The notes under the pieces: generated by a model
The model's input: only the letters and a program-made list of their open reading frames with translations
The model's database searches: none
Told to the model about the DNA's origin: nothing
Shown: piece after piece, positions 1-64,000 of the stretch
Position numbering within the stretch: position 1 is the stretch's first letter
How the letters are laid out: each line of letters opens with the position of its first letter
Program-made: the position numbers and the translations under genes
Source: Peptococcaceae bacterium CEB3
GTDB taxonomy: Bacteria > Bacillota > Desulfitobacteriia > Desulfitobacteriales > Desulfitobacteriaceae
Reading direction: 5' to 3'
Assembly: GCA_001029295.1 (NCBI GenBank)
Contig: LDXJ01000048.1
Coordinates: 1-64,000, forward strand
DNA: 64,000 nt

Positions 1-622
1 TATCGTGCTCGATTGATCCGCAGTCATCTTGAGTTTGTCGAGAATTCCATCAACCACCTGGACACTATGCTAAATACGCTTGTTGCTCCTTATGAGAACG
101 CTATCCAGCTGCTTTGTACCATTCCCGGAGTTGACCGCACTTCTGCCATCACGATCATCTCCGAGATTGGTACCGACATGACCCACTTCACATCCTCCAA
201 GCGGCTCTGTTGCTGGGGCGGGGTTTAACGCCTGGCAACAAATGAATCTGCCGGCAAAAAGAAATCTGTACGCATCACGAGAGCTGGGGTTTACCTCAAA
301 CCCGCCCCTCGTTCAGGTTGCTCACGCTGCTGTCAAAGCGAAGGACAACCCTTACTACAGAATCAAGTATGAGCGCATTGCGAAGAGGCGTGGAAAGAAG
401 CGAGCCATTATCGCCATCGCTAGGATGATCCTCACAGCAATTTACCACATGCTTTCTACCGGCGAGGTTTTCAATCCCTGTGACCTCTACCAGGTCGATA
501 TGACAGTGGAATTGCGCGACAAGCAAAAGGAGAAAGCCCTGAAGCGTGCTGTCAGTCTGTTGATATCACAAGGGATTGTTCAAGCTTCGGATATTTTAGA
601 TTCTACTCTAAAGCCTGCCTAA
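1..622 (+). pseudogene. IS110-family transposase remnant, 3' part, multiply frameshifted
   Basis: The reading frame is open from the window edge and shows the C-terminal IS110/IS116/IS902 domain, with IPGVDRTSAITIISEIG and SKRLCCW. It stops at 226-228. The expected continuation (AGLTPGNNESAGKKK) can be recovered only by removing single extra bases from four short homopolymer runs between about 205 and 310, two G runs, one A run and one C run. After that the frame ending at 622 carries the normal C-terminus (VQVAHAAVKAKDNPYYRIKY and onward). IS110 enzymes are DEDD-type transposases. This copy cannot make an intact protein as written. Either it has decayed or these are assembly errors in homopolymers. 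No terminal inverted repeats are visible, as expected for IS110. Confidence 0.85.
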
Positions 623-706
623 AAAATTTTCGTTTTTTGCTCCAAGGGGTTAGTCCGCCTTTTTTTAGATTTCCTCTAAGTAATCAGCGATTCTATTGTT
701 TTCACG

Positions 707-928
707 CTAAACCATATCCGGCGCGGTTTGGGCAACCACGATGGCAGCCGCGAATAAAACATACACTACCCGGAAATTCGTAGCCATAGGGGAACTACTT
801 CTATGAGCAAACGTGAGTGCAGGTAGAATACCCATGGCCAAAATCGATATTGCAAAAATGCGCAGAGATCGTGGACTACCGAACAACTCAGCGATCTCTT
901 TCCACATGATTGTGATCAGATCAATCAT
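707..928 (-). pseudogene. ABC transporter permease, N-terminal stub
   Basis: This 73-residue frame starts with an ATG inside the end of the upstream ATPase gene (start and stop overlap as ATGATTGA), the usual translational coupling of an ABC-2 type permease to its ATPase. It has a short cytoplasmic start (KEIAELFGSPRSLRIFAISI) and two predicted membrane segments, then stops. ABC-2 permeases normally have about 250 to 400 residues and six segments, so this is a truncated or decayed copy. The break lies within 90 bases of the IS110 remnant, which suggests loss by insertion or rearrangement. It could instead be a genuine small membrane protein, but nothing supports that. Confidence 0.55.
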
Positions 929-1856
929 TTCCTTCCCCTCCCACCAATCGTAAATATTCCTCTTCCAATGAAACGTGCTCAGGAATCACGGCTCTGACAC
1001 CTATACGAGTGTCAACTAAGGTTGCTACAATGGTTTCAATGTCTGCCGGATCTGCAACAGTCACCCGCCATTCATTCCCACCCAGTGAACTTAACTGGGC
1101 ATCCTCCGGCAGTACTAGGTTTACGATTTTGTCAGGATCACAGCCTGATAACGTTAACCGGAAAGTAGGGATTCCTTGACTGCCAAGCTTATTCGGATCC
1201 CCTATGGCCACAAGACGCCCACTTTGGATGATAGCAACACGGTTGCAAATACGTTGCGCTTCCGCCAAAAGATGTGTGCAGAGAAAGATAGTTCGGCCCG
1301 ACTCTTGCGCCAAGGACACGAGCAATTCCCGCACCATTACGATGTTTGCCGGGTCGAGCCCCGCGGTAGGCTCGTCCAAGATTAGCATTTCAGGCTCCGC
1401 GATAAGTGCCCGCGCCAACCCCAGCTTTTGGCGCATGCCTTTGCTGAAGCCTGAAACACGGTCATTGCGCCGGTCCCATAAATCAACACGATGAAACGCT
1501 TCCTCCACCCGCTGTCGTTTCTCAGCTTCGGTGAGACGGGCAATCCGAGCCGCGAAATTGAGGTTTTGAAGAGCTGTGAGCCGATCATAAAGGCCTACAT
1601 TGTCCAACATGACCCCACATCGAGAGCGAACCAATCCGCCCTCGGAAATTGGATCCAGTCCCAATACTCGAATGGAGCCCGCTGATGGCCGAAGCATACC
1701 TACCATTATTCGGACCGTGGTGGTTTTGCCGGCTCCATTAGGTCCAAGAAATCCGAATACACTGCCGCGAGAAACACTGAATTCAAGATCGGAAACCGCT
1801 GTCCGCGCACCAAAACGCCGCGACAATCCGTGACATTCGACTGCTTGACTATCCAT
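921..1856 (-). CDS. ABC transporter ATP-binding protein
   Basis: A 311-residue ATPase that would power an ABC-2 type exporter. Walker A (GPNGAGKTT) is at residues 38-46, the signature (SGFSKGMRQK) near 135-144, Walker B (LILDEPTAGLD) at 158-168, and the H-loop histidine lies in LCTHLLAEA. A roughly 90-residue C-terminal extension follows, typical of the CcmA/DRA-type drug or lipid exporter ATPases. The start chosen is the ATG at 1856, with AAAGGGGTAG just upstream; a longer frame to 1901 lacks such a site. The partner permease downstream is only a stub, so the transporter is probably not functional unless a permease is encoded elsewhere. The substrate is unknown. Confidence 0.88.
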   Translation of the reverse strand: MDSQAVECHGLSRRFGARTAVSDLEFSVSRGSVFGFLGPNGAGKTTTVRIMVGMLRPSAGSIRVLGLDPISEGGLVRSRCGVMLDNVGLYDRLTALQNLNFAARIARLTEAEKRQRVEEAFHRVDLWDRRNDRVSGFSKGMRQKLGLARALIAEPEMLILDEPTAGLDPANIVMVRELLVSLAQESGRTIFLCTHLLAEAQRICNRVAIIQSGRLVAIGDPNKLGSQGIPTFRLTLSGCDPDKIVNLVLPEDAQLSSLGGNEWRVTVADPADIETIVATLVDTRIGVRAVIPEHVSLEEEYLRLVGGEGND

Positions 1857-1911
1857 GAATTCTACCCCTTTATTCTGAATCGCTACGACCCAATTAAACA
1901 ACTACTCTACC

Positions 1912-1941
1912 CGTATAAATTCCCCTATTTATCGATATCAA
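1912..1941 (-). promoter_or_regulatory. Putative sigma-A promoter of the ABC transporter genes
   Basis: On the minus strand TTGATA (1936-1941) and TATACG (1912-1917) are separated by 18 bases and lie about 55 bases upstream of the ATPase start. The -10 element is imperfect. Confidence 0.45.
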
Positions 1942-2037
1942 TGCGCCTTGTCCGTTGTCTGCCTGATTAACGTTGTTAGTATACACAGTCCGAAACGAGA
2001 CTTCTTTTGCGAGACGTTGAGCAGTAATTCCGATGAA

Positions 2038-3120
2038 TCAAAGAATCCTTGTCGCAAATGGGATTTTCCGAACCAGATAAGCAACTGCGAAAGAGAGTGG
2101 AACCCCGATGATCGCCACCAGACCGAATTTTAACAATTGCTCCAAATGAACCCCATGCAGCGCCCGAGCGAGAAAAACGATGACCGGAATATGAATTATG
2201 TATACAGTGAAAGCATGCTGAGACAAGAACCGACCGAGCCTTCCCTGCTGATCGAAGAATCGCCGAAAAAATATGATTAGGCCAAGGCACATTCCGATTG
2301 AAAATATAGAATCCCACAGGGCATAGATGCCGGACTGCCAGTGTCCGCCGCCAAGGAAGGCGCTATGACCGCTGAGAGCAAGGGGAAATAGGATAAGTGT
2401 TGCCGCCACCGCCATCCCGAAACCTACCTTACCCATCGAACTGGGGATTGTCCGGAACCAATCGCGATGAAAGGCTATCATCCCGATGACGAAAAAGCTT
2501 AGATACTGGGGGAGATAGGCTAGGGATGGGAAGCCAAGCACGGACTTACCCAATGGGAGAAAAGTACGAATCAGGTAACTAACCAACGCCAACACCAGTA
2601 TGAAGATTCCGATCATACGATAGGTTGGTAACTTGGTGTAGCTCGCCGAGGATTTTGTCTCCCTAGCCTGCTTATCAACCAATTCCGAACTCTTTGCCAA
2701 GACGTAGACCAAGTCGAAAACGAGCAGCATTACGGCAAACCATAATGGCCCAACCCCGATCAATTTGGGATACAAAATGGGACTCAGTATGAACGCAAAT
2801 ACAAGTGTAGGTATGCCGAGACGGAGCAATCTGTCCTTCATGAAAGTCTCCGCCCCTTTACGATTAAATGCAGCGGGAGTGAAATATCCCGAGATCAAAA
2901 AGAAGAAACCCATAAAATAAGACTGGTTAATGAGTTGAAATATAACCAGCACATATAATGATAGAACATCATGATAAGCAGGCTCCAAGTAGTAGAAACC
3001 AATATTTGCGGCATAGATAACAGCTATATGATGCAATACCACAAGGATCGTTAGCGCAACGCGAAGATGGTCTACGAAGAATAGGCGTTCTGACGATTTT
3101 TTCTTTGAATGATCGACCAT
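2038..3120 (-). CDS. Acyltransferase 3 family membrane protein
   Basis: A 360-residue integral membrane protein with about ten hydrophobic segments. The N-terminal RLFFVDHLRVALTILVVLHH is the characteristic start of acyltransferase family 3 (OafA/YrhL type), where an early arginine and histidine are thought to be functional, and RLLRLGIPTLVF is the conserved cytoplasmic loop. Family members move acetyl, succinyl or other acyl groups onto cell-surface sugars, lipids or exported small molecules. The start ATG has GGAGGAG eight bases upstream. It is transcribed alone, downstream of the SPFH operon on the same strand. The acceptor cannot be told from sequence. Confidence 0.85.
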   Translation of the reverse strand: MVDHSKKKSSERLFFVDHLRVALTILVVLHHIAVIYAANIGFYYLEPAYHDVLSLYVLVIFQLINQSYFMGFFFLISGYFTPAAFNRKGAETFMKDRLLRLGIPTLVFAFILSPILYPKLIGVGPLWFAVMLLVFDLVYVLAKSSELVDKQARETKSSASYTKLPTYRMIGIFILVLALVSYLIRTFLPLGKSVLGFPSLAYLPQYLSFFVIGMIAFHRDWFRTIPSSMGKVGFGMAVAATLILFPLALSGHSAFLGGGHWQSGIYALWDSIFSIGMCLGLIIFFRRFFDQQGRLGRFLSQHAFTVYIIHIPVIVFLARALHGVHLEQLLKFGLVAIIGVPLSFAVAYLVRKIPFATRIL

Positions 3121-3139
3121 AATATTTTCTCCTCCAACG

Positions 3140-3325
3140 CTATTGCAAACATTTACATTCTAAATTAACACAGCACTCACCCTCAAAAGACTTTAGCCCT
3201 CTCAAACCAGCTGCTAGCAAGGGCTTCAGGGAAACATGTTCGCCATCAAGCTCCGTGCCGTATACACGATAGCAGTCGTTGATCTTACCGCAAAAGGAGG
3301 ACAATGTTAACTTCGTTAAGCTCAC
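3140..3325 (-). CDS. Small hypothetical protein, cysteine-containing
   Basis: A 61-residue frame that starts with GTG, overlapping the stop of the ribbon-helix-helix gene by four bases (GTGA), an arrangement typical of translationally coupled genes. It has five cysteines, three of them clustered near the C-terminus (ECCVNLEC, then CKCLQ). I do not recognise a family. Against coding: a good promoter for the next gene lies inside its 3' third. For coding: the coupling overlap and the same orientation as the SPFH operon. Confidence 0.35.
3157..3186 (-). promoter_or_regulatory. Putative promoter of the acyltransferase gene
   Basis: Minus-strand TTGAGG (3181-3186) and TAGAAT (3157-3162) with an 18-base spacer, about 37 bases upstream of the acyltransferase start. 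It lies within the 3' end of the small cysteine-containing frame at 3140-3325. Confidence 0.5.
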
Positions 3326-3513
3326 TCGTCTCGGGAGTCGTTGGCAGCGAACCTTTTACTTTCATCACGTAAACGTCCGGCCCGCCGGGTCGCTTCACGC
3401 AGAAGGAATTCGATATGGGCATTGACGCTGCGGAATTCGTCAGCGGCCCATTGTTCTAATACATTATAGAGTATGGGGTCAAGGCGGAGAGGAAAATGTT
3501 TTTTTGCTGTCAA
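3322..3513 (-). CDS. Arc-type ribbon-helix-helix DNA-binding protein
   Basis: A 63-residue protein beginning with a polar strand ([10 protein letters not shown]) followed by two predicted helices ([14 protein letters not shown] and [14 protein letters not shown]), the layout of Arc/MetJ ribbon-helix-helix repressors that bind DNA as dimers. The TTG start has AGGTG about seven bases upstream. It lies 57 bases behind the SPFH gene on the same strand and is probably co-transcribed with it. Small Arc-like proteins next to SPFH genes recur in Gram-positive genomes. It is the best candidate to bind the phased TGATAT repeats at the operon promoter, which would make it an autorepressor; that link is inference. 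Confidence 0.75.
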
Positions 3514-3570
3514 GAGCCAACACCTGTTTCCGCTAAAGTTCGTTTGTCCAAAATTTGAAGCCGACCTTCC

Positions 3571-4410
3571 TCAATAAACTGTTCCCGTGTTGATCACCGG
3601 CTGGGCCGAACGCTCTGAGACAATAGCCACTAGCAAATTGTTAATCATGGTCGCTTTACGCTCGTCATCCAGATCGACGACCTTCTCTTTTTCAAGCCGT
3701 TCAATAGCCATTTGTACCATGCCAACCGCTCCTTCAACTATTTTTTGCCTGGCGGCCAATATGGCGCTGGCTTGTTGGCGTTGCAGCATAGCGCCCGCTA
3801 TTTCAGTCGCGTAAGCCAAGTGGGTGAGACGTGCCTCGGAAACTTCTACTCCGGCCAGGGCGAGGCGTTGTTGCAGTTCAAGGGCAAGTTCCTTTGCCAC
3901 CTCTTCTGCATTGCCGCGCAGGGAGTATCCTTCCTGTTCAAAAAGATCGTAAGGATAACGGCTGGCCACGTGCCGCAGAGCTGTTTCGCTCTGGATCTCC
4001 ACAAACTGTTCGTATTTGTCAACGTCAAAAACAGCTTTTGCGGTGTCAACTACCTTGAAGACGATAACTGCCGCGATCTCCACAGGATTTCCTTCGGTAT
4101 CGTTAACTTTTAGAGTTTTGCTGTTAAAATTGCGCATTCTTAGGGAAACTCCCTTTCGGGCGGAGAAAGGTATTGTTAACCAGAGCCCAGGTTGACGAAT
4201 TGTCCCAATGTAACTGCCGAAGAAAACAACGACAGCGGCTTTATTCGGCTGGACAACCCTGACGCCGCTGGCCAGGATAATGCTTGCCGCGAGTACGACA
4301 ATGCCCCAAAGATTGGCCTTAGTCAGCATCAAAATCCCAGACAGAATTAGAGCCAAAACAAGAATCAACCCAGCATAACCGTTTGTGGCCCAAGCTTTAT
4401 GTTCTTTCAT
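3571..4410 (-). CDS. SPFH (band 7/stomatin-like) membrane protein
   Basis: A 279-residue protein with two N-terminal membrane segments (about residues 12-30 and 35-50) followed by an SPFH/band 7 domain, recognisable from [28 protein letters not shown] and the [18 protein letters not shown] strand, and a helical C-terminal part ([20 protein letters not shown]). SPFH proteins form membrane-bound oligomeric cages linked to membrane microdomains, proteases or stress responses. The ATG follows a strong GGGGGAGGG site. It is the first gene of an operon with a ribbon-helix-helix protein. Its specific role here is unknown. Confidence 0.9.
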
Positions 4411-4432
4411 GCACAGACCCTCCCCCGTACTT

Positions 4433-4460
4433 ATATCAGATTTATATCAGTATGATATCA
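4433..4460. promoter_or_regulatory. Operator candidate: three TGATAT repeats at exact 11-bp spacing
   Basis: ATATCA (TGATAT on the minus strand) occurs at 4433, 4444 and 4455, exactly 11 bases apart; the last copy extends to the palindrome TGATATCA at 4453-4460. The set covers the -10 region and the first transcribed bases of the SPFH promoter, so bound protein would block transcription. One-turn phasing suits cooperative binding by a ribbon-helix-helix repressor such as the one encoded in the operon. Confidence 0.6.
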
Positions 4461-4480
4461 TCGATGGAACGATATGTCAA
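4452..4480 (-). promoter_or_regulatory. Sigma-A promoter of the SPFH operon
   Basis: Minus-strand TTGACA (4475-4480), a 17-base spacer and TATCAT (4452-4457): near-consensus, about 42 bases upstream of the SPFH start codon. Confidence 0.75.
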
Positions 4481-4490
4481 TAGGATAGTA

Positions 4491-4521
4491 GGGACCAAAG
4501 GATTGCTTGCGGTCCCTTTTT
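4491..4521 (+). terminator. Intrinsic terminator-like hairpin with no obvious upstream gene
   Basis: GGGACC (4491-4496) pairs with GGTCCC (4511-4516) and is followed by TTTTT, oriented on the plus strand. The nearest gene to the left is transcribed the other way, so its source transcript is unclear. It may be an attenuator in the hydrogenase leader or insulate that operon. Confidence 0.5.
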
Positions 4522-4659
4522 CGCGTTTTTCGCCCCCAAAAAATGTACGAGCTCATAATCGCAAGTTTGTTCTGACCGGCGGAGAAGGCGGAGAAATTGT
4601 CATAAACGGCTCGAGATTGGGCATACTAACCGGGATTTTTTCGGACTGGAGAGATGTTG

Positions 4660-5454
4660 ATGAGTCACCGTGAACCGGGTCAGACAAAGGAGGAGCTCGA
4701 GACCCAAGGGACCGTGCCGGGGCGTGTCGCATTTGAGACCGGATTCCCTTTCGGTGAAAGGGGGTCCCAACCTCTCGTTAAAGCCGGACAGGAAATTGAA
4801 AGAGCGCATCCGGACGAGAGGAATGGGTCGGAAGGCAAAAGAGAGCGTCTTGGCGAGAGGAATGGGGCGGAAGGGGAAAAGGAGCGTCGGGGCGAGAGGG
4901 ATAGGGTGGAAGGTGAAAGGGCGAACCCTGATAAGAGGGGCAAGACGAAAAATGAAGGGCCGCAGCCGCCGGAAACGGGAGACGAGGGCGTGAATCGGCA
5001 GTTTGCGCTTTTGGATGAGTTTGTGGCTTCACTCCCGTACAAAAAGGAAAATCTTATCGCCATTTTGCATCGCGCCCAGGAGATTTTCGGCTCTCTGCCG
5101 GAGGACGTTCAGATGCACATCGCCTACCTCCTGGATATTCCGGCGGCTAAGGTATATGGGGTGGTCAGTTTTTACTCTTTCTTTACCATGAAAGCGCGGG
5201 GGCGCCATGTCGTAAATGTGTGCACCGGGACGGCCTGCTTTGTTCGTGGCGCGGCCAAAATCCAGCTGGAAGTGGAAAAACAGTTGGGAATTAAAACTGG
5301 GGAGACCACCGAAGACGGTCTTTTCACCTTGGAATCTTTGCGCTGTGTGGGAGCCTGCGGCTTAGCGCCCGTGCTGGTGGTCGACGGCAAAGTATACGGG
5401 AAAGTGGAGGTCGGTCAGGTGAAAGAGATCTTAGGGGAATACCGCCGGAAGTGA
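4660..5454 (+). CDS. hydC: [FeFe] hydrogenase subunit, NuoE-like (HydC/HndA type)
   Basis: A 264-residue protein whose C-terminal 150 residues are a NuoE-type thioredoxin-fold [2Fe-2S] domain, with cluster cysteines near residues 188, 193, 229 and 233 (VCTGTAC and RCVGAC). In electron-bifurcating hydrogenases this subunit joins HydB and HydA, in NAD- and ferredoxin-linked hydrogen turnover in the cytoplasm. The family is usually about 150 to 170 residues; here about 105 extra N-terminal residues form a highly charged region with three 13-residue repeats. The ATG at 4660 is preferred because GGAG then sits nine bases upstream; an ATG six bases earlier is in the same frame. It is the first gene of the hydrogenase cluster, 250 bases before hydB. 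Confidence 0.9.
   Translation: MSHREPGQTKEELETQGTVPGRVAFETGFPFGERGSQPLVKAGQEIERAHPDERNGSEGKRERLGERNGAEGEKERRGERDRVEGERANPDKRGKTKNEGPQPPETGDEGVNRQFALLDEFVASLPYKKENLIAILHRAQEIFGSLPEDVQMHIAYLLDIPAAKVYGVVSFYSFFTMKARGRHVVNVCTGTACFVRGAAKIQLEVEKQLGIKTGETTEDGLFTLESLRCVGACGLAPVLVVDGKVYGKVEVGQVKEILGEYRRK
4816..4932 (+). repeat. Three 39-bp in-frame tandem repeats in hydC
   Basis: Three units of 39 bases (13 codons), of the type ERNGAEGEKERRG, with the third diverged. They lie entirely in the N-terminal extension, outside the conserved domain. Confidence 0.85.
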
Positions 5455-5704
5455 GGTTAGCTGCCCTACCGGGGAGCGTAAGGGGCCGCTCAACGGAGCG
5501 CTCGAAATGCTGCGGCAGGCGCGCCCGTTATGGCATCCGGGCTGACGGGCAGGTCGTTGGGACAGGTCGGAATGCTGTGGAAGCCTGGCTCGGCGGTCCG
5601 GCTGGATTACCGTGAAGCGATGGTTAGCGGCCTTGCCGGGGTATCCTAAGGCCCAATCAGCGGCTTTACCGAAACACCGTGGTGGTGAAGGAGAGGAAAA
5701 ATGA

Positions 5705-7780
5705 ATGCGGCTCGAATCAATAGACGCTTTGAATCGGCTCAGAGATGAATCGCAAAGGCTAATCGAGGTGCGGGGAAAGGCCCGAATCGATCCCTGGGAG
5801 CGGCAAATGGAGTCTATCCCTGAGGGAGTCGGGACGGAGAAACCGGAGCCTATTCCCGAGGCTGCCGGGACGGAGACGATGGAATCTGTTCCCGAGGGCG
5901 TAGGGGCGGAGAAAACGGAGTCTGCCCCCGAGGTTGCCGGGGTGAAGAAGGATGAGGAAAAACCCGTGCCGGCAGGGGGCGCGGTCCCTAAGGAGCGGGC
6001 CAAAGGGGAAATGACCGTTTTGGTCTGCGGCGGGACCGGCTGTCAAGCCGCCGACAGTGAAGAGATCATAGCTCGGTTGAGAAAAGAACTGGCGGCGCGC
6101 CAAATGCAAGACCGCGTCCGGGTAGTGAAAACGGGCTGTTTCGGTTTCTGTGAGAAGGGACCGATCGTGGAAATTCATCCCGACGATGTGTTCTACATCG
6201 AGGTGTCGCCTGACGATGTACCGGCTATTGTGGAAGAACATCTCAGGCAGGGGCGCTACCTGGAGCGGCTGCTTTATGTCAATCCGGTCAATGGGGAGAG
6301 GCTGGAACGCAACCTTCCCTTTTATCACCGCCAATTGCGGATTGCTTTGCGCCATTGCGGCCTAATAGCTCCCGAAGATGTGAAGGAGTATACTGCTTTA
6401 GGGGGATACCAGGCCCTGGCGAAAGCGCTCTTTCAGATGAAGCCGAGTGAGGTGATCGCCGAGATCCGGGCCAGCGGCCTGAGAGGACGCGGCGGGGGCG
6501 GTTTTTCCACGGGGTTGAAGTGGGAGCTCATGAGCCGGGCGGAGGGAGGACAGCGCTACATCATCTGCAACGCGGATGAAGGGGATCCCGGAGCTTTTAT
6601 GGACCGTTCCATCCTGGAAGGGGATCCGAACAGTGTTTTGGAGGGTATGGCCCTGGCGGGGTACGCGGTGGGGGCTACGCACGGTTTTATCTACATCCGG
6701 GCCGAATATCCGCTGGCCGTGCACAGATTGCAGACAGCGATCCGGCAGGCCACGGGCTATGGTTTATTGGGCGAGAGAATTCTGGGCAGCGATTTTAGCT
6801 TTGGTATCGAGATCAAGTATGGGGCAGGCGCCTTTGTCTGCGGTGAGGAGACGGCTCTGATTCACTCTATTGAAGGTGGCAGGGGTGAACCATCTGTGAA
6901 GCCGCCGTACCCGGCGCAAGAGGGCCTCTGGGGAAAGCCTACCTGTGTGAACAATGTCGAAACCCTGGCCAATGTTCCGATCATTATTGAACGCGGTGCC
7001 CACTGGTATGCCGAGATAGGCACTGAAAAGAGCAAAGGAACGAAAGTCTTTGCCCTGGCCGGGAAAGTGAACAACGTCGGGTTGGTGGAGGTCCCCATGG
7101 GGACAACTTTGCGGGAGATCATCTTTGATATCGGGGGAGGTGTCAAACACGGCAAACAGTTCAAAGCGGCCCAGACGGGCGGGCCTTCGGGAGGGTGCAT
7201 TCCGGCCCAGTGTCTGGATACCCCCATTGACTACGAGTCCCTGCTGGGTATCGGTTCCATGATGGGGTCGGGCGGACTGATCGTTCTGGACGAGGATGAT
7301 TGCATGGTCAATATGGCGAAATTTTACTTGGAGTTCACAGTCGATGAATCCTGTGGACGCTGTACGGCTTGCAGGGTTGGGACCAAACGCTTGTACGAGA
7401 TTCTCAACCGGATCACGGAGGGTAAGGGTGAACCCGAAGATTTGGACCGTCTCACTGAGCTCGGGGGTATTATCAAAGACGCTTCTCTCTGCGGGTTGGG
7501 TCAGAGTGCCCCCAACCCGGTGCTGTCAACCCTGAAGTATTTCCGGGATGAATATGTGGCCCATATCGTGGAAAAACGCTGCCCGGCCGGGGTCTGCGAG
7601 GCTTTAGCCCGCTACACGATCACGGAAAAATGCATTGGCTGCACTGTTTGTGCCAAGAACTGTCCGGTCAGCTGTATTGCGGGTTCCCCCAAAAAGCAGC
7701 ACGTGATCGACCAAGAGCGCTGCATCCGCTGTGGGACTTGCCAGGCCAAGTGTCCGGTCGACGCGATTGTCAGGAAATAG
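5705..7780 (+). CDS. hydB: [FeFe] hydrogenase subunit, NuoF-like flavoprotein (HydB/HndC type)
   Basis: A 691-residue subunit that binds NAD(H) and FMN. In order: a repeat-bearing N-terminal extension (to about 100), a thioredoxin-like [2Fe-2S] domain (cysteines 108, 113, 145, 149), the NuoF FMN/NADH fold (GRGGGGFSTGLKW near 257, NADEGDPGAF), an SLBB segment, the NuoF [4Fe-4S] site (SCGRCTAC near 549) and a C-terminal two-cluster ferredoxin (KCIGCTVCAKNCP and RCIRCGTCQAKCP, about 640-690). This is the normal layout of bifurcating hydrogenase HydB apart from the extension. The ATG at 5705 follows GGAGAGG; an overlapping ATG at 5701 runs quickly into a stop. HydA follows after 18 bases. Confidence 0.93.
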   Translation: MRLESIDALNRLRDESQRLIEVRGKARIDPWERQMESIPEGVGTEKPEPIPEAAGTETMESVPEGVGAEKTESAPEVAGVKKDEEKPVPAGGAVPKERAKGEMTVLVCGGTGCQAADSEEIIARLRKELAARQMQDRVRVVKTGCFGFCEKGPIVEIHPDDVFYIEVSPDDVPAIVEEHLRQGRYLERLLYVNPVNGERLERNLPFYHRQLRIALRHCGLIAPEDVKEYTALGGYQALAKALFQMKPSEVIAEIRASGLRGRGGGGFSTGLKWELMSRAEGGQRYIICNADEGDPGAFMDRSILEGDPNSVLEGMALAGYAVGATHGFIYIRAEYPLAVHRLQTAIRQATGYGLLGERILGSDFSFGIEIKYGAGAFVCGEETALIHSIEGGRGEPSVKPPYPAQEGLWGKPTCVNNVETLANVPIIIERGAHWYAEIGTEKSKGTKVFALAGKVNNVGLVEVPMGTTLREIIFDIGGGVKHGKQFKAAQTGGPSGGCIPAQCLDTPIDYESLLGIGSMMGSGGLIVLDEDDCMVNMAKFYLEFTVDESCGRCTACRVGTKRLYEILNRITEGKGEPEDLDRLTELGGIIKDASLCGLGQSAPNPVLSTLKYFRDEYVAHIVEKRCPAGVCEALARYTITEKCIGCTVCAKNCPVSCIAGSPKKQHVIDQERCIRCGTCQAKCPVDAIVRK
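5810..5953 (+). repeat. Four 36-bp in-frame tandem repeats in hydB
   Basis: Four units of 36 bases coding for 12-residue repeats (ESIPEGVGTEKP, EPIPEAAGTETM, ESVPEGVGAEKT, ESAPEVAGVKKD). They lie in the extension before the thioredoxin-like domain. The unit is unrelated to the 39-bp unit in the neighbouring hydC. Confidence 0.85.
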
Positions 7781-7798
7781 GGAGAGGAAGGAAACGGG

Positions 7799-9541
7799 AT
7801 GGCTGTAGAACTCACGATCAATGATATTGCGGTCTCGGTGCCGGAAGGGACCACGATCCTGGACGCGGCGCGCACGATTAATATTGATATACCCACGTTG
7901 TGCTATCTTAATCTACCTGAGATGAAACTCAACAACCATATCGCTTCCTGCCGGGTGTGTGTGGTGGAGGTGGAAGGGCGCCGGACGCTGGCCCCGTCTT
8001 GTTCCACTCCCGTGACTCCGGGCATGGTGGTCAAAACGGATACTCCTCGGGCGATCAAGGCCAGACGTACTATGGTGGAATTGCTGCTTTCAGATCATCC
8101 GAAATCCTGTCTGACCTGCTCCAAGAATCTGGACTGCGATTTGCAGGCTTTGGCCTCTGACCTCGGGGTGCGTAATATTACCTATGAGGGGGAAGAGTCC
8201 CGATTCGCCATAGACAAGTCGAGTAAGGCAATCGTCCGCGATCCGAATAAATGTATCCGCTGCCGCCGCTGTGAGACCATGTGCAATGAGGTCCAGACCG
8301 TGGGGGTGTACTCGGCGGTGGGACGGGGTTTCGAAACCGTGGTCAAAACCGCTTTCGACCTGCCTCAGCACAAAACATCCTGTACTTTTTGCGGCCAGTG
8401 CCTGGCGGTGTGTCCCACGGGCGCCCTGACGGAACTCGATCAAGTGGACAAGGTGTGGAAAGCACTGAACGATCCCGAGCGCTTCGTCATCGCGGAGACG
8501 GCTCCGGCCGTGCGCGTGGCTTTGGGGGAAGGGTTCGGGCTGGAGCCGGGTACTATTGTCACGGGGAAAATGGTGGCTGCCTTAAAGCGGCTGGGTTTTG
8601 ATCGTGTTTTCGACACGGAGTTCGCGGCTGACCTGACCATCGTCGAAGAAGCCACCGAGTTGATGGATCGCCTGAAAAAGGGCGGACGTCTGCCGATTCT
8701 GACCAGCTGTTGCCCAGCCTGGGTCAAGTTCTTTGAGCATCAGTTTCCGGATCTGCTCGACATTCCTTCGACCTGCAAGTCGCCCCATGAAATGTTTGGC
8801 GTGATCGCGAAAAAGTATTATGCCGACTTGATGGGAATTGACCCCGAACGCATCACGGTGGTTTCCGTCATGCCCTGTGTCGCCAAGAAATACGAGGCGG
8901 CCAGGCCGGAACTGGGTCGGGATCCCAAGACCCCGGACGTGGACATCGTCATTACCACGCGAGAGTTGGCTCGCATGATCCGAGAGGCGGGTATTCATTT
9001 CGGGGCTTTGCCGGAGGAAGACTTTGATCAACCTTTAGGTGAATCCACCGGGGCGGCGGTCATTTTCGGAACTACGGGGGGAGTGATTGAGGCGGCCTTG
9101 CGTACGGCCTATGAGTGGATCACCGGTCAGCCTCTGGCCAGAATCGAATTCGAAGAGTTCCGCGGTATGGAGGGAATTAAAGAAGCGGTCATTGACATGG
9201 CAGGCCGGGACTTTAGGGTGGCGGTGACGCACGGTTTGGGCAATGCCCGCAAAATCCTGGAAAAGATCCAGGCGGGGGACAGCCAGTATGACGCGATTGA
9301 GATCATGGCTTGTCCGGGGGGATGTATCGGTGGAGGCGGACAGCCCTACCACCATGGTAATATGGAGATCTTAAAAGCCCGCGCCGCCGCGATTTACCGG
9401 GAAGACCGGAACAAGACTTTGCGCAAATCGCATGAGAATCCAGCGGTACGAGCCCTCTACGAAAAATACCTGGGCGAGCCCTATGGGGAGAAGGCCCACA
9501 GGCTTCTGCACACCCATTACATCGAAAGGCGCAAAGTGTAA
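7799..9541 (+). CDS. hydA: [FeFe] hydrogenase catalytic subunit HydA
   Basis: A 580-residue catalytic subunit that makes or consumes hydrogen. The N-terminus has a NuoG-like [2Fe-2S] domain (SCRVCVVEVEG), a histidine-ligated [4Fe-4S] site (HPKSCLTCSKNLDC) and a two-cluster ferredoxin (NKCIRCRRCETMCNE, CTFCGQCLAVCP). The H-cluster signatures are all present: TSCCPAW near 302, MPCVAKKYE near 358 and MACPGGCIGGGGQP near 503. With HydC and HydB this gives the trimeric NAD/ferredoxin bifurcating type (group A3-like, inferred from subunit make-up). There is no signal peptide, so it is cytoplasmic. The ATG has a strong GGGAGAGGAAGG site. The maturases HydE, HydF and HydG are not in this window. Confidence 0.95.
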   Translation: MAVELTINDIAVSVPEGTTILDAARTINIDIPTLCYLNLPEMKLNNHIASCRVCVVEVEGRRTLAPSCSTPVTPGMVVKTDTPRAIKARRTMVELLLSDHPKSCLTCSKNLDCDLQALASDLGVRNITYEGEESRFAIDKSSKAIVRDPNKCIRCRRCETMCNEVQTVGVYSAVGRGFETVVKTAFDLPQHKTSCTFCGQCLAVCPTGALTELDQVDKVWKALNDPERFVIAETAPAVRVALGEGFGLEPGTIVTGKMVAALKRLGFDRVFDTEFAADLTIVEEATELMDRLKKGGRLPILTSCCPAWVKFFEHQFPDLLDIPSTCKSPHEMFGVIAKKYYADLMGIDPERITVVSVMPCVAKKYEAARPELGRDPKTPDVDIVITTRELARMIREAGIHFGALPEEDFDQPLGESTGAAVIFGTTGGVIEAALRTAYEWITGQPLARIEFEEFRGMEGIKEAVIDMAGRDFRVAVTHGLGNARKILEKIQAGDSQYDAIEIMACPGGCIGGGGQPYHHGNMEILKARAAAIYREDRNKTLRKSHENPAVRALYEKYLGEPYGEKAHRLLHTHYIERRKV

Positions 9542-9663
9542 GGAGCGTTACGCCGGGCGAGCCGGCCATAAGAGGGACAAAAACGAGGGGAGACGTCTAT
9601 GCCGGCAATAACATTTACACCGTTTTTGCCGCTGGGAGCCCGCCTGACCGCCTGACATTGACT

Positions 9664-9693
9664 TTGACGAAAACGGAAAGAACGTGTTAGAAT
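9664..9693 (+). promoter_or_regulatory. Putative promoter of the uracil-DNA glycosylase gene
   Basis: TTGACG (9664-9669), an 18-base spacer and TAGAAT (9688-9693), about 50 bases before the glycosylase start. Confidence 0.55.
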
Positions 9694-9741
9694 GACAAGG
9701 AGTTTTATGGACCGAGTCGAGGCGTGTCGATAGGGGGGCAT

Positions 9742-10347
9742 ATGGAGCGAGGGGAAAGAGACCGGGCAGAGTTGGCGGCCGCGCTCGCCGCTTTGGCGAA
9801 TGAAGCCGGCTCCTGTAATAATTGCGCTTTACGGCAAGGCTGCCGGGGAGTTGTTTTCGGGGAGGGCAATCCGGCCTCCTCAATTATGTTTGTCGGTGAA
9901 GGGCCGGGAGAAACCGAAGATGAGCTGGGAAGGCCTTTTGTGGGAAAAGCCGGGCAGCTGTTGGACAAAATCCTGGCTGCGGCAGAGCTCCCCAGGGACA
10001 ACGTGTATATAACCAATATCGTCAAATGCCGGCCGCCGGGAAACCGCACCCCTGTCATGCCGGAGATGCAGGCGTGCCTTCCTTGGCTGCGCCGCCAGTT
10101 CAAGATACTGAGGCCGAAATTCATGGTTTTGCTGGGTTTGGCGGCGACGCACGGAATACTGGATCCCGAACTGAAAATGGGGGAAAGCCATGGTCACTGG
10201 TTTGAGCGGGGAGGCGTGCGGTTTATGCCGACTTATCATCCGGCCGCGATTTTGCGCAATCCCGGTTTGCGTCGTCCGGTGTGGGAAGACTTTCAGAAAA
10301 TCAGGGAGGCCGTCCTCACCGCTTCGGGGCGGTCGCACAGCTTGTGA
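9742..10347 (+). CDS. Type 4-like uracil-DNA glycosylase (iron-sulfur)
   Basis: A 201-residue uracil-DNA glycosylase that removes uracil arising from cytosine deamination. Three N-terminal cysteines (CNNCALRQGC, residues 25, 28 and 34) and a later one in MQACLPWL fit the [4Fe-4S] ligands of family 4 enzymes. Motif A is GEGPGETEDELGRPFVG and motif B is YHPAAILRNP. The ATG at 9742 is chosen; a GTG at 9724 in the same frame is possible. It has its own promoter and stands alone between the hydrogenase and a membrane acetyltransferase-like gene. Confidence 0.9.
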   Translation: MERGERDRAELAAALAALANEAGSCNNCALRQGCRGVVFGEGNPASSIMFVGEGPGETEDELGRPFVGKAGQLLDKILAAAELPRDNVYITNIVKCRPPGNRTPVMPEMQACLPWLRRQFKILRPKFMVLLGLAATHGILDPELKMGESHGHWFERGGVRFMPTYHPAAILRNPGLRRPVWEDFQKIREAVLTASGRSHSL

Positions 10348-10382
10348 AGGCGTGTAAATACCACATAATGTACACATTTTTC

Positions 10383-10413
10383 TTGGCTTTTCTTAAATAT
10401 TTAGGAGTATAAT
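10383..10413 (+). promoter_or_regulatory. Putative promoter before the DUF1624-like gene
   Basis: TTGGCT (10383-10388) and a perfect TATAAT (10408-10413), with a rather long 19-base spacer. Confidence 0.4.
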
Positions 10414-10468
10414 CCTGAACGTGCCCTAAATACTGGAGAAAATTCCGGAGAAAAGAGTGTGGTAGCTT

Positions 10469-11647
10469 TTGTCTCATGCAAGACTTTCTTTCGTTGATCG
10501 AACGCGAGGTCTAATCATGATGTTCATGGCGCTCGATCATGCCTTATATTTTTGGAGTTTTGGCCGCGTCAGCAATGAAGGGTTACCGTTGGTGACAAAC
10601 GGCACCCTGTCTTTCCTGGGGGCGGGGAATCCGTCCCTCCCGGCTTCGATTGCCATGATTTTAGCCAGTATGGCGGCACCGGGGTTCTTGTTGATCGCGG
10701 GTTATGTTTTGGCCCTGTCAGTCAAAAGGCGTGAAGAGGCGGGGGCGTCAAGCTGGGAGATCAGCAAACATCTCTGGCTGAGGGGGCTGGCCCTAATCAC
10801 GTTACAGGTGCTTGTGGCTTCCCCCGCCTTTAACCTGCCGGCCTTTGTCAACGGGGACCTGGAATTTTCGGTGGGAGTTATTCTCTCCCTCAGCGTCCTC
10901 TCCACGATAGGTCTCGGTTTCATTTTTTTGGATTTGGGCCGGCATATATCAGCCTGGAAGCTGATGGCTTTTACGGCGTTCCTTTACATTTTGAGCGAAA
11001 GCCTGCTGCCGCATTTCGCCGGGGCTTATTCCGGTCTGTCATGGCTTGAACAGGGTTTGCGCACACTCTTGGTCCTGCCGGTTCCTTTTTCCTCACAACT
11101 GCTTTTGAACAACAATTTTCCGGTCATACCCTGGCTCTTGCCCTTATGCTTGGGATGGCTGTACGGCAAGACTTACAAGCCGGAAAAGGGTCTCGCCTAT
11201 GAGGGGAAACGCTGGGGCTTGTCCGGTTTGATCAGCTTGGGTCTGTTTTTCGTCCTGCGTCTGGCCGGATTGGGTGATTACTTGCGGGCCGCTTCACCCG
11301 ACCAATTCTTCGTTCTTTCCAAATATCCACCGAGTCCGGATTATTTCCTGTTCTATCTGGGTCTGGTGTTCCTGATTTCTTACCTCTTCAGCCGCGTGCC
11401 CAGATCGGGTAAGGCGGTGACCATCTTGGGTGATTTCGGCAAGACGCCGCTGTTCTTCTATGCCGTACATCTCTGGCTCTACGCGCTCATTCCGGCTCTC
11501 TTCAATCATTTCAACCGCACCCCCATTTGGGCGGGAGCGGGTATTTGGCTGATGGGTCTGGTAATTCTTTATCCGTTGTGTCGATGGTCAGTTAAGCTGC
11601 GGAGTTCCCTCAAAGCGATGCTTAAGCCGAATCCCGAGACAAATTAG
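10469..11647 (+). CDS. Heparan-alpha-glucosaminide N-acetyltransferase-like membrane protein (DUF1624)
   Basis: A 392-residue polytopic membrane protein, about ten segments. The N-terminal SFVDRTRGLIMMFMALDHA is the conserved opening of the HGSNAT/DUF1624 family, and the later GKTPLFFYAVHLWLY matches the conserved C-terminal histidine region. Relatives acetylate sugars across a membrane; the bacterial substrates are mostly unknown. The TTG start at 10469 is forced because the frame has a stop 9 bases upstream and no earlier usable start. The Shine-Dalgarno site is weak. It is followed by a degenerate tandem repeat region and a PAP2-family gene on the same strand. Confidence 0.78.
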   Translation: MSHARLSFVDRTRGLIMMFMALDHALYFWSFGRVSNEGLPLVTNGTLSFLGAGNPSLPASIAMILASMAAPGFLLIAGYVLALSVKRREEAGASSWEISKHLWLRGLALITLQVLVASPAFNLPAFVNGDLEFSVGVILSLSVLSTIGLGFIFLDLGRHISAWKLMAFTAFLYILSESLLPHFAGAYSGLSWLEQGLRTLLVLPVPFSSQLLLNNNFPVIPWLLPLCLGWLYGKTYKPEKGLAYEGKRWGLSGLISLGLFFVLRLAGLGDYLRAASPDQFFVLSKYPPSPDYFLFYLGLVFLISYLFSRVPRSGKAVTILGDFGKTPLFFYAVHLWLYALIPALFNHFNRTPIWAGAGIWLMGLVILYPLCRWSVKLRSSLKAMLKPNPETN

Positions 11648-11745
11648 TAAATCAGTAAGTCAGCAAAGTAAGTCAGCAAAGTCAATCAGTAAGTAAGTCA
11701 GCAAGTCAATCAGCAAAGCAAATCAGCAAATTAGTAAATTAGGCC
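11641..11745 (+). repeat. Degenerate short tandem repeats (TCAGCAAAG-like)
   Basis: About a dozen imperfect copies of an 8-9 base motif (variants TCAGCAAAG, TCAGTAAG, TTAGTAAA) fill the space right after the upstream stop codon. Several units contain stop codons, so this is not coding. Confidence 0.75.
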
Positions 11746-11810
11746 GCGCAAAGATAAAGCCGGTCTTTCCCGGCTAGGCTCGTACCAGTAGGCCGAGAGA
11801 GGAGAAGTGA

Positions 11811-12731
11811 ATGGAAGCGGAATCTATTGGAAGGCTGTGGAGCTGGATAAAAAGGCACTTTTTGCGTGTTCTTGCTCTGGCCATCGTTGTTTACCTGATT
11901 TTCGATCCCTGGCGCGACAGCCGTATGGCATATCTCCTCCTGGCGGTGGCCTTTTGGGGTCTGGACCATGACCGGGTGCCCGTGACGTGGAGGAAGTTCT
12001 TGCCCTGGGGGATTCCTCTTTTGCTGTTTCCCCTAATCCTGTGGCAATGGTTTCCACCCATCTGGAATGATGTGGTGTACTGGCAGCTGGGTGCCAAACC
12101 CCATTTGGTAAACTTGGATCCCTGGTTCAAAACAATGGCTTGGAACAACGGCTGGATGTTCCGGGTGATTAAAACTCCCTGGCTGACCGCTTACTTTCGC
12201 TGGATTTATGCCAACGGTTTCACCCTGCCCGTGTTGGTGCCGGTGTTCCGTTCCTTCCTGGCCAAAGATTCCCGCAAAATGGCCAGCTATATCTTATCTG
12301 CCCACGTTTTGCAGTTCTTTATGATTTTCCCCTTTTATTTAACGTTCCATGCCAACGAAGTCTGGTATGTCCTGGGGGATCCGGACGGGATGGCCCGCCA
12401 TTTGTCGGCGGCTCAGGCCGCGGTGGACGTATTGAACTGTTTCCCTTCGATGCATACCTCGGTGGCTTTTGCTATGCTTCTCATAGCCTGGAGGGAAAAA
12501 GACCGTTTCTTCCGTTGGGTTTGGGCGGTCTTCGGTTTGTCTGTCATCTACTCTACGCTCTATCTGGAGATCCACTGGGTTATCGATGTCATGGGGGGAC
12601 TCCTCCTGGCAGTGGCGGCGGTAAAACTGGGAGATTGGGTCATAGCAAAAGCGTCGGCTAAATGGGGATGGTGGCAGACCATTTCTCTGCCTCAGGCTCC
12701 GCTGCCGGCCGAGAAAAGAGAGGCCGTCTGA
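11811..12731 (+). CDS. PAP2-family membrane phosphatase or inositol-phosphoceramide-synthase-like protein
   Basis: A 306-residue membrane protein with about six segments. It carries the last two of the three PAP2 phosphatase motifs: CFPSMHTSVAF (SxxxH-like) near residue 207 and YLEIHWVIDVMGG near 247, with the catalytic histidines. The first motif (KxxxxxxRP) is not evident, as in the PAP2_3/AUR1-like branch that transfers or removes lipid head-group phosphates at the outer membrane face. The ATG has GAGAGGAG upstream. It is probably a stand-alone lipid-modifying enzyme; the substrate is unknown. Confidence 0.82.
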   Translation: MEAESIGRLWSWIKRHFLRVLALAIVVYLIFDPWRDSRMAYLLLAVAFWGLDHDRVPVTWRKFLPWGIPLLLFPLILWQWFPPIWNDVVYWQLGAKPHLVNLDPWFKTMAWNNGWMFRVIKTPWLTAYFRWIYANGFTLPVLVPVFRSFLAKDSRKMASYILSAHVLQFFMIFPFYLTFHANEVWYVLGDPDGMARHLSAAQAAVDVLNCFPSMHTSVAFAMLLIAWREKDRFFRWVWAVFGLSVIYSTLYLEIHWVIDVMGGLLLAVAAVKLGDWVIAKASAKWGWWQTISLPQAPLPAEKREAV

Positions 12732-12890
12732 GCCTGTACGAGGGCTTATTGGGGCGGGCGTTTCGGCCACAACCTTTTCACCGGCCCTGGTTTTTAGCGT
12801 CTCCGTTCGCGTGTCTTGTCCTTTCGGGTATGATTTTTGGGGAAATTTCCATACTAAGAAAGCAAGTCGGAGAAGCGGAGGTCGTTGATT

Positions 12891-13595
12891 TTGCCCAAGA
12901 ATCTGGCGAATGAGGAACAGACCCAAAATCCCGCTCTGGAAAATCTCCAGCAGCTGGGGGAATTACGAATGCCGGAAAACACGAGCAATGTTTATTGTTT
13001 GACAATCGTCGGTCAGATTGAAGGTCATCAGGTCCTGCAGCCCCAAGCCAAAGCGACCAAGTATGAGCATATTATCCCGCAGCTCTTTGCGGTGGAACAG
13101 AACCCGAAGGTAGAGGGTACACTGGTTATTCTCAATACGGCGGGAGGGGATGTGGAGGCCGGCTTGGCCATCGCCGAACTCTTGGCCAGTCTGAGCAAAC
13201 CGTCGGTTTCCCTGGTTCTGGGAGGGGGACACAGTATCGGTATTCCGATTGCCGTGAGCTGTCAGAAGAGTTTTATCGCCCCGACCGCAACGATGACGGT
13301 GCACCCGATTCGTTACACCGGCCTGGTCATCAACGGCCACCAGCAATTCGAGTACCTGCAAAAAATGCAGGAGCGAGTGGTTCGTTTTATCTGCAGTCAT
13401 TCCAAGATTGACGAAGAGGGTTTGAGGCACCTGATGTTCAAAACCGGGGAGCTGGCTCAGGATATCGGAACGGTTTTAGTCGGTCAGGAGGCCGTCGATA
13501 CCGGATTGATTCAGGCGGTCGGGGGTCTTAAAGAGGCTTACAAGGCCCTGTTGGACATGATTCCGGAAGACACTGAGGAGAAGCCACAGGCATGA
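12891..13595 (+). CDS. tepA: TepA/ClpP-like serine protease (translocation-enhancing protein)
   Basis: A 234-residue cytoplasmic protein of the ClpP/crotonase fold. The nucleophile serine is in [13 protein letters not shown] and the histidine in TVHPIRYTG, as in Bacillus TepA (YmfB), reported to aid protein secretion and linked to spore small acid-soluble protein turnover. [19 protein letters not shown] is the conserved substrate-groove strand. A TTG at 12891 is used because GGAGGT lies eight bases upstream; a TTG six bases earlier leaves only two. It sits directly upstream of ftsK/spoIIIE, the same order as in Bacillus, which supports the assignment. Confidence 0.9.
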
Positions 13596-13616
13596 GGACA
13601 AAGCTAAAGGCATGAA

Positions 13617-13643
13617 AGAAAAAGCGGCGTAAGCCGCTTTTTC
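13617..13643 (+). terminator. Intrinsic terminator after tepA
   Basis: AAAAGCGGC (13620-13628), GTAA loop, GCCGCTTTT: a nine-base perfect stem running into T residues. Confidence 0.85.
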
Positions 13644-13844
13644 CGGCTGCCCCGGGAGTCCCTGCTGCCTTGTGGTGACAAGGGTCATTTGTCGTCTGCA
13701 TAGCTGAAACGGACAGTATGGTTAAAAGGGCCAGATTTTTTGATCTTTGTGAAGAGGATTAAAGGAAATCGGGCTTGTTTTGTGGAAATGTATAGGCGGC
13801 TGCCCGGGTTGGGCGAGAGAGTGCGGGACTGGGAGGCTTGACCG

Positions 13845-14366
13845 GTGGCAAAAAAACGCAGGTACCGAAGTGTCAAGAAAAGCGCGATGTTAAAAGAATC
13901 CATACGGAACGAAGCAGTGGGCCTCCTGATCGTCGGTGCGGCTTGCTTGGGGTTGGTGGCTCTTTTTTCCGGGCACAATGGGATTATCGGGGCGCAAATC
14001 AGCGAGGCACTGACAATCTTTGCCGGCGGGGGGCGGGTTTTTATCCCGCTTATGGTCGGGATTTGGGGTTTGGCGGTTATGAATCAACGCCCCCGTGCCT
14101 TGAATTGGCGCGTGGTGGGTGGAGTCGTTTTGTTCTTGGTCTTGGTAGGTTTTTTGCAGTTGCAGATCCCCGGCGCGGCAACGTTTTCGCGGACAGAGAT
14201 GTGGCAGGCGGGAAAAGGGGGACATGGCGGCGGGTTGTTGGGGGCCCTGGGGCCTGATCGCCGCTGCTCCGCTGCAGACGGTGGTCGGGACCGCGGGAAG
14301 TTACATTGTCTTGGTCATCGGGGCGATGGTGGGGGCCCTGTTGGTAACGAATCATTCCCTGGTTGA
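13845..14366 (+). CDS. ftsK: DNA translocase FtsK/SpoIIIE, N-terminal part (frameshifted)
   Basis: This frame gives the basic start [12 protein letters not shown] and three of the four expected N-terminal membrane segments, up to [13 protein letters not shown] (about residue 136), then loses homology ([10 protein letters not shown]) and ends at 14366. The true continuation lies one base over, in the frame of 14224-16263. Removing one G from the GGGG at 14249-14252 restores [16 protein letters not shown], a normal FtsK membrane sequence. The GTG start has GGAGG eight bases upstream. Either the assembled sequence has one extra base here or the gene is translated as two pieces; an error is more likely for so important a gene. 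Confidence 0.8.
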
Positions 14367-16263
14367 GGGTGGGCGTGAACTGGGTTTAATGTTCAAAGAA
14401 GGGGCGGATTGGCTCAAGAATCAAGTGAGCGATTTTGTTTTTGTTTTGCGCAGCCAGCCGAAAACGGAAGGGCTTCCGGCGCAGGGGGGAGAGAAGACCT
14501 TAGTCTCCGCCAAACGCAAGCCGAAAAAAGCGGCCGGCGGCGCGGAAGTTTCGGGGCAAAAACCGGTTTTGCCCGGGACTCCGGTGGTGATCCGGACCAG
14601 CGGCTGGACGCAGGAAGCAAAAGAAGCGGCGGAAAGTCTGGGTCCGGGACAATCCGAACCGTTTGTGGAGGGTCTCGGCGGTCCGGCTGCCGGGACGGCC
14701 CCGGCTGAGCCTGCATCGCCCGGCGCCAAGGGCGGCATCAAGCCTCCGGGAAAAGTGACGGGTACGCCTATTTCCCGCCAGGCGGAGCGCGACACCGGCT
14801 ATGTCTTGCCTTCATCGGCTCTTTTGCACCAACCGATCAAGGTGAAGAATGCGCGGCTGAACAAGGATCTGGCGGATAACGTCAAGACTTTGGAGGAGAC
14901 TCTGGAGAGTTTCGGGGTCAAGATTAAAGTCACCCATGTGACTCAGGGGCCGGCCATTACCCGGTATGAGGCCCAGCCGGCTCCGGGAATCAAGGTGAGC
15001 AGGATCACGAACCTGGCCGATGATATAGCGCTCAGCCTGGCCGCGGCGGACGTGCGGATTGAGGCACCCGTGCCGGGGAAATCCGTCGTCGGCATTGAAG
15101 TTCCCAACAAGGAAATCGCGACGGTTCATTTCCGTGAAGTCCTGGAGGCTCCGGATTTTCAGGATGCGCTCAGCAAATTAAGTCTGGTTCTGGGCAAGGA
15201 TATCACAGGTATGCCCGTCGTTGCGGACCTCACGAAGATGCCGCACCTTTTGATTGCCGGGGCCACGGGTTCGGGCAAGTCGGTCTGTATCAATACGTTG
15301 ATCAACAGTATACTATTTAAAGCCCGCCCTAACGAGGTTAAGTTCCTTCTCGTTGATCCGAAAATGGTCGAGTTGGCAAATTACAACGGCATTCCGCATT
15401 TGATTGCCCCGGTGGTGACGGATCCGCGCAAAGCCGCCGGCGCTCTCAAGTGGATCGTGACGGAGATGGAAACCCGTTATGAACTTTTCGCCGCCAACGG
15501 CGTGCGCGATATTGTGCGCTATAATTATGTGCGCCAACAGGAACCGGATGACAAACATCCGCCCCTTCCTTATGTGGTCGTGATCATTGACGAACTGTCC
15601 GATCTGATGATGGTTGCCCCCGGAGATGTGGAGGACGCCATCTGCCGCTTGGCGCAAATGGCCAGGGCGGCCGGTATCCACCTGATTGTGGCTACTCAGC
15701 GGCCTTCGGTTGACGTCATTACGGGCTTGATTAAAGCCAATATCCCGTCCAGGATAGCTTTTGCCGTCTCCTCGCAGACAGACTCGCGTACGATTATTGA
15801 CATGAACGGGGCGGAAAAGCTCCTGGGCCGGGGGGATATGCTCTTCTATCCTATGGGAGCGGGCAAACCTTTGCGGGTTCAGGGCTGCTTCCTGGCGGAC
15901 AAGGAAGTGGAAAATGTCGTCAGATTCCTGCAGAACCAAGCAAAACCCGAGTACCAGGAGATTCCGAATGTGGAATTGGGGAGCACGAAAGCGGAAGAGC
16001 CGGGAGACGAACTGTTTCACCAGGCAGCCGAACTGTTTATCGAGAGCGGTAACGCCTCGGTGTCCCTGCTGCAAAGGCGCTTGAGGATCGGGTACACCCG
16101 GGCGGCCCGCCTGATGGACCTCTTGGAGGAAAAGGGCGTGGTCGGGGGCTATGAGGGTTCGAAACCAAGGGAAGTCCTCTTGACACGCGGCCAATTTGAG
16201 CAAAAGTTCGGCTCGGAAGAAGCGGAACTTGAGGAAAAACCAGATGTTTCCGGCAGGATTTAA
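14224..16263 (+). CDS. ftsK: DNA translocase FtsK/SpoIIIE, main part with motor domain
   Basis: Carries the last membrane segment, a proline- and glycine-rich linker (about residues 80-190), the alpha/beta RecA-like motor and a C-terminal gamma winged helix. Walker A is [15 protein letters not shown], Walker [15 protein letters not shown]; the gamma domain is in [24 protein letters not shown], which reads the polar KOPS/SRS sequences. FtsK/SpoIIIE pumps chromosome through the division or sporulation septum. The ATG at 14224 is probably not the natural start: homology continues upstream in the other frame (13845-14366). If the shift is real, this part could still be made by re-initiation, but it would lack most of the membrane anchor. 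Confidence 0.93.
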
Positions 16264-16304
16264 ACTGCGCCGCGGCGAATATATACTGGTTGAAAGGAAG
16301 AGGA

Positions 16305-17363
16305 ATGATTCACGAACTGAGCGCTGGGGAGCTGGCGGGTTTAGCCGATCCGGCTTTAATAGATGTCCGTTCCGAAGGAGAATTTGCCGCGGCGACGATT
16401 CCGGGAGCGGTTAACCTGCCCTTGTTGAATGACCGGGAGCGGGAGGAAGTAGGCAAAGTTTACACGCGGGTTTCGCCGGCGGCCGCGCGGGAATTGGGCT
16501 TGCGCCTTGTCAGTCCCAAGCTCCCGCAACTGGTTTCCCAGGCCGGACAATTGGCCCGGGAGAGGCCCTTGGTGCTTTTTTGCTGGCGGGGGGGCTTGCG
16601 CAGCAAGGCGTTGGCCCAAGTTTTGGATGTCATGGGGCTAACAGTTTACCGGCTGCGCGGAGGATACAAAGCTTACCGGCGTTTGGTGGTTGAGTTTTTT
16701 GCCCGGGAGTTTTCCCTGGCGGTCTTTGTTTTGTGCGGGAATACCGGGGTCGGTAAAACGAACCTTTTGTCTCGCCTGGGTGAGGCGGGACACCCGATCG
16801 TGGATCTGGAGGGTTTGGCCCATAACCGCGGTTCGGTTTTCGGGGGCGTCGGCTTAGGTGTTCCCCCCAGTCAAAAGGATTTTGAGGCGTATTTTTATGA
16901 GAATTTGCGCTTGTTTCGGGACCGGGGATATGTTATTGTCGAATGTGAGAGCAAACGGATCGGGTCAATCAATTTGCCTGTGAGTTTCTATCGGGCTATG
17001 CAGGGGGGCGTCCGGATTTTAGTCTACGATCGCCCGGATAACCGGATACGACGCTTGACGGAGGAATATACCCGCGTGCCCGGAGCGCTCGCCCAGATCC
17101 ATGAAGCATTGCAGCGTTTAAGGAAAATCTTGGGTGACCGGAAAGTGGATGGATTGGAACAGCTGCTCCGGCGTGACCCAGCGGATTTTACGCGTTTTTT
17201 GCTGGAGAAATATTATGATCCTCTGTATGCCTACCCTAATGAACCCAGTCAAGGGTATGCGCTGAGTTTGGACTATAATGATCCGGGCACTGCTACAAAG
17301 GAGTTTGAAGACTACCTTGACAAATACTTGGGTGAGTCGAGACTTTCTTTATCTGGAATATGA
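16305..17363 (+). CDS. mnmH: tRNA 2-selenouridine synthase MnmH (SelU)
   Basis: A 352-residue enzyme that replaces sulfur by selenium in the wobble 2-thiouridine of certain tRNAs, using selenophosphate. Residues 1-130 are a rhodanese domain (DVRSEGEFAAATIPGAVNLP) with the catalytic cysteine in FCWRGGLRSKA, followed by GGYKAYRR. A P-loop domain (GNTGVGKTNLLSRL near 148) follows, and VECESKRIGSINLP is a family signature. It starts with the ATG at 16305 behind GGAAGAGG. It implies that the cell makes selenophosphate, so a selD gene is expected elsewhere. The downstream gene starts inside its 3' end. Confidence 0.9.
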   Translation: MIHELSAGELAGLADPALIDVRSEGEFAAATIPGAVNLPLLNDREREEVGKVYTRVSPAAARELGLRLVSPKLPQLVSQAGQLARERPLVLFCWRGGLRSKALAQVLDVMGLTVYRLRGGYKAYRRLVVEFFAREFSLAVFVLCGNTGVGKTNLLSRLGEAGHPIVDLEGLAHNRGSVFGGVGLGVPPSQKDFEAYFYENLRLFRDRGYVIVECESKRIGSINLPVSFYRAMQGGVRILVYDRPDNRIRRLTEEYTRVPGALAQIHEALQRLRKILGDRKVDGLEQLLRRDPADFTRFLLEKYYDPLYAYPNEPSQGYALSLDYNDPGTATKEFEDYLDKYLGESRLSLSGI

Positions 17364-18096
17364 AATCGAACAGAACAAGCCGGGCTTGCTGGGGGCCGTG
17401 ACCACGTTGCTCGGAATGTTGGAGATGAACATTGTTACGGTCGCCAGCATCGGAGAGACGAGAAGGGGATTCCTCCTGGATGCTTCTTCGCCTCGGAAAG
17501 TGGAGGCGCTGGCTAAGGCCTTGTCTGAGGTGGATCAGATTCGGGTTACGGCCCTGAGAGAGCCCAATTTGTTGGACCGCGTCGCTTTGAGACACGGCAA
17601 GCGCCTGAGTCTTGCCTCCAGCGATCCGCCGACATATCGCTTCATCCGTGAAGAATTGGGTGTTTTGGTAGACTTTTTGGGGGATACTTTAGTTGAAGGC
17701 GGCCAGCAAATCATCGGCATGAGGGGGATGCCCAGGGTAGGGAAAACGGAGGCTGCCATTGCCGCCTGTGTTTATGCCAATAAGCGCTGGGTTCTGCTCT
17801 CATCCACAATCATCCGCCAGACCCTGAGAACCGAGGTACTGGAAGACGCGCAGGAGTGTGTATTTTTAATAGACGGGATAACGAGCACTTCCCGCGGCGG
17901 CGACAGCCACTGGCACCTGCTGGAAAAAGTGATGCCGATGTCCACGCCGAAGGTCATTGAGCATCCGGACGTTTTTCTGCGCGATGGGCGTTTGCAGGTG
18001 AAATTTGACTCCGTGATCGAAATTCGCCACAGTCCCGGTGATGAGATCAGAATGGAAGAGGTACCGACCAGCTTTTCCGCATTTGACTTAAGTTAA
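17317..18096 (+). CDS. YmfK-like protein (DUF3388)
   Basis: A protein of about 259 residues. Its start (LYLEYEIEQNKPGLLGAVTTLLGMLEMNIVTV, too long for one motif but ACT-like) suggests an N-terminal ACT-type regulatory fold. The C-terminal half has MRGMPRVGKTEAAIAACVYA, a P-loop-like segment, and HWHLLEKVMPMSTPKV. It resembles Bacillus YmfK, also located between ftsK/spoIIIE and the rodZ-like gene. No biochemical function is established. The start is uncertain; the TTG at 17317 fits the family length and overlaps mnmH by 47 bases, with AAGGAG 13 bases upstream. Confidence 0.75.
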   Translation: MTNTWVSRDFLYLEYEIEQNKPGLLGAVTTLLGMLEMNIVTVASIGETRRGFLLDASSPRKVEALAKALSEVDQIRVTALREPNLLDRVALRHGKRLSLASSDPPTYRFIREELGVLVDFLGDTLVEGGQQIIGMRGMPRVGKTEAAIAACVYANKRWVLLSSTIIRQTLRTEVLEDAQECVFLIDGITSTSRGGDSHWHLLEKVMPMSTPKVIEHPDVFLRDGRLQVKFDSVIEIRHSPGDEIRMEEVPTSFSAFDLS

Positions 18097-18114
18097 CGGG
18101 AGGAGGGTTGCTTC

Positions 18115-18939
18115 ATGGCGGGCGAAGGGAACATTTTGCGCACAGCCAGGGAAAGTAAAGGCTGGACTTTGCCGGAAACCGAAGAGGCGACGAAAATTCG
18201 GGTGCGTTATTTACAAGCCCTTGAGGAAGAAAACTATGCGATTCTACCGGGAGCCGCTTACAGTAAAGGTTTCTTGCGGACCTACGCTAACCATTTGGGT
18301 CTCGATCCGGAGGAAATAATAGGACTTTATAAAATGTCGGCGCAGCCCCAGACCCCTCCGGCATTGGAGGGTCCCCTGACTCCGCTTAAGTCGCGCCCGG
18401 TTTGGTTCAGGCCGGCGGTCGCGGGTGTGATGGCGCTCTTGGCCATCGTTCTGGTCATCGGGATTTCGCAGTGGACCCGCAACCCGGGCCCGTCCGCCAA
18501 TTCGGGGTATACGCCGAGTGCTCTGCCCAGTCCGCCCAAACCCCAGAAGCCCGCCAAGAAGACGAATCCGCCGGCGTCTCAGGGCAAGCCGTCCGGCACG
18601 GCCCAAGCGGGCGGAACAGTCGCGGGAGGAACCGCGCCGAGTACTACCGGGCAGGGTACGACGTCCGCGGCCACAACCCCCACGAGCGGCGTGACCGCCA
18701 AACTGGTGTTTACCCAGGATGTCTGGATAGAATTCAACGTGGACGGGCAGGCTCCCGTTCAGCAGTACTTTCATGCGGGTACGACGAAGGAAATCACGGC
18801 CACAGACAAGATTGACCTAATGACTGTGGGCAATGCCGGCGGACTCTCCATAACGGTCAATGGCAAAGCGGTTCCTTCGCTGGGCGGCAACGGGCAGGTG
18901 GTAAACAGTATTATCTTAGACAAAGCGCATTACGGTTGA
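18115..18939 (+). CDS. rodZ: RodZ-like helix-turn-helix membrane protein (YmfM type)
   Basis: A 274-residue protein with the RodZ layout: an N-terminal helix-turn-helix (residues 5-70, ILRTARESKGWTLPETEEAT and YSKGFLRTYANHLGLDPEE), one membrane segment near 100-120 (AVAGVMALLAIVLVIGI), a proline-, glycine- and threonine-rich extracytoplasmic linker, and a C-terminal DUF4115 beta domain (about 195-274, with VWIEFNVDG). RodZ links the MreB cytoskeleton to wall elongation. The ATG follows GGGAGGAGGG. The position after ymfK matches Bacillus ymfM. The linker is low-complexity and unlikely to be conserved. Confidence 0.88.
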   Translation: MAGEGNILRTARESKGWTLPETEEATKIRVRYLQALEEENYAILPGAAYSKGFLRTYANHLGLDPEEIIGLYKMSAQPQTPPALEGPLTPLKSRPVWFRPAVAGVMALLAIVLVIGISQWTRNPGPSANSGYTPSALPSPPKPQKPAKKTNPPASQGKPSGTAQAGGTVAGGTAPSTTGQGTTSAATTPTSGVTAKLVFTQDVWIEFNVDGQAPVQQYFHAGTTKEITATDKIDLMTVGNAGGLSITVNGKAVPSLGGNGQVVNSIILDKAHYG

Positions 18940-18966
18940 GAGCCGGCCGGGAAAGGGGATAGCATT

Positions 18967-19458
18967 TTGGCTAAGGATGCTTCGTTTGACATTGTTTCTC
19001 AAGTGGACACGCAGGAGGTGACAAATGCCGTCCATCAGGCCCAAAAGGAAATCGAACAACGTTTTGACTTTAAGAACAGCAAATCCTCAATCAGTCTGGA
19101 AGGAGACCGCCTGGTGCTGGTCTCAGATGATGATTTTAAACTGCGCAACGTCGTGGATATCTTGGAAGGAAAACTGGTCAAGCGTCAGGTTTCCCTGAAA
19201 GCTCTGGAGTACGGCAAGGTGCAGGCGGCAGCCGGTGACACGGTGCGCCAGGAAGTCAAGCTGATCCAAGGCATTGCCACAGAGAAGGCCAAACAGATTA
19301 ACAAGCGGATCAAAGACAGTAAGATCAAGGTTACGAGTTCCATTCAGGGAGAACAAATCCGGGTGAGCGGGAAGAATAAAGATGACCTGCAAGCGGTGAT
19401 CGCCCTGCTTAAGAAAGAAGATTGGGGCCTTGAGCTGCAGTTTATCAACTACCGCTAA
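18967..19458 (+). CDS. yajQ: YajQ-family nucleotide-binding protein
   Basis: A 163-residue protein covering the whole YajQ family: SFDIVSQVDTQEVTNAVHQA at the start, QRFDFKNSKSSI, the central EYGKVQAAAGDTVRQEVKL, and the C-terminal VSGKNKDDLQAVIALLKK. It has two RRM-like folds. Members bind nucleic acid or nucleotides; a Xanthomonas member binds cyclic di-GMP, but this cannot be assumed here. The start is the TTG at 18967, after the GGGAAAGGGG site. It lies 27 bases behind rodZ and overlaps nothing. Confidence 0.92.
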   Translation: MAKDASFDIVSQVDTQEVTNAVHQAQKEIEQRFDFKNSKSSISLEGDRLVLVSDDDFKLRNVVDILEGKLVKRQVSLKALEYGKVQAAAGDTVRQEVKLIQGIATEKAKQINKRIKDSKIKVTSSIQGEQIRVSGKNKDDLQAVIALLKKEDWGLELQFINYR

Positions 19459-19459
19459 G

Positions 19460-21490
19460 ATGAAAGGGATGGGCGAAGCGAAAGAGGAAAAGACGGCCTT
19501 GCGGGAGAGGACGCTTTTTTTACCCATGAATCGCCAAGACATGCGCCGGCGTGGCTGGGAAGAGCTCGATTTTCTCCTGATCAGCGGGGACGCTTATGTC
19601 GACCACCCCAGCTTTGGGGCGGCCATTATTTCCCGTTGCCTGGAGAAGAAGGGCTATCGGGTCGGGGTCCTGGCTCAACCGGACTGGAGGGATTTGGAGG
19701 TTTTCCGCGGTATGGGGCGCCCCCGCCTGGCCTGCCTGATCACCGGGGGGAATCTCGACTCGCTGGTAAACCATTACACCGCGGCCAAAAAAAGGCGCTC
19801 AAACGACGCTTATTCCCCCGGGGGGGCGAGCGGGAGGCGGCCGGACCGGGCGACGATTGTCTACTCTAACCGCGTGCGGGAGGCTTTACCCGGCGTGCCG
19901 GTGATTATCGGCGGGATCGAAGCTTCCTTGCGGCGCTTTGCCCATTATGACTACTGGAGCGATAAGGTGCGGCGCTCAATCTTGTTGGACAGTCAGGCAG
20001 ACCTCCTGGTCTACGGCATGGGGGAACGGGCGATTTTAGAAATAGCCCGGGAGTTGAGTTCGGGCAAAGAGATCGGGGAGCTTCTTGACCTGCGGGGGAC
20101 CGTGGTTTTGGAGCGGACCTTAGATTGGGCCGGGCCGGAGCGCGGGGATCGCTTAATCCTGCCTTCTTTTGAGGATATTTTCGCTTCAAAACGCCGCTAT
20201 GCCGAATCCTTTATGGAGCAGTATCAGCAGCAGGATCCTGTCCGGGGGAAGACTCTCGTCGAATTTTACCGGCAGGACCGCAAAGTTGTCCGGCAAAACC
20301 CGCCCCAAGAGCCCTTGAGTCAGAGCGAGATGGACGAAATTTACGCTCTCCCCTATACGGGGACTTATCATCCTCAATACGGGCGGGAGGGAGTGCCGGC
20401 GCTGCAGGAGGTAGAGTTCAGTTTGGTCAGCGCCCGGGGTTGTTATGGGTCCTGCTCTTTTTGTGCCCTGACTTTTCACCAGGGACGCATCGTCCAGAGC
20501 CGGAGCGCCCAGTCTATTGTGCGGGAAGCGAAAAGGTTGACCGCCAGTCCCCGTTTCAAGGGCTATATTCACGATGTCGGCGGGCCGACCGCCAACTTCA
20601 GGCGGCCGGCTTGCCCGGGCCAATTGAAAAGAGGCGCCTGTGCTCAGCGCCAGTGCCTTTATCCCTCCCCCTGCGACCGGATTGACCTGGATCACGGGGA
20701 ATATCTGGAACTCCTGCGGGCTCTGCGCAGCCTGCCGGGTGTGAAAAAGGTCTTCGTCCGTTCAGGTATCCGCTACGACGCGGTGCTCGCCGATAAGAAT
20801 ACCCCTTTTCTGCGCGAACTTTGTCAATACCATGTGAGCGGCCAGCTCAAAGTAGCTCCCGAGCATGTCAGCCCGTCCGTGCTGAAGCGTATGGGGAAGC
20901 CGGGTCCGGAGGTTTACGCCGAATTTGTGCGGGAGTTCAAACAGGTGAATGAGGATTTGGGCAAGAAGCAGTATCTTGTGCCCTATCTCATGTCTTCCCA
21001 TCCGGGGAGCGGTTTGAAAGAGGCGGTGGAATTGGCGGAATTTGTCCGCGATCTCGGTGTCAATCCGGAACAGGTCCAGGACTTTATTCCGACTCCCGGG
21101 ACTTTATCGACATGTATGTATTACACCGGCCTCGATCCGCGCACAATGGAAAAAGTATATGTGCCGAAAGGGGTCCGGGAAAAAGCCAGGCAGAGGGCCT
21201 TAATCCAATACCGCAATCCGGCCAACTATTCTTTGGTGGAGGAGGCCTTGCGTCTGGCCGGGCGGGAGGATCTAATCGGGTACGGCAAAAAGTGCCTGAT
21301 CAAGCCACGAAACAGCGAACACGGCAAACACGGCAAAAACGGAGAAAGCGGAAAAAGCGGCCAAAGCGGGAAGCGCGGGAAACAGAGAGCGGCAAACAGG
21401 GGCGGTCGTCACCCCTTGACAGGTCCGAATTCATCCAGGAGGGCGTCTTCGACTTCGTCCAGGGCAAGCAAGGCCAGTTCTTTCAAATAG
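19460..21490 (+). CDS. YgiQ-family radical SAM protein with collagen-like tail
   Basis: A large radical SAM protein of about 676 residues. The N-terminal B12-binding-like domain includes LISGDAYVDHPSFGAAIISR. The radical SAM cluster motif is ARGCYGSCSFCALTFHQGR and the UPF0313/YgiQ C-terminal part has VPYLMSSHPGSGL and QVQDFIPTPGTLSTCMYYTG. The reaction is unknown. The start may be the ATG at 19460, two bases after the yajQ stop, or 19469. The last 60 residues are not family sequence: seven Gly-X-Y triplets, then a serine- and arginine-rich tail. The last 82 bases overlap the convergent gene at 21409-22038. Confidence 0.9.
   Translation: MKGMGEAKEEKTALRERTLFLPMNRQDMRRRGWEELDFLLISGDAYVDHPSFGAAIISRCLEKKGYRVGVLAQPDWRDLEVFRGMGRPRLACLITGGNLDSLVNHYTAAKKRRSNDAYSPGGASGRRPDRATIVYSNRVREALPGVPVIIGGIEASLRRFAHYDYWSDKVRRSILLDSQADLLVYGMGERAILEIARELSSGKEIGELLDLRGTVVLERTLDWAGPERGDRLILPSFEDIFASKRRYAESFMEQYQQQDPVRGKTLVEFYRQDRKVVRQNPPQEPLSQSEMDEIYALPYTGTYHPQYGREGVPALQEVEFSLVSARGCYGSCSFCALTFHQGRIVQSRSAQSIVREAKRLTASPRFKGYIHDVGGPTANFRRPACPGQLKRGACAQRQCLYPSPCDRIDLDHGEYLELLRALRSLPGVKKVFVRSGIRYDAVLADKNTPFLRELCQYHVSGQLKVAPEHVSPSVLKRMGKPGPEVYAEFVREFKQVNEDLGKKQYLVPYLMSSHPGSGLKEAVELAEFVRDLGVNPEQVQDFIPTPGTLSTCMYYTGLDPRTMEKVYVPKGVREKARQRALIQYRNPANYSLVEEALRLAGREDLIGYGKKCLIKPRNSEHGKHGKNGESGKSGQSGKRGKQRAANRGGRHPLTGPNSSRRASSTSSRASKASSFK
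21310..21384 (+). repeat. 9-bp tandem repeats coding Gly-X-Y triplets
   Basis: Units of about nine bases (CGGCAAACA, CGGCAAAAA, CGGAGAAAG and similar) code for GKH GKN GES GKS GQS GKR GKQ at the end of the YgiQ-like protein. Confidence 0.75.
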
Positions 21491-22038
21491 ACGCCGTCCG
21501 GTTCCCCGGCCGTAAAGCCGGCGAAGTCGAGAATGGGTTCATCCGCGTAAAATTTAGAGACAGAGAACTTGGCGTCCGCGGCGCCTTCTTCCGGTTCGTA
21601 GCGCAAGAGGTAGAACTCTGTCGGGTCAAGGACGCTCTGCAGAAATATGGTCTGCCCGGGAGTGACAAAGACGACTCGGGCATCTTCATACTCACGGTTG
21701 ATGAATTGCAAAGTAAAGGCCTGGACAAGGGATTCCCGCGCATCTCCCCGACCGGAGAGGTCCCGGTCCCGGCCGCGGTTGCGGCTGTGCGGTTCGGGCC
21801 AACTGAATTCTTTTTCCGAGGAGTGCTCGGCTTCCATTTCTTCCGCCAGAACTTCCAAGCGCCGGGAAACGGCATCCGGAACAGTGTACTCCGGGCAGGT
21901 GTTGGAACGGCAGTGATAAACAGGCACGCGGTGGATTTGGCCGACCCCGTGGGCTAAGTCGACGGGCAATGTGCGTATACTTAAATATCCTTCATCCCCG
22001 CAGCCGCAGACATCGACCGGCTCCAGAAAATTCGACAT
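21409..22038 (-). CDS. Hypothetical protein with YgiT-type zinc-finger-like N-terminus
   Basis: A 209-residue protein. Residues 9-50 contain CGCGDEG and, 30 residues on, YHCRSNTCPEYTVPD, giving two cysteine pairs like the YgiT-type zinc-binding domain. An acidic, helical middle part (RRLEVLAEEMEAEHSSEKEF) and a mixed C-terminal domain (VVFVTPGQTIFLQSVLDPTEFYLLRY) follow. I do not recognise the C-terminal family. The ATG at 22038 has AAGGAA about ten bases upstream. It is convergent with the ygiQ-like gene and overlaps its unusual tail. It may be a small regulator or a nucleic-acid-binding protein; this is a guess from the cysteine pattern. Confidence 0.7.
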   Translation of the reverse strand: MSNFLEPVDVCGCGDEGYLSIRTLPVDLAHGVGQIHRVPVYHCRSNTCPEYTVPDAVSRRLEVLAEEMEAEHSSEKEFSWPEPHSRNRGRDRDLSGRGDARESLVQAFTLQFINREYEDARVVFVTPGQTIFLQSVLDPTEFYLLRYEPEEGAADAKFSVSKFYADEPILDFAGFTAGEPDGVYLKELALLALDEVEDALLDEFGPVKG

Positions 22039-22192
22039 TCTAACCATTCCTTTCGCTGCGCTCAGACGCAAAACGTCATGACGACAGTGCCTTTCTTAAG
22101 CTCGGTTTTGAACAGTGCACTGATATATCCACTATTTTGCCACGTTTTCGGCTTTGAGACAACACTGGGCGGGGATTCAATTTTTTTACTTT

Positions 22193-22222
22193 TTGACACT
22201 TGGGGAAAAATTGGTTTATACT
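22193..22222 (+). promoter_or_regulatory. Sigma-A promoter of rimO-pgsA
   Basis: Perfect TTGACA (22193-22198), 18-base spacer, TATACT (22217-22222), about 70 bases before the rimO start. Confidence 0.75.
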
Positions 22223-22291
22223 ATGTGAGTAAAGTGTTTAGGGCTTCACGGAAACTCATCGTGCGGGAAGAAGCTTACGAGGTGCGAGAAT

Positions 22292-23626
22292 TTGACCGTC
22301 AAAGCAGCGATTGTGACTCTGGGCTGTCCCAAGAACCAGGTGGACAGTGAGGTAATGGCCGGGATCTTGGGCGAGGAATATGAACTGACGGATCAGCCTG
22401 CGGAGGCGGAGATTATCCTTGTCAATACCTGTACCTTTATCGATCCGGCCAAGGAAGAGTCGATCGATACCATCTTGGAGATGGCGCGTTATAAGGAGGA
22501 GGGCCGGTGCAAAACCCTGATAGCTTGCGGTTGCCTGGCTCAGCGCTACAAAGAAAAGCTGATGGACGAGATCCCGGAGATTGACGGGGTCTTCGGCACC
22601 GGGGGTGTGGGGGAAGTGCGGCAATGGGTGGCTGAGGCGCGCCGCGCGGGAGCCCCGTTTCCCCGGGAGGGAAGGCCGGATTGCAGCTATCCGGAAGAAG
22701 TGGGACGCAAACGTTCCGGACCTCGGCATTGGGCCTACGTGAAGGTGGCTGAAGGGTGTGACAACGCTTGTACATATTGTGTCATCCCGCAGGTGCGGGG
22801 GCCCTATCGCAGCCGGACTGAGGAATCGGTATTGGCTGAAGTCCGCCGCCTGGCGGCGGAAGGGGTGAAGGAAGTCATCCTGGTTGCCCAGGACACATCC
22901 CGCTATGGCAGGGATCTTTACGGTGAATTGCGATTACCGGCTCTCATTCGCAAAATCGCCGGAGTGGATGGGATCCGTTGGATCCGGCTGATGTACTGCT
23001 ACCCGGATCTGGTGACAGATGAACTGATTGACACCATGCGGCAGGAACCCAAAGTGTGCAGTTACCTCGATTTGCCGCTTCAGCACGCCTCTGACAAGGT
23101 ATTGCGGGAAATGAACCGGAGAGGTACCTGTGCCGAGTCAAAAGAACTCATTGGCAAGCTGCGGCGGGCTTTGCCGGATATAAGGATCCGGACGACTTTG
23201 ATTACCGGTTTCCCGGGTGAAAGCGAAGAAGAGTTTGAGCAGCTCCTGCGTTTTGTGCAAGAGACAGAGTTTGATCGCTTGGGGGCATTTGCCTACTCCC
23301 GGGAAGAAAGCACTCCGGCTGCCGGGCGTCCCGATCAGGTCCCGCCGGATATCGGAGAGGCTCGCCGGGACCGGATCATGGCCCTGCAGCAGGAAGTCGC
23401 CCTCAGACGGCAGAGACGTTGGGTTGGGCGCACGCTGCAAGTCCTGTTGGAAGAGTTGCTGCCGGATGGTCGCTGGTTGGGGCGGACGGAAGGAGATGCT
23501 CCCGAGATCGACGGGCAGGTCTATGTTGAAAATAAAACGACACGTTGTCTGAATCCGGGTGATTTTGTCGCCGTGAAAGTTCTGGAAGCGGACAGCTATG
23601 ATTTAACGGGAGAGGTTGTTTTGTGA
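22292..23626 (+). CDS. rimO: Ribosomal protein S12 methylthiotransferase RimO
   Basis: A 444-residue enzyme that adds a methylthio group to an aspartate of ribosomal protein S12. Residues 1-120 are the UPF0004 domain with cluster cysteines (TLGCPKNQVDSE, NTCTFI, CGCLAQRY). The radical SAM domain has EGCDNACTYCVIPQVRG and a C-terminal TRAM domain closes the protein. CPKNQVDSE and IPQVRGPYRSR distinguish RimO from MiaB. It starts at a TTG with GAGGTG upstream, driven by the promoter 70 bases before, and overlaps pgsA by four bases (GTGA), so the two are translationally coupled. Confidence 0.95.
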   Translation: MTVKAAIVTLGCPKNQVDSEVMAGILGEEYELTDQPAEAEIILVNTCTFIDPAKEESIDTILEMARYKEEGRCKTLIACGCLAQRYKEKLMDEIPEIDGVFGTGGVGEVRQWVAEARRAGAPFPREGRPDCSYPEEVGRKRSGPRHWAYVKVAEGCDNACTYCVIPQVRGPYRSRTEESVLAEVRRLAAEGVKEVILVAQDTSRYGRDLYGELRLPALIRKIAGVDGIRWIRLMYCYPDLVTDELIDTMRQEPKVCSYLDLPLQHASDKVLREMNRRGTCAESKELIGKLRRALPDIRIRTTLITGFPGESEEEFEQLLRFVQETEFDRLGAFAYSREESTPAAGRPDQVPPDIGEARRDRIMALQQEVALRRQRRWVGRTLQVLLEELLPDGRWLGRTEGDAPEIDGQVYVENKTTRCLNPGDFVAVKVLEADSYDLTGEVVL

Positions 23627-24180
23627 ATTTGCCCAATCGCTTGACCTTGGCGCGCATCATCATAATCCCCGTGTTTATGGCTTTCCTGCTCTTGCAGGTG
23701 CCGCGGGGGCATACTCTTTTTGCCCATCAGGACGTAGTCGCGGCCGTGATCTTTATTCTGGCCTCAGCGACCGACGGGCTTGACGGCTATATAGCGCGCA
23801 AACGGCATCAAGTCACGGTGTTGGGGAAGTTTATGGATCCGCTGGCTGATAAGCTCTTGGTCTCCGCCGCTTTGATTTCCCTGGTGCAGCTGGGGGACGT
23901 CCCGGCCTGGATAGCCTGGACCATTTTGGGACGGGAGTTTGCCGTCACCGGCTTAAGAGCCATCGCCGCCGCCGACGGGCATGTGATCAGTGCGAGCAAG
24001 CTGGGAAAAATCAAGACCGTAACCCAGGTCATCGCCATTTCGGCGATTCTCCTGCATGATTGGCCGTTTGCTTTGCTGAACATTCCCGTGGGGCAGCCTT
24101 TCTTGTACATTGCTCTCGTTTTTACGATTATCTCGGGGATTGATTACTTACTTAAGGCCAGACTCCTGTTGCGCAAGTAA
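23623..24180 (+). CDS. pgsA: CDP-diacylglycerol-glycerol-3-phosphate 3-phosphatidyltransferase PgsA
   Basis: A 185-residue integral membrane enzyme that makes phosphatidylglycerol phosphate, the first step to phosphatidylglycerol and cardiolipin. The CDP-alcohol phosphatidyltransferase motif DG-x2-AR-x8-G-x3-D-x3-D is intact (DGLDGYIARKRH to GKFMDPLAD, residues 46-68). About four to five membrane segments follow. The GTG start overlaps the rimO stop by four bases. The gene order rimO-pgsA before cinA-recA is common in Gram-positive bacteria. A terminator follows. Confidence 0.95.
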   Translation: MNLPNRLTLARIIIIPVFMAFLLLQVPRGHTLFAHQDVVAAVIFILASATDGLDGYIARKRHQVTVLGKFMDPLADKLLVSAALISLVQLGDVPAWIAWTILGREFAVTGLRAIAAADGHVISASKLGKIKTVTQVIAISAILLHDWPFALLNIPVGQPFLYIALVFTIISGIDYLLKARLLLRK

Positions 24181-24240
24181 TGGACGGCGAACAATGACGG
24201 CGGGCGGCCCGCCGGCAAGAGAACTTATCTTGGAGAAGGC

Positions 24241-24302
24241 AAAAAGCCGCGTTGGCAGCCCATTAGCTTTTAGAATGCTTTTGGGCTCTTGGGGCTTTTT
24301 TA
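24241..24302 (+). terminator. Terminator after pgsA
   Basis: AAAAAGCC (24241-24248) can pair with GGCTTTTT (24293-24300), enclosing an inner hairpin of GCCCATTAGC with GCTTTTGGGC (24258-24286). The T-rich end lies at 24296-24301. Confidence 0.6.
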
Positions 24303-24519
24303 GTGGTGCCGCACTGGCGGCACAGGGGTCGGATGTTGCCGGTAAAGGAACTCGCCCCGCGTGCGGGGAAGTTGTCTCTTTATGGAGCCTGAAGGATCGT
24401 TTACTTTTGAAGAAGTTATTTTTGTGCTTGATTTCTGCTCGTTTGGCAGCGAAAGGCTGTCCGATGTGCCGAATTTGCGTTTTGGGAAAATGTTCTTGTT
24501 CGGTTCTTGTTATACTCCG

Positions 24520-24528
24520 TGCTATAAT
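24520..24528 (+). promoter_or_regulatory. Extended -10 promoter of the FtsH-like operon
   Basis: TGC followed by a perfect TATAAT (24523-24528) about 40 bases upstream of the first gene; the -35 region is weak, as is usual for extended -10 promoters. Confidence 0.6.
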
Positions 24529-24568
24529 GTCAATATGACGTGCAGTATGTCGAAACGGAGGGCAAGAG

Positions 24569-25111
24569 ATGACCAAAGAAAGGATAAAAATTATCAGTCT
24601 GGTCGGGCTCCTGGTCTTTGGCCTATTGCTGAGCGCTCGTTTGCTTTACAATGAGAAATGGGTGGATGCTAACCTGATTCGCCAGAGCCAGCAGATTCCG
24701 GGCGTTGTTTCCGTTGGAGTGGTGGGTTCGTCAGGGCGGCAGGAGTTCGATGTAACAACCAAGAATGTCAGCGATTTGTCCGAAACCAGTGCGATGCTGA
24801 GCAGACTGGCCGGGAAACTGCCGATTCGCTATTTGGATAATCGGAGCCCGGCCCTGGAAGCGGTATATAATCAGATGCAGTTTGCTTTGCAGGAGGGAAT
24901 TGTGCGCGGGGATTTTGTGCGCATGGCGCAGCAGGTCGCAGCCTTGGGGAAGAAAGCCGGCGCGCAAGTCAACTTAACGATGGACAGTGATGAAATCTAT
25001 CTCACACTGACTCAGGGAACCCATCAATTGGTCGCTGTCCTGGACCGGCACGGAGAAGGAAAGTTTTTGCCCAGTGAGGCCCAGGCGGTGAGTAAGGGGG
25101 GATCCGCGTGA
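24569..25111 (+). CDS. Membrane-anchored extracytoplasmic protein, partner of FtsH-like protease
   Basis: A 180-residue protein with one N-terminal membrane segment (residues 8-25, ISLVGLLVFGLLLSARLLY) and an otherwise soluble domain, predicted outside by the positive charges before the segment. I do not recognise the domain; alternating strands and helices appear (GVVSVGVVGSSGRQEFDVTT, ALEAVYNQMQFALQEGIV, LTMDSDEIYLTLTQGTHQLV). The ATG follows GGAGGG. Its end overlaps the start of the protease gene by four bases (GTGA), so the two are tightly coupled. The protease lacks the extracytoplasmic domain found in standard FtsH, so this protein may supply it in trans. That role is inference. Confidence 0.8.
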   Translation: MTKERIKIISLVGLLVFGLLLSARLLYNEKWVDANLIRQSQQIPGVVSVGVVGSSGRQEFDVTTKNVSDLSETSAMLSRLAGKLPIRYLDNRSPALEAVYNQMQFALQEGIVRGDFVRMAQQVAALGKKAGAQVNLTMDSDEIYLTLTQGTHQLVAVLDRHGEGKFLPSEAQAVSKGGSA

Positions 25112-26580
25112 TACTCGATTTGGGTTTGGGAGCGGCTGCGGGAGTTTTGGCCTATCTTCTGGTTATGGGGTATAATGTGCTGCCCTTGGTGGTGGTGGTT
25201 GGCGGTGCCTATTTGGTTTGGCATTTTGTCATCCAAAGGCAGGTTCTTAGAACCAGCGGGAAAGGGGTTCTGGTTTCTACCACGGCTATCGGTTTTGACG
25301 ATATCGGAGGGCAGAACGCGGCTAAGAAAGAACTGCAGGAAGCCTTGGATTTCCTGCTCTATTCCGACGGCATGAAAGCTTTGGGGATTCGCCCCCTAAA
25401 AGGTATTTTGCTTTCCGGGCCGCCCGGCACAGGTAAGACGCTTTTGGCCAAAGCCGCGGCCAGGTACACTAATTCCGCTTTCTTAGCGGTCTCGGGCAGT
25501 GAATTCGTGGAAATGTATGCCGGGGTCGGGGCGGAACGGGTTCGCTCTTTGTTCCGCCGGGCACGGGAGACAGCCAAAAAGGAAAAGAGAACCAGTTCGA
25601 TCATCTTTATAGACGAAATGGACATCTTGGGAGCAAAGCGGGGCAGCAATATTTCACACCACGAGTATGACCAGACACTTAATCAGCTTTTGGTGGAGAT
25701 GGATGGGCTGGGGACCGACCAAGGAAGTCAGATCCTGGTGATCGGGGCCACTAACCGGGCGGACGCTTTAGACGAGGCTTTAGTGCGCCCCGGGCGCTTT
25801 GACCGTATGGTCAAAGTCGATCTGCCCGATAAAGAAGGGCGGTTGGCGATTCTCAAGATTCATACCAAGAATAAACCCTTGGCCGCGGGAATTGACCTGG
25901 ACAAAATCGCCCGGGAAACGTTCGGCTTTTCCGGCGCGCATCTGGAAAGTGTGGCCAATGAGGCCGCGGTTTTTGCCCTGCGCGCGGGTGAGAAGGAAGT
26001 CCAGGAAAGCCACTTGCGCGAAGCCGTGGAGAAGGTCATGCTGGGCGAGCAATTGGACCGCAAGCCGACGACGGAGGAGATGGAAAGGATAGCGATCCAC
26101 GAGAGCGGTCACGCTCTGTTGGCCGAAACAGTGAGGCCGCATTCGGTTGCTCAAGTTTCGGTGCGTTCCAGGGGCAATGCACTCGGCTATGTCCGTCATT
26201 ACCCGGAAGACGACCTCTACCTCTACACGCAAACCATGCTGGAGGAGCAGATCATGATCGCTTTGGCCGGAGCCTTGTCCGAAGAGGAACTCCTAGGTTC
26301 CCGCAGTACCGGGGCGGCCGGGGATTATGGGCAGGCGTTTAATCTGGTGGAGAAAATGCTCATGTCCGGTATGTCCAGTTTGGGAGTGGTGGATCTGGAG
26401 AACCTGGCTGTGGAAAAGCGTCACGAGGCGACGCGGGAGATTTTCGCTGTTTTGGAGGAAAAGACGCGCCGGATTATTCGTGAACACCGAGAGGTACTGC
26501 GCGAACTCTCGGGAATTCTGCGGGCTGAGGAGACGCTCAGCGGCGAAACTCTACGTGCCTATTTGCACGATGTGGCCTAG
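25108..26580 (+). CDS. FtsH-like AAA+ zinc metalloprotease lacking the extracytoplasmic domain
   Basis: A 490-residue membrane ATPase-protease. Residues 3-45 hold two adjacent hydrophobic segments with almost nothing between them, where FtsH normally has about 70 extracytoplasmic residues. The AAA domain has Walker A GPPGTGKT near 105, Walker B IIFIDEMDILG, and the second region of homology NRADALDEALVRPGRFDR. The M41 zinc motif is HESGH (331-335), with a third-ligand aspartate plausible in STGAAGDYGQAF. FtsH members are about 600 to 700 residues, so this is a short paralogue. It is coupled to the preceding membrane-anchored gene. Substrates are unknown. Confidence 0.9.
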   Translation: MILDLGLGAAAGVLAYLLVMGYNVLPLVVVVGGAYLVWHFVIQRQVLRTSGKGVLVSTTAIGFDDIGGQNAAKKELQEALDFLLYSDGMKALGIRPLKGILLSGPPGTGKTLLAKAAARYTNSAFLAVSGSEFVEMYAGVGAERVRSLFRRARETAKKEKRTSSIIFIDEMDILGAKRGSNISHHEYDQTLNQLLVEMDGLGTDQGSQILVIGATNRADALDEALVRPGRFDRMVKVDLPDKEGRLAILKIHTKNKPLAAGIDLDKIARETFGFSGAHLESVANEAAVFALRAGEKEVQESHLREAVEKVMLGEQLDRKPTTEEMERIAIHESGHALLAETVRPHSVAQVSVRSRGNALGYVRHYPEDDLYLYTQTMLEEQIMIALAGALSEEELLGSRSTGAAGDYGQAFNLVEKMLMSGMSSLGVVDLENLAVEKRHEATREIFAVLEEKTRRIIREHREVLRELSGILRAEETLSGETLRAYLHDVA

Positions 26581-26583
26581 ATG

Positions 26584-26651
26584 AAAGTTTTTGGTCAAAA
26601 GAGGATAACTTTTGGTTCAAGAAGGATAACTTTCGGTCCGGAGAGAAATAA
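26584..26651 (+). repeat. Three 21-22 bp tandem repeats before cinA
   Basis: Three imperfect units of the type AACTTTTGGTTCAAGAAGGAT fill the space after the protease gene. The unit length of two helical turns would place each copy on the same DNA face. Confidence 0.6.
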
Positions 26652-26696
26652 CTAGGAGGTGTAAGTTGCATCTTTAACGGAGGGTGATACAATAGT

Positions 26697-27959
26697 ATGA
26701 AGGCTGTGATCCTAGCGACGGGTACGGAGCTTTTGCTCGGACAGACTTTGAATACCAGCGCCCATTATCTCACCGGGAAATTATCCTCTTTGGGCATTGA
26801 GGTTGATTATCATATCACAGTGGGCGACAACCCCGAGCGAATGGAGGCGACTCTGCGAGAGGCCCTGGGTTGTTGTGATCTGTTGGTAACTACCGGAGGT
26901 TTGGGTCCTACCAAGGACGACTTGACGAAGGAACTGGTGGCGAAAGTTTTAGGTTTGGCGATGGAGTTGGATCCCGCGAGTTTGGAGCAAATCAAAAGTT
27001 TTTTTGCTAAACGCAGGGGTCCGATGCCGGCGGGCAATGAGAAACAAGCTTATTTTCCCCGCGGGGCCAGGATTCTTCCGAATCCTATCGGAACCGCGCC
27101 CGGCGCGATCATCGAGCAGGGTGGGAAAACGGTTGTCATCCTGCCCGGGCCGCCGTTCGAAATGCAACCTATGTTTGAGAACCATGTTCGGCCCGACCTG
27201 GAGAAACGCCTGGGCCGCGGCGCGGCGCGGATGTATGTTCGGGTTCTCAAAGTGTTCGGCATGGGTGAGTCCGCTATCGAAGAAGTTCTGGGTGACTTGA
27301 TGCGGCGGTCCAATCCCGGCTTGGCTTTGCTGGCCAAACGGGCGGAAATGCATATTCGTCTGGTAGCCCGTTCTCCGCGGGAGGATCAGGCCCTGGACCT
27401 TTTGGATGGGTCGGAACGGGAGATCCGCTCCCTTCTCGGGGACAAAGTGTTTGCCCGGGATGAGGAGACGATGATCAGGATCGTGGGGAACTCGCTTAAG
27501 GAGCGGGGGCTGAGGATCGCGACGGCGGAATCGTGTACCGGCGGATTGTTGGGTGCGGCTCTGACGCAAGAACCCGGCAGTTCGGAGTTCTATTTGGGCG
27601 GGGTCGTAAGTTACGCCAACGCGGTTAAAGAAGGGTTGTTGGGGGTCAAACAAGAAAGCCTTGATTCCGTGGGGGCCGTCAGTGAGGAGGTGGCCCGGGA
27701 GATGGCAGAGGGCATCCGAGTGCGCACAGGGGCCGATCTGGCGCTCTCGACCACAGGAATCGCGGGGCCTGACGGGGCGACGCCTGAGAAGCCGGTAGGA
27801 TTGGTTTACATTGGTTTAGCGAGCAGGAAAGGCGTGCAAGCGCGGAGATTCCAGTTCTATGGGGAAAGGGAATCCGTACGCCAGTTGACAGTACAGGCCG
27901 CCCTGGATTGGGTGCGCCGGCAGTTTGGTCCAGTCGGAAAGGAGAACTTTGTTTCATGA
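26697..27959 (+). CDS. cinA: CinA-family protein (nicotinamide-nucleotide amidohydrolase)
   Basis: A 420-residue CinA. The N-terminal molybdopterin-binding-like COG1058 domain (ILATGTELLLGQTLNTSAHY, TTGGLGPTKDDLTKE) hydrolyses pyridine nucleotides such as ADP-ribose in characterised members; the C-terminal domain (AESCTGGLLGAALTQEPGSSEFYLGG, with SxxKGxxSxx-type elements) deamidates nicotinamide mononucleotide. The ATG follows CGGAGGGTG, 12 bases away. Its stop overlaps the start of the DEAD-box helicase gene by four bases (ATGA). cinA upstream of recA is the conserved Gram-positive order, here with the helicase between them. Confidence 0.93.
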   Translation: MKAVILATGTELLLGQTLNTSAHYLTGKLSSLGIEVDYHITVGDNPERMEATLREALGCCDLLVTTGGLGPTKDDLTKELVAKVLGLAMELDPASLEQIKSFFAKRRGPMPAGNEKQAYFPRGARILPNPIGTAPGAIIEQGGKTVVILPGPPFEMQPMFENHVRPDLEKRLGRGAARMYVRVLKVFGMGESAIEEVLGDLMRRSNPGLALLAKRAEMHIRLVARSPREDQALDLLDGSEREIRSLLGDKVFARDEETMIRIVGNSLKERGLRIATAESCTGGLLGAALTQEPGSSEFYLGGVVSYANAVKEGLLGVKQESLDSVGAVSEEVAREMAEGIRVRTGADLALSTTGIAGPDGATPEKPVGLVYIGLASRKGVQARRFQFYGERESVRQLTVQAALDWVRRQFGPVGKENFVS

Positions 27960-29551
27960 TGGTTGAACGGTTACAGACTTTTGGCGAGATTACGCTTAGC
28001 AAACAGGTATTACAGGCATTGTCGGAGATGGGTTTTGAAGAACCGTCTCCGATCCAGAAAGAAGCGGTGCCCCTGGCTTTAAACGGGGTGGATTTGATCG
28101 GGCAAGCTCAGACAGGTACGGGCAAGACAGCGGCCTTCGGAATTCCGATCACGGAAAAAGTGAATCCTAAATTTCAGGCCGTACAAGCCCTGGTTCTGAC
28201 TCCGACCCGGGAGCTGGCTGTCCAGGTGTCGGAGGAAATCGCGAAGATCTGCAAGTACAGGCACATTAAGCCCCTGCCTATCTACGGTGGGCAGTCCATT
28301 GACCGGCAGATCCGGGCCCTGCGTTACGGGTGCCAGGTGGTGGTCGGCACTCCGGGGCGTTTGCTGGACCATTTGAACCGCGGTACTCTGCGTTTGCCCT
28401 ATGTCAAAACCGTGGTCCTGGATGAAGCGGACGAGATGCTCGATATGGGCTTTATTGATGATATCGAAAGTATTCTTAAAGAGGTGCCGGCCGAGGATCG
28501 CCAGCTGATGTTGTTTTCGGCTACGATGCCCCTGGAAATCCGCCGCTTGGCCCAACGCTACATGAAGGAACCTCATACCATTACGGTCAGCCGGGACGAA
28601 TTGACGGTGCCGCTCACCGATCAGGTATTTTATGAGACTCGGGAAAAGATCAAGGTGGACGCCCTCTGCCGGATCATTGATACGGAAGATATCGGCCAAG
28701 GGATTATTTTTTGCCGGACCAAGCGGGGTGTTGATGAACTGGTAGTGGCCCTGGAGGCGAGAGGCTATTTTGCGGACGCGCTGCACGGGGATTTGAGCCA
28801 ACAGCAGCGGGACCGGGTGATGAAACGTTTCCGGGACGGGAAGACCGAGCTCCTGGTGGCGACGGACGTGGCCGCCCGGGGCCTGGATATCGATAAGGTG
28901 ACTCATGTCATCAACTTTGATATTCCCCAGGACCCGGAAGGCTACGTACACAGGATCGGGCGCACCGGGAGGGCCGGGCGCAAAGGTCAGGCGATCACTT
29001 TGATAACGCCGAAGGAATACCGGCAGCTCCGGCTGATAGAGCAGCTAATCAAGACGCGCATTCGCCGGCAAGAGCTGCCCTCCCTGGCGGATATCAGTGA
29101 AAGACAGGCCGATAACTTGAAAAACCAGCTGATTAAATTGATCCAGAAAAACCATTTAGGTGCCTATCGCTCTATCGCCGGGGCCTTGCTGGAGGAATAC
29201 GATTCGATGGAAGTGGCGGCCGCGGCCCTCAAGTATGCCGTGGAAGGTCCGGATGTGGAACAGCGGGAGGAGGAGGATGAACTCTCCTTCGGCAATACCG
29301 GGGCCACCGCCGGCATGGTGCGCCTGTTTATGAACATCGGGCGTATCCAGCAGATCAGGCCTCAGGATATTGTGCGCTGGATTGCCGAGGAGAGCGGAGT
29401 TCCGGGCAACATCATCGGCATGATCAATATTTACGACAAGTTCACTTTTGTTGAGGTGCCGGAAGAGTATGCGCAAAGAGTTTTGGGCTGTATGCATCAA
29501 AATATGATCAAAGGGCGCAAGGTGAACGTGGAACCCGCTAAAGCCAGATAA
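27956..29551 (+). CDS. DEAD-box RNA helicase (CshA/DeaD type)
   Basis: A 531-residue helicase that unwinds RNA duplexes. The Q motif is at the start (TFGEITLSKQVLQALSEMGF), then motif I AQTGTGKT, Ia PTRELAVQ, II DEAD, III SAT, and VI HRIGRTGRAGR. The C-terminal 80 residues (VRLFMNIGRIQQIRP to KGRKVNVEPAK) form a DbpA/CsdA-like RNA-binding domain. The ATG at 27956 lies behind AAAGGAG and overlaps the cinA stop, so a much longer upstream extension of the frame is not used. Such helicases act in ribosome assembly, cold adaptation and the RNA degradosome, which fits the nearby rny gene. Confidence 0.94.
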   Translation: MMVERLQTFGEITLSKQVLQALSEMGFEEPSPIQKEAVPLALNGVDLIGQAQTGTGKTAAFGIPITEKVNPKFQAVQALVLTPTRELAVQVSEEIAKICKYRHIKPLPIYGGQSIDRQIRALRYGCQVVVGTPGRLLDHLNRGTLRLPYVKTVVLDEADEMLDMGFIDDIESILKEVPAEDRQLMLFSATMPLEIRRLAQRYMKEPHTITVSRDELTVPLTDQVFYETREKIKVDALCRIIDTEDIGQGIIFCRTKRGVDELVVALEARGYFADALHGDLSQQQRDRVMKRFRDGKTELLVATDVAARGLDIDKVTHVINFDIPQDPEGYVHRIGRTGRAGRKGQAITLITPKEYRQLRLIEQLIKTRIRRQELPSLADISERQADNLKNQLIKLIQKNHLGAYRSIAGALLEEYDSMEVAAAALKYAVEGPDVEQREEEDELSFGNTGATAGMVRLFMNIGRIQQIRPQDIVRWIAEESGVPGNIIGMINIYDKFTFVEVPEEYAQRVLGCMHQNMIKGRKVNVEPAKAR

Positions 29552-29630
29552 GGGAGCGAACGGCCAGGGCCGAGACTTCGGGCCGCGGCGGCGGAAAAGC
29601 TGAAACGGATTTGAACTGGCGCGCGAAAAG

Positions 29631-29652
29631 TCCCCTCCTCTTCAGGAGGGGA
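29631..29652 (+). terminator. Strong hairpin after the helicase gene
   Basis: TCCCCTCCT-CTTC-AGGAGGGGA, a perfect nine-base stem with a four-base loop, between the helicase and the recA promoter. No T run follows, so it may be a weak terminator or an mRNA-end stabiliser. Confidence 0.5.
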
Positions 29653-29706
29653 TAATTGCTATGCGCAGTTGACGAAACAACGCTTTTTCTGTCGAACGAT
29701 TGAGGG

Positions 29707-29735
29707 TTGACAAGCACGAGGAATTCAACTATAAT
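29707..29735 (+). promoter_or_regulatory. Consensus sigma-A promoter of recA
   Basis: Perfect TTGACA (29707-29712), a 17-base spacer and perfect TATAAT (29730-29735), 85 bases before the recA start. Confidence 0.9.
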
Positions 29736-29740
29736 ACAAT

Positions 29741-29754
29741 CGAACAGATGTTTG
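29741..29754 (+). promoter_or_regulatory. LexA (SOS) box at the recA promoter
   Basis: CGAACAGATGTTTG matches the Gram-positive SOS box CGAACN4GTTCG with one mismatch. It sits six bases downstream of the -10 element, where LexA binding would block initiation, so recA is expected to be DNA-damage inducible. Confidence 0.85.
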
Positions 29755-29819
29755 TGTTTATCCAGCTTTAGCTGAACGAGTTCACTTATAAGTGCTAAAA
29801 AAGACTGAGGAGGGATGGG

Positions 29820-30860
29820 ATGTCCGGAACTGACAAACTGAAAGCCCTTGATATCGCCTTGGGCCAAATCGAAAAACAGTTTGGCAAAGGCTCCATTATG
29901 AAACTGGGCGAGGCTTCGGCGAAAATGGCGGTTGAGACGATCTCCACCGGCGCTCTGGCTCTGGATATCGCTCTGGGTGTGGGCGGAGTGCCTCGGGGGC
30001 GGGTTGTGGAAATTTACGGGCCGGAATCTTCGGGCAAAACCACCGTGGCCCTGCATATCGCGGCGGAGGCGCAAAAGGCAGGGGGTGTGGCGGCTTTCAT
30101 CGATGCCGAACATGCTTTGGATCCGGTCTATGCGCGGGCGCTCGGACTGAATATCGATGATCTCCTGGTGGCTCAACCGGACACGGGCGAACAGGCCCTG
30201 GAAATCTGCGAGGCCCTTGTCCGGAGCGGAGCGGTGGACGTGGTCGTGATCGACTCTGTGGCTGCCCTCGTTCCGCGGGCCGAGATTGAAGGGGAAATGG
30301 GGGATTCCCATGTCGGTTTGCACGCGAGGCTGATGTCTCAGGCGCTGCGCAAGCTGACGGGGGCGATCAGCAAGAGCCGGACCTGTGTTATCTTTATTAA
30401 CCAGATCCGGGAAAAGGTCGGAGTGATGTTTGGTAATCCCGAGACGACCACCGGCGGCCGCGCCTTGAAATTCTACGCCACGATCCGGCTGGATGTGCGC
30501 CGGCAGGAGACCCTGAAACAAGGGCAGGAAATGGTGGGCAGCCGCACACGGGTCAAGGTCGTCAAAAACAAAGTGGCTCCTCCCTTCAGGATGGCGGACT
30601 TTGATATCATGTATGGACAGGGCATTTCCCGGGAGGGGAGCATTGTCGATGTCGGCACAGACATGGAACTCATCAACAAGTCGGGAGCCTGGTATTCCTA
30701 CAACGGAGAGAGGTTGGGACAGGGCAAAGAGAATGTCAAGGAATTTTTGCGCCAACACCCGGAAATCGCCAATGAAATAGAGGGACGGATCCGGAGCAAC
30801 ATCAGCACTGCGGTCCCGGCCTCGGCTGAGGAGGAGGCGGACCCGGATAACACTGACTGA
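29820..30860 (+). CDS. recA: Recombinase RecA
   Basis: A 346-residue RecA, normal length. Walker A is GPESSGKTT, Walker [11 protein letters not shown], loop L1/L2 regions include [22 protein letters not shown] and [22 protein letters not shown], and the C-terminus is acidic ([10 protein letters not shown]). RecA coats single-stranded DNA, drives strand exchange and triggers LexA self-cleavage. The ATG follows GAGGAGGGATGG. It has a consensus promoter with a LexA box. recX follows on the same strand about 170 bases later. Confidence 0.98.
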
Positions 30861-31027
30861 CGATTGGGGTGTAGGGCATGAATGTTCGTGCGGAGTCTCG
30901 ACGAGCGGGATCGGCTTCGGCGACGGGGAGATTCAGGACTGGGGTGTCACTTAGGTGAGGGAGGTGACCGGCGACGGGCTCTTTAAAGAACAAGGCAGCC
31001 TGTGCGCGAGGCCCTCAGAAGAAGGCT

Positions 31028-31519
31028 TTGGAGGCTGCGCTCGACGCGCTCTCACATAGGGCCTTGACGCGTCATGAGGTCCAAGAGCGCCTTGACGGCA
31101 AGGGCTACACTTCCCAGGAAAGCCTGGAGGCCCTGCGGCGTTTGGAAGAATGGGGCTACCTCGATGACCGCCGTTTGGCTCTTGGCTATGGTCAGGCTCG
31201 CGTGCGGGATGGTTGGGCGCGGGCCCGCCTGCGTCTGGCTCTCAGCCGGCGGGGAGTGGACAGGGCGGTGATCGACGAAGTTTTGAATGAAGTCTATGCC
31301 GAGGGGTTGGAACTTGAGCAGTGTATCGAACTGGTCCGCAAACTGTGGGAACAGGAGGAAAAGAAGGCCGAACGCCGAAGGCACCCCAGTCAGGCACACT
31401 TTGGCGCGGGACTTGCAGCCGCTTCACCGCGGCAGAAAATCGGGGCCAAGCTCATGCAAAGAGGTTACCCGATGGACATCGTGGTGAAGGCACTTGACAA
31501 TTTTTACAAACCGAATTAA
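31028..31519 (+). CDS. recX: Regulatory protein RecX
   Basis: A 163-residue RecX, made of the typical three-helix repeats (LDALSHRALTRHEVQERLDGKGY, LEEWGYLDDRRLALGYGQAR, KLMQRGYPMDIVVKALD). RecX binds within the RecA filament and limits its activity. The start is the TTG at 31028, the only usable one after a stop at 30965 in this frame, and it lacks a good Shine-Dalgarno site. A GTG at 30964 with a good site opens a different frame that soon stops. The N-terminal strand domain of Bacillus RecX is absent, so the length is like that of E. coli RecX. Its last codons contain the rny promoter. Confidence 0.88.
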   Translation: MEAALDALSHRALTRHEVQERLDGKGYTSQESLEALRRLEEWGYLDDRRLALGYGQARVRDGWARARLRLALSRRGVDRAVIDEVLNEVYAEGLELEQCIELVRKLWEQEEKKAERRRHPSQAHFGAGLAAASPRQKIGAKLMQRGYPMDIVVKALDNFYKPN

Positions 31520-31522
31520 AAT
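31494..31522 (+). promoter_or_regulatory. Sigma-A promoter of rny, embedded in the end of recX
   Basis: Perfect TTGACA (31494-31499), 17-base spacer, TAAAAT (31517-31522), overlapping the recX stop codon. Transcripts starting near 31529 would have a leader of about 210 bases before rny. Confidence 0.75.
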
Positions 31523-31553
31523 GCTACTAGAGACTTGTCCTCTGGTAAATGCT

Positions 31554-31576
31554 AACCTTTAAAAGGTTTTTCTTAT
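31554..31576 (+). terminator. Possible terminator after recX
   Basis: AACCT-TTAAA-AGGTT followed by TTTCTTAT. The stem is short. Confidence 0.4.
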
Positions 31577-31679
31577 AGATTTCAGCGTAGTTAGGCTAAA
31601 AATTGGGGGTTTTAACTAGCGAGCGAGAGTTTGTAGGAAATTGGGTTCGCCCGATATCTTTGAAAGGTGGCTTTTGGGG

Positions 31680-31706
31680 GACTGGTCGAGTTAACCAGTC
31701 TTTTTT
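31680..31706 (+). terminator. Intrinsic terminator or attenuator in the rny leader
   Basis: GACTGGT (31680-31686) pairs perfectly with ACCAGTC (31694-31700) and runs into TTTTTT. It lies downstream of the rny promoter and only 36 bases before the rny start, so transcription must read through it. A UUCG-capped hairpin lies upstream at 31640-31655. CTGGTAA near 31541 could pair with the terminator's second half as an antiterminator. Confidence 0.7.
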
Positions 31707-31742
31707 GGTGTTATTTTAGTTTTATTGGCAGGAGGTGAAATC

Positions 31743-33293
31743 TTGGACAGTATAGGGATCATTGTTTCTATCGTACTATTGCTTGTCGGTTTGGTGCTCG
31801 GGGTGGCAGCGGGCTGGTTTATGCGTAAGGTCACGGCCGAAAAGTCCATCGGCTCGGCTGAGGAAGAGGCCAAGCGGATCGTAGGCCTGGCCCAGACGGA
31901 GGCCGAGGCCAAAAAGCGGGAAGCTGTCGTTGCGGCCAAAGAAGAAACCATGCATATGCACAACGAGGTTGAGAAAGAGATCCGGGAACGGCGCAACGAA
32001 CTGCAGCGTTTGGAAAGGCGTTTACTGCAAAAAGAAGAGACGCTGGACCGTAAAATGGAGTCTTTGGAACGTAAGGAAGACAACATGCACCGCAAAGAAG
32101 CGGAGGTTGACCGTCAGCGGGAGGAACTGTCTCATTTGGTCACCAAGGAACAGACTGAGCTCGAACGCATATCCGGCTTGACATCGGATGAAGCCAAGGA
32201 AATTCTTCTACATAGTGTTGAGGAAGAAGTGCGTTATGAATCCGCTATTATGATTAAGGATATTGAAAGCAAGGCCAAAGAAGAAGCGGAGAAACGGGCG
32301 AAGAACATTATTGCGCTGGCTATCCAACGCTGTGCGGCGGATCATGTGGCTGAGACGACCGTATCAGTGGTTGCCCTGCCCAATGATGAGATGAAAGGCC
32401 GGATCATAGGGCGTGAAGGAAGAAATATTCGCACTCTGGAGACCCTGACGGGTATCGATTTAATTATTGACGATACGCCCGAGGCGGTGATTCTTTCGGG
32501 ATTTGACCCCATTCGCAGGGAAGTGGCCCGGGTAGCTTTGGAGAAGTTGATCATCGACGGCCGCATCCACCCCGCGCGGATTGAGGAAATGGTTGAGAAA
32601 GCCCAGAAAGAGGTTGAACAGCGCATTCGGGAAGAAGGAGAACAGGCGACCTTTGACACGGGGGTGCATGGCTTGCATCCTGAACTGGTTCGCATGCTGG
32701 GCAGGCAGAAGTTCCGCACCAGTTACGGCCAAAATGTTCTGAGACATTCCATCGAGGTCGCTCATTTGGCGGGTCTTATGGCGGCGGAACTTGGAGTGGA
32801 TGTCCAACTGGCCAAGAGGGCGGGGCTGCTCCATGACATTGGCAAGGCGGTTGACCATGACACGGAAGGGACCCATGTCCAAATTGGGGTTGAGGTAGCC
32901 AAGAAGTATAAGGAATCTTGGGAAGTCATTCACGCGATTGAAGCTCATCATGGAGATGTGGAACCGAAAACGGTCGTGGCCGTACTGGTGGCGGCTGCCG
33001 ACGCGGTGTCGGCCGCCAGGCCCGGCGCCCGGCGGGAAACTTTGGAAGCGTACATTAAACGGCTGGAAAAATTGGAGGATATTGCCGAGACCTTTGAGGG
33101 AGTGGAGAAATCCTACGCCATTCAAGCCGGTCGCGAGATTCGAATCATTGTAAAGCCCGACAAAATCGACGATGTCTTGGCTCCCAAGATTGCCCGGGAG
33201 ATTAGCAAGCGCATCGAAGAAGAGTTAGAATATCCCGGACAGATTAAAGTCGTTGTAATACGTGAAACCCGTGCGGTGGATTATGCCAAATAG
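31743..33293 (+). CDS. rny: Ribonuclease Y
   Basis: A 516-residue endoribonuclease that starts mRNA decay in many Gram-positive bacteria. It has one N-terminal membrane segment (residues 4-24, [20 protein letters not shown]), a long charged coiled coil (about 30-200), a KH domain ([20 protein letters not shown] near 220) and an HD domain ([12 protein letters not shown] near 360). The TTG start at 31743 has GGAGGTG upstream; a longer frame to 31725 does not. It has its own promoter and an apparent leader attenuator. It lies in the conserved order recA-rny-ymdB. Confidence 0.96.
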
Positions 33294-33449
33294 CATTTCC
33301 GGCCGGCGGCGCCCGTGTTGCGTCCGCGGGGGAGGCCCGCGTCAGCAAGTGACCGGGTAAATGTCAGAACGTGCCAGAAGGACTTTGCCGCTTGGTGCCG
33401 AATACCTTACCTAATTGGCAGAAGGAGAGGAAAAAGGAGAGGGAAACAG

Positions 33450-33977
33450 ATGGCGGCGCTGAGCTTGCAGTATAAAGACGGCAGACGGGTGCCGGAAGGG
33501 GCCGGTCTGCTCATTTCGATTCTGGTACGCTATGCCGAGGTGGGTTCTATATATTATTGGCAGGAGGAGCATGCTCTGAAATTTACGTTTTTGCTCATGG
33601 GAGCGGAAGGCAAGGCAGTGGAGGGGTTCAGGAACAAGCTCCCGCTCGCTTTGGCAGCTTTTCACGGCCTGAAGGGCAGCGCCATGACACTCTGCGGGAT
33701 GGAAAGCCGCGGCGAGGGGGATATCTATACGCTTACCGTGACTAGGGACGTAGAGAGTATGACTCAGACGGAGGTGGGACTCATCGTCGATTTGCTCAAG
33801 GATGAGTTTGGGGAGGCCTTGGTTCTCGACGATGCGGACGGGGACGTTCCGGAAGACGAATTGCTTTTTCAGGAGGAGTTGATCGGACACCTGCTGGCCA
33901 AGATGCGGGATGACGAAATCGATAAAAATGTGGTCGCGGTTCGCGATGAAGGCCGGGTTTTGGTTTTCAAGAATTAG
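33450..33977 (+). CDS. Conserved hypothetical protein between rny and ymdB
   Basis: A 175-residue soluble protein that I cannot assign. It starts with the ATG at 33450 behind GGAGAGGG; the longer frame to 33315 has no such site. It shows alternating strands and helices (GAGLLISILVRYAEVGSIYY, LKFTFLLMGAEGKAVEGF, GDIYTLTVTRDVESM) and an acidic C-terminal part (VLDDADGDVPEDELLFQEE), with no membrane segment. A possible terminator GCCAT-TCG-ATGGC followed by TTTT comes after it (33993-34010). Its place in an RNA-decay and cell-fate gene cluster is suggestive only. Confidence 0.75.
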   Translation: MAALSLQYKDGRRVPEGAGLLISILVRYAEVGSIYYWQEEHALKFTFLLMGAEGKAVEGFRNKLPLALAAFHGLKGSAMTLCGMESRGEGDIYTLTVTRDVESMTQTEVGLIVDLLKDEFGEALVLDDADGDVPEDELLFQEELIGHLLAKMRDDEIDKNVVAVRDEGRVLVFKN

Positions 33978-34116
33978 AAAAAGCCCCGCATCGCCATTCG
34001 ATGGCCTTTTAGGACAAGAGGGAACGCTGAGTGTGGTTGGTGTGGCCGCTATTGAGGTCAAGGGTCAGGGAATAGCCCGGCAGGAGCCGCTGATCTTCGT
34101 GGAAGGGGAATCGTTC

Positions 34117-34896
34117 ATGATCGTATTGTTCATAGGGGACATCGTCGGAAAAACCGGGCGCCAAGCCATCAGGGCTTTGCTTAAACCGGTTAAAGACGAA
34201 TACAAGGTGGCACTCACAGTTGCCAATGGTGAAAATGCCGCGGGTGGGAACGGTTTGACCAGAGAAGTGGCGCAAGAGCTCTACGGTACGGGTATTGATT
34301 TCCTTACCATGGGCAATCACGTCTGGGACAAAAGGCAGATTCTGGACTTCATCGACAGTGAGGCGAGGTTGGTGAGGCCTGCCAACTATCCGGCCGGGGC
34401 ACCCGGCAAGGGGTACGGATTTGTGCGCTTGAACGGCTTCAAAGTCGGGATGCTCAATCTGTCCGGTCGAGTCTATCTTCCGGCTCTGGATGACCCCTTT
34501 AGCGGAGCGATTCGGTTAATTAACCTGATGCGTCAGGAGAGTCCCCTGATCCTGGTGGATTTCCATGCCGAGGCCACCTCGGAAAAAATTGCTTTGGGTT
34601 GGTTTTTGGACGGCAAAGTCAGTGCCGTGTTGGGAACCCATACTCATGTACAAACAGCCGATGAGCGCGTTTTGCCCCAAGGCACGGCCTACATCACGGA
34701 TGTGGGTATGACCGGGCCGCGGGACTCCGTCCTCGGTGTTAAGAAAGAAGTCGTCATCAACCGCTTCCTGACCCAGCTGCCGGCAAAATTCGACATTGCC
34801 GGCGGGGTCTTGCAATTGAATGCCGTCATCCTCGATCTGGATGAAGAGACCGGCAAAGCCCGGCGGATCGAGAGGGTGCAGCGCTTTGCCGAATAG
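34117..34896 (+). CDS. ymdB: YmdB-family metallophosphoesterase
   Basis: A 259-residue calcineurin-like phosphoesterase of the TIGR00282 family: FIGDIVGKTGR, ANGENAAGGNGLT, MGNHVWDKR and GTHTHVQTADERVLP carry the metal ligands. Bacillus YmdB hydrolyses 2',3'-cyclic AMP and shapes biofilm and motility decisions. The ATG at 34117 follows GGAAGGGG; the frame remains open further upstream but has no better start. It follows rny and an unknown gene, as in related genomes. Confidence 0.93.
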   Translation: MIVLFIGDIVGKTGRQAIRALLKPVKDEYKVALTVANGENAAGGNGLTREVAQELYGTGIDFLTMGNHVWDKRQILDFIDSEARLVRPANYPAGAPGKGYGFVRLNGFKVGMLNLSGRVYLPALDDPFSGAIRLINLMRQESPLILVDFHAEATSEKIALGWFLDGKVSAVLGTHTHVQTADERVLPQGTAYITDVGMTGPRDSVLGVKKEVVINRFLTQLPAKFDIAGGVLQLNAVILDLDEETGKARRIERVQRFAE

Positions 34897-34932
34897 CGCA
34901 CATCCATTCGGCGCCGTCGGAGGTGAAGGCAT

Positions 34933-35001
34933 TTGGCGGAGGAAAAAATCAGAAAATTCCCTGAAGAAAAAGGACTTTTGAATTTTGTCGCGAATATCTA
35001 G
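34933..35001 (+). CDS. Possible 22-residue small protein between ymdB and spoVS
   Basis: TTG at 34933 preceded by an excellent GGAGGTG (34919-34925, seven-base spacer) opens a frame for MAEEKIRKFPEEKGLLNFVA plus two residues, then TAG. It is very charged at the start. The same bases hold the putative sigma-H promoter of spoVS, so the two readings compete or overlap. I know no matching family. Confidence 0.35.
   Translation: MAEEKIRKFPEEKGLLNFVANI
34969..34997 (+). promoter_or_regulatory. Sigma-H-like promoter of spoVS
   Basis: AAAGGACTT (34969-34977), 11 bases, then CGCGAATAT (34989-34997) resembles the sigma-H consensus RNAGGAWWW-N11/12-RNNGAATWW. Bacillus spoVS is transcribed by sigma-H, which supports the reading. 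Confidence 0.55.
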
Positions 35002-35052
35002 CAAAGGCGAAGTGGAAATACATGTCAATGAGCAAACAGGAGGTTGTAGTTT

Positions 35053-35313
35053 ATGGACGTCTTAAAAGTCTCAGCTAAATCAAGCCCGAATTCTGTCGCC
35101 GGTGCGCTGGCCGGAGTACTTCGCGAACGAGGGGGTGCGGAATTGCAAGCGATAGGAGCAGGGGCCCTCAACCAAGCGGTGAAAGCCGTGGCGATTGCGC
35201 GGGGATTTGTCGCTCCGAGCGGGGTGGACTTAATCTGCATCCCGGCATTTACGGACATTCAGATTGACGGAGAAGAACGGACAGCGATCAAGCTCATCGT
35301 TGAACCGCGTTGA
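35053..35313 (+). CDS. spoVS: Stage V sporulation protein S
   Basis: An 86-residue SpoVS, an Alba-like small protein, full length: VLKVSAKSSPNSVAGALAGV, AIGAGALNQAVKAVAIARGF and IPAFTDIQIDGEERTAIKLIV are diagnostic. It is needed for normal spore development in Bacillus. The ATG lies behind AGGAGGTTG. It has a putative sigma-H promoter and a strong terminator, so it is a single-gene unit. It supports a spore-forming host. Confidence 0.97.
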   Translation: MDVLKVSAKSSPNSVAGALAGVLRERGGAELQAIGAGALNQAVKAVAIARGFVAPSGVDLICIPAFTDIQIDGEERTAIKLIVEPR

Positions 35314-35326
35314 TTGCAGCTTTCCG

Positions 35327-35354
35327 GCCTGTTTGCCCAGCAAACAGGCTTTTT
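35327..35354 (+). terminator. Intrinsic terminator after spoVS
   Basis: GCCTGTTTGC-CCA-GCAAACAGGC, a ten-base perfect stem followed by TTTTT. Confidence 0.9.
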
Positions 35355-35467
35355 CGATTTCCTATCCGAAGAACATTTTCATCGTGCTGTCTGAACGGAC
35401 AGTCCATGACTGATTCTTTGTCCGCGGGGATTGGCGGCGGAAAGCGTCTGAGAGGAGGAGCTTTTGC

Positions 35468-36418
35468 GTGGATGAAACTTACGTAATTGACGGCCACTGT
35501 GACAGTGTAGGTGATTATTGCTCGAAGCAGCGGAGCTTGCGCGGGCAGGAAGGCGGGCAATGGGATCTGGAGAGGGCCCGCCGGGGGCGGGTGGGAGTCC
35601 AGTTCATGGCGGCCTTTATCGCAAGCGAGTATAAACCGGCGCGGGCTACGGTGCGCGGCTTGGAACTGATTGCCGCCTTGCACCGGTTTGCCGCCGATAA
35701 TGGGGAAAGGGTGTTTCTCATCCAAGGCCGGGATGATCTGAAACGGATCGAGCCGGAAAGAAAAACGGGCTTGCTGTTGAGTGTGGAAGGAGGGGAAATC
35801 CTGGGTGAAAGTCTCTTCCTGCTGGACATCATCTACCGGCTGGGGGTGCGGGCCTTGGGCCTGACCTGGAATCAGCGCAACGCAATTGGGGACGGGGTGG
35901 GAGAACAGGGGAGCCAAAGCCGCTTATCGCACTTTGGCGAGAGAGTGGTCCGGCGCCTCAATGAGTTGGGGATGATTGTGGACGTTTCCCACCTCAACGA
36001 AGCGGGATTTTGGCATGTTCTCGAACTGTCATCCGCCCCCATCGTCGCCTCCCATTCCTGCGCCAAGGCTCTATGTGCCCATCCCCGCAATTTGACGGAC
36101 AGGCAGTTGAAGGCACTCGCTCGGAATAAGGGAGTTGTCGGGGTGAATTTTTGCCCGGCTTTTCTGTCGGATGCGGGGCGAGCGGAGCGCCGGGATGTCG
36201 TCCGGCACATTTCCCACATCGCTGAGGTGGCGGGAGTGGATGTGATCGGGCTCGGTTCTGATTTTGACGGGATCAGGGAGACCCCCGACGGTTTGGAAGA
36301 TGTGAGTACTCTTCCGCTCCTGGTGGAGGATTTGCAACAGGCAGGATTTTCCTCGCAAGAGATCAGGCAGATCTGCGCGAAGAATTTTGAGCGTCTATTG
36401 TCGAATGTGTTAAGATGA
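35468..36418 (+). CDS. Membrane dipeptidase-like peptidase (family M19)
   Basis: A 316-residue zinc dipeptidase of the renal dipeptidase family. Metal and active-site regions are intact: DGHCD at the start, LSVEGGE, LTWNQRN, VDVSHL, ASHSCAKALCAHPRNL and GLGSDFDG. These enzymes split dipeptides, including D-residue-containing ones from cell walls. The GTG start lies behind GAGGAGGAG. There is no signal peptide, so it is probably cytoplasmic. It is a usual neighbour of the rny-ymdB-spoVS block. Confidence 0.9.
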   Translation: MDETYVIDGHCDSVGDYCSKQRSLRGQEGGQWDLERARRGRVGVQFMAAFIASEYKPARATVRGLELIAALHRFAADNGERVFLIQGRDDLKRIEPERKTGLLLSVEGGEILGESLFLLDIIYRLGVRALGLTWNQRNAIGDGVGEQGSQSRLSHFGERVVRRLNELGMIVDVSHLNEAGFWHVLELSSAPIVASHSCAKALCAHPRNLTDRQLKALARNKGVVGVNFCPAFLSDAGRAERRDVVRHISHIAEVAGVDVIGLGSDFDGIRETPDGLEDVSTLPLLVEDLQQAGFSSQEIRQICAKNFERLLSNVLR

Positions 36419-36665
36419 GAAAGGAAAGACTGAGAGTAACCGCGGCACGAAGTTTGATGCGGGTCGGGTCCGCCGGGAGAATAGGTTTTGGATTCAGCCG
36501 CCTATTGCCCTAAGGTTCCGCCTGTGAGAAGTCCGTGCGCGCTGTCGGACAGTCCGGTAGACTGTTGCGGCGATACAAGCGGTTAGAGATCGTGACAGTC
36601 GGAGACTACTGAGAGTTTTCAGGGTGGAAACCACGCCGGAAACGGTGGAAGAAGGAGAAAGTAAA

Positions 36666-37538
36666 GTGGCGGCAGAGGTTCAAGCGGATTTGCATTGCCA
36701 CACGACGGCTTCCGACGGGCTTTTTGCCCCGGGGGATGTCGTCCGCTTGGCAGCCCGGATCGGTCTCAGAGCGGTAGGCATTACGGATCATGATACGATA
36801 GCGGGTTGGGAGGAGGCGGAAACGGCTGGGGAAACAACGGGTGTGGAGATTGTGCGCGGTATCGAGCTCAGCACGGAGTGGCGGGGCCGGGATGTGCATA
36901 TTTTAGGCTATGAACCCGCCGGCGGTTCCGCCCTCCTGAGGGAGCGTCTGGCAAGTTTGCGCTTGGGCAGAGAAGAAAGAATAAAAAAAATAGTGGACAG
37001 ACTTTCCCGCTTGGGTATCCCGATCGAGCCGGAGGAAGTGTTTGGGGTGGCCACGGGCGAGTCCGTGGGGCGCCCGCATGTAGCGCAGATTTTGATGGCG
37101 CGCGGCTATGCCGGCAGTATCGGGGAGGCGTTCGAGCGCTACCTGGGACGGGGGGCTCCCGGCTATGTCCCGCGGCCGAAGCTGACCCCGGAAGAAGGAA
37201 TTGACCTTATCCGGGCAACAGGCGGAGTAGCCGTTTTGGCCCATCCGGGGGTGGGCGGGTTGGCTGGCAGAATTCCCTTTTGGGTGAGCGCGGGTCTGCA
37301 GGGGGTGGAGGTGTACCACTCCGAGCACACGGCGGCGGAGGAAAAGACCTTGAGCAAAATCGCCCGAGACTTAAATCTGATTATGACCGGGGGTTCGGAC
37401 TTTCACGGAGAAGAGCGCAAGCCCGGCGCCAAAATCGGAGGCTGGGGAGTATCCATGGCGGTTGTGCGGCAGATTAAGGAAACCGCCCGCACTGGGGAGG
37501 GGAGTCGGTGCACTGCCAAGAGGTGCGGCCCCGGCTGA
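36666..37538 (+). CDS. PHP-domain phosphoesterase (TrpH/RNase AM-like)
   Basis: A 290-residue PHP-domain protein. Metal ligands are visible in ADLHCHTTASDG, GITDHDTIAGWEEA, GIELSTEW, VAVLAHPG and TGGSDFHGE. Relatives remove 5'-terminal nucleotides from short RNAs or hydrolyse nucleoside 3',5'-bisphosphates. The GTG at 36666 is chosen because AAGGAG lies eight bases before it; a GTG at 36624 in the same frame has a poorer site. The last 15 residues (GSRCTAKRCGPG) look unlike the family. It stands alone between the dipeptidase and the aminotransferase. Confidence 0.88.
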   Translation: MAAEVQADLHCHTTASDGLFAPGDVVRLAARIGLRAVGITDHDTIAGWEEAETAGETTGVEIVRGIELSTEWRGRDVHILGYEPAGGSALLRERLASLRLGREERIKKIVDRLSRLGIPIEPEEVFGVATGESVGRPHVAQILMARGYAGSIGEAFERYLGRGAPGYVPRPKLTPEEGIDLIRATGGVAVLAHPGVGGLAGRIPFWVSAGLQGVEVYHSEHTAAEEKTLSKIARDLNLIMTGGSDFHGEERKPGAKIGGWGVSMAVVRQIKETARTGEGSRCTAKRCGPG

Positions 37539-37593
37539 ATGCCCCGCCAGACTCCCGTCCCCAGGCTACTATTCTTGAAGGGGGATTTTTTAT

Positions 37594-38769
37594 ATGCTGG
37601 CTCAGAGAATGCAAGGGTTGGGAGTTTCTGTTTTTTCCCGCCTGGATGAGCTCCGTTTGGATTTACTTAAGCAAGGGAAAGATTTAATCAATTTAACCAT
37701 CGGCAGTCCGGACCGGCCGCCGGCTCCTTCCGTGCGGGAGGCTCTTAGCCGGGCCGCCCTCGACGAAAGGAACTATGGGTACACTTTGACCCGGGGAAGC
37801 GCGGAGCTGAGGGAGAGTTGCGCGGCCTGGTATCAGCGCCGTTTTGGCGTCGACCTGGATCCGGAGCGGGAGGTCCTGCCTTTGATGGGTTCGCAGGACG
37901 GATTGGCGCACGTGTTTTGGGCTTATATCGATCCGGGGGACCCGGCTCTCATACCGGACCCCGGCTATCCCATCTACACGGCCGGTTTGCTCTTGGCGGG
38001 CGGAGTAAAGATACCCCTGCCCCTGCGGGCGGAGAACGGCTTCTTGCCGGATCTGGAGGAAGTGGAGCCCGGGACGGCTCGGCGGGCTAAGATTCTGTTC
38101 CTGAATTATCCCAACAACCCGACGGCGGCGGTGGCGCCGCTCTCTTTCTTCCAACGGGTTGCGGACTTTGCCCGCCAATACCATATTCTGGTTTGCCATG
38201 ATGCCGCATATTCGGAGCTTGCTTTTGAGGGGTATCGTCCTGTCAGTTTTCTGCAAGCCGAGGGTGCCAAAGAGGTTGGAATCGAGTTTCATTCCTTGTC
38301 TAAAACTTACAATTTTGCCGGAGCCCGTCTGGGCTTTGCGGTGGGTAACGCTCAGGCCGTAGAGGCCCTGACGGCGGTCAAATCAAATATCGACTACGGA
38401 GGGTTTGCCCCTGTCTTGCGGGCCGGGGTCGAAGCCCTGGCCGGCCGGGCGGAGGTGGAAGTGACGGTGGCGGAGAGCCGCCGGGCCTACCAGCGGCGGC
38501 GGGACATTTGGCTGGAGGGTTGTGCCCGGGCGGGATGGACGATGCCCGCTCCCCAGGCTTCCATGTTCGTTTGGGCGCCGGTGCCGGGGGGCGGAGACTC
38601 ATTTCGCTTTGCTGTTGACCTGGCGCGGGAGGCCGGGGTGCTGGTGGTCCCCGGCGTGGCCTTTGGTGCTCACGGAGAGGGTTATGTCAGGGTTGCTTTG
38701 GTTCAGGAGGAATCTGTGATGCGGGAAGCGACCGAACGAATCGGGCGGTTTTTGGGGCACAAGGGTTAA
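37594..38769 (+). CDS. Class I/II pyridoxal-phosphate aminotransferase (LL-DAP aminotransferase-like)
   Basis: A 391-residue fold-type I aminotransferase. The PLP lysine is in FHSLSKTYNFAGARLGFAVG, substrate-binding regions are YGYTLTRGSAELRE, PDPGYPIYTAG and LNYPNNPTAAVA, and the C-terminal arginine is in GYVRVALV. It most resembles the DapL/alanine aminotransferase-like branch. It could serve lysine and wall diaminopimelate synthesis or another amino acid; the sequence alone does not decide. The ATG has GAAGGGGG upstream. Confidence 0.88.
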   Translation: MLAQRMQGLGVSVFSRLDELRLDLLKQGKDLINLTIGSPDRPPAPSVREALSRAALDERNYGYTLTRGSAELRESCAAWYQRRFGVDLDPEREVLPLMGSQDGLAHVFWAYIDPGDPALIPDPGYPIYTAGLLLAGGVKIPLPLRAENGFLPDLEEVEPGTARRAKILFLNYPNNPTAAVAPLSFFQRVADFARQYHILVCHDAAYSELAFEGYRPVSFLQAEGAKEVGIEFHSLSKTYNFAGARLGFAVGNAQAVEALTAVKSNIDYGGFAPVLRAGVEALAGRAEVEVTVAESRRAYQRRRDIWLEGCARAGWTMPAPQASMFVWAPVPGGGDSFRFAVDLAREAGVLVVPGVAFGAHGEGYVRVALVQEESVMREATERIGRFLGHKG

Positions 38770-38807
38770 AACGCTCTCCCCCGGCATAGAATACTATTGG
38801 GAATACG

Positions 38808-39095
38808 ATGCCGGGGGTGCAACGGGATTTGGAAGTGCAAGAAGAACTTACGGTGCTCAGAGTGCGTGTCAAAGAGTTGGAACAGCGGGTGGAGCATTTG
38901 CGTGTCAGCCGCAGGGTTCTGATGAACCTTCTGGAAAAAGTGGAGCGGGAAAAAATCGCTCTCATCCATAACCTGGAAAAGGAAAATGTCCGTCTGCAGA
39001 GGGACAACAGCCGGTTCGCCAAATGGCTGTTCTCGAAAAACCGCCAGATTGTAGAACTGCAAGAAAGGATAGAACTCAATCAAAAGAAAGCATGA
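38808..39095 (+). CDS. Small coiled-coil protein
   Basis: A 95-residue, highly charged protein predicted to be one long coiled coil (VLRVRVKELEQRVEHLRVSR, EREKIALIHNLEKENVRLQR). It has no membrane segment and no recognised family. It begins 38 bases after the aminotransferase gene. The ATG at 38808 has only a weak Shine-Dalgarno site. It is followed by a strong terminator. Small coiled-coil proteins of this size can be scaffold or division-related, but there is no evidence here. Confidence 0.65.
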   Translation: MPGVQRDLEVQEELTVLRVRVKELEQRVEHLRVSRRVLMNLLEKVEREKIALIHNLEKENVRLQRDNSRFAKWLFSKNRQIVELQERIELNQKKA

Positions 39096-39123
39096 AACCG
39101 TCTTGCGGGGTTTCATGCTTTCT
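39086..39123. terminator. Strong, possibly bidirectional terminator
   Basis: GAAAGCATGAAACC (39086-39099) pairs perfectly with GGTTTCATGCTTTC (39109-39122), an unusually long 14-base stem. It lies between the convergent coiled-coil gene (plus) and HD-domain gene (minus), with A-rich and T-rich flanks, so it can serve both. Confidence 0.85.
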
Positions 39124-39139
39124 TGCTTTCACTGTCGTA

Positions 39140-39655
39140 TCAACAGCGGTCGTCCGCCTCCGCCAGGAGGCGCCCCAGAGGGGTCTGCGGCTGATGATGC
39201 TCAGCTATGAGGCGGCAGACATCGTCGTTCAAGCCGGCCTGATGGGCCAGCCGGCTGCCCCAAACCGGGTGGCGCTGAGCTGAGCGCAAAGGGGAGGAGA
39301 CGAATTTGGGGCCCCGGATAAGACGGGTTTGCACCGCCTGAGGCGATTTTTGCCAGCACACGACCAGAACACGCTGCCAGAGGCGGAGCGGGAAGAGAGA
39401 TTTGCCGCAATCATGCAATAAAGCGGCCTGGAGCACGTTTCTGCGATCATCGGCCGACAGAGCCGGGCCCCGGTTTTCGATTAAGGCGGCGACTTTGAGG
39501 GAGTGCCGCCGTTCAGTGGGGGCTTGGCGCAAGAAAAGAGCGTAGGCAGGCGCGTTGAGGAAACGGCGCGCGCGGGTTAGGTCTTCCCGCCCGAAACGGG
39601 CCCAAAGAACGTTGATGAATTGTCCGCTGCGGTAAAAGATGCTCCAGCCGCGCAT
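39140..39655 (-). CDS. HD-domain protein
   Basis: A 171-residue protein with an HD metal-dependent phosphohydrolase domain: RRHSLKVAALIE, LLHDCGKSLFPL, HPVWGSRLAHQAG and LIAEHHQPQTPLG provide the expected histidine and aspartate ligands. Members cut nucleotides, cyclic nucleotides or phosphate esters; the substrate is unknown. The ATG at 39655 has GGGGGAGGG upstream; a GTG at 39706 in the same frame lacks one. It is transcribed away from guaB. Confidence 0.8.
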   Translation of the reverse strand: MRGWSIFYRSGQFINVLWARFGREDLTRARRFLNAPAYALFLRQAPTERRHSLKVAALIENRGPALSADDRRNVLQAALLHDCGKSLFPLRLWQRVLVVCWQKSPQAVQTRLIRGPKFVSSPLRSAQRHPVWGSRLAHQAGLNDDVCRLIAEHHQPQTPLGRLLAEADDRC

Positions 39656-39724
39656 GCCGCGGGTTCCCTCCCCCACGAACCGGTCTTTTCCCGGACCAGT
39701 TTCCACTTACGATGATACCCGAGG

Positions 39725-39789
39725 GCCGGGCGGAACGCAAGCCGGGCGGAACGCAAAGTGGCCCGGAACGCACGCCGGGCGGAACGCGA
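39725..39789 (+). repeat. Four short direct repeats (GCCGGGCGGAACGCA type)
   Basis: GCCGGGCGGAACGCAA or a close variant occurs four times in 65 bases upstream of guaB, with spacers of 0 to 4 bases. Non-coding. Confidence 0.7.
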
Positions 39790-39828
39790 GGCTTTCGGCA
39801 CCGTACAATTTTCGGGGAGATTGTCTAA

Positions 39829-41358
<1,530 letters not shown>

Positions 41359-41652
41359 GGCTTAGAGGCTCTGCCCTGTCGCTTCGGATGGGGTAATATC
41401 CGGATTTCCCCGGCTATAGCCTCTGAGGCTTAAGGGCTCGCCCCCGTGACGGATCCTCCGCGGGGGCAGAGCTCCATAAGGGGCGCCGCGGGGAGGGGGC
41501 CGGGAAGGGCTGCCGCGGGCCGGTGTGAGACCGGAACGGGTGCCGCGGAACGATGGGAGTTGACCCGGAGCAGAGAATAAGTGTAACACATGGGGTATGG
41601 GAGAATCGGTCTTTGGGGGGAGGGTTTCCCGATAGCTCAGATGGAGGGCGGC
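41359..41652 (+). other. GC-rich intergenic region after guaB
   Basis: No convincing gene. Contains AGCCTC-T-GAGGCT near 41416 and a GCCCCCG/CGGGGGC hairpin (about 41440-41468), the latter possibly part of the guaB transcript end. There is no T run to make a clear terminator. Confidence 0.35.
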
Positions 41653-41988
41653 ATGCGGCTCAATTTTTGGCGTTACGGGGCTATCCTTTTTCTATTGTAT
41701 TTTATTTGGAGCGGCGTCTTTACGGCGGAGACTTATTTGAGTCAAGTGGCGTTCAATTTTGCCGTCTTCTATCCGGTCGGATTCCTGGCCGGATATGTGG
41801 AGCAGAAAAGCGGAATCAGAGAGGTCTTGACAGCTGCCCTTGTTTACAATTTGCTGACTTATGTCCTCACCTATCTGGCCGGGATAGAGGTGCAGGATTG
41901 GAGTATGGTCGGGGTCGATTTTTTGAGTCTGATCATCATTGTCCTGATCGGAGTCTGGATGGGGCGGCGTGTGAGCGGGCAAAATTGA
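41653..41988 (+). CDS. Small hypothetical membrane protein
   Basis: A 111-residue protein that is almost entirely hydrophobic, with about four membrane segments (YGAILFLLYFIWSGVFTAE, VAFNFAVFYPVGFLAGYV, VLTAALVYNLLTYVLTYLAG, FLSLIIIVLIGVWMG). No family recognised. The ATG at 41653 has GGAGGG upstream; the longer frame to 41590 does not. It ends 13 bases before the glycerate kinase gene and is probably co-transcribed with it, although a functional link is not evident. Confidence 0.7.
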   Translation: MRLNFWRYGAILFLLYFIWSGVFTAETYLSQVAFNFAVFYPVGFLAGYVEQKSGIREVLTAALVYNLLTYVLTYLAGIEVQDWSMVGVDFLSLIIIVLIGVWMGRRVSGQN

Positions 41989-42001
41989 GGGAGGAGTTCA
42001 A

Positions 42002-43153
42002 GTGCGTATTGTTGTGGCCCCGGATTCTTACAAGGGCTGTCTGGGGGCCCTGTCAGTGGCCCGAGCCATGGAACGCGGGGTGAAACACGTTTTCCCGGAC
42101 GGCCGGGTGGAAGTAATCCCGATGGCGGACGGGGGAGAGGGGACCGTGGACGCCGTCCTGGCCGCTGTTGGCGGGGAGAAGGTGCACCTCACAGTTTCCG
42201 ATCCGCTGGGCCGCCCGCTGGAGGCTATGTATGGTATCCTCGCTCACGGGCGGATTGCGGTCATTGAGATGGCCGCGGCTTCCGGGCTTCCGCTGCTGAC
42301 GGCCGAGGAGAGAAATCCGCTCGTTACCACGACCCGGGGTACGGGGGAATTGATCAAAGACGCCTTGGACAAGGGAGTCGGGAAGATTCTGATTGGGCTC
42401 GGCGGCAGCGCGACCAATGACGGCGGAGCGGGGATGGCGCAGGCTTTGGGTGCCAAGCTGCTCGACGCCCGGGGCTCGGCTCTGGGGCCGGGTGGCGCAG
42501 AGTTGGCGCGCCTGGCCCGCATTGACCTTGCCGATTTGCATCCCAGAATCCCGGAAGTCGAGTTTGAAGCAGCCTGTGATGTGCAAAACCCGCTTTGCGG
42601 GCCTCAGGGGGCGAGCGCGGTCTATGGCCCGCAAAAAGGGGCTACGGCGGAGATGGTGGGGAAATTGGATCACGCCTTGGCCAACTGGGGGAGCTTGCTC
42701 GGCCGGGTGCAGGGGCGGGACATTCTGACCCTGCCGGGAGGCGGTGCCGCGGGAGGGCTGGGCGCGGGTTTGGTGGGCTTGTTGGGAGCAAGGCTGATGT
42801 CCGGTACCCAAATCGTCTTGGAAGCGGCCGGGGCACGGGAGAAAATGGCGGGGGCCGACCTGGTCCTGACGGGGGAGGGCAAGACGGATTTCCAAACGGG
42901 GTTTGGCAAGGTTCCGGCCGGGGTGGCGGCTTATGCCCGCCAAGCTGGGGTTCCGGTCCTGGTCCTCTCCGGGGCCGTGGAAGGGGACCCGGATCTTCTG
43001 GCCGCGGCGGGGATCGAAGCTTGCCTGAGCATCGCGGAGGGTCCGATCAGCCTGAGCGAAGCCCTGGACAAAGCCGAGGCCCAGCTGGAACGTGCGGTTT
43101 GGCGAACCCTGCTGGTTTGGAAACTGGGCTGTCAAGCTCGTCATTCGACCTGA
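42002..43153 (+). CDS. Glycerate kinase (GarK/GlxK family)
   Basis: A 383-residue glycerate 2-kinase: the N-terminus VVAPDSYKGCLGALSVARAM, PMADGGEGTVDAV, EMAAASGL, LIGLGGSATNDGGAGMAQALG and LVLTGEGKTDFQT are all family signatures. It phosphorylates glycerate to 2-phosphoglycerate and feeds glycolysis. The GTG start lies behind GAGGAG. The last 20 residues (VWKLGCQARHST) look non-conserved. The TetR gene follows. Confidence 0.92.
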   Translation: MRIVVAPDSYKGCLGALSVARAMERGVKHVFPDGRVEVIPMADGGEGTVDAVLAAVGGEKVHLTVSDPLGRPLEAMYGILAHGRIAVIEMAAASGLPLLTAEERNPLVTTTRGTGELIKDALDKGVGKILIGLGGSATNDGGAGMAQALGAKLLDARGSALGPGGAELARLARIDLADLHPRIPEVEFEAACDVQNPLCGPQGASAVYGPQKGATAEMVGKLDHALANWGSLLGRVQGRDILTLPGGGAAGGLGAGLVGLLGARLMSGTQIVLEAAGAREKMAGADLVLTGEGKTDFQTGFGKVPAGVAAYARQAGVPVLVLSGAVEGDPDLLAAAGIEACLSIAEGPISLSEALDKAEAQLERAVWRTLLVWKLGCQARHST

Positions 43154-43277
43154 AACGTTTTTCAAGAGAAAAATTTATGCAACCTTGCGCCCACTGGCAG
43201 GAAATTTCTGGATGATAACGAAATATAACAGAAATTGGTTCCGGCCGGAGGAAAGATTGCGCGAGGGGGAAGGTCAA

Positions 43278-43859
43278 ATGGCGGATTTGTCACGCCGCGA
43301 GAGAAAAAAACAGGAGACCTCGGAAAAGATATTCTCGGCGGCAATGCAGTTATTCCGCAAGCAGGGATTGGAGCGGACTTCGATCGAGCAGATCACCGAG
43401 TTGGCGGACGTAGGCAAAGGCACTTTTTACAATTATTTCGGTTCCAAAGAGGCTGTGATCTTGGAGTTTTCCCGGCGGGCCTACCGGGAGATTCTGGAAA
43501 GTCGGCGCGAAAAGGCGGATCTTTCCACCCGGGCCAAACTGGAGAGCCTCTTCGATTATTGGGCGGCCTTCGTGACGGACGAACGTGAAATCGCCTGGGT
43601 AGTGGTTCGCAGCCGCGAAGGAGCGGAGTTTGATATGGGGTTGCACTACGGCTTGCAGGGCATCCTGGCGCTGGGTCAAAGAGAAGGAGAAATAAGCTCG
43701 AATTACGACCCGGCGTTTTTGGCGGAGATGTTGGAAGGCATTATGGTCCAGCATTTCATGAGTTGGTACGTCACCGGGGACGGAACCCTGAAAGAGGAAT
43801 TGAGGCAGGCTCTCAGTGTTTTTTGGGACGGCTTGGCTGAGGAAAAGTGCCGGGCTTAG
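43278..43859 (+). CDS. TetR-family transcriptional regulator
   Basis: A 193-residue regulator with a TetR helix-turn-helix in residues 8-55 (KIFSAAMQLFRKQGLERTSI, ITELADVGKGTFYNYFGSKE) and a variable ligand-binding C-terminal domain. The ATG at 43278 has GGGGGAAGG upstream; the frame is open further back to 43092 without a good site. Its stop codon lies inside the first unit of a 39-bp tandem repeat that continues downstream. Target genes are unknown; the neighbours are glycerate kinase and uppP. Confidence 0.9.
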   Translation: MADLSRRERKKQETSEKIFSAAMQLFRKQGLERTSIEQITELADVGKGTFYNYFGSKEAVILEFSRRAYREILESRREKADLSTRAKLESLFDYWAAFVTDEREIAWVVVRSREGAEFDMGLHYGLQGILALGQREGEISSNYDPAFLAEMLEGIMVQHFMSWYVTGDGTLKEELRQALSVFWDGLAEEKCRA

Positions 43860-43974
43860 AAGAAAAGTGCGGTGTTTCGGAGCAGTGTGCCGTGCTCAGG
43901 GTAAAGCGCGGTGTTTCGGAGCAGTACGCCGGGCTCCGAAGAAAAGTGCGGTGCTTCGGCGAAAAGTGCCGGCG
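43845..43974 (+). repeat. 39-bp tandem repeat spanning the end of the TetR gene
   Basis: Three full 39-base units (43845-43883, 43884-43922, 43923-43961) and a partial fourth. The first unit includes the TetR stop codon TAG; later units have changed the base that makes it. A shared core is AAGTGCGGTGTTTCGGAGC. Confidence 0.85.
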
Positions 43975-44063
43975 AGTTTTGCCGTTTTCGTTTCTCAACC
44001 TGTACTCTTATGATATAGTGGTATCAAGTCGTGGTCGAATGATAAGAGTGGGAGGTTGAAAAC

Positions 44064-44843
44064 GTGACGGTTTTTCAAGCATTGGTTCTCGGCATCGTTC
44101 AGGGGTTAGGTGAATTCTTGCCTATTTCCAGCTCAGCGCATCTTATTTTGGTTCCTTGGCTTGCCGGGTGGCCGGTTCCCGGTTTAACTTTCGATGTCGC
44201 CTTACATATGGGGACACTGTTGGCTGTGGTCCTTTATTTTTGGCATGATTGGCTGAACCTTATCCGCTCTGCCCTCCGTCGAAGGCCTTCGGAAGAAAAA
44301 CGCCTCTTTTGGTATCTGGTAGTGGCCACTATTCCGGGCGGATTATTCGGCGTGCTCTTGGAAAAGAAAGCTGAGACCGTTTTCCGTGCGCCCATCTTAA
44401 TCGGGGCGCTTCTTGTTGTCATGGGCATTGTCCTCTATCTGGCCGACAAAAAACGTCAGGCCAGGAATTTGGACACGATGACGATAGGGGACGCGCTCTG
44501 GATCGGTTTATCGCAGGCCCTGGCTATTTTGCCGGGGGTTTCGCGTTCCGGGAGTACCATAGCAGCTGCCCGCTGGCTTCATCTCAGCCGGGAGGCCGCC
44601 GCGCGTTTTTCTTTTCTCATGTCGACTCCGATTATTTTGGGGGCGGGTATCCTCAAATTGCGCCATCTGACCCCGGCAGCTCTGAACCTGCCTTTTATTA
44701 CGGGAGTGCTTTCTTCTTTCGTCGTGGGGCTTCTCAGCATCTCCTTTTTCCTAAGGTTCCTTCGGCGCAATAACCTGAATATTTTTGTGGGATATCGCTT
44801 GATCTTGGGGTTGGGTGTAATCCTTCTGGCGGTCTTCCGCTAA
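44064..44843 (+). CDS. uppP: Undecaprenyl-diphosphatase UppP (BacA)
   Basis: A 259-residue polytopic enzyme that recycles undecaprenyl diphosphate to the lipid carrier of wall synthesis; its loss or overproduction alters bacitracin sensitivity. LGIVQGLGEFLPISSSAHLIL is the catalytic glutamate- and serine-rich loop, and ILPGVSRSGSTIAAA the second conserved loop with the essential arginine. Eight or so membrane segments. The GTG start lies behind GGGAGG. It stands alone between the TetR repeat region and another repeat region. Confidence 0.96.
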   Translation: MTVFQALVLGIVQGLGEFLPISSSAHLILVPWLAGWPVPGLTFDVALHMGTLLAVVLYFWHDWLNLIRSALRRRPSEEKRLFWYLVVATIPGGLFGVLLEKKAETVFRAPILIGALLVVMGIVLYLADKKRQARNLDTMTIGDALWIGLSQALAILPGVSRSGSTIAAARWLHLSREAAARFSFLMSTPIILGAGILKLRHLTPAALNLPFITGVLSSFVVGLLSISFFLRFLRRNNLNIFVGYRLILGLGVILLAVFR

Positions 44844-44904
44844 CCGGCCCATCCATTAAAAAATAAAATACCGGGTAGTTGAGGAAGGAATTTTCAGTTT
44901 AAAA

Positions 44905-44993
44905 GACGAAGTGTTAGACGAAGTGTTAGACGAAGCGTCGGACAAAGTGTAAGGGGAAGTGTTTGTCGAACAAAGTGTTAGAACAAAGTGTTA
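44905..44993 (+). repeat. 12-bp tandem repeats (GACGAAGTGTTA)
   Basis: Two perfect copies of GACGAAGTGTTA (44905-44928), then about five diverged copies, some with insertions. The unit is a multiple of three but no gene covers it. Confidence 0.85.
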
Positions 44994-45096
44994 AATGGGT
45001 TTAACCGAGCAGCGGACATAATCGAATCGTCGTTTGGTTTCTGAGGTACCCGGAAGGGCCCGGGGTGTTCAGTCAGGTGGAGGGGGAAAAGGGGTT

Positions 45097-45849
45097 ATGA
45101 GTGATCAGGTCTTCGATGAACATGTGGCACAGCTCTATCAATGGATCGGCCAGCGCTTGAGCAGTTGCCCGACGCGGGACGGAATTGCTTTCTATCACCG
45201 CACGGATAAGGTGCTCAAGGTAGTTAGACAGAAAAAAGGGTGGCATCTGCAGTTCAATGTTCCGATACCCGAGCGTCCGGGCATGGTCGAGCTCACACCC
45301 GAAGAAGTCCGGCGCAAAAAACTGGGCAAGACACGCTGGGTGTATAGGGGAGAATCTGACTCCGACGCGCGCGAATTGGTCCTGGCGGCTTTGAATGGGC
45401 TGCCGCATCGCCAGCTGATCGATCCGGCCATGAGCCGGGATGATGTGAACACGGTTTGCCGGGCGACTTGTCCCTGCCTGAAAAAAATGGAACATTTGAC
45501 GACGAACCGGGCGTTGCCGGAGGATATCCGCTCCTCTCTCCGGGATGCGCATGGTCTCCTTTTGTCCGGAGAAAACGTTCAATTTCTTCAGGCCGCCCAA
45601 AAGGGGATCGAGGACGTGACGGCGTTTCTCTTGCGGCAGAGGGGAATTGAGCCGAGGGAAATGGGTATTGCGGCCAAAGTCGATAAGCTGATCGAGTTGC
45701 AGGTTGTGGCGAAGTATTTGCGTGACGAGGTCGAGATGCTTTTCGCCCAACCCAGTTACGAACGCTTTTACAGCAGCCAGGAACGGGCTTATCCGCTGGC
45801 GCTGATGTTTATTTCCCTGCTGAGCAAGCTTGCCAAGGCCTGTTCTTGA
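45097..45849 (+). CDS. Hypothetical protein
   Basis: A 250-residue soluble protein I do not recognise. The N-terminal half is mixed (GIAFYHRTDKVLKVVRQKKG, HLQFNVPIPERPGMVELTPE); a central CRATCPCLKKMEHL has three cysteines in a CxxxCxC pattern that could bind a metal; the C-terminal half is helical (VDKLIELQVVAKYLRDEVEM). The ATG at 45097 follows GGAGGGGG; the longer frame to 45034 has a weak site. Its neighbours are a repeat region and a P1-type peptidase. Confidence 0.7.
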   Translation: MSDQVFDEHVAQLYQWIGQRLSSCPTRDGIAFYHRTDKVLKVVRQKKGWHLQFNVPIPERPGMVELTPEEVRRKKLGKTRWVYRGESDSDARELVLAALNGLPHRQLIDPAMSRDDVNTVCRATCPCLKKMEHLTTNRALPEDIRSSLRDAHGLLLSGENVQFLQAAQKGIEDVTAFLLRQRGIEPREMGIAAKVDKLIELQVVAKYLRDEVEMLFAQPSYERFYSSQERAYPLALMFISLLSKLAKACS

Positions 45850-45910
45850 CCAAAAAGCTCACGGTTCTAAGGCCCCTCTCTTCCCCATAGGGTTGAGGGG
45901 GGTGATTTTT

Positions 45911-47038
45911 TTGCCGTGTCAACCGGAATGCCGGGGGGATGGCTGGCTGGGAGTGTCCGGGGCAGCGGGACGACTGAGTCCTCGCGCGCTCGGCCTGTGG
46001 CTCGGTGCTCTGCCGGCGGGAAGGTTCAATAACCTAACCGATGTGCCCGGGGTTACAGTGGGGCACGTTTCTCTCATTCGCGGCCAAGGCCCGCTGGTAC
46101 CCGGACAAGGGCCTGTGCGCACCGGGGTCACTGCTGTTGTTCCACATGCCGGAAATATGTACCGCCGGCCCTGCCGGGCCGCTGTTTACGTCTTTAACGG
46201 GTTCGGCAAGTCCATAGGAGTTCCCTATATTCGGGAAACTGGGCTTATCAATGCTCCCATCCTGCTCACAAATACTTTAAGTGTCAACGACGTGGCGAAC
46301 GGAGTGATTGACTATCTCTTGCGGCAAAACGGCAAGATCGGTAATGATGCCCGGACGCCGGACATCGTGGTGTTTGAGTGTGACGATTCCTATCTTAACG
46401 ATATTCGTGGCCGGCATGTGAAACCCTGGGATGCTATCCTTGCCCTAGAGAGAGCGGCTGCGGGGCCGGTGGCGCAGGGAAATGCAGGTGCGGGAGTGGG
46501 CATGTCCTGTTTCCAACTGAAGGGAGGGATCGGCAGTGCCTCCCGGCTGATCCCAGGGAAGACCGGGGCCAGGTTTGTCTTGGGCATGCTGGTTTTGGCA
46601 AATTTCGGTTTGCAGGAGGATTTACTGGTCAACGGGGTGCCTGTGGGAAGATTGCTGCCAGCCGAGGCGAGCGGCTCGCACGTGCCGGGCTCTCTCATCA
46701 GCGTTGGGGTCACCGATGCTCCTCTTTCCAGCAGGCAGCTGGAAAAGTTGGCCGCGCGTACGGCTTTGGGGCAGGCCCGCACGGGTTCGCTGTCGCGCAC
46801 CGGCAGCGGGGATTTTGCATTGCTTGTGAGCACCGCTCCTTTGACGGAGTGTGGGAGTGTCTCCGACTGGGCACTGGACGGGTATTACCAGGCAATAGTG
46901 GAAGCGACAGCCGAAAGCATCTGGAATGCTATTTTTCTGGCAGAAACGATGGTCGGGAGGGACGGGCATCTCAGGAAAGCCTTGCCCGTGGGGGAAACCT
47001 TGGCGATCATCAGAAGTTGGGCGGGGGGTTTGAATTAG
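45911..47038 (+). CDS. P1-family (S58, DmpA-like) aminopeptidase
   Basis: A 375-residue Ntn-type hydrolase of family S58. NNLTDVPGVTVGHVSL near the start and TNTLSVNDVANGVIDYL are typical. The self-cleavage site is the Gly-Ser in LKGGIGSASR (Ser 209), preceded by GNAGAGVGMSC, so the precursor should split into two chains with Ser 209 as nucleophile. Members release N-terminal D- or L-residues or beta-peptides. The TTG at 45911 has GGGGGGTG upstream; the longer frame overlaps the previous gene. Its end overlaps the convergent LysR gene by four bases. Confidence 0.88.
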   Translation: MPCQPECRGDGWLGVSGAAGRLSPRALGLWLGALPAGRFNNLTDVPGVTVGHVSLIRGQGPLVPGQGPVRTGVTAVVPHAGNMYRRPCRAAVYVFNGFGKSIGVPYIRETGLINAPILLTNTLSVNDVANGVIDYLLRQNGKIGNDARTPDIVVFECDDSYLNDIRGRHVKPWDAILALERAAAGPVAQGNAGAGVGMSCFQLKGGIGSASRLIPGKTGARFVLGMLVLANFGLQEDLLVNGVPVGRLLPAEASGSHVPGSLISVGVTDAPLSSRQLEKLAARTALGQARTGSLSRTGSGDFALLVSTAPLTECGSVSDWALDGYYQAIVEATAESIWNAIFLAETMVGRDGHLRKALPVGETLAIIRSWAGGLN

Positions 47039-47949
47039 CACAGGAAGTTCTCATCCGCGTCGGTGATAAAACTGAGGAAACGTTTGGCCGCGGTCGACAA
47101 AGATTTGTGCACGGGATAGACCACATAATAAGTAAGGGACATGGGCAGGCCGGAGACGGTCAACACCCGCAGGGTATTGGTTTCCGACTCTTTACGCACG
47201 CTGAGCCGGGGCACTACGGCTGATCCCAGTCCCGCGGCCACCGCGTTTTTGATGGCGTCGATGCTGCCCATCTCTGTCACAACATTCAGTTCGGAAAGAG
47301 AATGACCCTGCAGTTCCAAGACGTTCGCCAGTATTCTTCGTGAACCGGATCCTTCTTCACGCAGTATCAGGGGCAGTTGAAGAAAGTCTTCCAGGCTCAG
47401 GCTTTCATCCGGACAAGGATGAGCGGCGGGCAGGATGAGGACGAGTTCGTCGCTTGTCACCGGTACGGCTGCCAGTTCCGGTATGACCACATCCCCTTCC
47501 AATACCCCAATGTCTACCTCGTCCGCATACAGTTTGCGGATAATCTCCACAGAGTTGGCTATGTCCAAGCGAACGGTCAATTCGGGGTAGCGTTCTTTGA
47601 AGAAGTAAATGCTGCAGGGCAATGAGACATTGCCGATGGATGTACTGGCTCCCACCACGAGTTGGTTATTCTCCCGTAAAAGTACTTTTTCCAGTTCCGC
47701 TTCCATCTCGTCTTGCAAATCCATCATGCGCTGCGCATAGGTATAAAAGGTTTCCCCGGCCTTTGTCAAACAGACGCCGTGGGGTGTCCTCTCAAAAAGT
47801 TGACCTCGATAGTATTCTTCGAGGTTTTTAATATGTGTGCTTACGGCCGGTTGACTCATGTGCAGCATCTTAGCCGCTTTGGAAAAACTCCGTAAGCGAG
47901 TGACCGCGCAAAAAATCTTTAATTGAAAGTTATCCACCTTAACACCCAC
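47035..47949 (-). CDS. LysR-family transcriptional regulator
   Basis: A 304-residue LysR regulator. The winged helix-turn-helix (residues 5-65) includes LKIFCAVTRLRSFSKAAKML and MSQPAVSTHIKNLEEYYRGQ, followed by the effector-binding domain (LVVGASTSIGNVSLPCSIYF, DIGVLEGDVVIPELAAVPV), similar to CysB- and YwfK-type sulfur or anion regulators. It is divergent from the TorD-reductase operon, separated by about 390 bases, so that operon is a likely target; this is inference from position. It overlaps the convergent peptidase gene end. Confidence 0.92.
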   Translation of the reverse strand: MGVKVDNFQLKIFCAVTRLRSFSKAAKMLHMSQPAVSTHIKNLEEYYRGQLFERTPHGVCLTKAGETFYTYAQRMMDLQDEMEAELEKVLLRENNQLVVGASTSIGNVSLPCSIYFFKERYPELTVRLDIANSVEIIRKLYADEVDIGVLEGDVVIPELAAVPVTSDELVLILPAAHPCPDESLSLEDFLQLPLILREEGSGSRRILANVLELQGHSLSELNVVTEMGSIDAIKNAVAAGLGSAVVPRLSVRKESETNTLRVLTVSGLPMSLTYYVVYPVHKSLSTAAKRFLSFITDADENFLC

Positions 47950-48335
47950 CTTAAATCAAAGGCAAAGAAGAGACAAAAACCTAATGCTATTGTAAGGCGC
48001 ACAGCGGCAAATGGCAACGCATAAAGAAAGAGCCAACAGGGGCGGTCCGGATGCAGGATAGAGGGTAAGGAAAGGCTTAGGGTCCGGACGGGAAATCAAG
48101 CTGGGGAATCTAGCACGGATCGCGATCCGAACCATAAATATAAGTTATAGTAAGATAAACATTTCAAATAAAGGTTGGAGAGGAAAAGGGTGTTATGATA
48201 TCGAACTTTATACTTGAGATAACATTCTCTAATCTATCTCTGACCTGCAATGTCGAATATTGTCAGATATTGGTGAAAGGAGGCAAGTTTTTTAAGCGCC
48301 GCAGGGGTATCAAGTTTGGATAGGGGGTGCCTCGG
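47950..48335. promoter_or_regulatory. Divergent intergenic region between lysR and torD with palindrome
   Basis: Holds no gene. A perfect 14-base palindrome CGGATCGCGATCCG lies at 48116-48129, and GGTCCGGA occurs twice (about 48045 and 48081). AT-rich segments at 48131-48175 and 48200-48275 could hold the promoters, but I find no convincing -35/-10 pair. The region is the natural place for LysR control of the reductase operon. Confidence 0.45.
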
Positions 48336-48896
48336 GTGGAACAGGAAACAGCGGAGGAACTATATCTTTCCTTTGCCGGGATTTTTCAGCGGCCACGGCC
48401 GGACATCGCCCGGCATTTGGAGGAATTGATCGACCTTTGGGCACAGGAAATACCGTCTTCGGAAAAGGTTATCGGCGAATTGCGCGATTTCTGCCGCGCT
48501 TTTCCGGCTGGGGAAGCGCGTGAAAATGCCTTGTGGGGAGAGTATATTCCACTTTTCGAAACAGGCCATGTAGAGGCCCCGCCCTATGCTTCCGTGTACT
48601 TAGACGGTGAGGGTCTGGTTTTGGGGCGCGAGGCGGAAGAAGTGCGGAATTTTTACCTCTCTTCGGGATATGGGCTGGGAAGTGAGCAAGGAGAATTGCC
48701 CGACCATCTCGGGGTAGAATTGGAGTTTCTCGCCCTCTTAGCGGGAACGGGTTCCTGGGATGCGGCTCAGAGTTTCCGGCAAAAGCACCTGCTTCCTTTT
48801 CTCCGGGTGATTTTGCCCAAGATCCGGGCAACCGAACGGCCGGTTTACAGCCAGGCGGCGGAGCTTTTGACGTCTTGGCAACTGGGCCAGTGTTGA
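48336..48896 (+). CDS. torD: TorD-family molybdoenzyme chaperone
   Basis: A 186-residue all-helical protein of the TorD/DmsD family: EELYLSFAGIFQRPRPDI, LWGEYIPLFETGHVEAPPYASVYLDG (spanning the E-x-x-x-P/Y-x-S-x-Y signature) and LPDHLGVELEFLALL (DH-x-x-x-E-x-x-F). These chaperones bind twin-arginine signal peptides and help insert the molybdenum cofactor. The GTG at 48336 has GGGGGTG upstream; a GTG nine bases earlier is possible. It precedes the twin-arginine catalytic subunit by about 180 bases, which fits the role. Confidence 0.92.
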   Translation: MEQETAEELYLSFAGIFQRPRPDIARHLEELIDLWAQEIPSSEKVIGELRDFCRAFPAGEARENALWGEYIPLFETGHVEAPPYASVYLDGEGLVLGREAEEVRNFYLSSGYGLGSEQGELPDHLGVELEFLALLAGTGSWDAAQSFRQKHLLPFLRVILPKIRATERPVYSQAAELLTSWQLGQC

Positions 48897-49078
48897 TGCT
48901 GTCAAGGAGGCGTTCAAGAGAAGGCCGGCGGGATGAACAGAGGTCGGAGGAACATCCGAAACGGGAGGAGTCGGGGCAGGCTCGTGAATAGGAATACTTT
49001 CCCTTAGTAATAGCGGTTATGCAATTGTGCCGTATCGCTTTTTTAACGTCATTCTATTTTTGAGGGGGCAAGAACTAT

Positions 49079-51325
49079 ATGCAACGCAGGCAATTCTTAA
49101 AAGGAGCCCTGTACGGAACCGGGGGAACCTTAGTGGCTCTAAGCGGTCTGGGTGCGGCCACGACTGCCCTAAACCCGCGTCGGGTTGCGGCCGCCGTGCC
49201 GGTTTCCCGCAAAACCGTGTATTCTTCTTGTGAAATGTGCCGCAACCAATGTCCGATTGCCGTGAAAGTCGAAAACGGGAAAGTGGTCAAAATTGACGGC
49301 AACCCGAACGATTCGGCCTTTGGCGGGGTCATTTGCGCCAGGGGCAACTCCGGACCCTCTTTACTGTACGATCCGGAGCGGATCAAGAAACCCATGATTC
49401 GCACGGGAGAGCGAGGGAGCGGGAAGTTCAAAGAAGTCTCTTGGGATGAAGCCTATACGTATATCGCGCAAAAACTGAAGGCCGTGCAAGAGCAATATGG
49501 CGGTGAAGCGGTGGCTCAGACCAGTCATATAGGACCCTATGACGCATTTTTTCAGACGATCGGTAAGGCCATCGGAAGTCCTAACCTGTTCTCACATGAA
49601 GCGACTTGCCCTATGGCCCGGATTATTGGCTTAAATACCACTTTCGGCACGGCGGCCATCAATGCCGATTACGCCAATACGAAATATCTGCTCGTAGTAG
49701 GCAGGAACTTCTTTGAAGGAATTCATGTCGCCCAGACCAGAGCCGTAGCCAAAGCACTGAGTCAAGGGACCAAAATGGTCGTTTTGGACCCCCGTTTCAG
49801 TGTCCTGGCTGCGAAAGGGGAATGGCTTCCCATCAAAGGAACGACTGATCTGGCCTTTATGATGGCGTTGGCCAATGTGCTCATCGACGAGAAGTTATAT
49901 GACGAAGAATTTATCAAGCAATATACGGTCGGCTTTGATAAGTGGGCGGCCCAGGTGAAAGACAAGACGCCGGCTTGGGCGGCCAAAGAGACCGGCATTT
50001 CTCAGGATACGATTATTCGGGTGGCGCGGGAACTGGCTCAGGCCAAGCCGCATTCCCTGATTGAGTACGGCTGGCGGACGACGTTCACCGCGGATGATTT
50101 TCAACTGCGCCGCGCGATCATGATCGTGAACATGATGCTGGGCAATTTCGAGGTTCCCGGGGGCTATTACCAGGTCAAAGACGCGGGCAGCCTGAAAAAA
50201 GTCCCGGCCATGGCCGCCTACGCGAAAAAACTTGGGCCAATTAAAGCGCCGTCCTTCCCAAAACCGAAAAAAGGGAGAATTGATGGAACGGGTGAGAAAG
50301 GTACACCCCGCCAACTGACGCCCATCGCGGACGGAGCGGTCGGCCAGATTACTGAGACGATCCTGACGGGAAAACCTTATCCGATCAAAGCTTGGCTGGT
50401 GCATCGCTTCAATCCGGTCATGAGTATCGGAGACACAGAGAAGACATTGGCAGCCATTAAGAGACTGGACCTTCTCGTGACCTGTGATCTGTATATGTCG
50501 GACACGGCTTACTATTCCGACGTCGTTCTGCCCGAATGCACGTATTTGGAACGGACGGAGCAAGTATTTGACATGTCCGGCCTCACCCCCAAATATGTCC
50601 TGCGTCAGCAGGCTGTCGACCCGGTCTATCCTGACACTAAACCGGCCTGGCAGATTTACAAGGAACTGGGGGAGAAGATGGGCTATGGTCAATATTTTCC
50701 CTACAAAGACATCGATGACTATGTGGAACGCCAACTTGCGCCCACTGGGATCTCGCGGAAAGTTTTTGCCAAGAAGGGCCTGTGGACGCCGGCCGGCATG
50801 AAACCCTTTTACGTCAGATCCAGTGATGCCAAGGCATCTCTGACTCTGTTGGCAACGAAGAGTAAAAAGATCGAGATTTTCTCGGACGCTGTCCAAGAAG
50901 CGACGGGGGACGGAGTGCCAGTCTACGTTCAGTATCCTCAGCCGGGTGAAGGAGAATTTCGTCTTATTGAAGGAAAAGTTGCGGTGCACACCAACGTCGG
51001 AACGCACAATGTACCGGTACTGCACGAGTTGATGCCGGAGAATACGTTGTGGATCAACGCGAAAAGCGCCGCTAAACTCGGCCTTAAGACGGGGGATGCC
51101 ATTGTCATTTCAGCCGGCAAGTACGAGCACAAGGGGACGGCCAACGTCACGGAAGGCATCAGACCGGATACCGTTTTCTGTTACCACGGATTTGGCCAGA
51201 TTTCTCCCCAACTCACGCGTGCCTTTGGCAAGGGGATTAACGACAACAAACTGATTCCTGATCAATTGGGCCTTGTGGGTAACTCAATCACTTCCATGAC
51301 TTTTGTCAAAGTTCGTAAAGCTTAA
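49079..51325 (+). CDS. Molybdopterin oxidoreductase, thiosulfate/polysulfide reductase catalytic subunit (PhsA/PsrA-like)
   Basis: A 748-residue subunit of the DMSO reductase family. A twin-arginine signal (RRQFLKG at residues 3-9, then a hydrophobic stretch to about 40) directs export. A [4Fe-4S] cluster is bound by cysteines 51, 54, 58 and 86, and Cys 177 in HEATCPMAR is the probable molybdenum ligand. The later sequence (VHRFNPVMSIGD, VVLPECTYLERTEQVF) fits the PsrA/PhsA branch, which reduces polysulfide or thiosulfate; tetrathionate or arsenate reductases are alternatives. Subunits B and C follow and a TorD chaperone precedes it. The ATG lies behind GAGGGGGCAAG. Confidence 0.9.
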   Translation: MQRRQFLKGALYGTGGTLVALSGLGAATTALNPRRVAAAVPVSRKTVYSSCEMCRNQCPIAVKVENGKVVKIDGNPNDSAFGGVICARGNSGPSLLYDPERIKKPMIRTGERGSGKFKEVSWDEAYTYIAQKLKAVQEQYGGEAVAQTSHIGPYDAFFQTIGKAIGSPNLFSHEATCPMARIIGLNTTFGTAAINADYANTKYLLVVGRNFFEGIHVAQTRAVAKALSQGTKMVVLDPRFSVLAAKGEWLPIKGTTDLAFMMALANVLIDEKLYDEEFIKQYTVGFDKWAAQVKDKTPAWAAKETGISQDTIIRVARELAQAKPHSLIEYGWRTTFTADDFQLRRAIMIVNMMLGNFEVPGGYYQVKDAGSLKKVPAMAAYAKKLGPIKAPSFPKPKKGRIDGTGEKGTPRQLTPIADGAVGQITETILTGKPYPIKAWLVHRFNPVMSIGDTEKTLAAIKRLDLLVTCDLYMSDTAYYSDVVLPECTYLERTEQVFDMSGLTPKYVLRQQAVDPVYPDTKPAWQIYKELGEKMGYGQYFPYKDIDDYVERQLAPTGISRKVFAKKGLWTPAGMKPFYVRSSDAKASLTLLATKSKKIEIFSDAVQEATGDGVPVYVQYPQPGEGEFRLIEGKVAVHTNVGTHNVPVLHELMPENTLWINAKSAAKLGLKTGDAIVISAGKYEHKGTANVTEGIRPDTVFCYHGFGQISPQLTRAFGKGINDNKLIPDQLGLVGNSITSMTFVKVRKA

Positions 51326-51357
51326 TTCCAAACTTCAAGTAAAAGAGGGTGAATGGA

Positions 51358-51918
51358 GTGGCGAAACACTACGCCATGGTTATACAGCTGAAGAAGTGCC
51401 TCGGCTGCCAAGCCTGCACGGTGGCTTGCAAGTTCGAAAACAAAGTTCCGGACGGGCAGTACCGCACGAAGTCTCCGGCTATCGGACCCAGCGGGACTTA
51501 TCCCCATGTTAAAGTGTTCTTCGAAAAACAGGCCTGCCAGATGTGCCAAGACGCACCCTGTGTCAAGGTCTGCCCGACCACGGCTTCCCACTACAACAAA
51601 GACGGTCTGGTTTTGATAGATAGCCACAAATGTGTCGGCTGCAAGTATTGCATGACCGCCTGCCCCTATGATGCCCGCTTTATCAACAAGAACACGGGTA
51701 CGGCCGATAAGTGCACGTTCTGTTATGATACCCGCATTACGAAGGGGGAAAAGCCGGGTTGTGTCAGCACCTGTGTCGGGGGGGCGTTGCTCTTTGGCGA
51801 TGCCAATGATCCCCAAAGTGAAGTGGCCCGCTACTTGGCCACCCATCGGACCGAGGTCCGCAAAGCGCGGTTTGGCACCCGGCCCAGTGTTCACTATGAC
51901 TACGAAGGAGTGAAATAG
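51358..51918 (+). CDS. Iron-sulfur electron-transfer subunit (PhsB/PsrB/DmsB-like)
   Basis: A 186-residue ferredoxin-like subunit with four [4Fe-4S] cluster sets: KCLGCQACTVACKFEN, CQMCQDAPCVKVCP, KCVGCKYCMTACPYDARF and KCTFCYD to GCVSTC. It carries electrons between the NrfD-type membrane subunit and the molybdenum subunit. It has no signal peptide, as expected for a partner carried out with the twin-arginine subunit. The GTG at 51358 has GAGGG eight bases upstream; a GTG nine bases earlier is an alternative. The membrane subunit gene begins two bases after its stop. Confidence 0.95.
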   Translation: MAKHYAMVIQLKKCLGCQACTVACKFENKVPDGQYRTKSPAIGPSGTYPHVKVFFEKQACQMCQDAPCVKVCPTTASHYNKDGLVLIDSHKCVGCKYCMTACPYDARFINKNTGTADKCTFCYDTRITKGEKPGCVSTCVGGALLFGDANDPQSEVARYLATHRTEVRKARFGTRPSVHYDYEGVK

Positions 51919-51920
51919 CG

Positions 51921-52844
51921 ATGGATATAACTTGGGGTGCCGGTGCCGCGAACCCAGTGATTTGGGGCTGGCTGATTGCCGTTTACCTTTTCTTAGCGGG
52001 TATTGCCGGCGGAGCGTTTCTGACGGCTTCCCTGACCGATTTGTTTAAGAAGAACGGCCCAGCAAAGGTCATTCGTTCAGGGGCTTTCCTTGCGCCGGTG
52101 GCAATCATCGTCGGGTTGGGACTTTTGGTTTTCGACTTGGGCCGGCCGTTAAGTTTTTGGAAACTCATTTTCAATGTTAATTTCGGTTCCGTCATGTCTA
52201 TCGGAGTATTTATCATCTCAATCTTCACCGTCCTCTCTTTGGTCTATGCCTATCTGGTTTGGGCTTCCGTTAAGGTCGGCGGCAAGGTTCAAGTCAGAGT
52301 GGGAAGAGCCGCGAGCGAGGCGGCAGTGGCTGAAGCTGGCGGGACAGCGGGAGGACGCGAGATAGTCGCCATTTTGGGCGCGCTGTTTGCCTTGGGCACC
52401 GCGACTTACACCGGCTTTTTGCTGTCGGCGGTGTCGACCAATGTCTTCTGGAGTACTCATCTGCCGGGAATTTCCGGAGTGCCTTTCCTGCCCTTTTTGT
52501 TCCTGGTTTCCGCTCTCTCTACCGGACTGGCGGCGACCTTGATTGGAGCGGGCAAGTGTGAAGATCTGACTCTGTACAAGAAAATTGACATTGTTCTCAT
52601 GGTCATCGAAATACTGCTGGTGGCCGTTCTCTATGCTTCTGTGCGGTCCGTGTTCTTCAGCGGGAACTTGGCGGTCCTGTTCTGGCTGGGTGTCGTAGTG
52701 ATCGGTTTGTTGCTGCCTTTGCTGTTCTCGCTCTACGGAGTATCTCGGCACAAGAACTTGGTCGTGCCCACCTGTGGTATGGTTGTCATCGGGGGTCTGG
52801 CCCTGCGCTGTTTCGTTGTCTATGCGGGGCAGCTGTTTAAGTAA
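51921..52844 (+). CDS. NrfD-family membrane subunit (PsrC-like)
   Basis: A 307-residue quinol-interacting membrane protein with about eight segments: IWGWLIAVYLFLAGIAGGAF at the start is the NrfD/PsrC signature, followed by GLGLLVFDLGRPLSFWKLIF. It anchors the complex and passes electrons from menaquinol to the iron-sulfur subunit. The ATG lies behind AAGGAG. It completes the TorD-A-B-C unit and is followed by a terminator. The menaquinone-linked design implies anaerobic respiration. Confidence 0.93.
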   Translation: MDITWGAGAANPVIWGWLIAVYLFLAGIAGGAFLTASLTDLFKKNGPAKVIRSGAFLAPVAIIVGLGLLVFDLGRPLSFWKLIFNVNFGSVMSIGVFIISIFTVLSLVYAYLVWASVKVGGKVQVRVGRAASEAAVAEAGGTAGGREIVAILGALFALGTATYTGFLLSAVSTNVFWSTHLPGISGVPFLPFLFLVSALSTGLAATLIGAGKCEDLTLYKKIDIVLMVIEILLVAVLYASVRSVFFSGNLAVLFWLGVVVIGLLLPLLFSLYGVSRHKNLVVPTCGMVVIGGLALRCFVVYAGQLFK

Positions 52845-52886
52845 GGCGAACCGGCGGGCACTGTTTAATGCTTGGCTCTAACCGAG

Positions 52887-52914
52887 AGGGTCCCGATTTT
52901 CGGGGCCTTTTTGG
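52887..52914 (+). terminator. Intrinsic terminator after the reductase operon
   Basis: GGGTCCCGA-TTT-TCGGGGCC with TTTTT; one G-U pair in the stem. Confidence 0.8.
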
Positions 52915-52983
52915 TATCTACAGGTATTTTGCCTTTCCCGGACGCGTAAACATGTATATGAATAACGCTGGGGGAGGATGCCT

Positions 52984-54192
52984 GTGAACAGTGGTTGGAG
53001 TCAAACGTGGGACGAGCACGCGGATCTTTTTGTAGCAAGGAATTGGCAGGAGTGTCCGTCGGAAAAAAAGAAGGCTTGGCATCTGCCGAACAAGTTCGCC
53101 TACTTTCAAGCGGGAGAAACGGCTTTGCGCGTGGGTATCGTGGCCAGTGCCGCCATTCCCCGGGAAGAGGAACTCTTGTTGGCCGGCGTGATGTGGGGAA
53201 ATCGCTTGAGCAACGGAGCCAAAACCGTGATATACTTTGTGGCGCCGGATTTTTCGCCGTTCTTCCTGGAGGCCATGGGAAAAATCGGGGGAGTGCTCAA
53301 TACCAGGGCGGTTTACTGGCGGGAGAGACTGACTCCCAGTTTGTATCTGGTGCCGGAGCAACGGACAGGTGGGGGCGATTATCCCACGTTGGGTGAATTG
53401 CGCCCTAGCTGGAGGACCTGGGGGCAAGGGCTCAATCCGGTGGCGCGCCAGCAGTTGGAGGTTGTCCGGGCTTATTTTGCCGGGATCGAAGGGATCCGCT
53501 GCGTGATGAAAGCGCAGCAGATCGCGTTCCTCTGGGGCCACCTGGAGATTGCCGAGATTGTGCGCAGGGGAAAGAAGTTTGAATTGGGCACGAAAGCCAA
53601 ATGGGAAAAGGATCCCGAGTTGATGGGATTGTGGCAGAAAGCGGGCTGGGTCGAAGCTTCGGGCCATCTCAACCAGGAGTTCTGCCATTCGGTCGATAAG
53701 ATCATCATTCAGCTGAGGGGGTTGAAGGAGCGCGGGCTGCTGAAAGCGCGAGAACTGCTCGATTGTTGGCTGTATCAGAGTGCCGGCGTCGTCTCCACGC
53801 TTTGGGGGAGGGCCTGGGAATGGCCCTGGCTGCCGGCGGAGCGGGGGCATAACTGGGTGACCGTGCTCGGCCAGTGGCATTATTTTACGGCTAACGGCCA
53901 GATGAGTATTGTCCTTCCGGTGCTGGAGAGACCGATGGCAGAAGCGAGCCTGAGTTTGATCCTCGCCGTTGTTTTGGAGAAAAGCGCGCTGCTGTCCGCT
54001 GTAACGGATGATGAGGGGCGCCGGCTGGAGTGGGACGGGCGAGTCCAGTGGCTGACCCTGCCGGAATGGGAACAGGACCTGCGGCGCTGGCACTGTTGGC
54101 TTAAGGCTCCCGAACAGTTTCCTATCTGGGTCCTGCCTGAGGGCTGGCAGAAGGAGCGGCTGGAGAATTTGAGCGGGAGTTTTTCTCCTTGA
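52984..54192 (+). CDS. Hypothetical protein, about 400 residues
   Basis: A 402-residue soluble protein rich in tryptophan (over 20 residues), with no family I recognise. Its first third has alternating strands and helices (ALRVGIVASAAIPREEELLL, GAKTVIYFVAPDFSPFFLEA), like a nuclease or nucleotide-binding fold, then a helical middle (IAFLWGHLEIAEIVRRGKKF). The GTG at 52984 is preferred because GGGGGAGG lies six bases before it; the ATG at 52978 would sit directly on that site. It is not in the reductase operon, because a terminator separates them. Its function is unknown. Confidence 0.78.
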   Translation: MNSGWSQTWDEHADLFVARNWQECPSEKKKAWHLPNKFAYFQAGETALRVGIVASAAIPREEELLLAGVMWGNRLSNGAKTVIYFVAPDFSPFFLEAMGKIGGVLNTRAVYWRERLTPSLYLVPEQRTGGGDYPTLGELRPSWRTWGQGLNPVARQQLEVVRAYFAGIEGIRCVMKAQQIAFLWGHLEIAEIVRRGKKFELGTKAKWEKDPELMGLWQKAGWVEASGHLNQEFCHSVDKIIIQLRGLKERGLLKARELLDCWLYQSAGVVSTLWGRAWEWPWLPAERGHNWVTVLGQWHYFTANGQMSIVLPVLERPMAEASLSLILAVVLEKSALLSAVTDDEGRRLEWDGRVQWLTLPEWEQDLRRWHCWLKAPEQFPIWVLPEGWQKERLENLSGSFSP

Positions 54193-54563
54193 CTCTCGGC
54201 GGGGAGCACCTAAAGAATCGTGGTGCCGTCGCAGACGCCCTGCCGGAAACCGACGCTTTCAGTTAGTCTCAAAAGTGAAGACAGGGTTCGGCATAGAAAG
54301 GGCCGACAGGGCGCAAGAATAAAGCGAGCGGACCGAACTCGGAAAGAAGACGAACGGGAAGGGTGCAGGCAGGATCTCGTCAAAGTCGGATCGGTTCGCC
54401 GGATAGGCTTAAAACAATGGGCAGGCTTAAAACAATGGGCAGGATAAAAATAATAGGCCAGATAGGATATATTAGCTGGTGTAAGGACTTTAGCCCCTGC
54501 CTGAAGGCTTAGGCAGGAATAGCGAGAGACGATGTCGAAGGAAAGGGCAACGGAGGATGATCC
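54193..54563 (+). other. Intergenic region before thpR with a short direct repeat
   Basis: No gene detected. It contains two perfect copies of the 18-base AGGCTTAAAACAATGGGC (54405-54422, 54423-54440) with a partial third copy, and a CCTGCC/GGCAGG hairpin at about 54495-54512 around CTTAGGCAGG. An AT-rich stretch at 54452-54480 may hold the thpR promoter; no consensus pair is clear. Confidence 0.5.
54405..54443 (+). repeat. Two 18-bp tandem repeats
   Basis: AGGCTTAAAACAATGGGC twice in tandem, then AGG and a diverged AAAATAATAGGCCAG copy. Confidence 0.75.
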
Positions 54564-55115
54564 ATGAGAGTCTTTGTCGCAATTAATTGGAGCCAAGAAA
54601 CGCTGAGTGAACTCCTTGCCTGGCAGGGAATTCTGCGCACTGAGGGCGTCGAGGGGTACTGGCGGGCCCGAGACAATCTGCACCTGACGCTGAAGTTCCT
54701 GGGGGAGGTTGGTCCCCAAGCTTTGGCGGGCATCGGACAAGCCCTGGCGGTGACGGCGGAGTCCGGCGCGCCCTTTGTGGTCCGGCTGGGGGGGTTCGGG
54801 GTCTTTCCCAATTTGCAGAGACCCCGGATTTTATGGGCTGGGGTGCAGAGCACCGGCCTGCTGCAGCTGCAGCGCCGGCTGGACCGGGCCCTGGCCCAAC
54901 AAGGATATCCCCCTGAGGGTCGGCCTTATCGTCCTCATATAACTTTGGCCAGCGGGGGAATCCGGGGATTTGACGCGCAACGGGTTCGGGACCTGCCGGT
55001 GAGGACTGATGAGGTACGGGGGTTTGAATTGATGGAAAGTGTGGTGGAGCGGGGCCGGCGAAAATACGTCGCCCTCAGTGAGTACTTGCTGACGGCTGAA
55101 AGGGAAAGGAATTGA
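54564..55115 (+). CDS. thpR: RNA 2',3'-cyclic phosphodiesterase (ThpR/LigT)
   Basis: A 183-residue 2H phosphoesterase: the two HxT/Sx motifs are NLHLTLKFLGEV (near 41) and RPHITLASGG (near 126). ThpR opens 2',3'-cyclic phosphates at RNA ends. The ATG follows CGGAGGATG. Its stop overlaps the TTG start of the next gene (TTGA). No operon partner points to a specific pathway. Confidence 0.92.
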   Translation: MRVFVAINWSQETLSELLAWQGILRTEGVEGYWRARDNLHLTLKFLGEVGPQALAGIGQALAVTAESGAPFVVRLGGFGVFPNLQRPRILWAGVQSTGLLQLQRRLDRALAQQGYPPEGRPYRPHITLASGGIRGFDAQRVRDLPVRTDEVRGFELMESVVERGRRKYVALSEYLLTAERERN

Positions 55116-55651
55116 TTGAACGGATGAAATTGCGCAAGGCCAGACTTCAGGATGTAGAGGACATGCTCTCCCTGATCAACCATTTCGCTGAGGAAGGCCT
55201 CATGCTGCCACGTTCCCGGAACACGCTTTACGAGACTGTCCGTGACTTTTTATTGGCGGAAGAAGATGGAAGAATTGTAGGCTGTGGTGCCCTGCACATC
55301 ATTTGGGAGAAATTGGCGGAGATTAGGGCGTTGGCTGTGGCTCCGGAGAAACAGCGAAAACATATCGGTCAGGCCCTTGTCGCCGCTTTAACGGAGGAAG
55401 CCCTAGCCTTGGGCTGCGACCGGGTTTTTGCTTTGACCTACAGCCCGTCTTTCTTTGAACACTGCGGCTTCCGTCGTGTTGACAAAGAGAAGATGCCCCA
55501 GAAGGTTTGGAAAGAGTGTATAAACTGTGTCAAGTTTCCCAACTGTGATGAGGTGGCCGTCATCTATGATTTCGGAGAAACGGAAAGTGACGTGGTCCGA
55601 AGGACAACGGATATGGCGGCGGAGGACGAAAATGGGGCGGATGATGAGTGA
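55112..55651 (+). CDS. GNAT N-acetyltransferase, N-acetylglutamate synthase-like
   Basis: A 179-residue GNAT enzyme (residues 5-150). The fold is visible in LRKARLQDVEDMLSLINHFA, RIVGCGALHIIWEKLAEIRA, LAVAPEKQRKHIGQALVAAL and FALTYSPSFFEHCGFRRVDK. The C-terminal KVWKECINCVKFPNCDEVAV is typical of ArgA-type small N-acetylglutamate synthases in Clostridia and Deinococcus, which start arginine synthesis. The start is uncertain: TTG at 55112 (overlapping thpR) or ATG at 55124. It ends seven bases before the rnhA ATG. Confidence 0.85.
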   Translation: MIERMKLRKARLQDVEDMLSLINHFAEEGLMLPRSRNTLYETVRDFLLAEEDGRIVGCGALHIIWEKLAEIRALAVAPEKQRKHIGQALVAALTEEALALGCDRVFALTYSPSFFEHCGFRRVDKEKMPQKVWKECINCVKFPNCDEVAVIYDFGETESDVVRRTTDMAAEDENGADDE

Positions 55652-55657
55652 GTGGCC

Positions 55658-56107
55658 ATGCTGACAACGGTGGAAATCTATACCGACGGCGCCTGTTCCG
55701 GAAATCCCGGTCCCGGAGGCTGGGGTGCTATTCTGCTCTATGAGGGGCGGGAGAAAGAACTGTCAGGATATGAGGCGGCGACGACCAATCAGAGGATGGA
55801 ACTGACGGCGGCGTGTCAGGCTCTCGAAGCGCTGAAGAGACCGTGCCGGGTTCGGCTTTACAGCGACAGCGCTTACCTGATTAATGCTTTTCGCCAAAAT
55901 TGGTTTGCCGGTTGGCAAAGAAACGGCTGGCTCAATTCAAAGAAAAAGCCTGTGGAGAATTCGGATCTTTGGCGGGCACTGTTGGCTCAGGCCCAAAGGC
56001 ATGAAGTTGAGTGGCTTAAGGTCAAAGGGCATGCCGACAATGCCTTTAACAATCGCTGTGACGCTTTGGCCCGGGACGAGATTCGCCGCCACGTGCGTCC
56101 GGGATGA
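55658..56107 (+). CDS. rnhA: Ribonuclease HI
   Basis: A 149-residue RNase HI that cuts RNA in RNA-DNA hybrids. The DEDD active site is intact: Asp in [17 protein letters not shown], Glu in [16 protein letters not shown], Asp in LYSDSAYLI, and the final Asp in [11 protein letters not shown], with [12 protein letters not shown] before it. The basic handle region ([14 protein letters not shown]) is present. The ATG at 55658 or a GTG at 55652 is the start; the Shine-Dalgarno site is weak. It is probably co-transcribed with the two genes before it. Confidence 0.96.
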
Positions 56108-56208
56108 TGACGGTTCCGGTTCCGTAAGACCCGCTGACACTTTGTGCCCCATCTTAACATAAACCATAGTATAAATATGGAAGTTGTGTTAACGGTGGGG
56201 AGGTCCGC

Positions 56209-57777
56209 ATGGTCGAGAAAAGAGAAGTGGAACAAGCCGCGGCTCAGGCCCGGCAGTTCGTGTTCACCGGTGTGCGCCAGGTCCTGTCGGGGAAGTTGGA
56301 CGAGGCCCATGGGGTTTCGGCGAGCCCGGGGGCAACGGCTCTCGCCGTTTTGGCCCTGCTGACCGCAGGCCGGGATTTCGGGGGGGCGGAGAGGCGGGGG
56401 ATAACATGGCTCAGGCAACATCGGCAAGGGCAGGGATGGGGAAGATATCCGGGGGATTCACCTGATCCGGAAATTTCCCGCCTGGTTCAAGCCGTGACTC
56501 AAAGCGGACAAGGGGGTTGGATCAGCCGAGTGGTGCTCCTCAGCCGGGCCAGGCAGTTTTCGGAAATGATTCTCTCCCTGGGTCAAAAGGTCGTACCCGG
56601 GCTGGAGGGTCCAACCCCGGAGGAAATAGTCCTGCCGGGGATCCTGCGGGAAACCGTGCTGACGAAACTCCCCGCTTACGGGCGCCCGGTCGTCGTCGCC
56701 GCCGCCCTCCTGGCCTCGAACGAAAGGCAGGGCATCCGTCCTGCCACTGACTATTTAGTGAATTTTCAGATGGGAGATGGCTCTTGGTCCGAGGATGTCG
56801 TGGCAACAAGCCTGGCCATCCTGGCGCTGGTGCGCTGGCACATTGCCGGTGACAAGGTCGGCAAGGCGGGAGAGTGGCTCGTGCGCAAGCAGTATGGGGA
56901 CGGGAGTTGGCCGGCTTTCGATCATCTGCAAAACTGGTCGGTGGGCTGGGCCTTGAACATTATGGAGGGACGCGAGCGGGAAGAGACAGAACTCTTGTCG
57001 CAAACGGAACGGTGGCTAAAAAGAGGGCAGTATGCCGACGGCAGTTATGGCAGTACTTCGCCCTACACTCAGCCGGATCTGGACGACACTGCGGTGGCTT
57101 TGCTGGGCCTATCCGCTTCACCGGAAAGCCGCAAGGGAGTGGAGCTTCTCAAACGCCTGCAGAATAAAGACGGGAGTTGGGGCACTTTTCCCTCTTTCGT
57201 GGGCAAACCGCCGAATTTGGAGTGCGGCTTTCCGGTCTATATCCGGAGCACGGATGTGACTCTTCATATTCTGGAAGCTCTTTGGCGGCATCGCAGCCGC
57301 GGCGAGTATCAAACCATGGTTAAGGGGTTGGAGTGGCTCCTGACAAAACAGAAAACCAGCGGAGTTCTTGATTCCGTCTGGTTTGAGGGTCCGATTTACG
57401 GAACGGCGCAACTGGCGGAGTTTTTGGAGAAATGGAGATTCAACTGGCAAAATTGGACCGGTGCGCGCAGGGCACTTCTCGCCCGCCGTAAGGCGCTGGA
57501 TTTTCTCTGGGCGGCGCAGAATCCGGACGGCTCCTGGGGTTCATCCGTGGCGGAAACCGCTCTGGGGTTGTCGGCCGTCGGTTATCCGGGCAAACGGGGC
57601 GGGAAAGAGGCCTTGACCAAAGGGGTAGAGCGGCTGATGGCGGACCAACTGCCTGCCGGGTCATTTAAACCGTCTTACCGAGGAATTTATGCCAAGGGTT
57701 GGAATTATGAGGAACCGTTGGCTACGGCTTTGACTGTGATACGGGCTTGGGAAAAATATTTGCACCTCACGTTTTGA
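56209..57777 (+). CDS. Squalene-hopene-cyclase-like terpene cyclase (short form)
   Basis: A 522-residue alpha-alpha-barrel protein with at least five QW-type repeats (QMGDGSW, QYGDGSW, QYADGSYG, QNKDGSWG, QNPDGSWG). A DLDDTA motif at residues 290-293 matches the catalytic DXDD acid of class II terpene cyclases, such as squalene-hopene and sporulenol synthases. Family members have about 630 residues, so it is about 100 short. It has no signal peptide. The ATG lies behind GGGGAGG. The substrate is not predictable; with no other terpenoid genes nearby it may be a divergent cyclase or a repurposed prenyltransferase-fold protein. Confidence 0.82.
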   Translation: MVEKREVEQAAAQARQFVFTGVRQVLSGKLDEAHGVSASPGATALAVLALLTAGRDFGGAERRGITWLRQHRQGQGWGRYPGDSPDPEISRLVQAVTQSGQGGWISRVVLLSRARQFSEMILSLGQKVVPGLEGPTPEEIVLPGILRETVLTKLPAYGRPVVVAAALLASNERQGIRPATDYLVNFQMGDGSWSEDVVATSLAILALVRWHIAGDKVGKAGEWLVRKQYGDGSWPAFDHLQNWSVGWALNIMEGREREETELLSQTERWLKRGQYADGSYGSTSPYTQPDLDDTAVALLGLSASPESRKGVELLKRLQNKDGSWGTFPSFVGKPPNLECGFPVYIRSTDVTLHILEALWRHRSRGEYQTMVKGLEWLLTKQKTSGVLDSVWFEGPIYGTAQLAEFLEKWRFNWQNWTGARRALLARRKALDFLWAAQNPDGSWGSSVAETALGLSAVGYPGKRGGKEALTKGVERLMADQLPAGSFKPSYRGIYAKGWNYEEPLATALTVIRAWEKYLHLTF

Positions 57778-57790
57778 ACGTTGGAAAGAA

Positions 57791-58021
57791 TCAGGCAATC
57801 GTGGCCCGCGCTTTCCTGAGCGCGGGCCGGCGGGGGCCCGCTTGGCGGTGGCGCACCGGCAAAGGATGCTGCTGCAGGATCGTGTGTAAGAGGTTCCACT
57901 GCATATCGAGCTGGGCGTTGGCCATTTCTCGTTCGCCGACTCCTTTTTCCTTCAGATAGTCTCGGGAGGAAATCTCAAATTCACGCAAAAAACGTATGGC
58001 CTCATCATTGTTTGGCAACAT
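57791..58021 (-). CDS. Small hypothetical protein with perfect ribosome site
   Basis: A 76-residue protein on the minus strand whose ATG has GGAGGT seven bases upstream, strong evidence for translation. It is helical and charged (NDEAIRFLREFEISSRDYLK, KEKGVGEREMANAQLD), then MQWNLLHTILQQ, with a basic tail. I know no family. A perfect GC-rich hairpin (57803-57828) lies inside its 3' end. Its 5' leader contains the long 9-bp repeat array at 58046-58190. Confidence 0.65.
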   Translation of the reverse strand: MLPNNDEAIRFLREFEISSRDYLKEKGVGEREMANAQLDMQWNLLHTILQQHPLPVRHRQAGPRRPALRKARATIA

Positions 58022-58045
58022 TTGGTATACCTCCGATCCTATATC

Positions 58046-58190
58046 TCTTGTATCCCAAGTATCCCTTGTGTCTCTTGTATCCCTAGTATCTCTAGTATGT
58101 TTTGTATTCCTTGTATTTGTGTTACTTGTGTTGCTTGTGCTACTCGTATTCCCCGTATTACTTGTATGTCTTTTATCTCGTCTATCTTTT
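58046..58190. repeat. Degenerate 9-bp tandem repeat array
   Basis: About 16 imperfect copies of a nine-base unit (CTCTTGTAT, CCCTAGTAT and similar on the plus strand; minus-strand ATACAAG-rich) lie between two genes transcribed to the left. Some forward frames stay open across it because the unit is three codons, but they encode only low-complexity sequence. Confidence 0.85.
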
Positions 58191-58309
58191 CGGGTGTCTG
58201 TCCGATTTTAGCGGATGAAATAGCTTAGTCACATTATAAGGGAAAGGCTTCATGAATTTTGTTGGAATAGGGAACTTGGAACGGGGAAAATAGAGAAAAG
58301 AATAGGGGA

Positions 58310-59089
58310 TTAGCTGGATTTTGTAAAGGATTTCGCGGAAAGGCGCGATAATCTCGGCTTTGAGGAACGCCAGAGGGAAATATCGACCAAGAGGCGGTTC
58401 CCGGCCCGATAATGCTTTTCGGCTGCGGTGGTATCTTTCAGTTCGAGGAAGCAGTCGGCCAGGGCGTGATGAATACTCGCCGTATAACTTATTGTCAAAA
58501 GGGCCTGAGTGAGTCTATGGGCGCCGTTGTGGGGAAATCCGGCGCCTTTGGCCAGGCGGAGAGAACGTTCATAAAGTTTGACCGCTTCAGCGGTCTTGCC
58601 GTTTTGGCGCAGGATGTGAGCTTGGGTGGCGAGTAACAGTGGATTGGCCAGGGCATAAGGGTTATCGTGCAGGACCGAGAGGGCTTTGCGGCTTTTTCCC
58701 TCCCTGAGGTAAATCTCCGCCAGGGTGGCACAGACCAAGGGATCGCAGCTGGGCAAAAATTGTTCCAGCAAGGCGATGGCTCTGTCTTTTTCTTTTAGGT
58801 AATAGTAAAGTTGACTGGCGAAGCGGGCGATCACCAAAGGGCTGGCAGCCTGGGAGATTTCCTTGGCCATACGCTTGGCGACGATCTTCCTGTCCGGCAG
58901 CGCGAAGGATTTCTTGAACAGCATGGCCAGATAAGAAAGGACAAGACCAACTAAGAAAGCCAAAACCCCCGCCTTCCAGCCAAAACGCCAGCCGCAGATC
59001 ACCCCAGTCATGAAGGACAAAGTGATGAGAAAGAAAAAGTAATAGAGTTTCTGGACATAGAAAACTTCCGGGTCGAGTGGTGCGCTTTT
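58310..59089 (-). CDS. TPR-repeat membrane protein
   Basis: A 259-residue protein with two N-terminal membrane segments (about residues 16-62, including FFFLITLSFMTGVICGWRFG and VLAFLVGLVLSYLAMLF) and a cytoplasmic C-terminal part with five tetratricopeptide-like repeats (DPLVCATLAEIYLREGKSRK, PLLLATQAHILRQNGKTAEA, IHHALADCFLELKDTTAAEK). The ATG at 59089 follows GGGGGGAT. It is a scaffold for protein contacts at the membrane; partners are unknown. It is divergent from the tRNA gene. Confidence 0.78.
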   Translation of the reverse strand, partial: KSAPLDPEVFYVQKLYYFFFLITLSFMTGVICGWRFGWKAGVLAFLVGLVLSYLAMLFKKSFALPDRKIVAKRMAKEISQAASPLVIARFASQLYYYLKEKDRAIALLEQFLPSCDPLVCATLAEIYLREGKSRKALSVLHDNPYALANPLLLATQAHILRQNGKTAEAVKLYERSLRLAKGAGFPHNGAHRLTQALLTISYTASIHHALADCFLELKDTTAAEKHYRAGNRLLVDISLWRSSKPRLSRLSAKSFTKSS

Positions 59090-59150
59090 CATGAGATCCC
59101 CCCCACTAATGTCTACGATCAAGTTGGGGGAGTTAGAACCGAATTGGGTC

Positions 59151-59178
59151 TTGCAATTCTCGTGAGTTGCGATATAAT
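59151..59178 (+). promoter_or_regulatory. Promoter of tRNA-Ala
   Basis: TTGCAA (59151-59156), 16-base spacer, TATAAT (59173-59178), ending 11 bases before the tRNA. Confidence 0.65.
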
Positions 59179-59189
59179 ATAATTTGTTT

Positions 59190-59265
<76 letters not shown>

Positions 59266-59276
59266 TCTAAAGCCTT

Positions 59277-59316
59277 TTAGGAAGCGGGTTTGAAGAAAGC
59301 CAGCTTCCTTTTATTT
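59277..59316 (+). terminator. Terminator after tRNA-Ala
   Basis: AGGAAGC (59279-59285) pairs with GCTTCCT (59303-59309), followed by TTTTATTT; the loop is rather large. Confidence 0.6.
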
Positions 59317-59417
59317 CCAGGGGTGGGATGTTGACCACTGAATTTGACGCGTAACGTACCTGACGCTGCACCCGCCGCTGCCGGAAGAGCTGGAAAAATA
59401 CCGGACGGAAAAACTGA

Positions 59418-59627
59418 GCCAAGTCATCCGAAAGAAATCCGGCCAAACTGAACTATTTGGGCGGTGCCTTTGGCCAGTGGTTCCATTCGTCAAGCGTAAT
59501 TGGTGCCACAGGTTTCGCTATGGTTGTAATCGGATTGCTATTGTTGTCTCAGCGTAGTTTTCGGGAATTCGAAAGAGCATTTTCCCAGAACAATTATCGT
59601 GAAACGTTGAATTGTGCCTACGGATGA
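59418..59627 (+). pseudogene. Remnant of a membrane protein gene
   Basis: An open frame without a credible start or ribosome site encodes a glycine-rich stretch then a membrane segment (SVIGATGFAMVVIGLLLLSQ) and a polar tail. An upstream frame (about 59356-59460) gives LHPPLPEELEKYRTEKLSQV, and could be the frameshifted front of the same lost gene. The rest of 59628-59925 shows no gene. Confidence 0.35.
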
Positions 59628-59925
59628 GCAAACACAGACCAAGACCCGGATGCCTCAGCCGATAGGTTTCGGATGCTGGTCCATATCAGAGGCTATTTTC
59701 GCATTGTTTCTGATCATTCCATTTCCGAATGGCTGGGGCTGCCTCCGTGGCTGATTAGATGGTCGCTGTCGCGACATTGTTCGCCCGGGGGCTGACGGGG
59801 ACTCTTTATTTATCGGTGTGGGCGACGTCGCCGGTGGATGGGCAGGAATAGAGCACATTCGCTCGTGTTAGAACAGGCTTTTTGAGGACAAAAGGGCCCA
59901 GAAAGATGGCGTCACGCGAGGGAAG

Positions 59926-61107
59926 CTACACTACAGAAGACATTCTCTGAGATAGTTGACCCTCCGTGTAGCCAAAGTGCCAAACCTTTTCACTTGAGCA
60001 AGCTGAATACCAAATGCGCAACGTGTGTGAACTCCCGGGTTCCCGAACAAAACTACTGCGGTAAATATAACCGTTGTCCCATTGATTTCCGGTGCCCCGA
60101 CGAAGAAGTGGTTCCGCAAGGGGCATGCTGAGTTCTTTGGGGTTTGACATGGGTGCGGTGGCATAGAGCAGTTGACAATTTTCTATAGTGCCCTTCTTCG
60201 GCCAACCGGCAATCAAAAATTCGACGGTCTGTTCGAGATGATTGGGTTTTGCGGCGATGTGCCAAGGAATATAGCCGCCGTTCCAAGTATTCCAGGGGGC
60301 ATTGCAAGGTTGTGGAGAGCTCCAGATAAAGCCGTCACCCGATGTATACGAATGCATCGTCACGTTCCCGTCCGTTGTCCACATGTACCATTCCTTCGCG
60401 CTTTTACGCCAAACGGTTGGGGATAGGTCTAAGCCGGTCTTGAGGTCCCATTTTTTTTCGAAGCAAAGGATTTTGTTGCTTTGCCTATGGTTTGGAAAGA
60501 TTTTTTTGGCCCAGATTTTTTCAAAAGCACCCTCGCTATATTGGCGCCAATAAAGGATTAGCATGTTTTGATTTGGATCATAAATCAATTCTGGGTCCGA
60601 GTTATAGTTACGGTTGATCAAACCGAGCGGTCTTGGGACCAATGGATTTTTGATGCCGGGTGGATTATTCCACCTTAATCCATCTTCGCTCACCAAAAGA
60701 CTGGGATTTTCATGAGTGCTCCAAAAGTAAGGAAACGGTGTCAACGCCATCCAATAGCGGGATCCCCCCCAACTCTGAAGGCCATATTCGGTCTTAAAAT
60801 CAATGACGCTAGGGTGAACCGCCTGCCCGGACCGATCGTAGGTAGGTGTCACCATATATCTGGACGCATTCGCCATGTGTGTGGTAAAGAGGAGGTGTGA
60901 TGCGGAAGGCGGCGGAGAAACAGACTGTATTCTCTTGTGAGTTGTAGCGAGAAGCGGACCGGGCTGTTCAACGTTATGTCTCTCATCATCAACAAGAGGC
61001 AGATAGCGAAAATAAATATAACCAGCCCCAACCCCGAGTATGGTTCCCAGGAAATGCCGTCTCGTCATAAGGTGGGTTCTCTGTCGGGTACTCTTATCCG
61101 TTTCCAC
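59926..61107 (-). CDS. Exported five-bladed beta-propeller-like (glycosyl hydrolase-related) protein
   Basis: A 393-residue protein. A twin-arginine-type signal near residue 15 (MTRRHFLGTILGVGAGYIYF) suggests export. The mature part has repeated aromatic and aspartate-rich blades (HENPSLLVSEDGLRWNNPPG, NSDPELIYDPNQNMLILYWR, KEWYMWTTDGNVTMHSYTSG, DNGYIYRSSFVREPGSSHTL) like family 32/43 sugar hydrolases. The catalytic residues are not identified, so the substrate is unknown; polysaccharide binding or cleavage is likely. The GTG start has AGGAGG eight bases upstream. It is AT-richer than genes before the tRNA. Confidence 0.65.
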   Translation of the reverse strand: METDKSTRQRTHLMTRRHFLGTILGVGAGYIYFRYLPLVDDERHNVEQPGPLLATTHKRIQSVSPPPSASHLLFTTHMANASRYMVTPTYDRSGQAVHPSVIDFKTEYGLQSWGGSRYWMALTPFPYFWSTHENPSLLVSEDGLRWNNPPGIKNPLVPRPLGLINRNYNSDPELIYDPNQNMLILYWRQYSEGAFEKIWAKKIFPNHRQSNKILCFEKKWDLKTGLDLSPTVWRKSAKEWYMWTTDGNVTMHSYTSGDGFIWSSPQPCNAPWNTWNGGYIPWHIAAKPNHLEQTVEFLIAGWPKKGTIENCQLLYATAPMSNPKELSMPLAEPLLRRGTGNQWDNGYIYRSSFVREPGSSHTLRIWYSACSSEKVWHFGYTEGQLSQRMSSVV

Positions 61108-61514
61108 GTTTGCGGCCTCCTATAAAAGCTTTATCCCGAGCAAATACCATCTCGTCTCGTCCTGTTTAGGGAAAGGTTTAGGTGAGGTTGCGGTGGGAAT
61201 TCCGTATCCCTTACATATACTACCATCTGCTGGGGAATCCCGCAATAGTCATGTATCCATCTCCGTCATGCCCAAAGTAGCCAGATTTTGTCATAAGATA
61301 ACAGCGGCAAGTGAAAAAATCACAGCCGATGAGTCGACACCATCTTGGATACTGAAAAAGGTTTAGCATCAGGTGATTAAATTTGAAACCGTTGGGGCGG
61401 TTGCTAGTTTTCAGGGGTCTTACGGCTGTTTCGGCCGAGACGGAGAGTGTACTTATCCTCTTTCGAACGTCTAGTGCTTTTCATGGTATATGTTTTCTGA
61501 TAGGGGAAATTAAT
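61108..61514 (+). other. Intergenic stretch without recognised features
   Basis: About 400 bases. A short AACCG/CGGTT hairpin lies near 61390-61408 in ACCGTTGGGGCGGTTGC. I see no gene, promoter pair or repeat. Open frames here are short and start without ribosome sites. Confidence 0.5.
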
Positions 61515-61543
61515 CATGCAATATTTTGAGAGTGATTATATGG
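61515..61543 (+). repeat. Duplicated 5' end of the threonine aldolase gene
   Basis: These 29 bases, starting ATGCAATATTTTGAGAGTGA, are identical to 62975-63003, the first codons of the threonine aldolase gene. The preceding GGGGAAA-like ribosome site and the next about 12 bases are also similar. The reading frame then stops at 61620. Confidence 0.85.
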
Positions 61544-61960
61544 AGGGTGCCCATCTACAAGTGGGAGTGGGTCCCACGGATTGGCATCGCTGTTGTTGTA
61601 GTCGTTTTCGTTGTAATTAATATATTTGACAGTAGTAAGCCTCCTGTTTATACAATAACAGATGGATCCTTCTCAATATCTTCAGCTTATGGCCAAAAAA
61701 TCGATCTTTCCGATATCAAGGAAATTCAGCTGAAAGATTATTTGCCCGGAAGTTTATTCCGTACAAATGGTTTGGGCGCCGGTACTGTTCTAAAAGGCAA
61801 GTTCAGCTCAGATATTGGGAATGTGATTCTATATGTTAACACTTCCATTCCCGGATATATCTACATCAGAACCAAATCAGAACAAGTTATCCTTAATAAC
61901 CAGTCTAAAGAAAAAACGGAAGACCTGTACAAAAAGTTGAGCACCCAACTTTCGCAGTGA
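61526..61960 (+). CDS. Bacterial PH-domain membrane protein
   Basis: A 144-residue protein. One membrane segment (IGIAVVVVVFVVINIF, residues 19-34) is followed by a pleckstrin-homology-like domain (YTITDGSFSISSAYGQKIDL, LSDIKEIQLKDYLPGS, VILYVNTSIPGYIYIRTKSE, SKEKTEDLYKKLSTQL). Such domains are common in small bacterial membrane proteins of unknown role. The start is uncertain: a TTG at 61526 or GTGs at 61532 and 61547. The 5' end overlaps the copied threonine aldolase segment in another frame, so the original start may have been lost. Confidence 0.65.
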   Translation: MRVIIWRVPIYKWEWVPRIGIAVVVVVFVVINIFDSSKPPVYTITDGSFSISSAYGQKIDLSDIKEIQLKDYLPGSLFRTNGLGAGTVLKGKFSSDIGNVILYVNTSIPGYIYIRTKSEQVILNNQSKEKTEDLYKKLSTQLSQ

Positions 61961-62084
61961 CGAATTTACTGGGCTGGAGGAATGCTACCAGAACTACACT
62001 GAGACAGCGGCCTAAACAACGGTCTCGTGCATTTGCTATGGCGCGGTGGAACAACCATGGTATGTACATCCCCGGGGGGCATCC

Positions 62085-62585
62085 CTAGACTTCATAAGAA
62101 AAAATACTTTCCCTATAATCTTTGTCGCCAATAGCGCAAGGCTTTTCCTCCACTTCATTGCCACCTATCTTCTTATAGAAACGACAAGATGGATTTTGAG
62201 ATAAACAGGCGATGAGAAATCTCTTATAACCGTTTTTTCTAAAAGCACTTTTTACAGTAGTCACGAGTTCTCGTCCAATGCCTTCATTTTGATATTCATC
62301 TAAAACATAAAGCCCGTAAATTTCGCCGTAATTGGCATACTTCTCATCCCTTGCCCTTCCAAAGCTAGCGAATCCAACAATCTTTGCGTCATTTAGTGCC
62401 ACATAGATGTTCCCTTCAGAAATATTCTGTTGGAGCCGTGAAAGATATTTTTCGTTCCTCTCATCTAAAGAATCCAGATACGTGTTATCTACAATGCCGT
62501 TATATGTGGTTTTCCATGTCCGTACATTCACATAAGCTATCTCCGTTTCATCTCCGGATACAGCTTTACGGATTTCGTATTCCAT
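62085..62585 (-). CDS. GNAT-family N-acetyltransferase
   Basis: A 166-residue GNAT enzyme covering the whole fold: YEIRKAVSGDETEIAYVNVR, the core strand NIYVALNDAKIVGFASFGRA, the acetyl-CoA loop VLDEYQNEGIGRELVTTVKS and the late FLIACLSQNPSCRFYKKIGG. The acceptor is unknown. The ATG at 62585 has GAGGAG eight bases upstream; a longer frame to 62615 lacks this. It lies in the AT-rich tail of the window. Confidence 0.88.
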   Translation of the reverse strand: MEYEIRKAVSGDETEIAYVNVRTWKTTYNGIVDNTYLDSLDERNEKYLSRLQQNISEGNIYVALNDAKIVGFASFGRARDEKYANYGEIYGLYVLDEYQNEGIGRELVTTVKSAFRKNGYKRFLIACLSQNPSCRFYKKIGGNEVEEKPCAIGDKDYRESIFSYEV

Positions 62586-62863
62586 CGGAGTTCTCCTCTC
62601 TTTACCCCTACCCAAAGAAAAAGAACTGCTTAATTAACATTTCTGTTTACGTTATGCACTCTTAGTTCACCCATAGGCCGCCTAACCTACGGTTTTGTTG
62701 TACTGAGAGTGCGGGATATGTCCAGTATCGTGCTCTCTTCATCTGTATTATAGCCTAGAATAAAGCCACTATGCAATATCTAGAACGAACGCTCGGAGAG
62801 GGATTCGGTCCATCCAATTGAAGGGGCCAACTCAACATGGCGCTTTGCTCCCGGAAGTGGGCC

Positions 62864-62893
62864 TTGAGATACCTGTACTAATAGTGATAGAAT
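62864..62893 (+). promoter_or_regulatory. Putative promoter of the threonine aldolase gene
   Basis: TTGAGA (62864-62869), 18-base spacer, TAGAAT (62888-62893), giving a leader of about 75 bases. Confidence 0.5.
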
Positions 62894-62974
62894 GGATGAG
62901 GACATTCTCCAAGAAGTCATAAAGAAAGTTCAAGCGTCACTAGAAACTAAACGAAATAGGCGGGGAAACGGATT
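62892..62974 (+). pseudogene. Truncated 5' fragment of another gene
   Basis: From ATG at 62892 the frame reads MDEDILQEVIKKVQASLETK, an amphipathic helix like the encapsulation peptides at the start of microcompartment-associated enzymes, then runs out of frame into the aldolase gene. It may be the front of a gene cut by the same event that duplicated the aldolase start. The start overlaps the proposed -10 element, so it may not be translated. Confidence 0.3.
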
Positions 62975-64000
62975 ATGCAATATTTTGAGAGTGATTATAT
63001 GGAAGGGGCGCACCCCCTTATTTTACAGCGTTTACTTGAGACCAATATGGAGAAAACGCCGGGGTATGGAACAGATAAGTATTCCCGGAGCGCCAGGGAA
63101 AAAATCCGCAGAGCATGTGGCTGTCCGGAGGCTGAAGTCTATTTTATGGTTGGCGGAACTCAGACAAACGCCACCGTAATCAACTCTTTGCTTCACGCAT
63201 ATGAGGGGGTTCTTGCCGCGGATACGGGGCATATTAATGTGCACGAAGCCGGGACGATTGAGGCCGGGGGCCATAAAGTCTTAACACTTGGACAAACTTC
63301 CGGAAAGATAAGTGCGCAGACGGTGGCAAAATATATTGGCTTATTCAACAGCGATGTCAACAATGAACACATGGTGAGGCCGGGTTTAGTATATATTTCG
63401 CATCCAACTGAATATGGAACCCTATATACAAAAGCAGAATTGGAACAACTCAGAGCCGTGTGCCAAGAATATAAAATGCCCCTGTTCTTGGATGGTGCCC
63501 GTTTGGGATATGGATTGACGGCCGAGGGCACGGATGTGACATTGGAAGTAATAGCGGACAACTGTGACGTTTTCTATATTGGCGGGACCAAAGTAGGCGC
63601 GCTGTTTGGGGAAGCGGTTGTGATTACAAAACCAAATTTAATTCCTCATTTCTTTACGATGATTAAGCAACATGGCGCACTTCTGGCAAAGGGCCGTTTG
63701 CTGGGGATACAGTTCGATACCCTCTTCACGGACGACTTGTATAAGCGGATTTCTAAACATGCTATCCATATGGCTGAGAAACTAAAGAAGGGCTTGGTTG
63801 AGAAAGGGTACCGCCTTTATTTTGAGTCCCCTACCAATCAGCAGTTTGTCGTCTTGGAAAATGAAGAAATGGAGCGGTTATCCAAGAAAGTCTCTTTTGG
63901 CTTTTGGGAGAGTTTGGACTCCAATCATACGGTAGTTCGTTTTGCCACAAGCTGGGCGACACAGGAAAATGATATTGAAGAATTGCTTAAGAACCTTCAT
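62975..64000 (+). CDS. Low-specificity L-threonine aldolase (runs off the window)
   Basis: The frame is open from the ATG at 62975 to the last base, 342 codons, about the full family length, so only the stop may be missing. It is a fold-type I PLP enzyme: RSAREKIRRACGCPEAEVYF, MVGGTQTNATVINSLLHAYE, ADTGHINVHEAGTIEAGGHK, LFLDGARLGYGL (aspartate contacting PLP) and FYIGGTKVGALFGEAVVI (Schiff-base lysine). It splits threonine into glycine and acetaldehyde. A GGGGAAA site precedes the ATG. Its first 29 bases are duplicated at 61515. Confidence 0.93.
   Translation, partial: MQYFESDYMEGAHPLILQRLLETNMEKTPGYGTDKYSRSAREKIRRACGCPEAEVYFMVGGTQTNATVINSLLHAYEGVLAADTGHINVHEAGTIEAGGHKVLTLGQTSGKISAQTVAKYIGLFNSDVNNEHMVRPGLVYISHPTEYGTLYTKAELEQLRAVCQEYKMPLFLDGARLGYGLTAEGTDVTLEVIADNCDVFYIGGTKVGALFGEAVVITKPNLIPHFFTMIKQHGALLAKGRLLGIQFDTLFTDDLYKRISKHAIHMAEKLKKGLVEKGYRLYFESPTNQQFVVLENEEMERLSKKVSFGFWESLDSNHTVVRFATSWATQENDIEELLKNLH

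Follow-up and report, generated by a model that had tools for sequence, protein, structure and literature searches.

The start of a threonine aldolase gene in Peptococcaceae bacterium CEB3 is likely the site of an insertion or recombination event that took place through a shared start sequence, and this is the best overall explanation of the region. The analyzed stretch of 64,000 nucleotides (the window) lies on contig C48 of a genome assembled in 64 contigs. It was compared with G001, the one same-genus genome among the 61 genomes searched, and ancestry is read from this one comparison. In the simplest statement, the locus appears to be collinear with G001 except that 1,459 bp are inserted where the aldolase begins. 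An event of this kind had been proposed in an earlier note on this DNA, and it is supported by the uninterrupted site in G001 and by a piece of a dispersed repeat at the junction. The coordinates of the features are given in Table 1.

Table 1. Features of the aldolase locus and of the inserted unit (window coordinates)
Feature	Position	Strand	Evidence
Probable ancestral aldolase leader, stranded 5' of the insert	61356–61515	+	Match to G001 aldolase upstream DNA
Imperfect direct repeat of 51 bp, left copy	61503–61553	+	Repeat search
Left copy of the aldolase gene start, 40 bases	61516–61555	+	29 bases identical to 62975–63003
34-codon frame from the left aldolase ATG, stop 61618–61620	61516–61620	+	ORF list
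Inserted unit, 1,459 bp (exact ends not fixed within the repeat)	61545–63003		Continuous alignment of the joined flanks with G001
25-bp piece of a dispersed palindromic repeat	61554–61578	+	Matches in own genome and G001
Apparently 5'-truncated PH-domain gene (ORF given from TTG 61526)	61580–61960	+	ORF, homology, bPH_5
GNAT acetyltransferase gene in the insert	62085–62615	-	ORF, domain and homology
Part of a second dispersed repeat, within the insert	62656–62781		Genome matches
Imperfect direct repeat of 51 bp, right copy	62962–63012	+	Repeat search
Threonine aldolase (Beta_elim_lyase), intact; frame passes window end	62975–64000	+	ORF, domain and homology

The G001 aldolase is intact, is 84% identical to the window aldolase and stands in the gene order methyltransferase (LCM family), 145 bp, aldolase, thioredoxin-like gene. 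When the two flanks of the window insertion are joined at the end of the 29-bp repeat described below and aligned to G001, 377 of 460 columns are identical, with 4 gap columns in three gaps; the flanks are collinear and the site in G001 is uninterrupted. Positions 61356–61555 of the window match the G001 aldolase from -156 to +40 (84% over 200 bases), and the match is closest from approximately -35 to +40 (70 of 74 alignment columns, compared with 98 of 136 farther upstream). Before the ATG of the intact window aldolase at 62975, little beyond GGGGAAA is shared with the G001 leader. Because the 160 bp upstream of the copy at 61516 match the DNA that precedes the intact aldolase in G001, the surroundings of this copy are probably the ancestral ones. 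The aldolase at 62975 is preceded by other DNA, which is probably new there. The earlier note had the aldolase start copied to the front of the PH-domain gene; this direction is probably to be reversed, since the segment at 61516 continues into the DNA that matches the G001 aldolase leader. The locus that was split would then probably be that of the aldolase. The conservation of the old leader leads us to presume that it carries a promoter, and a scan of 61100–63100 for sigma-70-like promoters found none in 61356–61515 and two overall (3.9 expected by chance).

The exact direct repeat comprises 29 bp from the ATG (61516–61544 and 62975–63003), and each copy sits inside the imperfect repeat of 51 bp (86% identity). 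The recurrence had been placed at 61515 and is real, with its first base one position later; its distance of '1.46 kb' is 1,459 bp, GGGGAAA precedes both ATGs within the 51-bp repeat, and the copied frame, said to stop after about 35 codons, has 34. The 29-mer is the longest exact direct repeat of the window, and in 30 first-order Markov shuffles the maxima were 14–18 bp. On the whole 80-kb contig, the sole longer exact repeat is a tandem array with a 14-base period at C48:74447–74493. Codons 1–9 are identical in the two copies, and codons 10, 11, 12 and 13 each differ at the third position, where the left copy agrees with G001. If four changes fell at random among the 11 silently changeable codons, the chance of hitting codons 10–13 would be approximately 1 in 330. 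It is therefore plausible that recombination had its boundary in or near the 29-mer, and a simple recent duplication appears to explain the clustering less well. Alternatively, the start of the gene may just have evolved slowly. Between the intact aldolase and G001, codons 1–9 contain one silent and one replacing difference, and codons 10–13 all differ silently.

At the left junction, a 25-bp piece of a dispersed palindromic repeat is located between the aldolase homology and the PH homology. The aldolase homology of the left copy stops at 61555, so the overlap with the repeat piece is 2 bp, and the right end of the piece abuts the start of PH homology at approximately 61580. The sequence 61554–61578 has three further exact occurrences in the CEB3 genome and another two with a single mismatch, and in G001 it is found at a minimum of 17 places with 23 to 25 aligned bases (9 exact over 25), a lower bound as 40 of 68 candidates were scored. 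Its core is thus common to several unrelated places in this genus. The parent unit of approximately 116 nt has at least 47 matches in the CEB3 genome (40 of 114 candidates scored) and folds strongly (z of -5.9), and in the full unit the 25-mer starts within one base of the loop of the first hairpin. The unit is abundant in both genomes of the genus, where many copies lack one end or the middle. No match to Rfam was obtained at the gathering score for the window and six loci, and among 30 loci judged from ORF ends no consistent neighboring gene was seen.

The PH-domain reading frame (61526–61960, 144 aa) is open in a frame other than that of the left aldolase ATG, and residues 42–130 match bPH_5 (PF10882; E-value of 7.3e-6, 26.4 bits against a Pfam cut-off of 22.5). 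Among the 61 genomes, 19 contain a match to this ORF, including the CEB3 genome, and there are 24 matches besides the window ORF itself. Similarity to them starts at residue 15–41 (18–24 in 20 of them), with the exception of one tail fragment that starts at 114, and for this reason the PH homology is placed from approximately 61580. The earlier note had a PH-domain protein read over the copied segment: a frame is indeed open there, but it is no more than open across the segment, with the homology beginning outside it. We inspected 22 of the 24 relatives (one with two stops was omitted, and the tail fragment on contig C53 was examined separately). In 19 of the 22, the part in common follows 74 or more open codons (three of these 19 run to the edge of the fetched DNA), and the remaining three are short, with 49, 16 and 5 codons. 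By eye, the N-terminus of the window ORF is present in none of the 22. Since most relatives have an N-terminal part that is absent here, the window gene appears to be 5'-truncated. The earlier note had the 5' end of the gene swapped, and it is borne out in that the original 5' end has been lost; the comparison of N-termini that had been suggested as a check yielded, by eye and among these 22, no relative with the N-terminus of the window ORF.

Two larger paralogs in the CEB3 genome are 51% and 41% identical to the window ORF over the PH part and the preceding helix, and both carry an N-terminal DUF3784 (E-values of 9.8e-24 and 7.3e-21). The window ORF retains the last helix region and the PH part in the alignment and has no match to DUF3784, so it differs in this respect from DUF3784 plus PH-type membrane proteins (a composite label of our own), with which it has the PH part and the preceding helix in common. 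The bPH_5 profile gave no match to the two paralogs at E-values up to 1, and their link to the window gene is therefore one of sequence similarity. A literature search on DUF3784 returned no paper, and related searches gave none that bears directly on this case. A 3'-end fragment of a PH gene at C53:13795–13885 is 85% identical to the tail of the window gene and is located behind other sequence. Common start codons near the join are limited in the PH frame to TTG 61526, GTG 61532 and GTG 61547, and by eye none of them has a well-spaced ribosome site. The PH frame is most likely a decaying fragment that is probably dead, although it is still open.

Of the ORFs in the insert, only the PH and GNAT genes exceed 100 aa. 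Matches to the GNAT protein at an E-value of 1e-15 occur in 10 of the 61 genomes, including its own, none of them close (the best is 39% identical); a second GNAT gene of the CEB3 genome (C45:56987–57463) encodes a protein that is 37% identical to it. The second dispersed repeat in the insert has four other places in the CEB3 genome at 74–77% identity and one in G001. A short ORF from 62892, 5' of the aldolase, looked like the start of another gene and was discarded, as it had no other match in the CEB3 or G001 genomes and no Pfam match. Direct repeats at both ends of the unit (29 bp exact), with the aldolase frame intact, are as in an integrative element, but no encoded integrase is present among the ORFs longer than 100 aa, and neither an integrase nor a transposase was seen when these ORFs were classified by domain together with one shorter frame. 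No inverted repeat pair typical of a transposon was found at the two ends, and a search for a donor with 61554–62974 in plasmid and phage collections gave no match at an E-value of 1e-5. The search for a mobile element that could have copied the segment, which the earlier note had recommended, therefore yielded a piece of a dispersed repeat at the junction and no mobilizing enzyme within the insert.

How the 29 bp came to exist twice we infer from the insertion relative to G001, the direct repeats, the repeat piece at the junction and the truncated PH gene. The starting state would have been that of G001, with the leader directly followed by the aldolase. A unit of 1,459 bp would have entered at the aldolase start, leaving a start on both sides (29 bp exact, 51 bp imperfect), with the old leader and the first 40 bases retained in the left copy and the intact gene start joined to a new upstream region in the right copy. 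Most likely, a piece of DNA that already carried a short aldolase start recombined with the chromosomal gene via the 29 bp, in the manner of a single-crossover integration. In this incoming piece, the PH gene would already have lost its front at the palindromic repeat, which would have been joined to the aldolase piece with the 2-bp overlap. Several observations count against integration. The 11 bases that follow the 29-mer in the left copy match G001 at 11 of 11 positions and the resident aldolase at 7 of 11, whereas a crossover in the 29-mer would have brought these bases in with the insert. In addition, the donor was not found, the classified ORFs of the insert include neither an integrase nor a transposase, and the short form of the PH gene is not unique to this junction (3 of 22 relatives).

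Integration through the shared start is nevertheless favored over a tandem duplication with deletion, and the latter over a target duplication. A tandem duplication of the aldolase, after which the first copy was deleted save for the leader and 40 bases and other DNA was brought in between, is possible but rather unlikely. It would account for the start being present twice in one orientation, and partial gene conversion would explain why codons 1–9 are identical and differences lie beyond them; it requires more steps, however, and no second aldolase was detected in the CEB3 genome at an E-value of 1e-20 (G001 has one), where the first 73 residues as a query find only the left copy and two weak matches. 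We regard as quite unlikely a staggered-break insertion or transposition-like step that duplicated approximately 41–51 bp of target, as direct repeats do flank the insert but the copies differ at 7 of 51 positions (86% identity), clustered outside the 29-mer, and neither a transposase among the classified ORFs nor an inverted repeat pair at the insert ends accompanies them. A target duplication of this length would also be unusual. That the 29- and 25-bp repeats let non-neighboring pieces be joined in assembly is improbable: the genome is a draft of 64 contigs and both repeats are located at junctions, yet the join of the aldolase start to the repeat piece overlaps by 2 bp only, so that no repeat forces it, and joining at the 29-mer would merely excise the unit.

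The earlier note had raised the possibility of a chimeric leader that still recruits ribosomes. That the aldolase leader drives the truncated PH protein and loads ribosomes for it, as a selected new gene, is very improbable. The PH frame is open for 144 codons and the leader is conserved at the 70 of 74 columns given above, but the leader ATG is out of the PH frame, that frame has weak starts only, the gene lacks its N-terminal domain, and the conservation can predate the break; no support for selected reuse of the leader was found in this analysis. Chance or convergent identity of the 29-mer can practically be dismissed, as the shuffles reached at most 18 bp and the homology extends into the G001 aldolase leader. 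As with the chimeric leader, we consider it very improbable that the unit of 1,459 bp can excise as a small cassette with the aldolase start as its attachment site. If it could, a crossover between both 29-bp copies would restore the old leader to its place before the aldolase, which could then switch between two upstream regions, and the PH fragment would be under the old leader in the inserted state.

The favored integration resembles several known systems in part. Compared with single-crossover (Campbell-type) integration or short-homology insertion in bacteria, the locus likewise contains an extra segment between direct repeats of the target and one junction with a 2-bp overlap, and it differs in that no donor molecule was found and the exact identity spans only 29 bp. 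Some integrative elements insert into the 5' end of a protein gene and supply it with a replacement start. Here too, the right copy has another upstream region, and the aldolase frame and amino acids are kept with silent changes, but no integrase was seen in the 1.46 kb, which carry a truncated gene and a GNAT gene as cargo. The unit of approximately 116 nt, which we take to be a dispersed palindromic intergenic repeat of the REP/MITE/PATE-like kind, has in common with such repeats that it is short, multi-copy and strongly folding and that a piece of it lies at a junction; unlike them, it has no mobilizing protein linked to it here and no Rfam match in the loci searched. The region is a clean worked case of a bacterial locus that was split and patched, in which the native leader was stranded, the gene start survived at the opposite end of the insert, and a dispersed palindromic repeat marks the point at which a PH gene was beheaded. 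For annotation, the start at 61516 is not to be taken as that of the PH gene itself, and the present upstream region of the aldolase is to be treated as probably new. It is otherwise an ordinary scar of genome rearrangement, and its wider importance is small.

On a larger scale, positions 59922–61147 of the window match G001 at 2.88 Mb, and the window up to 59348 matches G001 at 3.39 Mb. The counterpart of the methyltransferase that precedes the G001 aldolase is found on another contig (C45:62542–63422), where similarity to G001 stops at the stop codon and the second GNAT gene is approximately 5 kb away. A tRNA-Ala(CGC) is located at 59190–59265 of the window. In G001 (C1:3374616–3390800), tRNA-Ala(CGC) and a partial second copy of it bracket approximately 16 kb, and a gene for a phage-type integrase (PF00589) adjoins the partial copy; this stretch is likely an integrated element that is absent from the window. 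Because the left side of the locus differs from G001 and these 16 kb are bracketed by tRNA-Ala, the aldolase can be said to border a variable region. Replacement of the aldolase by a foreign gene was also considered, and no sign of it was seen: its fourfold-site difference to G001 is 47/123 (0.38), similar to that of its neighbors (11/27 for the thioredoxin-like gene, 55/129 for the last gene of that stretch and 34/90 for the relocated methyltransferase). Genes of the 3.39-Mb block are less diverged from G001 (approximately 0.13–0.28 in the main frames).

Among the best 80 of 342 aldolase relatives in a collection of genome contigs, identity reaches 68%, and many of them come from gut and rumen Clostridia and Bacteroidales. 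In 24 of the 35 searched genomes from other genera of its family, a homolog is 44–49% identical, and a partial copy with 83% identity is located at a contig end in a genome of another family (G058). This distribution suggests horizontal transfer of the aldolase. Finally, positions 58044–58115 of the window contain an array of nine-base tandem repeats, whose open frames would read as hydrophobic repeats.
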